From assembly GCA_038049695.1 (NCBI GenBank), contig CP142452.1, positions 109,756,001-109,820,000 on the forward strand: a stretch of DNA of 64,000 nucleotides, read 5' to 3'. Position numbers and translations under genes: made by a program. This document shows, piece by piece, positions 1 to 64,000 of this stretch. The DNA is from Cinnamomum chago. Taxonomy: Eukaryota; Streptophyta; Magnoliopsida; Laurales; Lauraceae. Position 1 is the stretch's first letter, and the number at the start of each line of letters is the position of its first letter. Below the pieces are notes generated by a model. That model saw nothing but the letters and a program-made list of their open reading frames with translations, did no database searches and was not told the origin of the DNA.

Positions 1-766
1 TGCAAAAATGTGGGAACCATCTGACCACAGGAGCTATTGCTTCTTAGGCCTGAAAGTTGTCCAATCCTAACTTATTAGGATGCATGTCAAATTTTGCACA
101 ATCAATTGGGAGACCTACAAAGTCTTGATGAATTTCGAACCTTTGTTTTCTTTGATTTCCCCTTTATTTTGCTTTTGGGGTGGGGGGGGGGCGCTTTGAT
201 CAATCCAATCCCCTCACAAATTCTTCCTCATGACCCCCAGTTATACCATGCTTTCCTTGATTGCCATACGTGTGTGCGCATAGATGGGCCCCACATGCTA
301 CCCCATGGATGCATGATAATATATATATACAGATATATATATATATAGAGAGAGAGAGATTTTAGACAAACTAGTTCAATTTCTCGCATGAATTTTAAGT
401 TAATTCTCAAAATTTTCTTTTATTTGAAATGGGACCACCAATCTACAATGATCAAAACAGATATTTACAAATTAGATTTCTCTGGTGAATTTTAATTTAT
501 GTTCTATCTTTTCTTTTATTTAGAATGGAGTGTTATGTCCTATTGTTGCTTGCTTGTGCAGCTCTTCTTGAGTGATGAATATTCATCTTGTTGCATCATG
601 AATAAAATAGGAAGGAGAAAAAAGAAAATGTAGGCTAATGCCCTGCCCTCACAGTCATGTAATGAATTTCTGAAAAAGAGTTCGTTATGCTCACCCACAT
701 AATATTATATTATTCTGGTACCATACAACTCAACTTGCTTAAACTTTATGTGATCTTTCTATGCAG
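1..766. other. AT-rich non-coding DNA left of the first exon candidate
   Basis: No convincing gene is seen. There is a short AT/GA simple-sequence tract around 318-359 and a G-run near 181-191. If the exon at 767-871 is real, this stretch is probably an intron of a gene that begins to the left of the window. Confidence 0.4.
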
Positions 767-871
767 GCCAATTCATACTATAATTATGAGGATGTAATAG
801 ATTCTGATGAAGAATTGGATCTGGTATCTATGGTCAATGACTCACTGTCTGAAGGTCCTTCTTCAGTATAA
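767..871 (+). CDS. Possible terminal exon of an unknown gene entering from the left
   Basis: A pyrimidine-rich tract ending in TATGCAG (760-766) is followed by 35 in-frame codons ending in TAA at 869-871. The short peptide is acidic and serine-rich (it contains YEDVIDSDEELDL and ends in EGPSSV), a composition common at protein C-termini. The sequence downstream is AT-rich like a 3' UTR. I do not recognise the family, and the earlier exons would lie outside the window. The call rests only on the acceptor-like site, the open frame and the composition, so it could be a chance open frame. Confidence 0.35.
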   Translation, partial: ANSYYNYEDVIDSDEELDLVSMVNDSLSEGPSSV

Positions 872-2525
872 AGATGACCAAATTTCTCAAATTTGCCCAC
901 GTGTTGTATTTTTAGATATTTATTTCCTCTTTTTTTTTTTTGCTCAGTTCATCTTCATCTTCAAATGTAGGCATGTGAAATTATTTTGAAAATATATCTA
1001 AATAGTACAATGTATCATTTTATTTTTGAAGCAATCAGATATTTTTGATGTCTTTATTTTGATTGTGTGTAGCTGAGGTTTGTGCTACTGTCGCCCTTGT
1101 ATGCTAGATGCACTAAGATCTTGTCCATATCAGTCTTCACAGTAATCAGATGTCATGGTTAAAATTTTCCCATCCGTGATTATCTGGGCACCGTATATCA
1201 TGGGTTCCATGACATAAGTGTTCTAGAATCTAGATTGATTCAGTGTTCATTAGAAAATGTACCAGGTTTCACCTAAAAATGAGTGAATCTGAAAGATTTG
1301 TTTGTTTATATAATTCACCTATTGAATTCTAGGAATTCATGAAAAGATGCTTTCATCAAAGGGGGCATTGGAGTAGTGAAGTGTGAATGATGAGGTCAGA
1401 GATCTACCGTAGACCATCATTTTCCTGTCATCCCTACCAAAGGGTTTTATTTATTGTGATGGTCTCTTTATATCTTTGCCATCCATCCTAAATGTTGAGA
1501 GTGGTCGTCCATATTTAAAGAGAAAGTGGTGCATAATGGATGGATGATTCATCTAACTAAGGAGCCCATGGGTGACTGGCAAAAATGCCACTCCCCCCAG
1601 TGCCAATGCCATCCTTCTCATCACTTTACTTCATACAAACATCAGATGGTTGGAACTTGGAACATGCTCAATCAACTCTCTGAGAATGGGGGTTTTATTA
1701 TTATTATTATTTTTCCCCTTCTTGTTATATGGTGCAGTTTCGGTCATTTAAAGGTCCCATCAGATGTATGGCCTGGTTTTATTCCAACTCAATTGCATTA
1801 TGTTTTGGAGATTGGGGGTGTTTTAAGGCTGGCCAAGGTACTGCAGGTCCAATGTTTCCTAATCCTAATTGTAGTACTGGAATCCCCAGAAACCTACTGC
1901 GAACAATCCCGTTGATTCTATAAGGCATTTTTAAGAAGACACAATAGCTTATTGGGACCTGTGCTCCTGGGCTTTTTGGGCAGCTAGCCTAGAGTTAGGA
2001 ATGGAACATTCTGTTCAAGTTCAAAACTCCAGTAATTATGATTATGTACTTAAATGGGATGATAGACGACACTGATTAACCAACCAATCATAGTCTTTCA
2101 ATTATTGGACACAAAAAGCGAAGGAATGTAACAAAATTTTAGTGTGGAATATGGGAGACAAAAAAAGGTGGATGGGCAAGACCAAGACTGCCCACTATAG
2201 TCTGACTCTTGAATCTGGCCATTCCATAACAAGGCCCACTATTTAGATGGCCTGGACTCTATATCCTTTGAAAGATTTATTAAAAAAGAACACAGGATCC
2301 TCTGAAAGCGTGTCTATACTCTTTAAACTCTTTTTTATGAATGAAATGGATCCACATGGGGCACCACACGTACGGAGATTTTGCTGCTCTCTCAGGCCCA
2401 TTTGAGTGAGGATAAAATGAAAGTGAAGAATCCCACTTGACTACTGAGTGAAGAAACATGGATAAAACTAGGGGTGGAGATGCAACCTTTCTTTAGCAGT
2501 GATTCTCCACTCTGATTATATTAAA
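872..2525. other. Intergenic DNA without a recognised gene
   Basis: Both strands show only short open frames of low credibility. The first few hundred bases could be the 3' UTR of the exon candidate at 767-871. No transposon termini were recognised here. Confidence 0.4.
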
Positions 2526-2851
2526 ATGAGAAGTAGGGGTGCTCATGGGCAGGGACAGCCCGAGGCCTATCTGGGCCCAGCCTTCTTTGGGCCGGGCTTG
2601 GATATGTAATTAGGCCCAGCTGGGATTAAGTGATAGAAAGTCCAAAGCCTGGTCCGGCCCGTGTAAGGAATACATGTAATTTAATTTAATTAATCCAAAT
2701 AATTGATCAAATGCCCACAAAAGTGATAAAAGGCCCAGTTCGGCCTGGCTTGGCCCAATTGATTAAGTGGGCGGGCTCGGGCCTAACTTTTACTGCCCGT
2801 GCTAGGCCTGAATATGGCTTAACCCAGCCCATTAACACTCCTAATGAGAAG
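2526..2851. mobile_element. hAT-type MITE with perfect 8-bp target-site duplication
   Basis: The element runs from 2,534 to 2,843 (310 bp). It begins TAGGGGTGCTCATGGGC and its other end, read on the minus strand, begins TAGGAGTGTTAATGGGC, giving imperfect terminal inverted repeats. The 8-mer ATGAGAAG flanks it on both sides (2,526-2,533 and 2,844-2,851), the duplication length expected for hAT transposition. The interior is rich in GGCCCGGCC-type words and has no transposase, so it is non-autonomous. Confidence 0.82.
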
Positions 2852-2863
2852 CCGTGGCCCCAA

Positions 2864-2945
2864 ACTATGTAACTCGGCTGGTAAGGGACATGGGCATGTG
2901 AGTTTTCAAGTCCCAATGTAGCAAATGAAAAAACAAAAAATAGAA
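2864..2945 (+). mobile_element. Degenerate tRNA-derived SINE fragment
   Basis: The segment has an A-box-like stretch (AACTCGGCTGGTAAGG) and, about 30 bp on, a B-box-like stretch (GAGTTTTCAAGTCCC), followed by an A-rich tail. It resembles the SINE at 11,893-11,970. No clear target-site duplication was found, so the boundaries are approximate. Confidence 0.4.
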
Positions 2946-4260
2946 AATAGATAGGTAAATGTTAATTTTACTTATAAATAAATAAATTTTAGTAGAGAAT
3001 GGGGTGTTTATCTGCCCTCTTATTTCTCTTACTTTTTACATTAGGACTTGTTTGTATAATGAGGGGATTTTGTACTCCATGGATTTTTATTTTTACAGGA
3101 GAGAGGAATCCAACATTCCTTACCGTCCCATAGAAAATTGAAATTCTCTCTGCTAAGAAAATCATTTCATATATATTTTTTTGCAAAGAAAATAGAGCAC
3201 ACCAAACAACAAAATAGTGGGTTGCATGAAAAATCAGAACAACTTTCTTTTCTCTAAGCATAGAAGTAGAATCCACTCCGAGCGCACCATTATTTTCTTC
3301 ATGAGTGCCACTTTAATGTAGAGAAAATTTGATGAAGAAAATAACTGCAGTGCAAGCTTGAATCGAATCTACTTCGTCCACCCTTTTTTTTTAACCTTTG
3401 GGCTATTTGGGAAGCTTACTGATAGAGTGGAGTGATGTAAAGATTATTTTGAAGAAAGAATAAAATATAAGTGAGTTATGATGGTTTCTTTTAGTGGAGA
3501 AAGAAGGGTTTTTTTATTTATTTACTTTTTATTAAAAAAATGGCGGAAATTTTGAATTAAAGTGCTTTTGATATGACTTTTTTTTTGTATAAATGGGGGC
3601 TTTATTTCACTTGACTCTATTAGTAGAATTGCCTGCATCCTCAAAGAAATCAGCGGAGAAAGTTGATTACAGTATAAATTTGAATTGGGAAATCCATTTT
3701 TTCTATATTTTTCACATCCAAACGGGCCCTAAAATTAAATTCAAATACGGAAATATGTATTTCACAAAAAAGTTAATCCTCTACTTTTCTTTAAATCCCA
3801 ACAGGCCCTTTGGAAAAAAAGGGAAAAAAAATCCACCACCTGACAAAGAATTTCCGGACTCGATTCCTCTTGGGCTAAACAAGGGAAGCACCACCCAGTT
3901 TCATTTCCGAGTCTGTCCATACAAATCCATCAGTTTGGCCTGCCAAAGAAATTCAAACTGCTCAACATCACAGTTCCCCTGTTTATGGGGCATTCATCCA
4001 AAATTCAATCCAATCAAACCAGGTTCTATGGTCAGATTGATAGATTAAAGGAGAATTTTGGTTGATGCCAATACATGTGGGGTGCTGTGATTTTTTTATA
4101 GGTGAGCCCCATTGGTTGGAGAGAACCTTATCTGGTGAACAGTTCAAAAGCAGGCAGGTCCATCAATCAATGGTCCAGATTACAAACCATGGGCCACACT
4201 TGAAAAAAGCAGGACCATATGGCATATGGAGTAGATGTAGAGTAGGAGTGGAGCGTGAAA
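2946..4260. other. Intergenic DNA upstream of the CSLD gene
   Basis: AT-rich sequence with homopolymer runs. A stretch near 3,715-3,730 (CATCCAAACGGGCCCT) resembles a MITE end, but a matching partner was not identified. No gene is supported. Confidence 0.35.
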
Positions 4261-4460
4261 ATAGCTACAATCTTCACCACCACCTTTCTCCACACACACC
4301 TCCTCAAAAGCCGTTAGTCCCCATAACTCCCACAAAGGAGACTTGGTCTCTCACCATGAATTCATCCTCCCTTCCTCTTAAGTTTCTCTCTCCCAGTCTC
4401 TCTCTCTTTCCTCAAACCCGTTCCCAAGTCCCAACAATGCCAGCCCTTGATAGATAGAGA
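4261..4460 (+). promoter_or_regulatory. CT-rich tract, possible distal 5' leader of CSLD
   Basis: Pyrimidine-rich sequence with CACC and CTCTCT runs is typical of plant 5' UTRs and lies about 1.1 kb upstream of the CSLD start codon. It would require a 5' UTR intron to join the coding exon. No TATA box could be assigned with confidence. Full-length cDNA would decide. Confidence 0.25.
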
Positions 4461-5573
4461 GATAGATAGATGGTAGATACAAGGCATTGTACACCTCAGT
4501 TTGTACATCTTCCTTAGACTGCCATCAATTTGTACACCATTCTCTCTATTAATTAATTTATTAAACATCTATATTTTTTTTTTCCATCTATCCGGGCGTT
4601 TTTCCAGACTTGTGTAGGAATAGGAAAGCATCAAAGATATGGAATTTCTCTCTAAATTCACAAAAGGGGAAGAGGTGTGGCCGTTTTCCTTTCTGGGTAC
4701 CCCTCAAAAGTTGTAGCAGATGCAGGGACAGATGCAGGGAAGGAATAATGTTTTTCGTATTTGGGTGATAAAAATGAAGTGAGCTTGTTTTTCAACAACA
4801 TCTATTTTAAAGATGTCTTAAATTTAGTTTATTGAAGATATAGCAACAAGTTGTTATTGTCAGATCCTCTCTCAGTTCAGAGCCTCCATTCTCCATTTGG
4901 GTATGTATATATTTGCACCATTCTGGTTATGGTTTTTGAAGATTATATACTATATTGCCTTGAGCACAAACATATTAAAACTGCAATTACCTCAGAATTA
5001 CTAGAACTGTATAATCCAGAAAGAAACTCAATAGTTTTTGTTTTTTTTTTTTCCTCTTTCAATTTTTTTTAATATCAAAGAATCACTTTATATTTTAATC
5101 ATCGACTTTGCGGGTCATTTCATGAGTATGGATGAACTTGGATGCCAAATGCAGCATGAGATTGTCAAGTTTTACAGTGGATAGCAGTAAACTTTCCATT
5201 GATGCTATATGATAATACATTTCTTAACTACTTGCAGGGAGGGCAATACACAACCTAATTGTCCTATTAGTCCTATTATATGTATACGAAGGTTCTTTAA
5301 AGGAAATTAGAGTTGGTGTTTAGAATAAAAATAATAGCAGACTTCTTCTTTAGGATAGCAATTGTTGAAAAAAATATTTGATATGCAACTTTAATATGCA
5401 CGAGGTGGTCTAGATTGATTAATGCATTTTGTGAGTTAGATTTTCTTATCTCAATTTTCAGGGACGTTCATTAAAATGAATCCATCAGAGTTTAAAATGA
5501 TAATAATCAGTTGACAATTGTTGAACGATCACAACAAGTGATTGAAATTTGGAGAAACAAATAAGAGTGTAGA

Positions 5574-8500
5574 ATGGCATCTCTGTCACATAACCCGTCG
5601 AAGAAGGCGATTCGAAGCCCAGGTAATGGTGGGGGAGCACAGAGCAGCAGCAAAAATGGAGGCGGCCAGAATGTTAAATTTGCGAGGAAGACTTCAAGCG
5701 GCCGCTACCTAAGCTTGTCAAAGGATGACATGGACATGTCCGGTGAGATGACAGGCGACTCCACGAACTACACAGTGCAGATTCCTTTAACACCAGACAA
5801 TCAGCCCATGGATGGATCATCAGTGGCTGTGAAGGCTGAAGAACAGTATGTATCTAATTCTCTATTCACGGGAGGATTCAACAGCGCAACTAGGGCCCAC
5901 CTCATGGACAAGGTGATCGAGTCTGAGGTGAACCACCCCCAGATGGCAGGATCCAAGGGCTCATCATGTTCAATGCCTGCTTGTGATGGCAAGGTGATGA
6001 GGGATGAGAGAGGAAATGATGTGGACCCATGCCACTGCAGGTACCCCTTTTTTTGCTCTGTTTTTGAACTGTAACATGTACCATGGACCCATTGAGAGAG
6101 GGAGCTGCTTGTGGCTTTAATTGTTGTATAGAGAACAAAAATAATAAACGAAACAAATCACTCCTTACATCAGAATCTTTTCTAAGTAAACTGATTATTA
6201 TCATTTTAAACTGATCGGCGGTGGATACGAACACAATTTTTCTAAGTAAACTAACTAGTCACAACAAAAATTAAGTTCTATTAGGTGTCTGCCCCAACAA
6301 AAAGACAAGTGAGATATGCTTGACTTCTTCTAGCCCAACAAGATCATTTGTGATAAAGAGGTGGTCATGTCTATGTATATAGGTTTAAGATCTGCAGAGA
6401 CTGCTACGTTGATGCAAGAAAAGATGCAGGCCTATGCCCAGGATGCAAGGAGCCATACAAGCTAGGAGAGTACGAAGAAGAAGTACCAGATTTCTCCTCC
6501 GGAGCATTGCCGCTGTCGACTCCAGGTGGTGGAACCAACTTGGCAGACCGTGGGATGTCTCTGATGAAGAGGAATCAGCCGGGCGATTTTGATCATAACA
6601 AGTTTTCGTATGAGACCAAGGGGACTTATGGTGCTGGTAATGCCTACAAACCCAACGATGACAACTATCGAGATGATGGTGATGGGTTTGGAGATGCCAC
6701 GAATGAAAACGCGGAGAATGAATGGAAACCTCTCACTAGAAGAATTCAAGTCCCAGCATCCATACTCAGCCCTTACAGGTATCATCATCAACTTAACTCA
6801 ATTTGATCAAATTTATTATTAGATACAACTAATTCATCATATAAGCGATTCCATTTCCATGGTTGGAAGAATCCAAACTCTACTACTACTACTACTACTA
6901 CTTGACCTGACCCCAAATAACATTTTGTTATAATTTTGATTTTGGACATAGGTGCTTGATTTTCATTCGGTTAGTAGTGTTGGGCTTCTTCTTAACATGG
7001 CGAATTCAACATCCAAATGAGGACGCCATATGGCTATGGGCAATGTCCATTGTTTGTGAGATATGGTTTGCCTTCTCATGGATCCTAGATCAGTTCCCCA
7101 AGTTCTGCCCCATCAGCCGGGCCACCGATCTCGAAGTCCTTAGGGAGAAATTCGACATGCCATCGCCATCCAATCCAACAGGCAGATCCGACCTTCCAGG
7201 CATGGATGTGTTCGTATCCACCGCTGATCCAGAGAAAGAACCCCCACTCGTCACCGCCAACACCATCTTGTCCATCCTAGCTGCCGATTACCCTGTTGAG
7301 AAGCTCGCATGCTACATATCAGACGATGGTGGGGCCCTCCTAACATTCGAGGCCATGGCTGAAGCCTGCAGCTTCGCTGATTTGTGGGTCCCATTTTGTC
7401 GAAAGCACGACATCGAGCCGAGGAATCCTGACAGCTACTTCAGCATCAAGGGGGACCCCACCAAGCACAAAAGTAGGACGGATTTTGTCAAGGACAGGAG
7501 AAGGATCAAGAGGGAGTACGATGAGTTCAAGGTGAGGGTCAACAGTCTCCCTGACTCAATTAGGAGGAGATCAGGCGCGTTCAATGCAAGGGAGGAGATG
7601 AAGAAGTTGAAGCAAATGAGGGAGAGTGGTGTGGACATGCTGTTAGAGCCACTCAAGGTACAGAAGGCCACTTACCCGATGTCCTTTATCTTTAGTTTGT
7701 TGTTTGTTCTTCCTGCTTGTATTTTTTTTTTTCCCTTCTTAATAAAATTTCTATTACCATTCAAAAAAAAAAAAGGTACAAAAGGCCACATGGATGGCCG
7801 ATGGGACCCATTGGCCCGGGACATGGAGTCAGCCGGCAGCTGACCACAAGAAAGGCGACCATCCAGGGATCCTCCAGGTGATGCTCAAGCCACCAAGCAG
7901 TGAGCCACTCATGGGGTGCGCCGAGGATAGAATCATCGACTGCACCGATGTGGACATCCGGCTACCTATGTTCGTGTACATGTCGCGAGAGAAGCGGGCC
8001 GGGTACGACCACAACAAGAAGGCTGGGGCCATGAACGCTCTGGTGCGCTGCTCAGCGGTCCTGTCCAATGGACCTTTTATCCTCAACCTCGACTGCGACC
8101 ACTACATATACAATTGCCAGGCCATGAGAGAAGGGATTTGTTTTATGATGGATAAAGGAGGGGAAGATATCTGCTATATCCAGTTCCCTCAAAGGTTTGA
8201 AGGCATAGACCCGTCTGATCGGTATGCCAACCATAACACTGTCTTCTTCGACGGCAACATGCGAGCACTTGATGGGTTGCAGGGTCCGGTGTATGTGGGG
8301 ACTGGGTGCATGTTTAGGCGGTTCGCGCTGTATGGGTTCGACCCACCTACGGCCAAGGAGTATACAGGGTTCTATGGGGGAAAGGTGGTGGAGAACACCC
8401 CACATGTAGACCCAGAGGCGCAGGCATTGGGACCAGATGAGTTTGATAACGACTTGAATCCAGCTGTGTTGCCTAAAAGGTTTGGTAACTCCACTGCGCT

Positions 8501-9620
8501 GGCTGAGTCTATACCTGTGGCTGAGTACCAAGGCCGGCCTCTTGCCGACCATCCTAGCATCAAGCATGGACGACCGCCAGGAGCGCTGAGGGTTCCACGG
8601 GAGCCGCTCAACCCGTCTATTGTTGCGGAGGCCATCTCTGTCATCTCGTGCTGGTACGAGGACAAGACTGAGTGGGGCGACCGTGTAGGGTGGATCTATG
8701 GGTCGGTGACGGAGGATGTGGTGACGGGTTACCGCATGCACAACCGTGGGTGGCATTCCGTCTACTGCCTCACCAAGAGGGACGCTTTCCGTGGCTCAGC
8801 TCCCATCAACCTCACTGACCGCCTCCACCAGGTGCTGCGTTGGGCCACCGGCTCCGTCGAGATCTTCTTCTCCCGCAACAATGCTGTCCTTGCCTCCTCC
8901 AGGATGAATCTTCTTCAGCGGCTCGCCTACCTCAACGTTGGAATTTACCCCTTCACATCACCATTCCTGCTCCTCTACTGCTTTCTTCCTGCACTCTCCC
9001 TCTTCTCCGGACAATTCATTGTCCAGACCTTGAACGTTACCTTCCTCCTCTACCTGCTGACCATCACTCTTACGCTCATCTTCCTCGCCTTGCTCGAGCT
9101 CAAGTGGTCAGGTATTGGGCTAGAGGAGTGGTGGAGAAATGAGCAGTTCTGGCTCATCTCTGGAACCAGTGCTCATTTGGCAGCTGTGATGCAGGGGCTG
9201 CTTAAAGTGATTGCAGGAATTGAGATATCTTTCACTTTGACGTCCAAGTCAGCGGGGGAGGACAATGAGGACATGTATGCGGAGCTTTATCTGGTGAAGT
9301 GGACATCTCTGATGATACCCCCTCTTACGATCATGATGGTGAACTTGATAGCTCTTGCTGTGGGGATTGCGAGGACCATCTATAGTCAGTTCCCTAAGTG
9401 GGGTAAGCTCGTGGGGGGCGCTTTCTTTAGCTTCTGGGTGTTGGCTCACCTCTATCCTTTTGCAAAGGGGCTCATGGGAAGAAGAGGAAAGACCCCTACC
9501 ATTGTTTTGGTGTGGTCAGGTCTCACGGCAATCACAATCTCACTTCTTTATATTGCCATCAACCCACCAAAGGAGACTGCCAATCCCAAAGCTGCAGGCA
9601 CCGGTTTTCAGTTTCCATGA
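5574..9620 (+). CDS. CSLD: Cellulose synthase-like D protein (GT2 family)
   Basis: Membrane-bound processive glycosyltransferase of family GT2, making beta-glucan or mannan-type wall polysaccharide during tip growth (family knowledge). Exons read as 5574-6040, 6383-6778, 6952-7657 and 7776-9620, joining in frame to about 1,137 residues, the usual CSLD length. Visible parts: N-terminal TPDNQPMD motif, RING-like cysteine cluster (about residues 132-180) split by intron 1, two N-terminal membrane segments (290-337), DDGG (D412/D413), DCD (D629/D631), TED (D837) and QVLRW (Q875-W879), then a multi-helix C-terminal membrane region. Start chosen because [11 protein letters not shown] matches CSLD N-termini. 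Several positions recall the CSLD1/CSLD4 pollen-tube branch, but that placement is from memory. Odd: between 7658 and 7775 the frame holds only if a 118-bp insert is removed. Otherwise translation stops at 7841-7843, after the DDGG motif but before DCD, TED and QxxRW. Confidence 0.93.
7655..7789 (+). mobile_element. LINE/retroposon-like 3' end insert inside CSLD, apparently acting as an intron
   Basis: The 17-mer AAGGTACARAAGGCCAC occurs at 7,655-7,671 and again at 7,773-7,789 with one difference (G/A), as expected of a target-site duplication. Between the copies lies T-rich sequence ending CTTCTTAATAAAATTTC, then CTATTACCATTC and a run of 12 A, which looks like the 3' end of a plant non-LTR retrotransposon or a retroposed transcript. 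The first copy supplies AAG|GT and the second supplies AAG|GT, so a GT...AG intron of 118 bp (7,658-7,775) can be cut out exactly, restoring the codons for [12 protein letters not shown]. Weak points: the donor GTACAG lacks G at +5, and the acceptor follows a run of A rather than pyrimidines. Confidence 0.8.
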
Positions 9621-9755
9621 ACTCTCTCTCATTTTTCTTTTTTTTTGGTTTTGTTTTGGCAAGATTCAGTTTCCATGACCTAACAAGAGGTGGATTTCAG
9701 TTGCATTAGACCTGGATGATGATGATGATGATGGATATTAGATTGCATCTTGGAA

Positions 9756-9846
9756 ATGCATTTCAGAGGAGATCCATTAATTTGTAATCTTAGAAGATTA
9801 TATGCATTTCAGAGGAGATCCATTAATTTGTAATCTTTGAAGATTA
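9756..9846 (+). repeat. 46-bp tandem duplication in the CSLD 3' UTR
   Basis: A 45-bp unit beginning ATGCATTTCAGAGGAGATCC occurs at 9,756-9,800 and 9,802-9,846 with one base difference, giving a period of 46 bp. It lies about 140 bp after the stop codon and near the likely polyadenylation region, so transcripts may end in either copy. Confidence 0.85.
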
Positions 9847-9849
9847 TTG

Positions 9850-11892
9850 AATGTTTGAGAGCTTTTTGTTTTTGTTTTTTTATAACGAAGATTAAGCAAC
9901 CAGAGAACAACAAAACAAAACAGAAAGTAAAAAAAAACAGCAGCCGAACTGGAAGGATAGAGCCTTTTGTTTTGTTTGTAGGAGTTCTTAGTTCTCTCTG
10001 CTGAACCTGTCAACACGACTATCAGTAATTTGCAACTTCTTTTGGTGACAATTTTGAGGAATACAAAAGAGGATGGATTTTATTTGTGATGGGATTGTTG
10101 ATGAAGAAAAGACAAAGAGGATTATGTTGCAACGGCAGAAGATATATTTCTTGTGGATGTAAAAAAATTTGTTTCATGTAATTTAGGAAAGTGCTGCACA
10201 ACACATGCCTCTTCATGATTACCATAGAGTCTTTTAAAGTTATGGGCTTAGAAGCTAATATTATAAACGTGATGATAGATGACTGCAATTCTATCAAATC
10301 ACAAAGGAAGAAAAGAAACAAGAAAAACTACAATCTAAAGCCACACAAAGGCCGGACTAATCTTCCATCTTTGATTCCCAGTGTGAAACGGCATCTCCTG
10401 CAGTAATGCAGGAGTGAGCCCCCTAACTTCAAGCAGGGACGGGCTCCCGTTGAAGAAAAATTCAACATAGTAGAAGAAAGAGTATATTGGCTATATTCCA
10501 TCTGTGTTTTTTTTAAAGCCGCTAGCTAGACTGAATGTTTAGCATCATCTAACTGGTGCTTACTAGTGATGTTTTATTCTCCACTCCGCTTTCTTTGTGT
10601 GTCATTGTCATGTATGTACTTTCAATAGTGTTTACCTTTAAATGGATATCCATCCTCGCCATTTCATTTGATGGACAAGGTTCAATGAAGAAAACGACTT
10701 CTCACTATTTCACACAACTGAAGAGAAGATGCCTACAGCAACGTATTCTGTACCATGAATAATTAGCACAGGCGTTCTGAGTTAAATGCATTCATGCGTT
10801 TGTGTTCAATGAATTGATTTATATATACAGGGTGTGTGAGATCAAATACCCTGTAAAGCAAAATAAAATAAATAAATGAAGTACCCTCAATATAACCTCA
10901 TATTGCTTTTTCTAGCATGGAACGCAGCAATCCATGCCATTGCGAAGAGAATAAGGTCTGGTTACTTGTGCTATAAGATATGAGAGAAAAGTTACTGCCT
11001 CTACCTTCTCTTGACAATACAACAGTTGATCTATTCATCCTATACAGCAAAAGAATCCTTGTTTGGATCTAAGAATCTCTTTTTCCATGCCTCTTAAGGG
11101 CAGTTGAAATCATCATCATTAAAACCTTATTCCAACTATGTTGGAATCGGCTACATGAATTTTGTTTCTCTGTACGCTTGAATTCAAATGAAGCCAAAAT
11201 AAATCAAGAAACAAAGAGAACTCGCTGCCCAGGGTTCGAACCCTTGGGACATCACCTTTTCCCACTTGTGTGGGCTTTTTTCCCGCTCGTGCGGATTGGG
11301 CATCGAAGAATGGTCACATCATTCAACAAAATCAGAACATAAAGCTAGGTTGAAAGAACATGGGCTACTAAATCCATGTACCAAATTGTGCACTTGCATC
11401 TTGTGATTTGAGTGAGCATTCATTGAACTAAAGTTTTCATGTTTGTTTGAGGTAACTGCAGTCAAAGACCAAAACATTCTCATCCAAACTATACAAAAGA
11501 TGCATTTCATGGTTATGCACTAATATAAAAGTACCAAGATTCAAGGAAAAAGGTAGCTCTGCCAGTCAGTAACGTGCACCACCAAAGAGCTGTACTTCAA
11601 TATTCCAGAAAGGTCTTCACTGCAAATTTGCAAGAGAACAAAGGTATTCTGGGTCTGAAAAATGAAAAATAAAATAGAAATATAATAAATACAGCATTTA
11701 ACAGGAGAGGCATAGGTATAGCATTAAGCACCCTTTCCTTGCTTCCAGAATCTCTTTAAAAGAACATCCGGTGATAAATTGCCCTTTTGAAGATTAAAAG
11801 GAAGTGAGCAACTTCAATTTGAGCTTTAGTAACAGCCTCACAAGGGGCAATAACCAATTCCAAGTATTAAATTCTTGAGTGAAACCATCTTT
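9850..11892. other. Intergenic DNA between the convergent CSLD and ARID genes
   Basis: No gene is supported. Near 11,120-11,165 there is a copy of a common plant dispersed repeat (CCAACTATGTTGGAATCGGC), also seen around 15,875-15,900. A stretch at 11,225-11,290 with GGGTTCGAACCC resembles a pol III B box but does not fold into a full tRNA. The right part probably contains the 3' UTR of the ARID gene. Confidence 0.4.
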
Positions 11893-11970
11893 CCGTTGCT
11901 CCGTTGGTTAGGGACATGTTCAAGGTGCATGGGTGCGTGAGTTTGAGTCCCTTGAAAAAAAAAAAATCTG
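11893..11970 (+). mobile_element. tRNA-derived SINE
   Basis: An A-box-like GCTCCGTTGGTTAGGGACA is followed about 30 bp later by a B-box-like GTGAGTTTGAGTCCC and a poly(A) run. It resembles the degenerate copy at 2,864-2,945. It sits just beyond the stop codon of the minus-strand ARID gene, possibly in its 3' UTR. Boundaries are approximate. Confidence 0.5.
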
Positions 11971-12066
11971 TTTTGTCAGGAGTATCAGCCACCCAGTCAA
12001 CATAGGAGGAATGCCAATTAGCCCCAGATGGCTGATAAGGATTCGGAGGTACCATTTTCCCATGCT

Positions 12067-15000
12067 CTACAACTCTGACTGCTCAAAAGGAGCACGCACA
12101 AACAACTGACCATGCAAGGTGACCACTGCTGATGTTTGATGTGGATCGATTCTCGAAGGTAAGCTGACAACCTGCAAAGGAAAAAAAAAACCAATTCTAT
12201 TTCTTGAACAAAAGACAACAGATTACCACATTTACACTAGTAAGAAGATATAGTAACATACCTTCTTGAAGGAGGTGACACCCCAAGGATTATCAGGTTG
12301 CTCTGGATCACCAGATATAACCAAGCGACCAGCTGGATCCGATTGAACACGCACCTGAATTAAAAAAGGCACATCAGAAAAACACAGTATCAAATGGATT
12401 GTCCAAGGAGTGAAAACAAGGTCTTTGACCCCCAATACTAAATGTTCTCCAATCTCACTAATGTGAAAAGAAAATAGCACGGGAATTAGAGTGAAAGCAT
12501 TATGCTAGGTTTGGAGAAAAAACAAACTATGGGCCAATATATGTTGTTCGGTTTCTCTATTCATTACCAAATGAGAGCTAAATATTCACTTCTGACTAAA
12601 GCTGATGAGATACAGATACAAAAAATGTGTATGTTTATGCCCAAAATCCCAAAAGCAAAACAAAGTGAGCTCCAAAAGTACATGTATATTACATGCCTGG
12701 GAAGAAAATTTTCTTACCTCTTCGCGCAGAAGCCCAGGAACCAAAGCATAGATCTCAAAACAATCTTTCTGTGCACAGAGGGATAACATTTAAAGTTAGA
12801 AGTGGAATTCATATGCAAGTTCACAACACAACAATAAAAAATCTTCTTGCAAGTCATATCATATGCATACGAGAGAGCCTTACAGTTTGCCGCACATTGA
12901 CCTTCACCCAATCAGCAGAAGGTCCAATATCAACAACCATGGTATCTGTTCTGGATGCAGAGAAACCGATTTGCCCGTCGCTGCCAAGATCAACATGCAT
13001 TGAAGCGACAATTTTTTATTTACTTAATTATCTATTTATTTGTTGTGTGAGAATATTTTCGAGAAAAATAAATTGGATAAAACTAATAATAAGTTGCAAA
13101 CAAGATAACCAACAAATGCAGCTTCAATGGCATTCAACAAGTTCCCAAAGGAAGTGTTTGATCTTTTTTTTTTCCACTGGTACATACTCACACACCCCAC
13201 ACACTCATGCTACCCAAGTCCCTAAGCAACGGACCTAGGGAGTTGTATTTGTGGATAGGGAGACGATAAACCACTGGGGCTACAAGTGTATTGGCTTTGA
13301 GTTGATGTTCATTGTATTTCTTTAAAGAATTATAGTGAAATATATATATTTTTTTTGAAGTGGACGAATAGTAGAAAGCTGTTCCAAGTTCTATGCCTAG
13401 AAAGATAACGGAGAAGCCAAAAAACTGGTAAGCGTTCATAGATCTTAACTGTTGCTTGGTTCCTTTAGCACGCGCAGTTTTGACAGCACGTTCATAGCTT
13501 GAGGGCTTTTTCCTCCTTAGAACACCTAGATCAGCATAATTTCTGAATATTAACCCACCAGCAGCCAGCTAATAACATTTAGGAAACTAATGCTTTAGAG
13601 AATCCATACCGAGGTTTTTAAGATGTTTCTCACGCTTTGCCAAAGAAATCGTGCTCTTGTCCTACAAAAGACATGCATGTTTGACATAAATACCACATTT
13701 GAAATGTACAGCTACAACTAACAACAGCGAACAAAATGAAGAAACATATGAACAGGGAAAAAAAATCCACGATTATGCACAAGGTTTGATAATAGAATCC
13801 ACAAACCTTTATGATTGGGTCACCAACCTCACCATTACCAAGAAGACGTTGTGAGTGCCAACCCTGCATAGCACGAGCTGCAGCATCCCTTCTGGCCCTT
13901 CCCGATCCTGAAGCCTGAATGCCACCCACCTGCAGAAATAAATATCGTAGTGATTACAGTCGTAACGGACAAAATGACAGAACAGTTGATGCTCTTGTTA
14001 GCAGAAGATTGACCAACCATCATAACATCTAGTTTAACATCAGGAAGAACAAGAAGAAAGAGTCATTCTGGACAAGTGAAATAGAGCATTTTCCACAATG
14101 ATCATATGCAGTCACAAACAAGGCCATCTATTTTTATTTTTTATTTTGAATGGCCACAAACAAGGCAACAGAAAATTGAGCTACCATCATAACATCTCAT
14201 TAAAGAGATCAAGCAAGAAAAGAGTGAAGAATTGTCCGAGACAATTGGAGTTAGGCATTTTCCACAATGCCCATATGCAGTAAAAAACAATGCCATTTTA
14301 TCATGGATGGGATTCAAAGGTAGCCCTTAAGAGGGCTTCTTCATCTAAGACAAGATGCGGTATCTGGGTTTTATCTTTAGCAAAATTTGAAATATCCAGT
14401 CCTCTTTGCTACTTTTTTTCGATCTTTAACATCTAAAGGAAATGTTGGAGCAGAATATCTAACTGGAAAGGACGGAAGGGCAACTTCTCATAGATCTCGT
14501 TTTAACTCTTTCTTGTTTTCTGATTTCTTCCTTGTCTAGGCAATTAGTTGGGTTTTATCCAGATAGCCCTTTCTGATGTTATCTTTCTGCGCCATTACCA
14601 TTACCTATCGATAATAAGCAAATAGTCCATTATAATGATGTCACTATTTCAGAAGCAAAAGCTCATATTGGGTTCCAATGCATCCACTGGAAAAAGGAAT
14701 TTCTGAATGTCACAGATAATACACTCACATCTATACAGTAGTGTCATTTCAACCACATTGTTGACAACCCATTGCTTGGAAGGAATAGTATAAAAGTGTC
14801 AAGCATATATGGTACAAGAAAGGCGAATGCAACTGGATAGGCAAAAGGTGCAAACATCATATGTACATAAATTTGATTGCCCACTTTAGATTACAGGAAA
14901 CTGGAGACCGTATCAATTTAGGAGTTAAGGGTCTAATAACCACATTTTAGGTGCAAACATACCAACATACACTAAATTCTTGCTTCAAATAAGAGTCCTC

Positions 15001-15428
15001 TAGGGTTAAGAAGTCACTATTTCAAACATCATACTTAAGTCAGTTAAGGTTACAGGTTAACAGCAGCCAGTTTTAGGTGCAAACATGATACTTTATAACT
15101 ATGCTTTTATTTTCAATTCTTTTGATTGGCCCATCCATTGCATGGGTTGAGTTCTTGATCATTTCAAAACAGTTCTAGTTATCAGGTAATCATAAAAGAG
15201 AAAATTACAACAATTACAAATCAAACAGTTGAGATTCACCTTCAACTTAATCTGGATATTGACTGCCTATCATGACATTCAATGGTTGAATATGAAACTA
15301 GAATCACTACAATTTCATCACAGTTTTGACATTCACTTTCACCTCATCCAACCATTCATTTCACAAAACTTTTCTCGAAAGCTCTTTGAAGAGTTCGTTT
15401 TTAAAATGCTTTACAAAATTGTTATTAA

Positions 15429-15459
<31 letters not shown>

Positions 15460-18400
15460 AAGCCTTGTAATGCAATGAGATCCAACATTAGTACCCGCAA
15501 GCCCTGATGGACCCGCTTGATAGGGTCCACCTGATCTCTAATTTTGAGATCCCTATCATTAGTTTAGATAGTCTCTAAATTAGTAAAGTTGCTTAGTATA
15601 TTTACTTCCTAAATTCTATTTTAACTAAGATTAGGTAGTTTCTTATGTTAGAATGTCTTGGTTATTAAGAAAGAGTGTTACTCTATATATAGAGGAATCC
15701 CCTGTTGTAATATTTATGCTATATTGATAATCAAAGTTGAGAAGTGTTCTTCTGAGTTCCCCTTTGGGATATTTGCCCTAAGTTATCTTAGGGTTTTGAG
15801 TCTTATGACTCGATCTCACCGTCGGAGGTGTAGATATTCATCGTGGCCTCCGGGCTACGCCATTACCTTGTTCCAACTATGTTGGGGTTGGCTATTAAAA
15901 AAAATGCTTAACAAAATTAGTGGATCAACCCTTTTACATTAACTATATTTGAAGTATTTTTTCCCATTTTTTACTCTCTTTTTTTTTGCAACTGATAGTT
16001 GTAAAAAAATTGCACAAAAAGGTAGTCATAAGCATATAATTGTATAGAACCAAGAATATACAGCCAATGGAACTAGCAAAACCTCAAAAGTGGCACTGAC
16101 TAATATAAAGAAGGGGAAAACAAGCTAACCTGGTTTCCAACACCCATAAGCACTGTCGGGGAAGCAATAGGTACACAGAGCTCACCACCACGTACTTTAT
16201 GTCTTTCATAATCAAGTAGTGCCTGCATAGATTGAGGAAATAACCAACTGAAGAGGTGAAATGGGAGATAGACCTTCAATCAAGACTTGGCCCCACCAAT
16301 CACATTCAATCAAGACTTGGCCCTACCAATCACTCTCAATTCTGGCAAGTACAATCCATTAAAAAGATTGCATTTTCTGTCGGTCAACTATGCATAACAG
16401 AACTCCTGAAGGGCAGAAGCCTGAAGATTTTTCAGTTTCCACCAAAGAGATTACACAAGATTCACAACAAAATCCTCAAGCTAACTCGGACCAGAAGAGG
16501 ACTCCCAACTAGGGCTGTCAATGGACCCAAGTCATAAAATTCAACTTAGCTCGATGGATCCAGTCAAAAGAAAATCTTAAATATTGGATTGATCCAAATA
16601 AATGTAGATTGCAAGTGAACAAATAAAAAATAAGAAGAGTCTCACCAAGAGAACAATAAAAATAAGAAGCATGCTTTGAATTAAATGAAGAACTTTCAAG
16701 ATACATGCGTTTAGAAACAAATAAATAAATAAATAAAGGCATGACGTGACTGAAAATAAAGGTGCATGAACACACAGAGGCAAACCAAAAAGGATTAAAG
16801 TATTCTTAAAATAGAAGAATGACAACCTAAATTCTACAAATCACCTTCTCATAAAAAATTCGGAATGACCAAGAGACAGTGGTGCAAGTCCTGCAAAAGA
16901 GATGGCGTTGACTGAATTAAACCACAGAAAGGTAACAGGAATCGTGACTACTAAAAAAAAGGTGAGGATCTGTTTGAATCAAGGAGGAAACCTATCCGAC
17001 CATCCTAATCCTCGATTGAAGCGTCTCAAACTTTGACACTTTTAAACCCTTAGACAACCTAAACTTTTGTGACCCAATCAAAACAACACATCAAATAAAC
17101 ATGCTCATTGATTGAAAGGCCTCAAACTATTACACTTTTATATCTGATAGAGGAAGTGTAATTTTTTTATGTAATAATGCCATTTTAAGGGAGAGTTATT
17201 ATAGTGAGTGCGTGGGTTTTAGATTGATCATAGATGGGAAGGTCAAAACTCTTAGCTTAAAGATATTTGGCCTCTCTAGACTATTTAAGTGTGCAATAAC
17301 TAATAAGCAACACATTAGAAAGGGAAAACATATAATAGCAATTACATATTAAATCATTATATCATACTTTGGGGGCTTGAAGGACTCTCCAACTTGACGC
17401 CACAACTTGCAAGAGGTCACCTAAAGATACCCACATACACAGACAATGTCAACCACAGTTGATAATCCACAATGAAATACAATGATCTCAACAACAACTA
17501 GAAAACTCAACTGTAATACTTGAAAATTAATCAATAACTTGATAGCATGAAAATAAAATAAAAAATAAAAAAAGAGAGCACACTTTTAAGCTTGTAAAAT
17601 GTTGGCCAACAGTTCAACACTTCAATGTGTTCCAAGTTGAATTGGAGCTGAGGTCTCATGAAGTCAAGTTCTGTTTCATTCTTTACTTTTTAAACCTTGA
17701 TTTAGACCCTTGAGGGTGCATTTAGATATTCCCAGATTTCAAATGGTTCAAAAGTTCCGTTAGGATGGATGGTCATTGGTCCTGATGTGCATTTGGAGTG
17801 GCGGAAAAGTAGAAGATAATATTGGGACTGACACTATCAGCACTCGGGACAGAAAAAAATAGAAAAAAAAAAAAAAAATTCACATCCACAGAGCATTTTA
17901 GGCTTCTTTTGATTTCCATGCCACCCCTGAACAGAGAGCATATGTTCTTTGACTAATGTCAAGAATATATTCTTTGGAGACTTTGAGTACATCAAAATGA
18001 ATACCAAATTATTGTAATTCTGAAAAGGGAAAATACATAGAATGGCATAACACATACCGTATCATAACCACCCAATTTAGTCACAGCTCTCCATAACCTA
18101 TCCAAATAAAAGCATAAGGAGACTAATCCAAAAATCAAGCCCATAACCAAAGGAAAAAAAAAAATCAAGCAGCTAAAACTTACTTCAAGCAGTTCAATCC
18201 CTCTCCATAGAACTTTGGAGGCTTGAACTCCAGCTTCCTCTCTTTGAAGAAATTTTCTAATTCTTTCATAAATGCAGCTTGTTCTTCCTCCGTACCAGAC
18301 TCATCGCCCTCGAAAGATTGTGGGTCAAATGCAAAAGACTGATTCGAGCCCTCCACATTAACCTGGCTTTCTCCGACTGCTTTATCTGCTCTCAAAGACT

Positions 18401-18785
18401 CGTCTGTGGCATTAATATTATTCTCTTTGGGTCCAATTGCTTCGTCCTTATCATCCATCTCCATAAAGTCACCCATATTCTCCTGCCCCACGTCACCCGA
18501 TCCCGTCTCTATTTTGGGGGGCAACACATCTTTCTCCTCTTCCTCTTCATCTTCATCTTCCTCTTCCTCACTTGCAACGGATCTGTCAGAGTCGTCGTAT
18601 GGACTTGCTGAATGGGGTTCTAAAGGAGCTTCTACAAAGTTGGCATTCTCACTAAAATTAGCAGGAGTGCTCCCAACATCAGAATGCCCAACAATGACCT
18701 GTTCTATTTGTGCATCTAGTGGCTCATTCTCATGAGTATCCGGAAAATCCTGCCCTAATCCTTCAATATCCCTCATTCCATTCAT
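12067..18785 (-). CDS. ARID domain protein with C-terminal HSP20-like domain (ARID5/6 type)
   Basis: Putative nuclear DNA-binding protein of the plant ARID5/ARID6 type. Twelve coding exons read on the minus strand: 18785-18184, 18097-18058, 17420-17368, 16890-16845, 16222-16130, 13929-13807, 13661-13610, 13525-13450, 12980-12884, 12768-12718, 12354-12262 and 12171-12067. They join in phase to 476 residues, near the usual family length. Layout: acidic N-terminal region with an E/D run, ARID about 170-265 (FMKELENFF, FKPPKFYGEGL, LWRAVTKLGGY, KLWRQVGESF, SWSFRIFYEK), a basic linker, then an alpha-crystallin/HSP20-like domain about 362-476 (GFSASRTDTMVV, DWVKVNV, YALVPGL, ISGDPE) ending in APFEQSEL. 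The start at 18785 is preferred over an in-frame ATG at 18860 because the extra 25 residues are hydrophobic and lie across a probable intron acceptor. The donor at 13450/13449 (GTTAAG) is less usual but keeps phase. Confidence 0.9.
15463..15870. mobile_element. Solo-LTR-like insertion in the ARID gene's largest intron
   Basis: A 398-bp block (15,468-15,865) with termini TAATG...CATTA is flanked by CCTTG on both sides (15,463-15,467 and 15,866-15,870), a 5-bp target-site duplication typical of LTR elements. It contains a TATA-like CTCTATATATAGAGG near 15,680. It interrupts an older repeat: an (ATC)n tract and AAAGCCTTG continue after the insert with TTCCAACTATGTTGG. The termini are not the canonical TG...CA, so a TRIM or another element class is possible. 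Confidence 0.55.
16275..16334 (+). repeat. 30-bp unit in two tandem copies within an ARID intron
   Basis: TTCAATCAAGACTTGGCCC plus ACCAATCAC-type sequence occurs twice with a period of 30 bp and one or two differences. Confidence 0.8.
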
Positions 18786-18804
18786 GGCGATTCCAAAACT
18801 CACT

Positions 18805-19240
18805 GCTACAGTAAATAAAATAAATATATAAACAAGACTATGTAACCCCAAAAATCTCACCCAAATTTTTTTTTTTTTTAATTTTTGTTATATTTTCTTC
18901 AACTCCATGTCCTCATAAAACCCTAATTCCGTGAAAATTAGAGGAAAAGAATGAAATTGGCAACTTCTTGGAATATGAACACTACACAACTCTCTTAAGG
19001 GTAAAAATCCAAAGTTTCAAATTTCTGCGAATAAACGCTTAAGTAAACTGAAGTGCAGAGAGAGAGAGAGAGATTTAACCAATCCTACCTGGTTGGTTGG
19101 TCGGTTTGTGAGATTTTTGATGGTGCGAGAAAGAGAATAGGAGAGGATGGAGAGAGGTCTGAAGAAGGAGCTTTTTTTTGTTTTAAAGGCGTCTTCGGTG
19201 ATTTTGGGTTGGAGCATTTCAGAAACCCTAGCAGTAGCAG
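18805..19240 (-). promoter_or_regulatory. 5' UTR and probable 5' UTR intron of the ARID gene
   Basis: Read on the minus strand, AACCAG|GTAGGATT at about 19,089/19,088 is a good donor and TTACTGTAG|CAGTGAG at 18,806/18,805 a good acceptor, 20 bases before the ATG. The sequence between carries T-rich runs. The upstream exon (about 19,089-19,240) contains CTAGGGTTT, a motif frequent in plant 5' UTRs, plus a CT repeat. It also holds a short upstream open frame. The transcription start probably lies at the left edge of the duplicated segment. Confidence 0.55.
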
Positions 19241-20005
19241 AAGCAGCAGCCCGCCATACGGAAGAGGAGTACGAGTTACGAGTGAAAACCGAAAAGAAAT
19301 GTATCGTATCGATGTGAAATCCGTGGATGCGTGTATAAGTACGATAAATACTAACAAACCCGACGGGTTTTTATATGAACAGCCAGGCCCGACATAAATA
19401 AAAGGAAAACATCAAAATACCTACTTGGATTTGGAAAAACAGCAAAATATCTATTTGGATTTGTGGTCATTTCGCAGAGTATCCCTGTATTTTGGTATTT
19501 TATACACAATCTATCTGTACTTCTAATTAACATATAAAACTCACGGATCCTATTAGTATTGCACCGTAGGACATATAAATTGTGTCTGGTGCATACTTGC
19601 GGCAAATTACTCACTCAAATAGATTTATTTGTCTCTAAACCTAATCTATCAAGCACGTAACATGAAAAATAATGAAAGACATTAAATTTTTTAAAGAAAA
19701 AGAGTCGAACATCAACTTCATTAACATCTATCTAACCTTTGCCTCCTCTCATTGCTTTGTGTACAGAGAAGAAATTTGAAATGACATGAAAACGACCATA
19801 ACCCCTTTTAGAAAAAAGAAGACAAAGATCGAAAGATAAGAAGGAAAAGGAAACAGAACAGAAAAAAGAAGAAATGGTGCATATAGATATAAGGGGAGTG
19901 TAGGTACTTGGGTATGGGTTTGACGACTTTTGCCCGAGCAATAGACCGTCTGCTCAAACTGCAGTCCAAGCTTTTAGTTTTCACCGTGATTTCTTGTCCT
20001 TGTGC

Positions 20006-21134
20006 CCGCCTACCAGGGGCGGATGAAGGGGGGGCCCGGGGTGGCTGCAGCCCACCCAAGCTTTCAGCCCAAAAAAAAAAAACTAAATTTTGAGTTTTGG
20101 GGCCCGGTAACTTACGACGCACCTTTTGTTTGTCTTTTGTCATACTTGTCAAGATATATTGTGAAGACATTTTTTTGTTGATTATGAGTAGTATAATAAA
20201 AATGATCACTCTTTTGGTATGATGCTTGTCGAAAATGAATTATGAAAATAGTACATAGATAGTTTTTGGTGGGACATTGTTGCTTTTTTTTATAGTTTTT
20301 GGTTAGACATTGTTGCTAATTTTTTAATGTAACTTCAGTGCAGCCAGAGGCGGATGCAGTGTATTACCACTGCCCCCCGTGGATTTCTAAACTTTAGTTC
20401 TAATTTTGGTGGAGCCCACTAATTTTTTCCATAAGGCCCCCAATGAATTTTTTGGGCCCCCAATGGATTTTTGTAGCCTAATATTAACTTTAAATATTTC
20501 ATATTCTTGTCCTCTCCAATTTTGATTGTTTTAATCACTTTCTTGTAGTATCACCGCGTTCTCAATCTCCTGCAAGGGCCAGGGGCGGATGCAGTTCATA
20601 GTCACTGGGGGGCTGGGCCCCAAGTAACTTTTTGGGAAAAAAAATTTATGTATACTAAGTTAGGCCCAAATCAATTAGGCCACCAGTGACATTGAACCAG
20701 GCTCTCCAATGAAAACTCGTAGAGAACAGTTGTGATAAATAAATATGTCTTGTTTTATTGCTTGAAATTATTATATTATATTTGTTCCAATTAAAATGTT
20801 TGGGGTAAATCTGCACACTATTTGTCCTTGCTAGGTATGATTTGCAATGCAGTAGAAATCTACAAACTACCTGTCTTTGAATGCACCTTTCTGTGTATTA
20901 GTTACTGATAGTGTATGTAAAAGGTCCACTACTTTTTTGTGTATTGTTTTTTCTCAAGCATGAAGAAAAAAAGAAGAAAAAATCATTTGCAATCATATAA
21001 ATAACCCAAAAAAAAATTCCGGGGGCAACGACCCCCTACTACTTAATCGTGTCCCCAGTGATTTTGAATCTTGGATCCGCCACTGAGTGCAGCCCCTCCA
21101 TATTAGAAGTCCTGGATCCACCCCTGCGGCCTAC
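20006..21134. mobile_element. Outer hAT element inserted in duplicated segment A
   Basis: The element spans 20,014-21,126 (1,113 bp), starting CAGGGGCGGATGAAG and ending GGATCCACCCCTG. The flanking 8-mers CCGCCTAC (20,006-20,013) and CGGCCTAC (21,127-21,134) differ by one base. The matching place in copy B (near 41,925) reads CCCGCGTACAATCG without insert, an independent view of the empty site. No transposase frame is seen. Another hAT element is nested inside. Confidence 0.85.
20337..21093. mobile_element. Inner hAT element nested in the outer one
   Basis: The element runs from 20,345 to 21,085 (741 bp), starting CAGAGGCGGATGCAG and ending GGATCCGCCACTG. Perfect 8-bp duplications AGTGCAGC lie at 20,337-20,344 and 21,086-21,093. 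A further left-end-like word (CAGGGGCGGATGCAG, about 20,580) inside it lacks a partner and may mark a third, partly deleted insertion. Confidence 0.8.
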
Positions 21135-21319
21135 AATCGAATCACAAGTTTTAAGTTCACTCATATTTATTGGTTTTGCAATTGCTCACCACAAATGTGG
21201 CTATGGCAAAGTCTCAGATTGAATATAGCCTTAAATGCATCTTCACGATTTTAACAAATATACCTTCTAGAATCGCTTTATAGCAAGCTGTTACCATACA
21301 CCAACTCCGTCGAAGATGA

Positions 21320-21715
21320 TCATGACGTAGGTCGTGTCATAGTTGATAAACCACGCCCAACTGATACCCTTATATCCCAATGGGGTATTAGGCTATTAAC
21401 TAAAGAAAAACAACAAACAAACAAACAAATGCAAGAAGAGAATTCTACGGGGAAAGTGAGAAAAAGAAGGAAAAGGGAAAGAAAAAAAAAGAGGAGAAAA
21501 CAACTAGCACAGAGTAGATGGGAGGGAACCCAAATGGGGAAATGGGGTTCTTGGTGATGTGCTGGTGCCGATCTCCAAGACGTCAGTGCCGGTGCTGATT
21601 TCCAAGACATGGTTGTATAGCGCATTTGGGCTTTCCTTGGTAATGATGATGGGTGGCGAAGAACCCTAGCTGCAAGCGAAAGAAGGGGAAATGAACAAAA
21701 AACGCCAAGAAACAT
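21320..21715 (-). CDS. Open frame of unknown function, shared in part with copy B
   Basis: The minus-strand frame begins with a methionine directly after a TATATATA-like stretch, and its first 55 or so residues are recognisable in copy B (42,175 leftwards), with a shared LGVFCSFP start and a later KAQMR motif. The remainder is hydrophobic and low-complexity and diverges in copy B. The leader carries CCCTAGC-type sequence. It could be the first exon of a lost gene. I do not recognise any domain, and chance openness is possible. Confidence 0.2.
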
Positions 21716-22630
21716 TTTATATATAGAGGAGTAAATTCTTTATTTCCTATTTTCTGTCACTACTCCCTCTATTTACATTACGATTTAATATATACAAGTA
21801 AGTTTAGTACAAAATATTAAAATATAAAGGTACTCTGCAAAATAACTAAAGTACGGATAGGTATTCTGCTATTAATCCTAAATAAAATATGGGACCATCC
21901 ATCCATGTTAAACGGAAAGAGATGGGCGCAGGAAACCGTTGGAAGTGGGGCATGTAGCCGTATTATCAACAGTTAAGACATATGGATATTTGATCACAAG
22001 TTTAAGTATATATTTTCCACATGGTCATTTGTATAATAGAACCGTGCAATATCCATACAGCCATGTCGCATCAAAGTACTTAGGCTTTAACATTTTTAGA
22101 GTAAATGTTAAGTTTGAGGGCAGTTGTATGGTCACAATTTCAATAAAATAGTATACTGTATCGATCATATTTAAAAAGAATGAACTAAAATTCAATGACT
22201 AGAATCATATTATTAAACTCATTTCCAACTCAACCCGAACCCGACTTTTTCGCCCACGACAACAAGCTCCAAAACCCTTTTCTTCCTCGACCACAGCAAG
22301 CACCATTGTAGATTGATCCATCTCCCCTCCCTCTTCTAGTGGTTGGAGAGCCCTCTTCTTGGTGTTCTCTCTTTTCCCCACCCCCCCTCTTTCTCTCCCT
22401 CTCCCTCTCCCACCTCCGGGCAGCCACGCCCCCACCCCTCCCAGCCACTCATCTATTTGTTGATATATATATATTATATATTTTTTTCTTTCCTTATCTC
22501 TTGCTACTTGTCAGTGTAGCTCTGTTTGTGTGACTGAAACTAGTAGGAAAACATATTTTTGTTGGAATGTAGGAACGCTCGAATCTGTATTGGAATGCAG
22601 GAATGCTGGAATTTGTGTTATACATGATAT

Positions 22631-24360
22631 TCTTGTTTGCAGTTTTCAACATATCTTTTTTCTCACCTTATTGATGGCTTCTGTCGTAGAAACTTCTCGG
22701 CGGATGAACTATTTAGGGATACATGATCTGTAACTTCAATTAATGGCATTTGGTATGAGATAGATTTTCTGCTTTTTTTTTTTATTTTTACTGAAACTAA
22801 TTCTCAAAATAATACAACATCAGTGGTAGTTTCTCCTATTTTGATGACCAATTTAAACATCTACAATAAATAAGTTCTTATAAGGAAAAATGATTGCACC
22901 AAACAAAAAAAATAAATTTTAAATAAGTAATTTACAGCTGTTCCAAACAACATTAGAACCAATTTAGCAAAAAAAAAAAAAAAAAAAATTGCACCGAACA
23001 TGAATTTATAACGTCAACTAAAATCCTTTTATGAGGTTTCAATTTTCATATAATTTGCTAACATGACAATTTCTTCTTTCCGTGGAAATGGTGTGTATAG
23101 AAACATACCGTACAAGATGGACGAAAACCTTTTCAATACTCGCTCTATTGATATTTACTAATTTTAATAATAATGTATCATTTGATCAGTACATTGAAAC
23201 TAGGGCTAATAAGAGGTTTGGATTTTCTAAAAGTGCAGCACACCCATTTTTTTAACATGAGCACTGCATCATACTAACATGGAGCGACACTGTATGGTAG
23301 TTCTGCCCTTATTTAAGCAAAAATAAATTCTAAACTAGAACACCCCATGGCTTCTAGTCACCAAGACATGGGCCCAGGTGAGTTCCATGAATATGGGCTT
23401 CTTCATTCCTGCCAGCCAGAGAAAATTAGCTCTTGTAGAGATAACACTCGATTCCTTGTCCAAAAGGAATATTACAATGCTCTATATATATCAGTGAAGC
23501 AATCGATGTTGGCAGAAAATTAGCCCTTGAATATTAATCGGTGTCCTTGTCCATGATTGGAAATTAATCAATTTTTTCAATTTGCAGCTGCGCACATAGA
23601 TTATGGCTTGATCAAGTTGGAGACACCGTTGTATGCCACGGGATTGTCAAAGCTAATTGAATAAGTTAGCCAGTGGATCCAAAATTGGTTCTTGTGACAT
23701 CATTTCATATGAAATATGGACATCCTACAAAAATACAGGATATGAACTTGAATGAAGTCACAACGAAGCCACACTGCGGGCCATAGCTTCAATGCCACCT
23801 AGGCACCAAGCCCAATAAACCTGTCCAGTAAGAAAGATTTTTGTATGGGCTGACCATATGTTAATACTGTCGAGATCCAGGACCCACTTAAATGTATTCC
23901 AATCATAAAATATGATAGATGGAAAAGATGTCTTTTAAAAAATCAGCCCATCTGATTATGTAGCTCTTGATTTAATGGATGTAAAGTTTTAATTATCTTT
24001 TAACTATAAGTTTTTGTTTTTGGGATTCAATCCAATGATGAGGCTCAATGAGCATAAAATTAGACATTGCCCAAAACCATGGAAAATACGAGTGCGAAAA
24101 GAACTGCATTGATAAGAGGTGGATCTAAGTAGGCCTCATGGTTATCAGCTCACAGGAGGAAACTCTCCCCTAACCTGGTCCCCTAAGTTAGCATCTTGCC
24201 TTGTCCTTAGTTTGTGTCATGCCGGGCTTAACTGTAGCTGTACAGGAAAGAAACGACCATCATCTTGTCGGTCGTTACCCCCAATCGAACAAGCCACATA
24301 CCGTAACTTCTCATGGCAATCACATCCTTGGGAATTTTCCATATAAACCGCAACCATGGA
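22631..24360. other. Intergenic AT-rich DNA
   Basis: No gene is recognised. Long A and T runs (for example near 22,970-22,990) are present and no transposon ends were assigned. Confidence 0.4.
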
Positions 24361-25373
24361 GAGATAGAGATGTCAAAGTAGGAATTAACTAAGAAATTGG
24401 GCCCAACAATTGAAAGCTCGTTTCCATCCTTGAGATTTGAGATAGTAAAAGAAGCTGGAAAAGAGAGGGATCAATGGGTCCTCCAAGACTATAATAACAC
24501 AACCTCAATTTTTAGAGACTGGGAAGTGCAGCAGATAAGGCTTGGGCCCATTTTCCACCATGCTCTGAGATAGTAACTTGGTCGAGAGACAGTTGTCTAA
24601 GTTTGGATGAGTCTTGTAAGGGTTGGGTTTCTAAGTTCAAGATAATAATTAGATAGATCCAAGGAAATGAGCTTGGTCAAGTTTGATATCTCCAATGGGA
24701 TTTGGCCACAAACATATGAGTGAGAAAAGTCCAAATGGGTCAAACTGGTGGGGAGGCCGAATCTAGAGGGTATTGGGTTGGGATAAAAGTATTTCCAACT
24801 GATGTTGAGTTTCTGCAGGCTACCAAGGTGGAAGAGGCTGGAGTCTATTTGACCTTTAATCACACTACTGCTCAAGTCCAATGGCCAATTGTTGTTGAGA
24901 TCGAGTCCAATCACATGGCCCATGGCCTCATCACAAGTGATGCCTTCCCAAGAGCAACAATTAGCATCTGGATTCCAAGAATCGAGCCTTGAAGAAGCAT
25001 TATTATACTCACCACGATATATAGAAAGCCCATGCTTGAGTTGAAGTAGGGCCAATTTTTCGTGATGAAGGCACATTGCCGAGGAGCCATTATTGTTGAC
25101 AACAATGGTGGTTTGAGAGAGCAAAAGAGAGCATCAAACAACACCATGAGGTTTTTGTGAAAGGGAGGAAGTGGCGATCCATTTCCTTCTGGAGAGCTCT
25201 CGGATTGATAGGTTTCAAACAAACAATGATAGATAATGTGATGCGAGATTTATGGAAATATTACTTGGTATTTATAGAGAGATACAGGGCTAGTGATTGA
25301 TGGTAAGTTCTCTATTTAGAGCAAGAAATATATACTTTAAATCCATCTCTGGACCATCAAACTCATGGGGCTC
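24361..25373 (-). pseudogene. 5' fragment of a receptor-like LRR protein gene plus its promoter (copy 1)
   Basis: A direct copy of 27,931-29,010. It reads on the minus strand as the N-terminal cap (LALLQLKHG, then DANCCSWEGITC) and the first few leucine-rich repeats (SLQKLNIS, ISNLTKLISLDLSNYYLEL). Here the cap tryptophan codon is intact, unlike in copy 2. The signal-peptide region is out of frame because about 28 bp are missing relative to copy 2, and a small deletion near 24,597-24,615 shifts the frame after TRLIQ. Everything downstream of about the fifth repeat is absent. Receptor-like proteins of this type act at the plasma membrane in pathogen or developmental sensing (family knowledge). 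Confidence 0.8.
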
Positions 25374-25438
25374 AGTATGTCGAGGACCCAATGAATTGAT
25401 ATCACATGTGGTAAGAAAGGAGGGATATGATCCCTTTC

Positions 25439-26369
25439 AGCGGTATGATCCCTTTCTCTTATGTAAATGAGCTCCCACATCTCACTTCTCTCAATTTAGA
25501 AAATAATTCACTTGAAGGCTCTATTCCGCAATCCCTGTTTTCACACCCATCATTACAAGAGTTGTCTCTCTCTTATAACCAACTCAATGGTTGCCTTCCC
25601 GAATTTTATAATGCATCTTCTTTAGTGTTGGAAGCCATCTTCTTGTATAATAACAAATTACGTGGGCCAATTCCTAAGTCAATCTTTGAACTCACAGAAC
25701 TAACATCTCTTGATCTTTTTAAAAACTACTTTACTGGCACTATAGGATTACATATGTTTCAAAACATGAAGAACCTTTGGTATCTTGATCTCCCATATAA
25801 TAACTTGTCATTCATTAATGGCAATTATAGTTCTCATCACATCTCATCATCTCATATTTCTTATTTGGGACTGCGTTCATGCAACATTACTGATTTCCCA
25901 GACATCCTCCAAAATCTTAATTATTTAAGCCATCTAGATCTGTCAAACAACAGAATCCAAGGAGAAATACCCAACTGGATATGGAAGGTGGGAAATAGGA
26001 CTCTAAGGACCCTGATTCTTTCTAATAATTTCTTAGAAAGTTTTGGGCATCCATTGCCTTAATTTCCATCACTTAGTTACTTACAAATTGTTGACCTTCA
26101 TTCCAACAGATTACGGGGCTCACTTCCGATCTTTCCACATCAAGTCTATTTCCAAGACTATTCAAAAAATCATTTCTCATCAGTCATTCCAGCTACCATA
26201 TATAAATTTTACTTTCGGTCAGTTCCTTTTCCTTTCACATAATAATGTCGGCGGAGACATCCTTCATCAATTTGTGACGCAAGCTCTCCTAAAATCCTTG
26301 ATCTGTCTTATAACAAATTCAGTGGTTATCTTCCAACTTGTCTAGGTGAAAGCAGTAATCTTGAGATAT
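25439..26369 (+). pseudogene. Inverted middle fragment of the same receptor-like LRR gene
   Basis: The plus strand encodes leucine-rich repeats (LPHLTSLNLENNSLEGSIP, FELTELTSLDLFKNYFTG) matching the minus-strand copy at 26,698-27,625 almost throughout. The frame runs to 26,062, where a glutamine codon of the other copy is TAA here. The matching sequence then continues out of frame to 26,369. At the left a 13-base word (TATGATCCCTTTC) is duplicated at the junction. There is no start, signal peptide or C-terminus, so this is a broken fragment. Confidence 0.85.
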
Positions 26370-27625
26370 TCAGTGGTAAAAGAGTTGGAAGAAATGTCAA
26401 AGATCTGGAGAAATGGGAACAATGGACTCGTAGTATGGGACTCAACAATGGGACCATGAAATGTGTTGGACCGCAAGATCAAAATACGCAAATTGGATAA
26501 ATTCTCCTACCAAAATGGGAAGGTATCATTTAGACGATTGTTTCCAAGGTCTAAAACCTCCAATGTTTCGCAATTTGCTAATGATTTTGGTATTGGCCCT
26601 TCTAATTGGTTACCGTTAAGATTGAGTGTTTTCATACTACAATCTTTTTCGAACATGTCAGGCACATTTCCTTGTAAAATATTTCCATGCAAATTCAATA
26701 TCTCAAGATTACTACTTTCACCTAGACAAGTTGGAAGAAAGCCACTGAATTTGTTATAAGACAGATCAAGGATTTTAGGAGAGCTTGCGTCACAAATTGA
26801 TGAAGGGATTTCTCCGCCGACATCATTATGTGAAAGGAAAAAGAACTGACCGAAAGTAAAATTTATGGTAGCTGGAATGACTGATGAGAAATGATTTTTT
26901 GAATAGTCTTGGAAATAGACTTGATGTGGAAAGACCGGAAGTGAGCCCCGTAATTTGTTGGAATGAAGGTCAACAATTTGTAAGTAACTAAGTGATGGAA
27001 ATTGAGGCAATGGATGCTCAAAACTTTCTAAGAAATTGTTAGAAAGAATCAGGGTCCTTAGAGTCCTATTTCCCACCTTCCATATCTAGTTGGGTATTTC
27101 TCCTTGGATTCTGTTGTTTGACAGATCTAGATGGCTTAAAATAATTAAGATTTTGGAGGATGTATGGGAATTCACTAATGTTGCATGAACGCAGTCCCAA
27201 ATAAGAAATATGAGATATGAGATGGGATGAGAACTATAATTGCCATTAATGAATGACAAGTTATTATATGAGAGATCAAGATACCAAAGGTTCTTCATGT
27301 TTTGAAACATATGTAATCCTATAGTGCCAATAAAGTAGTTTTTAAAAAGATCAAGAGATGTTAGTTCTGTGAGTTCAAAGATTGACTTAGGAATTGGCCC
27401 ACGTAATTTGTTATTATACAAGAAGATGGCTTCCAACACTAAAGAAGATGCATTATAAAATTTGGGAAGGCAACCATTGAGTTGGTTATAAGAGAGAGAC
27501 AACTCTTGTAATGATGGGTGTGAAAACAGAGATTGCAGAATAGAGCCTTCAAGTGAATTATTTTCTAAATTGAGAGAAGTGAGATGTGGGAGCTCATTTA
27601 CATAAGAGAAAGGGATCATACCGCT
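25439..27625. repeat. Long inverted repeat, arms about 930 bp, spacer 328 bp
   Basis: The left arm 25,439-26,369 and right arm 26,698-27,625 are reverse complements with few differences, both derived from the RLP gene. The spacer (26,370-26,697) contains unrelated sequence and part of the RLP. A transcript crossing it from either side would fold into a long, nearly perfect hairpin. Confidence 0.85.
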
Positions 27626-28826
27626 AAAATAGTTAGATGAAAGAATTAAAATCTCAAGTTGGGAAATGTTTGCAATTGAAGAAGGTAATGAACCAGAAAG
27701 ATTGCAATTACTAAGCGATAATTCCTTCAAGAACTTGAGATTACCAATGGAATCCATTAGTTTCTCATTGACTCTTGTCTCGTCCATGGACAAGTATTGC
27801 AAAGCACTGCCTCGAGGAAACTCCGGTAAATGAATGATGAGATTTGGATTGTATGAAACGTCAAGCATTTGTAGGTGTGGCAAAAAGAAAATGTTGCTAG
27901 GAAATTTTTCAAACAAACCACAATCATTGAGAGAGAGATGTCAAAGTAGAGGAATTACCCAAGAAATTGGGCACAACAATTGAAGGATCGTTTCCATCCA
28001 GTGAGATTTGAGATAGTAAAGGAAGCTGGAAAAGAGAGGGATCAATGGGTCCTCCAAGACCACAATAACACAAGCTCAATTTTTGGAGATTAGGAAGTGC
28101 AATGGATAAGGCTTGGGCCCATTTTCCACCATGCTCTGAGATAGTAACTTGGTCAAGAGACAATTGTCTAAGGTTGGATAAGTTTTGGATGAGTCTCGTG
28201 AGGCTTGGGTTTCTAAGTTCAAGATAATAATTAGATAGATCCAAGGAAATGAGCTTGGTCAAGTTTGATATCTCCAACGGGATTTGGCCAAAAAAATATG
28301 AGTGAGAAAGGTCCAAATGGGTCAAATTGGTGAGGAGGCCGAATCCAGAGGGTATTGGGTTGGGATAGAAGTAATTCAAACTAAGGTTGAGTTTCTGCAG
28401 GCTACGAAGTTGGAAGAGGCTGGAGTCTATTCGACCTTCAATCCCACTACTGCTCGAGTCCAATGGCCAATTGCTGCTGAGATCGAGTCCAATCACATGA
28501 CCCATGGCCTCATCACAAGTGATGCCTTCCTAAGAGCAACAATCAGCATCCGGATTCCAAGAATCGAGCCTTGAAGAAGCATTATCATACTCACCACGAT
28601 CTATGAAGAACTCATGCTTGAGTTGAAACAAGGCCAATTTCTTGTGATGAAGGCACGTTGACGAGGAACCATTATTGTTGACAGCAAAGGCAGTTTGAGA
28701 GAGCAAAAGCAGTTGCAATGAAAAGGCAAGAAGAGAGAGCATCAAACAACACCATGAGGTTTTTGTGAAAGGGAGGAAGTGGCGATCTATTTCCATATGT
28801 AGAGCTCTCAGATTGATAGGTTTCAA
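26507..28826 (-). pseudogene. Receptor-like LRR protein (RLP) pseudogene, most complete copy
   Basis: Read from 28,826 leftwards: a hydrophobic signal peptide (LLAFSLQLLLLSQ), an LRRNT cap with CLHHKKLALFQLKHEF and a DCCS motif, and many extracellular leucine-rich repeats of the L..L..LxLSxNxLxGxIP type. Breaks visible: TAG at 28,530-28,532 where copy 1 has TGG (Trp), a frame change in a CT-repeat near 27,925-27,935, TAG at 27,086-27,088 where the inverted copy has TGG, and a stop at 26,507-26,509 just after NDTFPFW. The remaining LRRs, membrane segment and short tail expected in RLPs are missing. The promoter region is shared with copy 1. Confidence 0.88.
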
Positions 28827-28934
28827 GCAAACACTGATAGATAATGTGATGAGAGGTTTATGGAAATATTACTTGGTATTTATAGATAGATATATGGCCA
28901 GTATTGATTGATGGTAAGTTCTCTATTTAGAGCA

Positions 28935-28936
<2 letters not shown>

Positions 28937-28979
<43 letters not shown>
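28937..28979. repeat. (AT)n microsatellite upstream of the RLP pseudogene
   Basis: About 43 bases of AT dinucleotides. The matching place in copy 1 (near 25,325-25,334) has only a few AT units, so the tract expanded after the duplication. Confidence 0.95.
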
Positions 28980-28980
<1 letters not shown>

Positions 28981-29014
28981 TTTAAATCCATCGTTGGACC
29001 ATCAAACTCATGGG

Positions 29015-30168
29015 GCCCAATGAGAGGGATATCATATTAACATTATATTAAATTCATTAAACTAGTATTTACGGTTCATGTTTAATTAATTACACAAACT
29101 TTGTGTTGCAGGATAATCTTACAAGTTTCCATTCGATAAACTGGATTTTGCATATGATTTCAACAAAATTGGGCATGTTAATGACAGAAGTTGTTACAGA
29201 TAAATATTAGAATTTGAGTAATATTATAACTCGCTTATTACTAGCCTATATAAATTTAGAGGTTATCTTTAATAAATTGCGCCTACGGTGGATTTATTAG
29301 AATATTGTGATTATTAAAAATTTATAGTTTTGACAGATTCATAGACTGTATGCATCTGGAATGTTTGAGAAACATATTTACAAAGGTTTTGCATCCCCAT
29401 CTTAGAGAATAGTCCGAATCTGATGAGGCTTTACCCCCTGGCGACCATGGGTGAATCAATCACCGTTCGCCATAGAGGTGGTGGACCGTGGCAAGGTCAA
29501 ATCCCTATTGATTCAAAGAAAGAGTCCTTAGACGTAGAGGGCCCTCTATATTAAGAGAACATTGACCTGTAGGTCAGGAATATGACCAAGTCTATGGGCT
29601 ATGGCTTATCTTCTCATGTCTAAAAGGATATTTAGAAGCCAACACGTTCATGATTGAGGGATCAATTTCGGGTCTTCGGTTTATTAGAATACTGTCAATA
29701 TAAAAAAGAACTGAAGAATAGCTTTTTTTTTTAAGGAATAAATAAATAAATAACAAAAAGCAGTAACATGTGGTCATGGATCGGCCACCATGTAGGTCAT
29801 GAGCTAGACATTGGCTTGGCTCTGCTACTTGAGAATTTTGTCCTTGACATGAATGATTCAGCCTTTTGATTAAGGTTTCTGTTCTCTAACTTGGAAATGT
29901 CCATCCATGATAAAAATCAGTCTTCAACTATGTCTATTCATGGATGGACCCAAAGAATAGTAAGTTGTTTTGTGGTTGCAATCGTGCAAATGACTTTGGA
30001 TAGCGCACCAATCTCTGATTGGTTTGAAGAATTTCAAGGCTTTGAATGCCATTTCTTACCACATGCATGTTCTACTCTAATTAAATGTGGAGATATCCAT
30101 GCATTACCAAAATCAGTCTCCCAACTACTTCTATTAATGGATGGATCGACCCACAAAATAGTTGTTAT
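29015..30168. other. Intergenic DNA with a dispersed-repeat fragment
   Basis: No gene is recognised. Around 29,410-29,470 the words GATGAGGC and GTTCGCCA with similar spacing recur near 53,998-54,050, suggesting the same old repeat family. Confidence 0.35.
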
Positions 30169-31105
30169 GTGATCACCATGGGTTAAAATCTCGGCCGAGA
30201 CCGGTCCGATATCTCGCTGAGATATCGGACTCGGTCCAGATTCTCCAAAATCTCGGCCATCTCGGCCGAGATTTTCAATATCTCGGCCATCTCGGCCGAG
30301 ATTTTCAATATCTCGGTATTTTTTTCATCTCGGCCGAGATATCGGCCGAGATGACCATTATCTCGGGTTTTTTTTTTTTTTAGATGAAGCATAGAGGTTT
30401 GTCACTTACTCACTTGTGTAATTGTGTTGTTTTCTTCATTTATAAGTTAGATCTATATACTTTCATGCTAGATCTACTCATACACATGATTTTGAAATTT
30501 TTTTTCAATTTTTTTTATTTTCGGATTTTTTAATATTTGAATTATAATATATCATTTTTTGGGGATTTCATCATAAATATGTTGTTTTAATGATTCATGA
30601 TCATTGTATGGTGTGTAAATGATAGATCTACATACTTTTATGTTAGATCTATATATTTAGGGTTTTGAAAATGATATTATTAATTTTTGTTTTGCAAAAA
30701 ATAATAGTTGTTACTTGTTAGGATATTTGTGATACCAAAGGCTTATTAATAGTATGTAGATGATATATCTACATCTACTCATAGTCATAAATAATGTTTG
30801 CATTATATGAAATACTGGAAAAAAGACAGTGAACTGCGAGTCTGTAACACAGACAGGACTCATAACTTAAGGTGACCGAGATTTTGATTTATTGTTGTTA
30901 CTAATGGAAACAAATATAGTTTTCCAGCATTTTCTAATATTCTGGATTTTTTGGATATTTTTGCGAATTTTTTTGGATTAAAAAAAAAATTCACACCGCG
31001 ATGACCGCGACGGACCGATATCCGCGACCGATACCGATATCATATCGGTTTTTCGGCCCGGCCGATACCGCGACCGAGACCGAGATTTTAAACCATGGTG
31101 ATCAC
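30169..31105. mobile_element. hAT-type MITE with CTCGGCCGAGA sub-repeats
   Basis: The element runs from 30,177 to 31,097 (921 bp). Its left end reads CATGGGTTAAAATCTCGG and the right end, on the minus strand, CATGGTTTAAAATCTCGG. The 8-mer GTGATCAC flanks both sides; it is itself a palindrome. The first 200 bp contain several copies of the palindromic word ATCTCGGCCGAGAT, and the right end has related CGCGACCGA words. The middle is AT-rich. No transposase frame is present. Confidence 0.8.
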
Positions 31106-31510
31106 TATCGCACTAATGACGCTGGCTGGTGCATCAAACTATTGATGGTTTCAAGACTTGGATGGTTTGAAGACTTCCGAGTCTGTGATATGACATCACA
31201 AGCCTTTGATCGGTTTGTAGACTTTTAAGTCGAGTATGCTCTTCCATTTTTTTATTTTTTTTTTGTGTTTTTGGTTTGAAACTGATTCAATTAGACTCTT
31301 AATTAGTTAATTTAAATGGTTTGGGAAAGTTTATTAACTTTTTTTAATGAATTAAATTTAAAATTTATTGATCATTTTTTTTTTCAAGACATTAATATCT
31401 ATAGCAACCAAATATCTTTTGGGTTTTTTTTTCATCCTTGTAATGTACATCAATCCCCATCAAAATTTCCTTCAACCATGTGATTTTTAGACTTTCTAAC
31501 TATTTTGATG

Positions 31511-32940
31511 TTGATACCCAGGGCTGGCCCTTGAGGGGGGCTTTAAGTGCGCTCGCCCTGGGCCCATTTTTTAGGGGGGCCCAAAAACGTAAAAAAATCG
31601 CAAGTGCATTTATTTCAATCCAAAAAATTTAGATTCCAATTAAACCAACTAGCATCTTTCAAATTTCAAAAAGAAAAATACAAACGGCCGTCCTTTTGTC
31701 TCCAAAATAATAAGGCCCCAACTGCATCTTTTCACATTCCAAAAGAGAAGTAATTGCTATTTTTTTACGTCTAAAAAAATATCAAAGCCACTTTTCTCGT
31801 AGTTGCCATTTAAAAAAAAAAAAAAGAAACTCAATAGCAAGTTCTGAAAATCTTCACGTTTGCACATTTTTTTCCTCTTCATCTTCTCCTTTATATTCTT
31901 CTTTGATCCCTTCAATCTAAGAGGATTTGTTCAGACCCCAGTCTCGCACTCCAGAAGTCTCTTCCTAGTTACCCATCTACAAATGCCGCCAAGGGGTCAA
32001 GACGAGGAACTGCTGAATGCTTTACTGCTTTAGCTAGAAGGCAGGTATGCATTTTTGATGTTTTTTCTTCCCTTTACACAACTCTCAGGGTTCCTGGGAG
32101 ACTGGGACATGAGCTTGTTGAGCTCCCAAACTCTCATCCCATCAGTTGTCTCCATCAATGACTCATCCTACCCCTGACCACATACTTTTTTCTTTTCTTT
32201 TTTAATTTTTGTAACAAAAGGGACAATGTAAAGGGCCTTTACACGTCTTAGTCTCTCTCTTTATATATATATTTTTATTGTTCTAGACTTACAATAGATG
32301 ATTGCGCTTGCACAACGTACTGTCATGACTTTAGTTGCAATCCTGATCCAAAAGACCCGAAAAATCACACTTAATAAAATGTTCCACTTCCTAGAGTTTG
32401 ACTGTAAAAGCCCCTGAATTCAGCCCATTAAAGTCAGACAAATGTTAGATAACACTTTCTAGCGGTCCGATCCCTTTAGTCCTTTACACGCGGTTTCAAT
32501 CATCAATGGGCCAACTGTTCGATCACCCTAAAATTATTAAATCTATTACAAGGGTGGGCCCATTGATGGATCTGGACCTACATAATATTTTTTAGACTTT
32601 CTAAAAGCAAACGATCCCACTAGAAAAAGGCCTATTTAATTAGTAATTTTGCATTACAAAAGGCGAAAAAACAGATTTTAAATAAATATTTATAATAATA
32701 TTAAAAAATAAAAAAAAATCTCATTTAGAATTATCACTTTAGGACTCAAATTGTCTCGAGCCGGCCCTGTCCACTCCTCCAGGTTAGTAACGTTAGATTT
32801 TTTGTTATAAATTTTTCTTCTCCAAGTGCTTTTGTACTTGAAACTTCCCAAAAAGGGGAGTGTCCCTCACCCTATATATATGCCTAATTTTTACTCTTGC
32901 CTTGGACCCTGAAAAATTCAGAACCGGCCCTGTTGATACC
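31511..32940. mobile_element. Non-autonomous hAT element
   Basis: The element spans 31,519-32,932 (1,414 bp), starting CAGGGCTGGCCC and ending ACCGGCCCTG. Perfect 8-bp duplications TTGATACC lie at 31,511-31,518 and 32,933-32,940. A second right-end-like word (GAGCCGGCCCTG, about 32,758-32,769) inside suggests a nested or tandemly duplicated end. No transposase is recognised. Confidence 0.85.
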
Positions 32941-33707
32941 ACTCCATATTCTCAAGTTTTCCACAAGACTTCTACATCTTTAATTGGTTTGCTGACTTCC
33001 AAATCTTTTGAGGTTGATATCACTTGAAATCTTCTCAAGTTTTCCACAATAGGACTCTTTTTTTCCTCAATTATACTAATATAGATATTAACATTATATT
33101 AAATTTATTATGTTTTTGTATTATGGCATTTGGGCTTTATGGCTAGTTACTATTGAAGCCACATTTTTTATCCTTGACTTTTCTTTTTTACCAAGAAAGT
33201 TGAGTTTTAACAATTTTCCAAATTAGGTTTGCTTTGATTAATATAAGAGATTTTTTTTTTGGAACATACGAGTATTTAGAATTGAACTCCAAAATCAGAT
33301 CAAATCAACATTTCAATTCTACTTTTATAGCATCATTTTTTTTAATTTATTTTTTAAAAGCTAAATAGTTTCGCCTTATCTTCTCTCCATAATCATCCAA
33401 ACACAAAGCATATATTATTAAAGAACTAGTTCAGAATTTTTCTTTAGTAAGTGTTTTATTCATTACTTTAAACACTACTGATTCGACCAAAATTAGTAGA
33501 GCCCTTGGTGTTAGCGGGGATTTGAATCTGTATCATTTATTGTATTATATATATATATATCGGAGCATTGCGGGCCAAATGTGTCGTCCACTCGAAGCTT
33601 GGCCTTTACGACATGCCCATTCCATTATGTCCACATATGGATTATCAAGAATCATGGAGAAACTTGATGATGCTTCTTTGTGGGGCCCATGCAGTGAAGT
33701 ATGAATA
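32941..33707. other. Intergenic AT-rich DNA
   Basis: No gene is recognised. A short (AT)n run occurs near 33,546-33,560. Confidence 0.4.
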
Positions 33708-34290
33708 GTAAATTTTAGGGGTTTAACGATTCGGTTGGTTTGGAAAAACCGTTAATCAAATCGTATTTTACGATTTTTAGTTTTTAAAAACCATAACCGT
33801 AATTTTTCCTAAAAAATCATTAAAAATCGAACCACAGTTAATCGTATAACACAGTTCGGTTAAGGTTAATTGTCACTTATAAAAAGAAAATATATCTTTG
33901 CCCTTTCACTCTGCATGCATAACAATACTATCATTTTTCATATACTAAACAAAACAACACTATCATTTTTCATGAAAATAAACACAACTAAGAGTCTAAA
34001 ATAATACTACAAAACATCCAGGCCCTTTGGTTTTTTTTTTTTAATAATTAGTGTAACGATTTGGTTAACCGTGTGTTTTGGAAAAATGGTTAACCAAACT
34101 ATATTTTACTGTTCGGTTCGGTTAATATCCATGAGTCGAGACTGAGAACTATAATCGAACCGTGAAACACGGTTTTCCGATTTTAATAACCGTAACTATA
34201 ACCGAACCATAAAACACGATTATTAACCGTCGGTTAGGTTCAGTTTGGTTAGACGGTTTTATGGTTTTCTTTTACACCCCTAATAAATTT
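33708..34290. mobile_element. hAT-type MITE
   Basis: The element runs from 33,716 to 34,282 (567 bp), starting TAGGGGTTTAACG and ending TTTTACACCCCTA. Flanks GTAAATTT and ATAAATTT match at 7 of 8 positions. The interior repeats ACGGTTAACCG-like and GGTTCGGTT words that can pair internally. Confidence 0.75.
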
Positions 34291-34384
34291 CTCCCTCTTG
34301 TATGAGCTCTCACCGAACTTCGTGGGAGGGACTGTGCCTATGGTCAAATAATTGGTGGGGCCGAATGAGTAAATGGCGAGATGA

Positions 34385-34617
34385 GGAATTTTTTTTTTGC
34401 TAACAGAGGGTTCTCAATCCTTTTGGCTGGACTAATCCCTCCGGGCCCAAATAGAAGCCGGTTAAAACCCCTATGGCCCCCAGGTGGCAGCACAAGTGGA
34501 CTCAACCATCGATTCCTGAAGAAGGAGAACTGTAGGTCGATACCAAGACCTCTAGCTCTGGAAGAGGGAGGAATTAACTGTAATCCTGACCACTCGGCCA
34601 ACCCCTTGGGGTTGACT
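34385..34617 (-). mobile_element. SINE family 1 copy, minus strand
   Basis: Read on the minus strand, a tRNA-like head (A box GTTGGCCGAGTGGTCAGG) is followed by a body ending GGGCCCGGAGGGATTAGTCC and a poly(A) tail. It matches the copies at 35,254-35,482 and 59,118-59,291 in the 3' part. The hexamer AGATGA flanks both sides (34,379-34,384 and 34,618-34,623). Confidence 0.7.
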
Positions 34618-34623
34618 AGATGA

Positions 34624-35246
34624 TGATTGAGGACCAAGGAGCCAATGGTGAGATTCCTTGACAACTTCACACTGCTGATGAAAATAAGTCCTTAGAAGCC
34701 AAACATTGAAACCTCTGGCAGATGAGCTTTCTTTTATAAATACTGTTCCGTGAAAAAGAGTAGAAAGGAGAAAAGATTTTCTATATTACATCTGTTTCTT
34801 TTTTATAATTTTTGACAATAATATGGTGTGTCCAGAATTTCATGATATAATGTGATGGCCTGTCCTTGAAATTTTAGATGCCATAATTCTAAAGTTCCAG
34901 CTACAAAAAAAGGTCTCAAATAATCATTGGTTGGATTTTTGGATGCTGGAGTTCAGAAATTCAGAAATCCCAAAAATAGGAAGCTTGTCCTTGACATTTT
35001 CAGACGCTAGAATTATAAAGTTCCAACTAAAAAAAAAGGTCTCAAATGATGCTGGAGTTTGGAAATTTAGAAATCCCTAAAATAGGAATGCCCTAAATTT
35101 TAATATGAGATACTTTGCGATCATCTTCAAAATTGTCTAATAAGGATATCACTCTCCATCTAGTATATTTTGCCAACTAAGCCTAAGAATGTCCTTTCCA
35201 GTGTAGCGGGTCACAAAAATATGACCAGTCTAGGGTGTCAAACGGG
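34624..35246. other. Intergenic DNA with an imperfect direct repeat
   Basis: A stretch around 34,861-34,920 (containing AAAGTTCCAGCTAC and AAAGGTCTCAAAT) recurs at about 34,984-35,050 with substitutions. No gene is recognised. Confidence 0.45.
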
Positions 35247-35489
35247 CACCATTAACCCCAAGGTGTTGGCCAAGTGGTTAGGACCATGGTTCCTCTCTCT
35301 TTTGGAGCTAGAGGTCTTAGGATCGATCTCCGGTTCCCTCCTCTTTAAGAACTGAAGGTTGAGTCCACTTGTGCTACCACATAAGGGCCACATTGGTTTT
35401 ACCCGGCTTCTCTTTGTGCCCGGAGAGATTAGTCCAGCCCAAAGGGTTGGGAACCCTCCGTTAGCAAAAAAAATAAAAAGAACACCATT
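35247..35489 (+). mobile_element. SINE family 1 copy, plus strand
   Basis: The tRNA-like head has A-box-like GTTGGCCAAGTGGTTAGG and B-box-like GGATCGATCTCCGG, followed by a body with ACCCGGCTTCTC and GAGATTAGTCCAGCCC and an A-rich tail. CACCATT occurs at 35,247-35,253 and 35,483-35,489 as a short target-site duplication. Confidence 0.75.
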
Positions 35490-36015
35490 TACTCACTGCC
35501 TAGTTGTGTCATGCCGATGGGTGTCACACTTAAAATTAAAAATTATTTTTGAAATTATATTTTTAAATACATTACTTTTAAACTATATTTAGGATTTCTT
35601 AAAATATTTTTCAAACTCCACATGCCTGGCATCGTGCCATGCCCAAGGGCCTAGGTACCAAGGCCCAGCACAGCCCCGTCTAGAATGGGCGGAGCCAGGC
35701 CGTGGCACGATCACCGGCATGCCGGGAAATCCACATCCCTGCCACTTGCTCGTTGTTTTATGGAAGCAGCCCCTTTACATACATCTCCTTACTATGTTGT
35801 TGGTATAATAAATATTTCTACAATCATCTTAACAATAATGAGGCCATGGCCTCCTAGAGATTTTGGATTAACCTCCTTACTTTTAAAAGAAATTTATGCT
35901 TTTGTTTCCTTTTCATATGGCCCCTTAGAGACTTTGAAAAAAGATTTATGCTTTTTTTAACATATACCTCTAAAGAATTTCTGCGCCCCCCCCCGCCCCC
36001 CATCTCTATTGCATG

Positions 36016-36220
36016 CCCTTCTAAGGGTATGTTTGTGTAATCCATTTTCGTAGAAAAGGTATCATTTTTCTACGAAAAACTATTTTTTCATGCGTTTGGT
36101 GTGAACTCTTTTTTCGGATTATTCAAAGAAAATGCTGACATGGCAGAAAATGTACTGTTTTTCTTAAAAAAAACTATTTTTTTCATTCGTTTGGGATGGC
36201 AATTTTTTGCAGAAATGCTT
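36016..36220. mobile_element. MITE-like repeat related to 43,913-44,090
   Basis: Shares the words ATGTTTGTGTAAT and CATGCGTTTGGTG, in the same order and spacing, with the region near 43,920-44,000. Ends and target-site duplications were not determined, so the class is open. Confidence 0.4.
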
Positions 36221-36603
36221 GTCAACGGGCCAAGATTGTACATCCAAGCCCAGCCCAAAGTGGGGATGGACCTGGATAGGGGTCTGTCTGACCCGGCACA
36301 TAGCATCCCTACACACAGACAACCCGATTGATCCTGCACATGATAAATTTAGTTGTGTCCATGGGCTGAGATAGACCTCTGCATATCCGGGCCCAGCCTG
36401 GTTTTAGAAACAAAGGCCTATAGCTGGCCAAAGCCCATCACAGGCCATAATTGGCAGGCCCAAGCCCACCCATTTAGTCAATCAGGTTGGGCACGCTGGG
36501 CTTTTTCTCACTTGTTTGGGCTTTCTAGCAATTGCTTGGACAAATTAATCACTGAATTACACACTTTTTATTCGGATAGGGAAAAATAGAAAGGCAAAAA
36601 CAA

Positions 36604-36912
36604 GTCTCAGTCAATTATAATATATTAAGCTAGGGGGTTTTGGATCCAATTTTGACCGTCGGTTATGATTTTGACCGGAAGTTACATCAACTACATTCTT
36701 TATCTTTTTATCATAACCACTCATAACTGCTCTCCACTTTTCTTTTTCAAAGACTCTAATTCTCATTTTTTTTCATTCTAGGATCCAATTCTTTGATTAT
36801 ATAAATACATACTCATAATTTTTTTTCTAAAAAAATCTATGAATTTTTTATATATGAATATTTAAGTTGCAATGTTTGCCATAACCGTGCTAAGCACGGG
36901 TAATTTTGCTAG
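36604..36912 (+). mobile_element. Short non-autonomous Helitron
   Basis: The 3' end is clear: a hairpin CCGTGCTAAGCACGG (36,885-36,899), then a short spacer and CTAG at 36,909-36,912 followed by host T, as in plant Helitrons. The 5' end is less certain. The stretch starting near 36,604 (TCTCAGTCAATTATAATATA) resembles Helitron 5' ends, but an A before TC is not seen. Confidence 0.6.
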
Positions 36913-37258
36913 TGCTTTTTATATCTCAAAAGGAAACTATCTGAGACCCATTTGTGCTGATTTTTCCATTACATGACTTTTGGGGCAAATTTTGTGGAAA
37001 TCTATATTCATATCACTGGGGGCTACTGCATAGTTTGACAACTTGAACACTTCCAAGAGGAATCAGACTAAAATAATAAGTCGGTAACACATTGTGCAGA
37101 ACCATGAGTAAACTGAAGTTCAGCCATCCATGGAACAACTGACGGCAGCAAACCAAAACGATTACAAAATTGCCAAACTCTGAACTGTACTATATTATCT
37201 CTAGAGATGGAAATACCTGATGGAAACTAATGAAATTGAGATGCACTTCATAAGCTCT

Positions 37259-37489
37259 TTAACAAAGCAAGTAGGGAACTGCAGCAACAGCATCACCCTT
37301 GTGCTCTCGCAGTGTTCTCTCAGCAACCTTCTTGTCCAACTGCATATGGTTGAAAAACACTATACAGCCTCAGCTGATCAATAAATGCCGACAGTTAATG
37401 AAACAGAAGGAAAATTTTAACCTCAAGCTCATTTGCTATGATGTCCACATCAGCAGCATTTGATCTTGACTGCAGCCAACTCTTTCTCC
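37259..37489 (-). pseudogene. HYPK-like (NAC/UBA domain) gene relic
   Basis: Two pieces read on the minus strand, 37,489-37,422 and 37,339-37,259, separated by an 82-bp GT-AG intron. The second gives LDKKVAERTLREHKGDAVAA ending in a stop, which I recognise as the UBA-like C-terminus of HYPK (huntingtin-interacting protein K), a ribosome-associated partner of the NatA acetyltransferase. The first should read EKELAAVKI followed by NAADVDIIANELE, but an extra A in ATCAAATGC shifts the frame and creates a stop. The N-terminal exons were not found. The kept intron indicates a DNA-level duplicate rather than a retrocopy. Confidence 0.65.
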
Positions 37490-37876
37490 CTGTGAGAAAA
37501 GGACCAACAACATAGTTTGCACCCTGGTAAATTGTTCGTACTGAAGTACTTCTGAAGAATCTACTCCGCGCATTGCTAGGGTAAACTGCAGTTATGTGTT
37601 TTAATCATATGAATCATGCTCCAGTGATATTCAATCTTGTTCATTGTTTAGCGTATTTTAATACGAACTGAATCATGATAACTTAAGTTTAAATGCTAGT
37701 CATCCGATGAGTATCCTTTCTATATAGGTAAGATGACTTAAAACAATGGAATCGAAGACCGGGGTTATGCGTGAAATTAGGGTCAATTAAAATTTTTCTA
37801 ACGTTAATCAAATGCAACCTGGCCCAAATTATGTCCCATCCGAATCGAAGACCGCTATGAGGTGTAGACGTTTCCT

Positions 37877-37880
<4 letters not shown>

Positions 37881-37912
<32 letters not shown>
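37881..37912. repeat. (TA)n microsatellite
   Basis: About 32 bases of TA dinucleotides. Confidence 0.95.
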
Positions 37913-37913
<1 letters not shown>

Positions 37914-37929
37914 CAATTAGTGGAAGCTT

Positions 37930-40540
37930 CATAAATGCAAGTGATATCTTAAAGATGTATAGTTTAAGAGCAAATACTGAATATCATATCTAGAGTTTAA
38001 GTTTGAGATTGTTAACAAAAATATTAATTATAATAAGAAGGCCACAATAAAACTGGGCCTAATCAAAATGATAATAAAACCAAAAGATGAAACTAATCAG
38101 ATATAGCATGAAGGCTCTCGTGTACGAGGTCGATACGGCTATACAATGTCGTCTGTACTGTACTCTAGGAAATCATGAGGTTGATCTGTCGGAACCTCTT
38201 CCGTCGCTTCCTCCTCCTCGGGGTAGAAATGCTCGGTACCTATGCACCAAGAGTAGCATCATCAAACACAACGGTCTGCATGCAGATAAATATATAAATC
38301 ATCAAAGATACACAGTACTAAAGAGAGTAAACGATAAACAAGATCATAAGAGATGTATGACATTCTGATCGTAAGAAATGCATAGCATTCGAATTATAAA
38401 CAGACTATCAAAGTAGGCGGTCCACATATGCTAATTACTACGGGATAGTATCATTGCCCTCCCTTACTCACATTGAGTCGTGGTGGAGATATCAGTAAAT
38501 TGGGATCATAACTCGGTGTTCAGAGTGATGCCCAGTTGTGGCATCGATTGGTGTTCATTACACCAACCCGTACTGCAGACGGTCCTCTCTTGGCTCATGC
38601 GGTTCGGACCCCGAGGGCTCTGGCCCAATCTTGCCTCAAGGTTCTAAATTTAGAGTCCTCACACAGGTGGTAATAGAGAAACTACTTTGTCTCAGATCAA
38701 ATAAGACTTCAAACAGATTTCAATAGTAGTTCTCTTCAAGCCTTACATTCAAAACCCCCTAACTTCAACACCTTAAACAAACCTCAAAACGGACAGAACA
38801 TCAAAAGGGGTCCTAAGTCCATTATCTCAGTTCTCAATGTGATCCCCAAACAAAGTAAAGCAAACAGAGCTACTGAATATGTTCGTTACATGTAGATAGT
38901 ACCAGACGAAACGCTTCAGAATTAAAAGTGATAGACAATCCAATTCTATGTATAATGTTAATCCTAAAGCATCATACAACCTACTCAGTCAACGAAAGGG
39001 ATCAGGGTTCGCGATACCCGAACAAACAGTCTTCTTGCATAGATATAAAGGGGGGTATCTCGTTGTCCCATTTCGTTCAAGATTGAGTTAGGTTGGATCT
39101 CGATACAATCGGAATAATCGTGAAGAACGTTGGCTCAAAACATCCTCACATATAATTAAATGAGTCTAAAAAGAGTAGTCAAGGTCCCACCTAAGTCCAC
39201 AAGTCCTAAAGTTTCCGTGAAATAAAAATACAACCACAATTATGGCTGAAATGATCATAACACTGAGTCACATTGAGGCTTCAGTAAGCATGAGCATGTA
39301 CAGAAATTTGACAATAAACAAATGTTTATAAATTAATAAAGAAATATAAAGTTGTAAACCGTGCATAAAGAAATCATAAAAAAACATGTTGTTTCTTTAA
39401 TAATTTTTCCAACAAAAGTCATCTCCTATTCATACTCATGAGTTACATGAGGCCTCACCAAAATGTGACTTTATGTGACATGGGTGGGTTATGTTAAATT
39501 TGAAACATGGGAAGCTCTTCCCTACACCCATACATCTTACAATCAAATAGTAAATGGGCCACGCCCTCTCCATCCATACATTAGACAATCATCATTTCAT
39601 CTAAAATAAACTCATTCAAAATATAACATAACCTAGCAATTAGTTTCCAATTTTAACATACAATGAGCACAAGGGTGTCTAGAATTGAAATTAGATGTTA
39701 GAATCATAAAGAGGAGCAACATATCATAGCATAATATAAATATCTACTTGCCTTGGTTGAAAATGCCCAAGTCCACAAATCCTAACTCAATGCCCAACAA
39801 ACCAAACCTAAGGGAGTATTAGTAATATAAACACTAAATTAAAACATGACCCAAAAGAAAGGAAGGCTCTAAGCTACCTTATCACGCTACTACACCCAAA
39901 GTGTATTAACCCAAACCTAAGGAGAAGATGAGCTTACCAAATAGATGGGTGGATGGAGTGGTGGCTTGCAAATTGGAGATGAGAATCTCGCGGGGTCCAC
40001 GCAAAGATGATGGCCAAGATCAGAGGTTGTGGGGCCCACTTGATTGGTGGCCCACTAGATTAGTGGTGATGTTGCTCTTTGGTGGTCCATTGTCAAGAAG
40101 GAAAAAGACAGAATGAAAGAAATAATGGAGAAAGAGAAAGAGAGAGAGAGTGAAATGGTGAGATGGGTTAGATTGGTGAGATGGGTTAGATTGGTGAGAT
40201 GAGTGAATTAGAGAGAGAGAGAGAAATGGAAAAATAGAAAGGTGGGTTCGGTGGTGGCCGGCGGTAGTGATGGCAGTGGCATCGTCCGGCGGCGACGAGG
40301 CGGCGAGGAGAGTGAGGGAGGAAGAACGAGAGAGATGAGAGAAAGAGAGGAAGGAGGGAGCTGCTACTGTTGTAAAAAAGGAAGGGGGGGGGGGGGTCAT
40401 GGGTTGGGTTCGGGTCAGGTTTTGGGTCGGTTTCGAGGTTCCGGATCGAGATGCAACAAAATAGTACCCAAACGAGCTCGGACTCGCACGAGACTTCGCA
40501 CGCGTGAGTCACACGTCAAACTCGACTCGCTAAGACTCTA
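37930..40540. other. Non-coding DNA of unknown origin, probably old repeat
   Basis: No gene is recognised. The right part has a GA-rich block (40,085-40,380) with a minisatellite and G-rich runs, giving long low-complexity frames on both strands that I do not treat as genes. The region may be the remains of a large transposon. Confidence 0.35.
40155..40205 (+). repeat. 18-bp minisatellite, about 2.7 copies
   Basis: The unit GGTGAGATGGGTTAGATT repeats twice in full and once in part within a GA-rich stretch. Confidence 0.85.
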
Positions 40541-40989
40541 AACACACTTACTAACTAATCACACAATTAATTAATATTAATAGGAAATTAAGGGATGGGG
40601 CATTAATTGCAGCTTTAATGGGTCCTTAAATCGTGTTCATGGGCCAAATTGGGTTGTCAAAGCATGTCCATGTTTGACGTGCTTAGCTATTGAACATTTG
40701 AAACTAACATCTAGGACCAAATCCAGCCCATGGAGGAAAGGCTGGTCTATGACTAGCTAATTTGTAAAATTCCTATATTGTCTTTTGCTAATAGGTCAAA
40801 GCCTAGTCCATTCGATTAATTTGATGAGACTATGGTGTGGATTTAGCCCACATGATAAAAATACAGCTTAAATCTGGCCCAATGCTAAGAAGTAGGTGTG
40901 GGTCGTGCCCGGATGGCTCAAGAACTAAGATATCCGTCGGTAGAGGAGATTTTCCTAATTGTAAGAATCTTATTCAAACTCTAATCAGT

Positions 40990-42672
40990 AACAGTAGCAG
41001 TAGCAGCAGGAGCCCGCCATACGGAAGAGGAGTACAAGTTACGAGTGAAAATCGAAAAGAAATATATCGTATCGATGTGAAATCCGTGGATGCGTGTATA
41101 AGTACGATAAACACTAACAAACCCAGCGGGTTTTTATATGAACCGCCCGACCCGGCATAAATAAAAGGGAAAACAGCAGAATACCTATTTGGATTTGTGG
41201 TCATTTCGCAGAGTACTCCGGATATTTTATACTAAACTAACCTGTAGTTCTAATTAACATGCAAAACTCACGGATCCTATTAGTATTGACGACGTAGGTC
41301 ATATAAACAGTGTTTGATGCATATTAGCGGCGAATTACTCGCTCAAATAGACTTATTTGTCCCTAAACCTAATCTATCAAGCACGTACCATGAAAAATAA
41401 TGAGAGACATTAAATTTTTTAAAGAAGAAGAGTAGAATAACAGCTTCATTAACATCTATCTAACCTTTGCCTCCTCTCATTGCTTTGTGTATAGAGAATG
41501 AACCTAAAATGACATGAAAACAACCATAACCCTTTTTAGAAAAGAAGACGAAGATAGAAATATAAGAAGGCAAAGGAAATAGAATAGAAAAAGAAAGAAA
41601 AGAACAAAAAGGAAGAAATGGTACAGATAGATATAGGGCAATGCTACCTGGACAAACTCTTGGGACCGGACCATGGCCCGGTTCCCAGGAGGACCGTGGG
41701 ATCCCAGGTAGCACCTGGGATCACCTGGGATCCCACAGTCCTCCTGGGAACCGGGCCATGGTCCGGTCCTAGGAGTTTGTCCATATGGACTTATACATAG
41801 ATATAAGGGGGGTGCAGGTACCCTGGGTATGGGTTTGACGACTTTTGCCTGAGCAATCCATCGTCTACTTAGACTGCAGTCCAGGCTTCCAGTTTCCACT
41901 ATGATTTATTGTCCTTGTGCCCGCGTACAATCGAAACACAAGTTTTAAGTTCAAGATAATAATTAGATAGATCCATATGGGAGGGAACCCATATGGGAAA
42001 TGGGGTTCTTGGTGATCAGTGCTGGTGCTGATCTCCAAGACGTCAGTGTCGGTGCCAATTTCCAAGACGTGGCTGCAGAACGCATTTGGGCTTTCCTTGG
42101 TGATGATGCTGGATGGTGAAGAACCCTAGCGGCAAGCGAAAGAGGGGGAAATGAACAAAAAACACCAAGAGACATCTTATATATGGAGGAGTAAATTCTT
42201 TATTTCCTATTTTCTGTCACGGCAGTCTCTATTTGCATTGCAATTTAAATATACAAGTAAGTTTAGTACAAAATACTAAAATATAGGGGGTACTCTGCAA
42301 AATAACTAAAGTACGGATATGTATTCTGCTATTAACCCTAAATAAAATATGGGACCATCCATCCATGTTAAACGAAAAGAGATGGGCACATGAAACCATT
42401 GGAAGTGGGGCATGTAGCCGTATTGTCAACGGTTAAGACATATGGATATTTGCTCCCAAGTTTAAATATTTTCCACATGATCATTTGTATAATAGAACCG
42501 TACAATATCCACACAGCCATGTCACATCAAAGTACTTAGGCTTTAACATTTTTAGAGCAAATGTTAAGTTTGAGGGCAATTGTATGGTCACAACTTCTAT
42601 AAAATAGTATATATACTGCAGGGATCATATTTAAAAAGAATGAATTAAAATTCAATGACTAGAATCATATTA
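40990..42672. repeat. Segmental duplication, copy B, left part
   Basis: Matches 19,230-22,212 with the hAT insertion of copy A absent. Shared marks include CCGCCATACGGAAGAGGAG, the CATGAAAACRACCATAACCC stretch, and AATTCAATGACTAGAATC at the right end. The copy continues at 44,127 after an insertion of about 1.45 kb. No ARID exon accompanies this copy. Confidence 0.85.
41649..41783. repeat. Near-perfect palindrome, 60-bp arms with 15-bp loop
   Basis: Arms 41,649-41,708 and 41,724-41,783 pair at 57 of 60 positions and are GC-rich (ACCGGACCATGG, GGTTCCCAGGAGG). The insertion is absent from copy A, where the corresponding place is continuous. Flanking ATAGATATAGGG on the left and ATAGATATAAGGGG on the right suggests a duplication of about 10-12 bp, so the inserted unit is somewhat larger than the palindrome. 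Confidence 0.85.
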
Positions 42673-42674
42673 TT

Positions 42675-44126
42675 TGAGTGGTTTTTTGGGGATAGACCAA
42701 CAATAGTGAACCCATCTTTATAAACAACTATTTTTCCAGACCACTAAAATAGCTCAGTTGTAATTGCATTTTCCTGCTCCACGACAAGCGGCGGGGGTCG
42801 ATCTCTAGATATCCTGAGTTAGACTCGCGATATTATACGTACCATTCATCCGATGTTACAAATAAATGAAGCATTCCTTTTGAAATCTTTTTCTTTATTT
42901 CTTGTATGTTATTTTCTTTAGGTTACTCCAAGGACTCAATGCATTCATGTCCCTAACGACCCTAGCAGGTGAGCTGCACCAGGGACAAATCGAACATTTT
43001 TGCATCAAGTTAGAGGGCCAAACACACTTTTCAGTTTGGCAACTTCAGGGTAATGGGCGTTACATTGCTCTGCCCATGCTCGATCATGTGTAACTTGAGC
43101 AATCTACTGGTGAAGCTCAAGTTGGGCATGCACATAGTGGTGTTCATGGGCCGGGCCAAGCCAGCTTAGGCATATCCGGGCTTGCCCAAGTCGGCTCACC
43201 TTATGCATGTCAAGCCCAAGCCTGCCCATTTGGTTAATCAGAGGGTCAGGTTGGTCTATCTATCACTCTTTGGGGCTTTCTAATCACTTTATTTCAGTAA
43301 AATCAGTCACTAAACCACATTGATTATTTATTTGGGCCGGACCAGGCCGGGCCGGGTTTTCAATTTTTTTTTAAATTTATATCATTTAAAAGGTAAATCA
43401 AAATCAAAATATATATTCTATGCATAATTATATATCCACATGTGATTCGAGGAGACCAAGGGTGTGTTTGGTTGAATGCGCAATCACTTCCCGCAAAGAC
43501 CATAAGCTAAGTTTCAAATGCCAAGTCCGACGAGCTCTGCTCATTTCAAAAGTGAAATTGGGCCTTTAGGTTTTAAGAAGCCCATAAGAAGTTTGCTAAC
43601 CAAATGAGCTTTTGTGGGCTTTTCAAAAACCAAAACCTCAAAAAGCCCTTTTATCAAGGCCAGCCAAACACACCCAAAACAGAACGTGGACGATTACGGA
43701 ATGGGTTGGGCTGTGTCTAAGAATCTATAGACCTTACTGAGGCTGCAACAAAAGTTTTAAGTTTACCCACACCTTCAATTGTAGTCATGCTTTTATTGAC
43801 TATAATCCCTAACCCAACCCACCCAACTTGCATTTACCAGATAGGTGGGCCCATCACATAAGGAGAAGGTAGGGAGTTGTTCACTGAGCGTTCTGTGCAC
43901 GTACGGCTTTCACTACAGGCATGTTTGTGTAATACTTTCATTTTCTAAAAAAAAAAGGGTGATTTTCCATGAAAAGCTCATTTTTCATGCGTTTGGTGCG
44001 GGCCAATTCCACGAAAACACTTCTTTGCCGTGTCAACATTTTCCTAGTAAGGTTGGAAATGAATTTCCTATGGGTATGGGAATTGCATTTCCACAAAAAA
44101 CTCTTCCCCCTATATCATTTTATTTC
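42675..44126. other. Insertion of about 1.45 kb separating the two parts of copy B
   Basis: Copy A passes directly from the left part to the right part, so this block is extra. It contains a tRNA-like SINE fragment near 42,750-42,830 (TAGCTCAGTTGTAAT and GGGTCGATCTC), a GGGCCGGGCC-rich stretch at 43,137-43,360 and the MITE at 43,460-43,675. No gene is recognised. Confidence 0.5.
43460..43675. mobile_element. MITE with GGGTGTGTTTGG termini
   Basis: A 216-bp block begins GGGTGTGTTTGG and ends CCAAACACACCC, a perfect 12-bp inverted repeat. The target-site duplication is not clear (perhaps 3 bp), so a PIF/Harbinger-like origin is a guess. Confidence 0.6.
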
Positions 44127-44266
44127 CTCACTCATTTCGAACTCAACCAAGAACCCTACTTTTTCTCCCACCACAACAAGCTCCAAAACCCTTTTCTTCG
44201 TCGACCACAACAAGCACCATTGCAGATTGATCCATCTCCCCTCCCTCTTCTAGTGGTTGGAGAGCC
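44127..44266. repeat. Segmental duplication, copy B, middle part before the Copia insertion
   Basis: Matches 22,217-22,353 (CAACAAGCTCCAAAACCC and CTAGTGGTTGGAGAGCC). It is cut by the Copia element exactly after GAGAGCC and resumes at about 49,588. Confidence 0.85.
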
Positions 44267-44328
44267 TGAAAAAACAATAATCTAGATCTGGAAAAACTTT
44301 GATCAATCAAGATCCTCCATGTCAAATC
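44267..44328 (-). repeat. Truncated 3' LTR of the Copia element
   Basis: The 62 bases resemble 49,137-49,198 (AATCTAGATCTGGAAAAAC), after which the sequence switches directly to the reverse transcriptase frame. Confidence 0.85.
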
Positions 44329-45219
44329 CGGACGCGTATACACCATAGCATACATTAGACTCCCTACAGCTGATGCATAAGGAATCTTCTGCATTTCCTT
44401 AACTTCAAGGTTAGTTTTAGGGCATTGATTGAAACTGAACTTGTCCCCCTTAGAGACAGGGGTGTCACCTGGTTTGCTGTCCTGTATGCCAAACCTTTTG
44501 AGCATTTTATCAATATAGCTTCTTTGTGATAATCCAAGAATACCCCAAGAGCGATTTCGTTGTATCAGGATCCCTAATACAAAAGAGGCGTCACCAAGAT
44601 CTTTCATCTCAAAATTCTTTGATAGAAATCTCTTGGTTTCATGCAACATGCCTATATCATTTGTGGCAAGCAATATGTCATCGACATATAAAACCAGAAA
44701 TATGTGCTTACTCCCACTGAATTTGTGATACACACAATTATCAACAGCGTTTGTCTCAAAACCAAACGAGATGATCACTTGATGAAACTTGTGATACCAC
44801 TGACGAGAAGCTTGCTTCAGTCCATAGATGGACTTTGTCAATTTACAGACCATATTCTTTGGGTCTCCCGACTCAAAGTTTTCTGGCCGCACCATATAAA
44901 TTGTTTCGTCAATGTCACCATTAAGAAATGTTGTTTTGACATCTATTTGACGAAGCTCAAGATCAAAATGTGTAACTAGTGCCATGATTGTCCTAAAAGA
45001 GTCTTTCGATGAAACCGGAGAGAAAGTCTCTTTAAAGTCAATCCCTTTCTTTTGGGTAAAGCCTTTAGCTACAAGACGAGCCTTATACTTTTTCACATTA
45101 CCATTTGACTCCCTTTTGGTTTTAAAAATCCGTTTGCAACCAATGGGCTTCGCACCTTCTGGTAATGGGACAAGTTCCCAAACCTTATTGTCTTGCATAG
45201 ACTTATATTCCTCATTCAT
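44329..45219 (-). pseudogene. Copia reverse transcriptase fragment
   Basis: The frame starts at an internal methionine and shows reverse transcriptase motifs: KARLVAKGFTQ, QIDVKTTFLNGD, SIYGLKQASRQW and the catalytic YVDD. It ends at GSLMYAMVYTRPDLT, the point where RNase H should follow, and runs on into LTR and host DNA to 44,143. It is part of a broken polyprotein. Confidence 0.9.
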
Positions 45220-45555
45220 GGCATCAATCTACTTTTGAGAGTTAGAACTTTGCATGGCTTGATGGAAGTTGATTGGATCATTTTCCACCATTCCAATTTC
45301 TTCCTCATGTTCTTGGAGAAATGCAAAAAAATCGTCCGGAATAGCATGTCTCCTCTCTCTAGTGGATCGCCTTAATGGCACTGATGCTTGAGGTTGTTGA
45401 GTTTGTTCCTCATCTTGAATGGGGGTTGATCAACATTGTCTTGTTGAGGATCCGGATTCGCTTCTTGATCAATGACAGGTATAGAAACCTGCACATTGTC
45501 AAAAGCAATAGTGAGAATCGTAACCAATTCTTTCTCAAAGACAATGTCTCTAACC

Positions 45556-46839
45556 TTATTTCTCCCCCCCAAACTCAACATCCTCAAAAAATGTTGCAGT
45601 TCCCGTCTCAAAAATTGACCAAAGTGTGGGATCGTAAAACTTATAGCCCCTAGATCGCTCAGAGTAGCCAATGAAGTAGCTGCTCACAGTTTTGGAGTCC
45701 AATTTCTTTTCATGTGGCTTGTAAGGCCTTGCCTCAGCTGGACATCCCCAAATGTGAAAATGTTTTAGACTAGGTTTTTTGCCTGTCCAAAGCTCATAAG
45801 GTGTTTTTGCAGCTGCTTTAGTTGACACTCTATTCAGAATATAAGTTGCTGTTTTGAGTGCTTCTCCCCAGAGTGACTCTGGTAGAGTGGAATGACTAAT
45901 CATACTCCTTACCATATCCTTAAGAGTCCAGTTTTGCCTTTCAAATACACCATTCATGCTAAGTGACCTTGGCATGGTGTACTGTGGGATGATTCCACAT
46001 TCCTCTAGGAATTTAGCAAACGGTCATGGACGTTGTTCACCTGAACCGTCATATCTACCGTAGTATTCACCACACGGTCAGACCTGACACTCTTTATTCT
46101 TTCGTTGAGTTGGTTCTCAACTTCAGCTTTAAATGTTTTAAACACGTTCAAAGACTGTGATTTTTCATGAATGAGAAATAGGTATCCATAGCGAGAGTAA
46201 TCGTCTATGAATGATATGAAATACTGTTGGCCATTCCAGGAAGCCATAGGGAATGGTCCACAGATATCTGTGTATCAATTCTAAGACGTCTGTAGTTCTA
46301 TTGGCACCTAATTTCTTCATTTTGGTCTGTTTTCCCTTGATGCAAGCAATACAAACATCAAAATCTATAAAGTCAAGGGAATCTAAAATGCCATCAGACA
46401 CAAGTCGCTCAACTCTAGACTTAGAGATGTGACCTAAGCGTTTGTGCCATAATGTAGCCGAGTTTTCTTTATTCAGTTTGCGTTTAGTACCTCGTGATTC
46501 CACATACAATGATTCATTATAAGAAACAATTGTATCAAGCAAATATAAGTTGTCATATACACATAGAGAACCAGTTCCAACAGCATTTGAATTTATAGAT
46601 AAACTGAATTGATTGTTTCCAAATGAACAAAAATAGCCAAACTTGTCCAATAAAGAAACTAAAACCAAATTCCGTCGAAAAGACAGTACAATAAAAGTAT
46701 CTAATAAACCCAAATAATAACCAGTTTTTAATAACAACCTAAAATGCTCTATTGCCTCTACTTCTACCGACTTTCCATCGCCCACAAAGATGTGTCTTTC
46801 AGCATCACTTGACTTTCGGTAGCTCAGGCAACCTTGCAT
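45556..46839 (-). pseudogene. Copia GAG-pre-integrase and integrase region, broken
   Basis: Pieces at 46,839-46,165, 46,247-46,005 and 45,975-45,556 carry the LWHKRLGHIS motif with CIACIKGKQ (zinc-binding part), FISFIDDYSRYGYLFLI of the integrase core, and [16 protein letters not shown] followed by [15 protein letters not shown]. Frame changes between pieces and damage at the usual TDICGP motif show it is inactive. Confidence 0.85.
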
Positions 46840-46911
46840 AGAAACACTGATGTGAGTAGTAGCACCAGAATCTAACCACCACGTGTTTCTAGGTACTGAA
46901 GCTACATTTAC

Positions 46912-47745
46912 CTAAGAACAGACCAAAGCAAGAAATGTACATTTCTTTACACGCCAAGCGTGATATTTGGTACAGTCCTTCTTCACATGTCCAGGCTTGT
47001 TGCAAAAGAAACAACCCTCAGTTGCTGGCTGTTGTTTCTTTTCTGCTGGACCCTTAGCAACTTCATTTTTCTTCCTCTTTTTGCCCTTATCTTTGCCCTT
47101 ATCCTTAGAGGTGCTAACCAAATGAGCACTTTCGGTTATGTCTTGTTTCAATCTCTCTTCCTCTTGCACACAGTAAGAAATGAGCTCATTAAGAGTCCAT
47201 TTTTCCTTTTGACAGTTCTAACTGACCTTAAATTGACTGTATAGTGCATGAAGTAATATTACTACCAAATGCACGAGCAAGTCGTCAGACAGCTCGAGCT
47301 TCAGTGCCTTAAGCTTAGAAGCAATATGAGACATTCCCATAATGTACTCCCGTATGTTCCCCTTGCCATTGTACTTCATATAAATCAAGCTTTGCAAAAG
47401 CGTGCTTGTTTCTGCCTTATCGTTTTTCAGAGAACGCTTTTCAATTTCGGCTAAGAATTCTTTGGCTGTGGTTAGCTTTTCAGATACCGCACCCCTAAAT
47501 GCCTCCAGAATTCCGCGCTTGATGATCATAAGACTCATGCGATTTGAGCGATCCCACTTCTCAAAGTTCTTCTTGTCATCAGGAGAACTTGCATTCGTAA
47601 GAAAAGCGGGTTGCTCAATCCGTAGTGCAAGGTTAGATCCATGCAGCCGGGAACAATTTCTATGTTCTCTTTCCAATCCTTAAAGTTGGTCCCATTAAGT
47701 ACAGGTATAAAGTTGATATTAGTAGATATAGTAGAAACACTAGCT
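46912..47745 (-). pseudogene. Copia gag with zinc knuckle, broken
   Basis: Near 47,700-47,640 the words FIPVLNGTNFKDWKENIEI mark the gag N-terminus, and the frame then shifts. The piece 47,676-47,218 holds the retrotransposon gag region (STLLQSLIYMKYNGKGNIRE), and 47,169-46,912 holds the CCHC knuckle CFFCNKPGHVKKDC after a lysine-rich stretch. Confidence 0.85.
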
Positions 47746-49122
47746 GTAAAGAGAACAAAAATAAAAAGACAAACATGCTCATATTATTAACCAAATACAG
47801 AAGCAACAAATTCAAATAATGGTAAGTCTCATGTCAAGATACCTAGCACAACATTAATATCAAGTCTTTGGACAGTAATATTAATTGTAAATGGTCATCT
47901 TGTTGTAGTGATCAAACGTTGACAATAATTCATGTCAAATAATAAATCTACTTTGGATCGACTTATTATTCACATGTAAAATCCTTATAATCGTCAAACG
48001 TTTACCACCACAGGTGTGTATGCAATTCGGCCAAGTATTAACCTTCCTTTGGGGAGACTAAGACCCGCATGAATATACACACACACAAACATCCAATATT
48101 TCTCATGAACAATCTATACAAGAGAGGTCACTTTGGTGACATCTTGTTTCAATTGGCCCATTTAGAATAATGGACTGTTTTATTTAACCATAAAAGATAT
48201 ACCATAAAATATTTGAATTGTTGTTTGAAGAAAACCAATTAGTTGTTTTCACATGTCACCAAAAAAAAAATTAATTTTTTTATTATTATTAAAAAAACCC
48301 TTGTACCACCATAAAGTGTGCTCCCGCGGACCACCATACAACCCAACATCTTCTTCCACAAAAAAAAAAAAAAAAGTTCTGTAACCTGACAGAACATAAA
48401 ACCCAAAACGGAAGAGGGGCTTGTTTGTTATGCTGTGTGTGATGTCTCCTATGAATTGGCACAAAGCGAACATGGCCTAAGATTTATAGGATTACTCACA
48501 TTGGAGCTTGGCTGGCTCTCGCCAACAAAAAAAAAACAAGAAAGTAGAATCACAGGCAACAATAGGATGGTAGATGATTTAGACTACCTTCAAGAGTCTT
48601 GCTACATAAGGAGAGTTAATACTCAGATGGTGAAAAGTCTAATAAACAAACAATTTGATGCCGCCCATCAGGTGGTGGTTTTATCTGGTCCTCTCTATCC
48701 CTAATGGTGTCCACTACACAGACGGTCTAAATTGCTAGAAATCAGCCCCAAAAGTGAATCTAAGGCTGGGGATAGTGAATCCAAATATAGGGATTTCCAA
48801 CACAACTTTCTTCGCTTGAATTTCAAAGTCGTCTACCACAATCTGAGTTGTCAGAGGTCTCAGCATGCATATAAAAAAAAAACAAATCCGATTTCTCGAA
48901 AGCCACACGGTGTGCATGCCTAAAAGCAATCACTTCCACAAATTCTGTAGTGATCAGTTTCCTCCTTAACTTCTCGTATGGCTCCAGAAAAGATCTCCAC
49001 AATTTTTTTTTTCATCTAGGGCTTCGTTGTCCAAGGAAGAAAAGAAGGCAGATTGCAACCAAAGAACAGAATATCAACAGATTGATTTATATCTGGATTC
49101 CCAATGGCTTAACATGGAGATG
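47746..49122 (-). other. Copia leader region between primer-binding site and gag
   Basis: About 1.4 kb without a clear frame. It contains A and T runs and no other recognisable insertion. The length is unusual for a Copia leader and may include foreign sequence. Confidence 0.45.
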
Positions 49123-49134
49123 CTGTAATACCAA
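49123..49134 (-). other. Primer-binding site of the Copia element
   Basis: Two bases inside the LTR the minus strand reads TGGTATTACAGC, close to TGGTATCAGAGC, the initiator-methionine tRNA complement used by many plant Copia elements, with two changes. Confidence 0.65.
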
Positions 49135-49136
49135 TT

Positions 49137-49587
49137 GTAAAAAATAATAATCTAGATCTGGAAAAACTTTGATCAACCAAGATCCTCCATGTCAAATCAT
49201 TGAGAGAAGTAAAACGGAAAAACATACCTGGATCTATTGAATGAAGTTGTTCTCAGGTTGTTGATCTTCCAATCCAATATGGCTACCCAGAGAAACCCTT
49301 GTGATTCTTCTGATGATGGGATGTCAGAGAGAATAAGTATTCACAATATGAATTGGGGACCATAACCCTAATATATAAGATATCATAGGTTTGCTATTTC
49401 TAATTTGGCCCCTCATCAAATTAGAAATAACATTCTGGTATCTACACATTAATCCCATGACAAGTATACCCTTAAGCCTTACAACTTTAAGTCTTAATTA
49501 GATCACTTTAATGTAGGCTTAACGAAAGATAGCATGACACATTTAATAGTTACATGTGTGGCCCCACATGATGGAATTTTTCCAACA
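49137..49587 (-). repeat. 5' LTR of the Copia element
   Basis: On the minus strand it starts TGTTGGAAAAATTCC and ends ATTATTTTTTACA, the TG...CA form. Length 451 bp. Its last 60 or so bases match the remnant at 44,267-44,328. Confidence 0.85.
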
Positions 49588-49591
49588 AAGC

Positions 49592-49727
49592 CCTCTTCTT
49601 AGGTGTTCTTTCTTTTCCCCATCCCCATCCCCCTCTTTCTCTCTCTCTCTCTCTCCCTCCCTCTCCCTCTCCCACCTCCCGGCAACCACGCCCCCACCCC
49701 GCCCAGCCACTCCTCTATTTGTTGATA

Positions 49728-49759
<32 letters not shown>

Positions 49760-49912
49760 TTTTCTTTCCTTATCTCTCTCTACTTGTCACTGTAGCTTTG
49801 TTTGTGTGACTGAAACTAGTAGGAAAACATATTTTTGTTGGAATGTAGGAACGCTCGAATCTGTATTGGAATGCAGGAATGCTGGAATTTGTATTATACA
49901 TGATATTCTTGT
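49592..49912. repeat. Segmental duplication, copy B, right part
   Basis: Continues the match to copy A from about 22,354 to 22,630 (CTCTTCTT, the CT-rich run, then GGAACGCTCGAATCTGTATT) and stops after TACATGATATTCTTG. The AT microsatellite inside it (about 49,725-49,757) is longer than in copy A. Confidence 0.85.
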
Positions 49913-52900
49913 GACGTTTTGATATATATTAATTATTATATAATTAATTATATTTTAATTAAATACGCGATTAGTCTAAGTAGGGACCACGTTAGGCTTA
50001 TGTTTGATGAGTTAAGCTTGTTGGATAGCTGTTTTACCCATAGTTAACCCGGGCCCAATTTAGTGAAATAGTTCTTCTCAAACCAGAATTCTAATTTGAT
50101 TATGGATTGTTGTGCAGCCAGTCCTTCACTTTGACTTAGGTTTCTGTGTCAGAACTTTACAGATCATTAGGTCTATGATACTATGATATGTATATATATA
50201 TATATGTATGTATATTGATTGAGTCATATTCAAATGACTGCAGTTGTAATTGGACGGCTGATGACCGATGTGTATGGACACTGTAATATCTGAATTTTTA
50301 ACCGGTTTATTCGGCCTACGATTTCGATTACGAACCGGTTTATGACCGCGTGCCCTCGAATGGGTTTTCTCACTTTATAGTTAGAGTTGACTACCCAAAG
50401 CAGTAGCAGTGCTTCTGTGTGATTATTGTATTGCTCTATTGTGTAGGATGGATTTAGATTGTACGTTTTTTTTATAGTTGTTCCATTGTTAATCTCTTAT
50501 GATCATTACTTGTCTTTACTCTCATTGATCTTGGGTTTTATTTATGAATTATTCTTTCATACTTGTTGTTTACTTTTTTTATTGGTGCATAAGTGTCACG
50601 ACCCGAGCCCGAGATCAGAGTCATTAGGGCTAAGCCCCGGGTCGCGATGACAATCATACTTACTCCCGTAAACCCCGAATTAACCGAAGTTAAGACAAAG
50701 TCCACAAGGGATCTTACATACGTACCTGTCAATATATAATTGTGCGGAAACATATATATGTATACATTGACAACCAATTTAAAACTAAACCAAATCCTTT
50801 ATATAAGAGTAAAGTCAATATACATTTCTAATAAAGTCAACCACTGCATATTTAAATACAATATAGGTGACATCTATTTACTATTCAAAATAAATATACA
50901 AAAACTTCTATTAAAATCTTTCAAGTGTTCAATTCATTCGCACTTCGATCATGTTCATTCGATTAAACCTCCTGGGGGTATCGGATGAGCAATCTCCACT
51001 GGCGGCGGGTCTCTGAGGGACCGGTATGGGTAACTGGACCTGTAATATCATCAGTAACATCGTGAATACGACTGTTCAACAATGTATATACAAGTCTATG
51101 ATAATACATGTTATCTCTATCAGTTCATTGAATTAACAGTTCTAGACAATCAATAACTATAATAATATCCTGTACAGTAATTACAAGTAAGGACAATGAT
51201 TAATTTGGCAACTAGCACAGTATTGGTTTCGTTTCAATTTGGTTATTCTCAAATGAAGCATTTCATATTTGTTTATTTCAGTATTCACATTCATTTCATT
51301 AAGCATTTATTAATGGCTTACCAGTGGGACTCTTTGGTCCAATGTGTAATTTATCAATTCGTTGACTTCACAGTCTGTATTATTAGGTGACTTATCAATG
51401 AAACTTTTCAGCCTATATGTGGGATCTACCAGTGTCTAGATAAGAGACCACTGACATTACTACGGAGCTCCGAAAACACCCAATCCATCTATTGCAGCAA
51501 GATTATTCATTAATTGGTTGTTACATTTAGTAACCATTTATTCATTCAGTCATTCATTGTGGCTCAATGTCGAGTTTAAGAAACCACTATGTAGTGTCAA
51601 ATTCATAACTCAAATCAAATCAGTCATTCTATTAACTCCTATTCCAATTCTAAACAATTATCTAAACCAAGCAATTGAGTGAAACGTTCGTTATCAATGC
51701 ACGTGTTACTGTAAATGACATTACTTAGTTAAATTTGTGCATTAAAAATAACCTTAACGAACACTTATGAAGGTTTAAATATCACTAATATTAGCCTCAA
51801 TGATTAGGCTTTCAATTCAGGAGATTCATAATTCAATCTGCAATCTTTCTCAATTCCGGTTACTCGGGCGATTACCACTTCGGTCACCCATCTCGGTCAC
51901 CCATTGGCCACCACCTCAGTCCATCCAAGAATAGGGTGAAAATCCTTTCCAAAAAGAAACTATCAGTTGTCTCGGTCGACCTTGCCCTTGGCCGGTCGAC
52001 CCCATACACAGCGAGCCCAGTCAACCTAAGAAAATCAGGTCGACCTCCTCCATGTGTACCCTGTTGACCCGGTCAAGGCTCGGTTGACCGCATGCACTGC
52101 AGAAACAGAACTGCAATCTTCTCCCCTCCTCCCTTCCCCTCCCCTCTTCTCCCTCCTGAAAAATCTAATTTCTATTTGGGTTCCGCAAAATGGTCGATAT
52201 CGACCATTCCCCTCTTCCCCCTCCTGAAAAATCCAATTTCTATTTGGGTCCCCGCAGAATGGTCGATAGCGATCATTCGCTAAACGACAATTTTTTTTTA
52301 CAAAAACGCACATTGAGGACTTTATCCATAAATATGGTGTGTTTAGGACCTCAAGAGTGGTATGGGTCCTACGGGGACCAGCGCCGCAAATTCCTCTTAA
52401 ATTTAAGTCTATGTACAAATATGAATTCTGTATCCTGGACCCAAACTAGGTACAGAGAGACCAATATTGGTACGACACATTCAGGCCCTGATGTAATCCT
52501 GGGAGGCGTGCGGGCTTGTAATTGTGGCTGAGCCCTCCCCTTTATTATAAAATTTATTGGTGTGTCGTTTTCGTCAACAATCAATTTTGAAATAAATAGC
52601 AGCACAGTAGGATGTAAAACGAATGATGACTTATAAGCTATAGAACTCTCAAGACAGACCCTGTTTAATGTTTGCATCGCGGTTTTGGAGATCTGAGCTG
52701 AGCTAACCAATGAAGTGATGAACCACTCTAGACCGTTTCTGTACCTTTCATTTTGGCATCAAGCGTTTGAATATCTTCCCCAGCGGCAGGCTCTTACGGA
52801 ACAGTGGGTCCTTACACTGTCACCTTTCATGCTCCCCGATGGAAACTCAAACCTGCAAAGGCTACTGCTACACTCACAGCAACTTATACATGCTACAACA

Positions 52901-52923
52901 ACCCCCATTAATTCTGGAAAAGT
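49913..52923. other. Non-coding DNA, probably old repeat
   Basis: No gene is recognised. At 50,596-50,651 the sequence GTCACGACCCGAG faces CGGGTCGCGATGAC, an imperfect inverted repeat. Around 52,120-52,270 a stretch of about 60 bp (CCCTCCTGAAAAATC with TCTATTTGGGT) occurs twice. A (TA)n run lies near 50,190-50,205. Confidence 0.4.
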
Positions 52924-53161
52924 AATATCTTCCCATCCATTGCAACTTAAATCTGCAACACTTCGTCAATTTATTTGAGAAATCTTTCTCCCTTAATTGT
53001 TCTTTCCTAGAATTCTTAACATAAATTTTGGATGTTAAGATGTAATATCTTCCCATCCATTGTAACTAAAATCTTCAAAACTTCATCAATTTATTTGGGT
53101 AACTTTTCTCCCCTAATTGTTCTTTACTAGAATTCTTAACATAAATTTTGGATGTTAAGAT
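52924..53161 (+). repeat. Tandem duplication, unit about 120 bp, two copies
   Basis: GTAATATCTTCCCATCCATTG through ATAAATTTTGGATGTTAAGAT is present twice with about a dozen differences, so the duplication is not very recent. Confidence 0.85.
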
Positions 53162-54912
53162 TTTGGGACATGATTGACATCTTGTCTCTGGGATTTGTAA
53201 ATGACTATTTTTTTTGTCAAATATTTTAAAATTTCAGTTACTTGAAAGGTTTTAAATGATCTTTGAGAATTCAGAAATCTCAGTAAAATATCTTAGTGAA
53301 ATTTATGAATGTTCAAATATAAGGGAGCTGTGTTTTGAGAATTCAAAAATTATCCATACAAGAATTCTTTGAATTCTAATAAAGGAACATGCCCTTAATT
53401 TGTAGTTTCCATCCATCAAAAGAATATTTATTACTTTAGTAGGCAATTTAATGGGTTTTTATACATAAGGCCCACCAGGATTTTATTTATACAATATAGA
53501 GGCCACCCAAAGGGAGATTTCTTATATTAGCTTATTTCATAAAAAAAATTGTTCAAGAGGTAGTTGAATAATTTTTGTAGAAGATTTAAGTTTTTAAAAC
53601 CACCATCACACACATGGCAAGAGATCGATCTTGGTTTTCCGGTTGAAGGATGACTTTTAATTAGTGAGCCAGCTTACAAAAAAAAAAAAGGGAAGAAGGG
53701 ATGAACTGTGATGTTTCTTGAATGATTTGAATCGTTAAAAAAAAAAAACATGTAAGAACTTAATTCAAGCCTTACTTTCGGTCAAATGGTCAAATTAAAA
53801 TGATTGTGATTCTTCTTTTCTGGAAGGGAATTTTTATTTCACCACAAGCGAAAAAACCATAGATCAAATTAACCATGTGAGAAAATAGCTTGAGAAAAAC
53901 AATAAATAAATAAAGGTTACAACATGCCCACCTATGTATAGTACATGGGCTCCCTTTCTTAATAACGTCTTCATATGTCGAACGTTGAGTCCAGATCTGA
54001 TGAGGCAAAACCTTAAGGTGACTATGAGTGGACCATTTACAGCTCGCCACATCACTGCAAGTAGCCTGCGATGCATTTAGACAAGGGTTGCTTGCGGTGA
54101 CATGGCAGATCTTGAGTGGTCCACTCACGATCATTGTGCGTAGACCCACTCAGAGGATCCCAATTCGTCACACATTGCCTTGTATTTCTTCATTCATTGA
54201 GCTTTTTAGGAGATGAAATGCAAATGCAATGCATTGCAGTGAAATCATTTGTATAAAGGGGAGCGCTACATGGGGCCTGTGCATTTTTTTAGAAGAAAAC
54301 GCCCCTCCTAGTCGGGCCCACTAGAATGCATGATGATCATTGAAGTTTATTGAATGGAAAGATCCATACAAGGTTTATCTATATGCGAAATCTTGAGTCC
54401 ATAAGATCACCTAACCTTTTGATCTATGGCATTAAGATTTAATGGTTTAAAAACTTCATTTTATCATTTTATCATTATATCATTATTTCAAATCCAACGG
54501 TGATGAAAAATTGAATAAGTGTTAAACTTGAACTTATGACTATTCATAAGGGGTATTGTGTGTGAAAAGATTAAACTGGCAGCCCTATGAAAAAAAAACT
54601 AAGAGGAGCAGAAAAATAGATATTTTTAAAGTGAGGGCGTTTTTTAGAATTTCCTTTATATAAAATACACACACATATATATATGGAGAATATTCATGTG
54701 CATTCATCCCCCATCATAGGGTGAGAAATACTTATATAATTGAAAATTGAAAATATTCTTATACAATAGAGAAAAAGTCATATATGGTCATATGCAGCAC
54801 GTCCGTGCATGCATGTTCCTTCTCAAACCACCATGTGCTACTTTAATATATAAAATATACACAGCGCATGCCGCGTGGTGTTGGCTGACCCAATCCAGTT
54901 GTTCACCAACTC
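53162..54912. other. Intergenic DNA
   Basis: No gene is recognised. Near 54,683-54,735 a sequence like one arm of the foldback MITE at 57,561-57,732 occurs (CATAGGGTGAGAAATACTT). Confidence 0.4.
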
Positions 54913-55120
54913 GGCCATGTCTCTCATAGAAATGTGTAAATGAATCGGCCACCGACGTTGAAATTAGTACCAATTGCCCGCAAAAGCAGATAAATGGATC
55001 TTAGCCAAAAGGCCGAGAAATTAAAGGCCATGTATCTCATAAAAATGTGTAAATGAATGGGCCACTGACGTTGAAAATATTACCAATTGCCCCCAAAAGC
55101 AGATAAATGGATCTGCCTAT
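54913..55120 (+). repeat. Tandem duplication, period about 115 bp, with a foreign junction
   Basis: GGCCATGT...TCTCATA through AGCAGATAAATGGATCT occurs at about 54,913-55,000 and again at about 55,028-55,113. The 27 or so bases between the copies are not in the unit and carry a U2 snRNA-like sequence. Confidence 0.8.
54997..55020 (-). ncRNA. 24-nt fragment identical to the 5' region of U2 snRNA
   Basis: On the minus strand the bases read as TTT followed by CTCGGCCTTTTGGCTAAG and ATC, which is the well-known 5' region of U2 snRNA. Sequence on either side does not continue the U2 sequence, so this is a fragment and not a gene. It lies at the junction of a tandem duplication. Confidence 0.6.
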
Positions 55121-55811
55121 GCATGATTGAGTACGGTTGACACCTTAATTTAAGGTGCATGATCTCGAGTCCTCAAGTTAAAATAACATTCTTAGACAGT
55201 TAGTTAATAATAATAAAGAGAGAGAGAGAGAGATAATAGTAGCATCTTGCTGACATTTATTGAATAAATAACTGCTATTCAAATTAATTTTTTGAGTATT
55301 TTGAAAAAAAAAATACAAAATGCTATTCACCATATGCATCAAAATACATATATACGGACACATTGATTAAAAACTTTTGGGTACGACTTTATAATATTAA
55401 GGGCATATTTGGCAATTCTTATTTATTTGTAATATAGCTAATTTAAAATGATTTATTTGAAAAGGGAAGTTTAAAGTAGACCTTTTGATCACAATAGACA
55501 GCTTGGCATGCCCATTTTATTTAGAAAAAAAAAAAAATTGATCATTTTTGTAAAAACTATATAAATGAAGTTGTCATATAGTAAAAATGGTAAATACAAA
55601 TTCATCATAAAATAAAGTACTATGACAATCTTATTAAATTATAAACTTACACTAGCAAACTTGAAGAAAAAGAAAAAAAAATGCCTATTTACTTTTTGGT
55701 TATTTTTTCAAATAGATATAAAAGCTTTCAAAGCCGATTAATTTAAACATCAATAGTCTCGAAAACATCTATTCTAATTGGTTTTAGATTACATAAACAT
55801 AAACTATAGTA

Positions 55812-55842
55812 CTAGCGAAGAAGACCCGTGCTGAGCACGGGT
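55812..55842 (-). mobile_element. Helitron 3' terminus, minus strand
   Basis: On the minus strand ACCCGTGCTCAGCACGGGT forms a hairpin (55,842-55,824), followed by CTTCTTCG and CTAG with host T at 55,811. This is the plant Helitron 3' end. The body would extend to the right, and the 5' end was not located. Confidence 0.65.
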
Positions 55843-57560
55843 AAGCAACCGACGATAATTGCATCTCAAAACTTGAAATGAAATAAAAACTTGTGAAGAG
55901 AGATGCAAATTTTTTCCAATTCTTGTTGTTAAGAGAGGAACATCTCTGAGTTTATTAGAATAACAATTTCATATTTGTAATTCATTTCTTTTGGAAAATG
56001 AGCAATGAAAGCACAAAAGCCGGTGTAAAAAAACCTATTCATAACTTGTTTCTTTATGCAGTTGAATATTGTTATAATACCGAAAAATAGTCAGCTTTTA
56101 TCATAAATAATATTGCTTAGCTAGCATCCAACATTCATCAACACTCCATTTATCATTTATCATCTATCATGTTTAATGCATTGCCAATTTAAAAAACCTT
56201 AATAAACGCCTATCTGCATAGCTTTATACAAACAATAACCGGCTCATTTTGATACCATCTACTCAGTACCCAATTTACTCTTATTAGTTGTTTAGTTTTT
56301 AAGGCAATTCCGGGGTTTTTAGAACAATTGTTTGCTAGTCTAGAAATTTAGATAAAAGGCATTGCGTATGTATAGGTTGATATGTTTAACTACTTTAGGA
56401 TTGAATGCACATCGTAGTCTTGCCAAGTGATTGCTTGGAAGGGCTTTCTTGAGTACTGACATCAACAACTCCTCAAATGAACATGAACAGTAGAGTTTAT
56501 GAGACATACAAAGCTGAGGCCAAGAGATTCTACACCTCATTTGGGCTTAAATTATACGGAGGAGGAAAACATATTTCATTGTGCCTCATTATTCATCTAT
56601 GGAGCCCTTATGCATAGTATAAAGAGTAAAAATCTTTGTAAATGTATAAATTCCAACCAGATCGTTTATAAAATTACGATGACACTTCCATGCATCGTGT
56701 GAAGTACTACAACATTTACACTAAAATCAAAACCCAAAAATGAGAATAAACCTTCTTTCAAAAGTACATGGCGAAATAGCATGAAAAATAACATATTCAA
56801 TTAGTGACCCTTGTTGGCTTGTGGATGCATTAAGCTGTTTTAAAATATGATTTTGCAGGAAACATAAAAGTATTTCAAACATAAGATTTCTATGAAAAAA
56901 AAATGATTAGTTTTTGTAAGAGCAACATGTCATTTTCTATAACCTTTCTACTACTCCAAAGACGGGAATGCAATGGCAAATAGTGGCGATAATCACTATT
57001 CAGACCCTGTGATAGGTTTGCTTTTGCAAAGTTGACTAATTCAAAGTCTTTGTTTATGACTGGAGATTGGTGTTGGAGTGGCAATGTGTGGACCGTTCTT
57101 GCTTTGAGTAAGAACCAGTTAGAAAAGAAGCCAGTTGTTGTTGCTAGTAGGATGGTGCTACACAATAGCAGGATTGATTTAAGAGACGTTTGGTGGCATA
57201 GAAGACAGTTTGTGGGAAAAATCCTACCTTTTGAATGGCTTTAGAAGGCAACATGCTGAGTGGCATCATGGAAAGGAAGTATGGTTCGTGTGAAAACTTA
57301 CTACTATGAAGTGTTGTCAAGATTTATTGTTTAGCAAAGAATGCACTTTAAAAAAAATAGAAAACTTCTCATCATGAATCAGAATATTTCGCTAAAAATA
57401 AAAAAGATAGATATTTTATTATTTTAAATTGTCTTTGTCAAAAGGATTATATTCAATATGAAAAGGTAATCAAAGAAGATGAAATTATTAGAAATTTCAG
57501 TTGATACAGATATTGAAAGAGTTGGACTTTAAAAGTCCAAAATGAAAGCCAATATATATA
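55843..57560. other. AT-rich DNA, in part probably Helitron interior
   Basis: No gene is recognised. A frame at 57,032-57,244 is open but unlike any family I know. Confidence 0.35.
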
Positions 57561-57732
57561 GGGGAATGTTCATATGCATCCATCCCTCACCATAGGGTGA
57601 GGGATGCTTGCATAAATGAAGGCTTTCAAGTACAAAAGGGGGATTTCAAGTACATAGGGTGTACTTGAAACCCCCCATTTATGGAAGCATCCCTCACCCT
57701 ATGGTGAGGGATGGATGTATATGAACATTCCC
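57561..57732. mobile_element. Foldback MITE, hairpin-forming
   Basis: The two ends GGGAATGTTCATATGCATCC and its near-complement form a stem of about 58 bp. Inside each arm is the self-complementary word CCCTCACCATAGGGTGAGGG, so smaller hairpins are possible. Same family as 61,200-61,378. No clear target-site duplication. Confidence 0.75.
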
Positions 57733-57891
57733 TATGTACTTGAAATCCGACAGGACCACACGCACACACCTCTCCTAAAATATATACATCCCTTAGTTTT
57801 GCACCATCCAAATAGATAGGGTCATTGGATCGATTGTGCATTCATCTAAATGGATTAGACTTGTCAGCCGTGGATGACAATCTTCTCTTAA

Positions 57892-58275
57892 GAGCTCAAA
57901 TTCATATCCAACCTGTAAAGGTAATAACAATAGAAAAAAAATGTCGCTCCTTTTCAATACTTCAAAAGTAACTTTACATAATTATACAAAGCAAAGCATA
58001 TTAAAATAAAATAAAATAGAATTAGTCTATGAAATAACTAATTTACTAATACTGTATGCTGCAACAAACTTCCACTACAACTACATGTATCATAATTGTA
58101 GCATACATTACCCATCACCATGTCATGAACCATTTGTTGTCGAGACGGAATTTCTTGTCATTGGAATGTAGGAAACGTCATCTCCTTTCCATTGCCTCTG
58201 CTTCTTTGCCTGTTTCAAGAGCTCAAATTCATATCCAACCTATAGAAGGTATTAACAATATTAGAAAAAACAAAT
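57892..58275 (+). repeat. Direct repeat of about 48 bp, 325 bp apart
   Basis: AGAGCTCAAATTCATATCC and the following 28 bases occur at about 57,892 and 58,217 with small changes. The block between may be an insertion or part of a larger repeat. Confidence 0.55.
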
Positions 58276-59117
58276 AGAAAGAGTTTTGACATAAATAAAT
58301 TTAAATTATTACATGACGTTGATCAACAGAAATGATAATGACAATGACAATAAATCCTATTGTATTGGCTCTTAACAAAACTTCTAAAATGTTAACATGA
58401 TCTGAAGTCAAAGTAATAGCAGGGTGGTTGTAGTAACTTTCATGGAAAAAAAAATGTGAGGACTGATAGATAGGCATATCCTCATGAAAAGTGAGTGTAA
58501 AACCCTATTGACTGATTGGAACTTCCCCTCACCTAGCCAAGGAAAACACAAATAATTCAAAACCTACAATCATTCATATATAATAGATAGCCCAAATACA
58601 TATTTAAACAAATAGGAAGGACAATCCACATAACCCAAACAATATCTCACATATAAACACATAACATAAATATAAACTGCATAATCCCTTCTTTCTTCTA
58701 TCACTACAAAGATATCAAACAAAATATTTGGAGTGGAAATGCTGTTACTTAAATCTAACTTAAAACTTGTCACTCCCTTTTAGATTACAACATAAAACTT
58801 GTCACCCACTCATTTGTATTTCATTCCACCCAATCCACTACAAATAAATACAAAAACCTTAAGTATTTAATAACACAATTGTTCATGGCATGACATGAGT
58901 CAGATGCTAAGAGATTCCTCAAGGGCATTCAGAATTTTGAGAGTTTCTGAAACTTTCACTCTCAAGGATGGAGCAAACAAAAAAAATATTTAGCCAACAT
59001 CACTGATACCTTTGTGAAAACCTTGCATTTGTAAACTCTAGGTTCCAAGGACATCATCATGCAAAACAACAGGACCCCAGGTTGGAACTTCAAATTTCTG
59101 GTTCTTAAATTACCAAA
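58276..59117. other. Intergenic AT-rich DNA
   Basis: No gene or transposon terminus is recognised. Confidence 0.4.
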
Positions 59118-59291
59118 GGGGTAGTTCAGTTGGCCTAGGACTACGGTTTGCACCCGGAGATTGTGGGTTCGAAACTGCTCTATCACACTGGGGCCACAGG
59201 GAAATTTTACCCGGCTTTCTCTCCTGGGCCCGTAGGAATTATTCTGGCCCAAAGGATTAGGAACCCTACGTTATAAAAAAAAAAAAAAAAA
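59118..59291 (+). mobile_element. SINE family 1 copy, plus strand
   Basis: A box GTAGTTCAGTTGGCCTAGG and B box GTGGGTTCGAAACTGC are both clear. The body has TTTTACCCGGCTTTCTCTCC, then GGCCCAAAGGATTAGGAACC and a long poly(A). ACCAAA flanks both sides (59,112-59,117 and 59,292-59,297). Confidence 0.8.
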
Positions 59292-59463
59292 ACCAAATAT
59301 TCTATACACGTACACCGGTCTTGTATCTTTAACTCTTCAAGAAAGAGTGAGGACATCATTGTTGTAGCAATAATAAACATTTTAAACTAAGTTGATCCAA
59401 TTTTTTAAGAGAAAAGATCCTTTCTCTAATCAATTGGTTGCAAAAAGCCAAAGAATGACAGGA

Positions 59464-59680
59464 CCTCTACTTTATTCCATTGCATCCATTAGCAATGGTC
59501 TCTTTTTGTTTAAAAATTAAAAGGTTTATGTGGCAAGAAACGTGTAGGTGTCTGCCACAAACCATTTTGGGCCTCTACTTTATTCCATTGCATCCAATAG
59601 CTATGGTCTCTTTTTGTTTAAAAATTAAAAGGTTTATGTGGCAAGAAACGTGTAGGTGTCTGCCACAAACCATTTTGGGC
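59464..59680 (+). repeat. 108-bp tandem duplication, two copies
   Basis: CCTCTACTTTATTCCATTGC to CACAAACCATTTTGGG is present twice with only two or three differences, so the event is recent. The shared interior includes GTGGCAAGAAACGTGTAGG. Confidence 0.95.
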
Positions 59681-60001
59681 TGTGATTTTCTAGTGGAGAT
59701 CAGATTAAGAATTAGAGAGAGGGAAAAAAAATAAATAAATAGAAAACCATTGCAAAGACACATCCTTTCTACAAGTTTTCTAACTTAAGTAACTGTCTCC
59801 AGAACCTGAGAGTATGTTATTTTGGAGGCAACAAAACAGAGAAGTTAAAAAAAGAGAAACATCGGAGAAGATTACATAAAAAAGATACATATATTCATCT
59901 TGATCTTTGAATTGAGACTACAGCTGTGCATGTCAATGAGACTTGCAGGGATGTCCTTATTACATGTTTCACTGCAAAACGAATGGAGATTATCCAATTC
60001 A

Positions 60002-60400
60002 TTACCGCCAAATGATAATAAATTGCATTTGCTCCAAATTAAACCTAATAATGAAAGATAAAAATTTGTGATTTCTTTTGATTTGGGGAGAACACAAAAT
60101 CAAGTGCAAACCCACAAACAAAAAAGAGGGGAAAATCAAATGGCAAAAGATTTCTGTCTGTTGAAAGTGCTTCCACCCCTTGTGTGTTTGAACTAGTTGG
60201 TCTTGACTTCGAATCGCTTTAGAGTCCTTCGAGGGTTCAATTTCGAAGAAGCTGCCGGATTTGGAGATAGATGGATTTCTCTCCATGATTTGGAGCAGCT
60301 GGTGGATTTTGCAGGGATTCCAATTCCCACGTCTCCACGTCTCCACGCAAAGAGAGACAAAGAGACGAAGATGAGAGGAGTTAGGCTGCTTTAGTTTCAA
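60002..60400 (-). CDS. Possible first exon of an unrecognised gene
   Basis: The minus strand has a CT-rich leader-like stretch followed by an internal methionine (MERNPSISKSGSFFEIEPSK) near 60,285, then a frame to 60,002 that becomes AT-rich. The early part has the composition of a coding exon and the later part does not. A donor near 60,180 is possible but was not fixed. I do not recognise the protein, and no downstream exon was found. Confidence 0.2.
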   Translation of the reverse strand: MKLKQPNSSHLRLFVSLCVETWRRGNWNPCKIHQLLQIMERNPSISKSGSFFEIEPSKDSKAIRSQDQLVQTHKGWKHFQQTEIFCHLIFPSFLFVGLHLILCSPQIKRNHKFLSFIIRFNLEQMQFIIIWR

Positions 60401-61189
60401 GTGGAAAGTTTTGGGTAGAATTGAAGTCTTCAGTCACAGGAGGGGTGGTGGAGGAGATATAAAATGAAGATGCAAAGCTTGGGGAGAACATTCAAAACAA
60501 TCAAATTGTAGTCATCGTCATTAAATCAATGGATTAGATGGTAATTAGATCAAGGATTATTGCAATGTAGGGCCGACAGGTCTAAAATGTGAAGAGTCCA
60601 AATCAATTGGAAAAAATTGGAATTGATTCTGAATTGAAGTTAGATCGCTTCATATGTAATAATTGTTGTTTGTTAGAATCAAATTAAATTAAATTGATAA
60701 ATTAAATAAGTCAAAATCATTTAAAATTTTAATTTGAAACAAGTTCGCTTCGTACACTTCGTTTCATATATAATACTTGTGACGGCAACTAAATTTTGTA
60801 CACGACTTCCTCGTTCGACTTTGGCACCTAACCTTCAACAAGTTTGTACGTCTGTGGGGACGCGTCTTCAAAGAGCTGTCTTCCACTTTCACTTCATCCT
60901 AAACCAAAACGTAGTAAAAGAGCCAGAGCTGCAAGTGGGCCGACCATTCTCCAATGGTTCGGTCCAGGCCGTGGGGTCAATTCATTTGGGCCTATAGGTT
61001 TTCACCAATAAACAAATAGTTAAGCAATTAAGCATGTGGTGGAGACTAATTAAAAATCCTGCTCAATAATACCCCACTAATAGAAGAGCCCAATAGTTCC
61101 AGCTCCCAAACAAACAAGCCAATGGGTCTTATTCAGGGCCTTTTGTAGGCCCATAGGTTAGCTCATGTTAAATCGTATACATCATATAT

Positions 61190-61388
61190 TACAAATAGAG
61201 GAAAGTTTCAAGTGCATCTATCCTTCACCATAGGGTGAGAGACACTTCCCATTTTTGCACATGAAGACAAGGAAGTGTACCCTATGTACTTAAAAAGTAA
61301 TTTTTATACTTGAAAATGGTCAATTATAGAAGTGTCGCTCACCTTATGATGATGGATGGATGCACTTGAAACCTCCCCTACAAATAGA
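61190..61388. mobile_element. Foldback MITE with 10-bp target-site duplication
   Basis: The element is 61,200-61,378 (179 bp). Its ends GGAAAGTTTCAAGTGCATC and, on the minus strand, GGGGAGGTTTCAAGTGCATC pair over about 50 bp. The 10-mer TACAAATAGA is present on both sides (61,190-61,199 and 61,379-61,388). A 9-11-bp duplication points to a Mutator-like transposase. Same family as 57,561-57,732. Confidence 0.82.
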
Positions 61389-61479
61389 ATGACGAATCCA
61401 ATCAAAAGCCAGGCGGGTAGCGGGTTCGCTGGGAATCTGCATCCGCGTCACGTGTTCGATTCCTGCTTTTATATTCAAC

Positions 61480-62430
61480 TCATCTGCCATTCCAAGTTCC
61501 AGCTCAGTCGGATCACAAAGCTTTATCGACTTTCTTTCCTTCTGTTTTTTTCGAGGAGTCGTGTACATTCCGACTTCTCTCTGTTCTGTTTGTGTGGGGT
61601 TTCGATTGCATGAGTTCTTAGCCGGTTAGTTTCCCGTTCGTTTGCTCATGCCATGTTTGATTCTTGCCACCTTTTGTTTTGGTGTTTTTGTGGAGACCCA
61701 TATCTGCAAGTTTTAGACTTTTTACCCAAGGCTTTCTTTCCTGTTCAAACGTTGATTTGGATCTGTTTCTAGTGGAAGGAGTTGGTATGGTATAAAAGAT
61801 ATATAAATATATGGAACCGTGGGAGAAGACTTTTGAGAGTCTACTCAAATGGGAATTTTGGATATGACTTCTTCTTATTCGACCAGAAATTGTTATTCTA
61901 TTGATCATTCTTTGAAAAAAAGAAAGAACCCCCTTATTTTATTTTTTTATATTTGATTTTGCATGGATGGAAGATTGGTATGAACGTTTTCGTTTTTAGA
62001 AGGAGAGGATGTGGAGGATCGAGCAACTAATATTTTTAGGAATGTTTAGTCCTGTCAATCTATTGCAACATAAAAATTATATCAGTAATCTCCAACGGAA
62101 GAACCACGTAAGATTGAATAAAAGAAGGCCTGTATGAATATTCGTACGCGACAGAGAAAGATTCAAAAGATTATTAATCTAATTTTGCTTTTTTAATATG
62201 TGCTTGTGGATTCAGCAGCTTATTTCCTTTCATTCTTTGTAGAGGTTCCCCCCCCACCCCCCCCCTGCAATCTCTGAGCGGAAGAAACCCATTTGTATTG
62301 AGTTCTTATCATGTCTGTTTTTAAGTTCAGGTATGAATTTTGCCTGGAAAGAAGTTGATGTAAGTGCTTAATTTTCAGACAAGATAGGAGATAGATGAAG
62401 GTTTAAAGAGTTGCAAAAGAAAAGTTTGAT
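61480..62430 (+). promoter_or_regulatory. 5' leader and probable 5' UTR intron of the PILS-like gene
   Basis: A T/C-rich stretch (61,480-61,620) has the look of a 5' UTR exon. TTAATTTTCAG near 62,370-62,380 is a good acceptor and is followed by 50 bases without another ATG in good context before the start codon. A C-run lies at 62,246-62,264. The donor was not fixed. Confidence 0.35.
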
Positions 62431-62565
62431 ATGGGGCTCAAAGATCTTTTCATTGCGGCGTCGATTCCAGTTCTCAAACTGCTTATTGTGACTGGGGTCG
62501 GGTCATTTATTGCAACAGGACGTGTGGATATCTTAGGTGAAGCTGCAAGGAAGCATTTGAACAAT
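62431..62565 (+). CDS. PILS: PIN-LIKES (PILS) auxin carrier family, first coding exon only
   Basis: Forty-five codons from ATG to AAC AAT, followed by the donor GTCAGT (phase 0). The peptide has a hydrophobic first helix (PVLKLLIVTGVGSFIA) and the motif VDILGEAARKHLNN, which I know from the N-terminus of PILS proteins, endoplasmic-reticulum transporters that sequester auxin. In relatives the next exon opens with a VVF-type hydrophobic helix; nothing similar is found before the window ends, so the gene continues to the right behind a first intron longer than 1.4 kb. The family assignment rests on this short exon. Confidence 0.75.
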
Positions 62566-64000
62566 GTCAGTGTTTGTGTGCTGTGTATTATTTTTGGATT
62601 TATAGCATTTTGTATCTTAGTTTCTGTGTTTTCATGTTTCTATTTTTAGTAAGGCAGAAAATGATTCTAACAAATTCAAGTCATTGTGCAAATGTCATGA
62701 GGCAATTGAATTCTTCACTTATCGTCAATTTGTTTTTTTTCAGGATGGAGTTTATTTGAATTTATACTGTATCAAATTACAAATTATAGTAGCTGGAACT
62801 TGACAAATTAATGGAGTGTGATTGAATTGCAGTTCACATTTTCAAATGTTGCTTTCAGAGGACACCTTCACTGCTTTGAGACCATGTAATGTGCTAATAT
62901 ATCTGTCTTTAGTATTCATTCTTCAAGAAACCAATGTTAAGTACAAAAGCATTAGAAAACAGACCATAGCTTTTCAATGTGAAGCTTGAGCAAAGCCGTA
63001 GTAGCATCCTTTCGTCTGCCCTACATACAATTCAATTTATCCATCTTCATATCTCTAAATGATGCTCCTCTGTATCTGGTATCAATATGCAATGCAATGA
63101 ACTCAGTGGGTCTATACAAATTCTTTTTCGTCTGACCATGGCAGTGCACCCAATAGGTTTAAAAAAGTATGCCATGGTCTGGCTTGGTCAATTGATTTAC
63201 TCCTTGGCTAAGTGTCCACATTAAATGTTTTGAGGATTTCGGGTGACTCAAAGAGCCTAGTTGACTTAAAGATATGTGAATAAGGGTGATGTATCTCCTA
63301 TAACTACAATTTTACCTAGTAGAGTGCTGTAGAAATGCAGTTGATGTTACTAAGAGAGGCCCATCTACTATTGATTGGGGACAGCAGTAAACCCTAGTTA
63401 TAACTGGTAGGCGGACATGAATAACATCGACAAGAGCTGCCTCAAATTGATATGGGTCCATGCGGATAGTGCCTCGCATGGGATAGGGTTGGGTCTTGAA
63501 TAGAAGGGTGAAGCTGAAGCAATTTTATGAAGATAACCATTTTTTTTTTATGCCTTGCACATATTCCGTATTGGCGTTCCAGTTTGTACCAGCTTCTTTT
63601 TATCTGAACTTGCATCCAACTACCTTGCATAGTTGAATGGTTTGTTCCATAAGTTAGAACCATATACTGGAGTGTTATATCTTCATCTCCAATACCCATC
63701 ACCTTTACTGATTTACATTCTTCTTTTGCTTTATATCAAAGATAAAGAAGTCTTGGCTCTTTTAAATTTTTAACACTATAACATGCAAGCAAATTAAGTT
63801 CTTTCTTTTATGGGTGTTATGCAAACTACAACTTACATGCTGTACCTAAAACTAGCACCATATGTGGCTAACTTAGGGCCAATGAGCATCAATTGCTCCT
63901 ATGATAGCATTGCCAGAGTTGGATATGTCAGCTTCTTTTCCTTTGCTCAGTTACCATTCTAAGTTCTAACACTCACATCTTGTTCTCCGTTGGTTTAGTT
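62566..64000 (+). other. First intron of the PILS-like gene, truncated by the window end
   Basis: AT-rich sequence with T runs. No further PILS exon or transposon terminus is recognised. The minus-strand open frame at 63,442-63,702 has no recognisable domain. Confidence 0.5.

Follow-up and report, generated by a model that had tools for sequence, protein, structure and literature searches.

A LINE-derived insertion between target-site duplications as a probable new intron of a plant CSLD gene

A CSLD gene in the 64-kb stretch of DNA analysed here (the window) is interrupted in its third coding exon by what homology identifies as the 3′ end of a LINE, and this insertion probably acts as a spliced intron, the predicted removal of which would restore the CSLD protein. 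In the model that we propose, a LINE, which we take to be of the L1 type, would have placed its 5′-truncated 3′ end, 101 bp with the A-tail, in sense orientation into the exon by target-primed reverse transcription at CTC/AAGG, as the anatomy of the site suggests. The duplicated target held AAG|GT, and its upstream copy would have become the 5′ splice site, the A-tail and the downstream copy would together provide the 3′ splice site, and the branch region would lie in the U-rich tail of the LINE, which contains TTAAT. The spliceosome would then remove 118 nt, the mRNA would again code for the ancestral CSLD, and the insertion would be tolerated because it is removed from the RNA. We expect the RNA to be mostly spliced with some leakage, in that some transcripts may use an AG located 9 nt further on or end at the poly(A) signal of the LINE.

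Removal of the insertion restores the CSLD reading frame

The gene lies on the forward strand at 5574-9620 and is predicted to encode a protein of 1137 aa whose homologues are named CSLD4; genes of the CSLD4 type are pollen-tube genes. Its coding exons (5574-6040, 6383-6778, 6952-7657 and 7776-9620) join into an intact frame, and the two host introns, located at 6041-6382 (aa 156) and 6779-6951 (aa 288), are both GT-AG. The protein is 97% identical to P0001 of Persea americana, with all other matches among the 120 best listed at 82% identity or below. Judged from this one protein, the plant is probably a member of the Lauraceae close to avocado. When the protein database was searched with the junction region, P0001 came first at 99% and the next match reached 84%, with no separate record of the plant's own gene among the best 120 of 1025. 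The spliced-frame protein contains the motifs DDGG (412), DCD (629), TED (835) and QxxRW (875), and the Pfam domains Cellulose_synt and zf-RING_4 are present on P0001, the protein scanned for this purpose. Together, the four motifs in the window protein and the RING-like finger recognised via P0001 identify the predicted gene product as a CSLD.

Between the third and fourth coding exons lies the candidate new intron, a GT-AG stretch of 118 bp in phase 0 (7658-7775, forward strand). The first-pass annotation had described a poly(A)-tailed insert between 17-bp direct repeats at this place, and this description proved accurate: a 101-bp insert (7672-7772, forward strand) is flanked by an upstream repeat copy, AAGGTACAGAAGGCCAC (7655-7671), and a downstream copy, AAGGTACAAAAGGCCAC (7773-7789), which lie 118 bp apart and agree at 16 of 17 positions. 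It had also held that the duplication supplies both GT and AG and that loss of 118 bp would bring the protein back. The donor AAG|GTACAG indeed lies in the upstream copy and the acceptor AG (7774-7775) in the downstream copy, and removal of the candidate intron restores the ancestral reading frame exactly, giving a single open frame of 1137 aa with all motifs intact, a phase-0 junction at K523/V524 and, at this junction, the residues of P0001. If the 118 bp were kept in the mRNA, the frame would shift and run into a stop after 584 aa, beyond DDGG and ahead of DCD, again as the annotation had said. Directly before the acceptor G lies an A-tract (7763-7774) composed of 10 A of the tail and 2 A of the duplication, and further upstream the insert contains a branch-point-like TTAAT (7739-7743) and the AATAAA of the LINE (7741-7746), a possible premature poly(A) signal, all on the forward strand. 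This AATAAA, the weakness of the acceptor and a second in-frame AG at 7783-7784, within the downstream copy, had escaped the first-pass annotation.

The whole window was scanned for repeat pairs with at least 16 of 17 identical bases at a spacing of 60-400, with simple sequence dropped. The scan yielded 25 pairs, two of which have an A-run at the second copy. The pair at 7655/7773 is the only tail-and-repeat pair of such make-up in the window, and a chance repeat is ruled out. The other pair with an A-run (34901) falls, by eye, within a longer imperfect tandem repeat; this repeat (34887-35075, ~126 bp, with A-runs) mimics a tailed insertion and by eye is not one.

The insert is a LINE 3′ end at a previously uninterrupted site

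A search of the 1.06-Gb assembly with positions 7640-7800 returned the insert's own site and seven relatives with 76-90% identity over 40-94 query bases. The best-scoring relative, the C10 copy, is 84% identical over 89 bp, and when longer stretches around the relatives were considered, the insert was matched in 7/7 copies. The first 11 insert bases are without a match in the two best copies, C10 and C2. These two copies stay alike, by eye, upstream of the 5′ end of the insert, and the insert is considered 5′-truncated because they resemble each other beyond this end. In the relative L015, the homologous tail is located just 3′ of open stretches that match zf-RVT (1.7e-18), RVT_3 (1.1e-9) and RVT_1 (6.1e-5; at 23.3 bits this last score is under the cutoff of 29.6). 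This homology marks the insert as the terminal 3′ part of a LINE that has an RNase H-like domain, with L015 as a decayed copy. The LINE hallmarks poly(A) tail, 5′ truncation and target-site duplication were all found at the insert. Tail and duplication are named as hallmarks of dicot L1-like elements in PMC4838847, and the nick target CTC/AAGG bears only a partial likeness to the TT/AAAA motif given there. An exact-word search for target-site duplications at the seven other LINE copies revealed nothing clear.

Comparison of the insertion site with the gene's six full-length CSLD paralogues in this genome showed an unbroken protein match across K523/V524 in every one. The site motif was seen directly in five of them; L050 had no match to the searched motif, yet its protein match spans the site. 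Paralogue introns were resolved at aa 156, 288, 384, 558, 599 and 816, and none at 523 (for L051, a low-scoring call close to aa 92 was disregarded, and for L048 the intron at 288 is the only one resolved). The intron at aa 288 is found at the same place in 6/6 full-length paralogues and the one at aa 156 was resolved in L046 only. Over aa 522-527, length is the same in 118 of 119 aligned homologues, an alignment that leaves out P0002, and the remaining one has a single extra residue. The Persea protein P0001 reads LKVQKATW at the site without an insert, which would fit both a gene that lacks the insert and one that splices it out. Since all six paralogues are uninterrupted and 118 of the 119 homologues are of unchanged length, these comparisons indicate that the interruption is new to this gene.

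Two further introns of the paralogues were looked at in this context. In L051, a 909-bp intron at aa 384 (L051:2991-3899) has the donor GAAAAG|GT and the acceptor GAAAAG|GA, hence a 7-base repeat at both ends. It is possibly an older insertion-made intron, and as an example of one it is unconvincing, with only the GAAAAGG match at its ends. An 817-bp intron at aa 599 of L046 (L046:4798-5614) is absent from the other five full-length paralogues; an origin by insertion is unconvincing here as well, as the intron is without a direct repeat of at least 12 bases.

Splice signals of the candidate intron

Splice sites were scored using plant frequencies, with a reference set of 17 introns from CSLD genes of this genome, of which the present gene contributes two. 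The candidate donor reached 5.9, level with the introns that rank sixth and seventh from the bottom of the 17 (range 3.9-10.3; the donor of host intron 1 scores 4.4), and the acceptor AAAAG|G reached 2.9, which ties with the weakest of the set, that of the aa 384 intron of L051, itself an inferred intron. Because many exonic decoys score equally well (14/167 GT and 83/237 AG), these scores decide little. Better arguments for predicted splicing are the U-richness of the candidate intron, the placement of TTAAT and the absence of AG. T makes up 44% of the candidate intron, as against 32-36% of the host introns and 23-24% of the exons on either side; the last A of TTAAT is located 33 nt before the intron end; and there is no AG between 7694 and 7774, so that the acceptor is the first AG after TTAAT. 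The AG at 7783-7784 lies 9 nt downstream of the acceptor in the same A-tract context, and its use would yield a protein of 1134 aa without VQK. In the predicted RNA fold, the U-tract pairs with the A-tract and the acceptor, and the fold of the repeat-insert-repeat unit is not unusual (z -0.52; 58 of 200 shuffles fold as well). Of note, the exonic sequence AAG|GTGAGG at 7529-7537 contains a cryptic donor (7531/7532) that scores 7.3, above the candidate donor, and that would, with the acceptor before 7776, give an in-frame product of 1095 aa.

Age of the insertion and alternative explanations

The first-pass annotation had called the insertion fairly young, and this part of its reading could not be upheld: a single difference in 17 bases carries a huge error, and the best relative found in the genome is 84% identical. 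Retroposition, a duplication that supplies GT and AG, exact restoration of the frame and the newness of the site were borne out. Within one mismatch, a 20-base stretch taken from the insert had no second occurrence in the genome; with up to two mismatches allowed, the pattern occurred at 43 places (25 forward, 18 reverse) versus 37 for a reversed control, a number that is not a family count. If the insertion were very recent, a near-identical source copy would be expected; that none turned up, together with the 84% identity of the best relative, speaks against such an age, with the reservation that the assembly may lack the source. Compared with Persea, the part of the protein encoded downstream of the insert has 14 differing residues, of which five are window-derived, eight Persea-derived and one a tie, a balance that fits the spliced-intron explanation, and upstream we counted 10 window-derived and eight Persea-derived amino-acid changes; the derived side was assigned by a crude polarisation according to the majority of homologues.

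A 691-bp duplicate of exon 4 is located on another chromosome, apart from the rest of the gene (L052:2847-3537 on C5, matching window 8841-9531). It is 98.55% identical to the window, and eight of the 10 differences are synonymous (binomial 0.0003 versus the neutral share; pS 0.048, pN 0.0038), which is odd for a dead fragment. By paralogue comparison, about five differences appear to have arisen on the L052 side (one of them nonsynonymous) and two on the window side (one synonymous, one M1023I), with three undecided. The comparison shows selection in the common past of the two copies, and gives no clear sign of it in this gene after the insert arrived.

The insertion might be a recent disruptive allele: the mRNA would retain the insert, translation would stop after 584 aa, and this gene copy would be broken or heterozygous in the sequenced plant. 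The frame shift and stop that would follow from retention and the weak acceptor fit this view, as does the fact that one assembly, and hence one allele, was examined, and we nevertheless regard it as unlikely. Exon 4 contains no stop codons, and if it had been untranslated since the insertion, its 5-6 window-side changes would limit neutral drift to about 0.0074-0.0083 per site; within this limit, the chance of the one repeat mismatch is about 0.22-0.25, mild evidence against a recent broken allele. The failure to find a near-identical source, with the reservation about the assembly made above, points the same way, and so does the read-through tail, which had no match in the protein database (nine candidates, none with E≤10; a weak test). 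As the insert carries the LINE's own AATAAA, premature 3′-end formation is a serious competitor of splicing or may accompany it. Splicing could be inefficient and part of the transcripts could end at this signal, a mixed fate that overlaps with the spliced-intron explanation and that we consider possible but not probable. The AATAAA at 7741 is preceded by a U/UG-rich stretch, the old cleavage point lies at 7762/7763, the acceptor is weak, and with the insert retained the frame runs open through the A-tail, so that transcripts ending there would be nonstop mRNAs; were this the case, the insert would dampen CSLD output. However, the tail of a LINE may work poorly as a signal once removed from its own context, and a usable donor would counter premature ends, given that U1 snRNP guards Arabidopsis mRNAs against premature ends inside introns (PMC11489095).

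Much less needs to be said for two other explanations. That the interruption is an assembly or sequencing artefact is very improbable: a single assembly was examined, but with a clean duplication, a tail and homology to LINEs, a biological insertion is much more probable. We attach equally little probability to an ancient intron at K523/V524 that other genes have lost and into which a LINE inserted afterwards. Losses do outnumber gains in grasses, with 652 single intron losses versus 118 single gains (PMC4256211); against this, the repeats span the splice points and rebuild an uninterrupted exon, and an ancient intron is disfavoured by the six full-length paralogues, none of which (0/6) has one there.

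Relation to known transposon-made introns

The predicted CSLD intron is probably a transposon-made intron of a known kind, in a case that is unusually legible for a plant. Doc elements are LINEs, and Ds is a DNA transposon and in this differs from the LINE tail in CSLD; Ds introns in maize were reportedly described by Wessler (1987) and Giroux (1994), and the rice catalase case is said to involve a SINE. In Drosophila sechellia, intron 3 of GM26034 was made by the retrotransposon Doc1053, according to PMC3296678. As proposed for CSLD, a retrotransposon copy with a target-site duplication became an intron there, but the second duplication lies 15 nt past the intron end, whereas in CSLD both splice points are inside the duplication copies and coding is restored exactly. 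The same source cites earlier transposon-made introns from maize, rice and Oikopleura, and the maize Ds cases appear among the references of PMC4256211; the maize and rice introns resemble the one proposed for CSLD in that a plant transposon in a gene is removed by splicing. An exonic ONSEN insertion in Arabidopsis was intronized, a retrotransposon spliced out of a plant exon as proposed for CSLD, but a full-length LTR element after an induced burst, for which the authors suggest splice sites within the LTRs (PMC12112155). In some Introner families, the duplication or the adjacent exon contributes all or part of both splice sites, as proposed for CSLD, yet Introners are families of at least four similar introns, whereas CSLD is one case from a LINE; the survey detected no Introners in land plants and regards DNA transposition as the likelier origin of most (PMC9860276).

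Fixed plant intron gains have rarely been traced to transposable elements; according to a 2014 grass study, none of those proposed had been linked to such an element (PMC4256211), though maize and rice cases are cited in PMC3296678. No paper describing the CSLD insertion was found among the best-ranked literature matches. The CSLD case differs from these in that the 3′ end of a LINE lies in a plant gene and both candidate splice points fall within the duplication copies. All of its elements, from donor and acceptor to duplication, tail and LINE kinship, are readable, which makes the duplication model of intron gain directly testable.

One might go further and regard L1-type LINEs as a recurrent, built-in source of plant introns, an idea that we consider improbable. 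It would suppose that the LINE endonuclease has a preference for A-rich sequence, in which AAG|G can occur, and that U-rich LINE 3′ ends carry a branch-like TTAAT/AATAAA stretch with few AG. The A-tail would run into AAG|G, and a short sense insertion at AAG|GT would be a ready intron; other introns of this genome with A-tract acceptors, such as that at aa 384 of L051, could then be older products of this route.

Elsewhere in the window, open stretches of a Copia-like retrotransposon (RVT_2, gag_pre-integrs) were found at 44143-46911 on the reverse strand, and leucine-rich-repeat stretches on both strands at 25415-28529.
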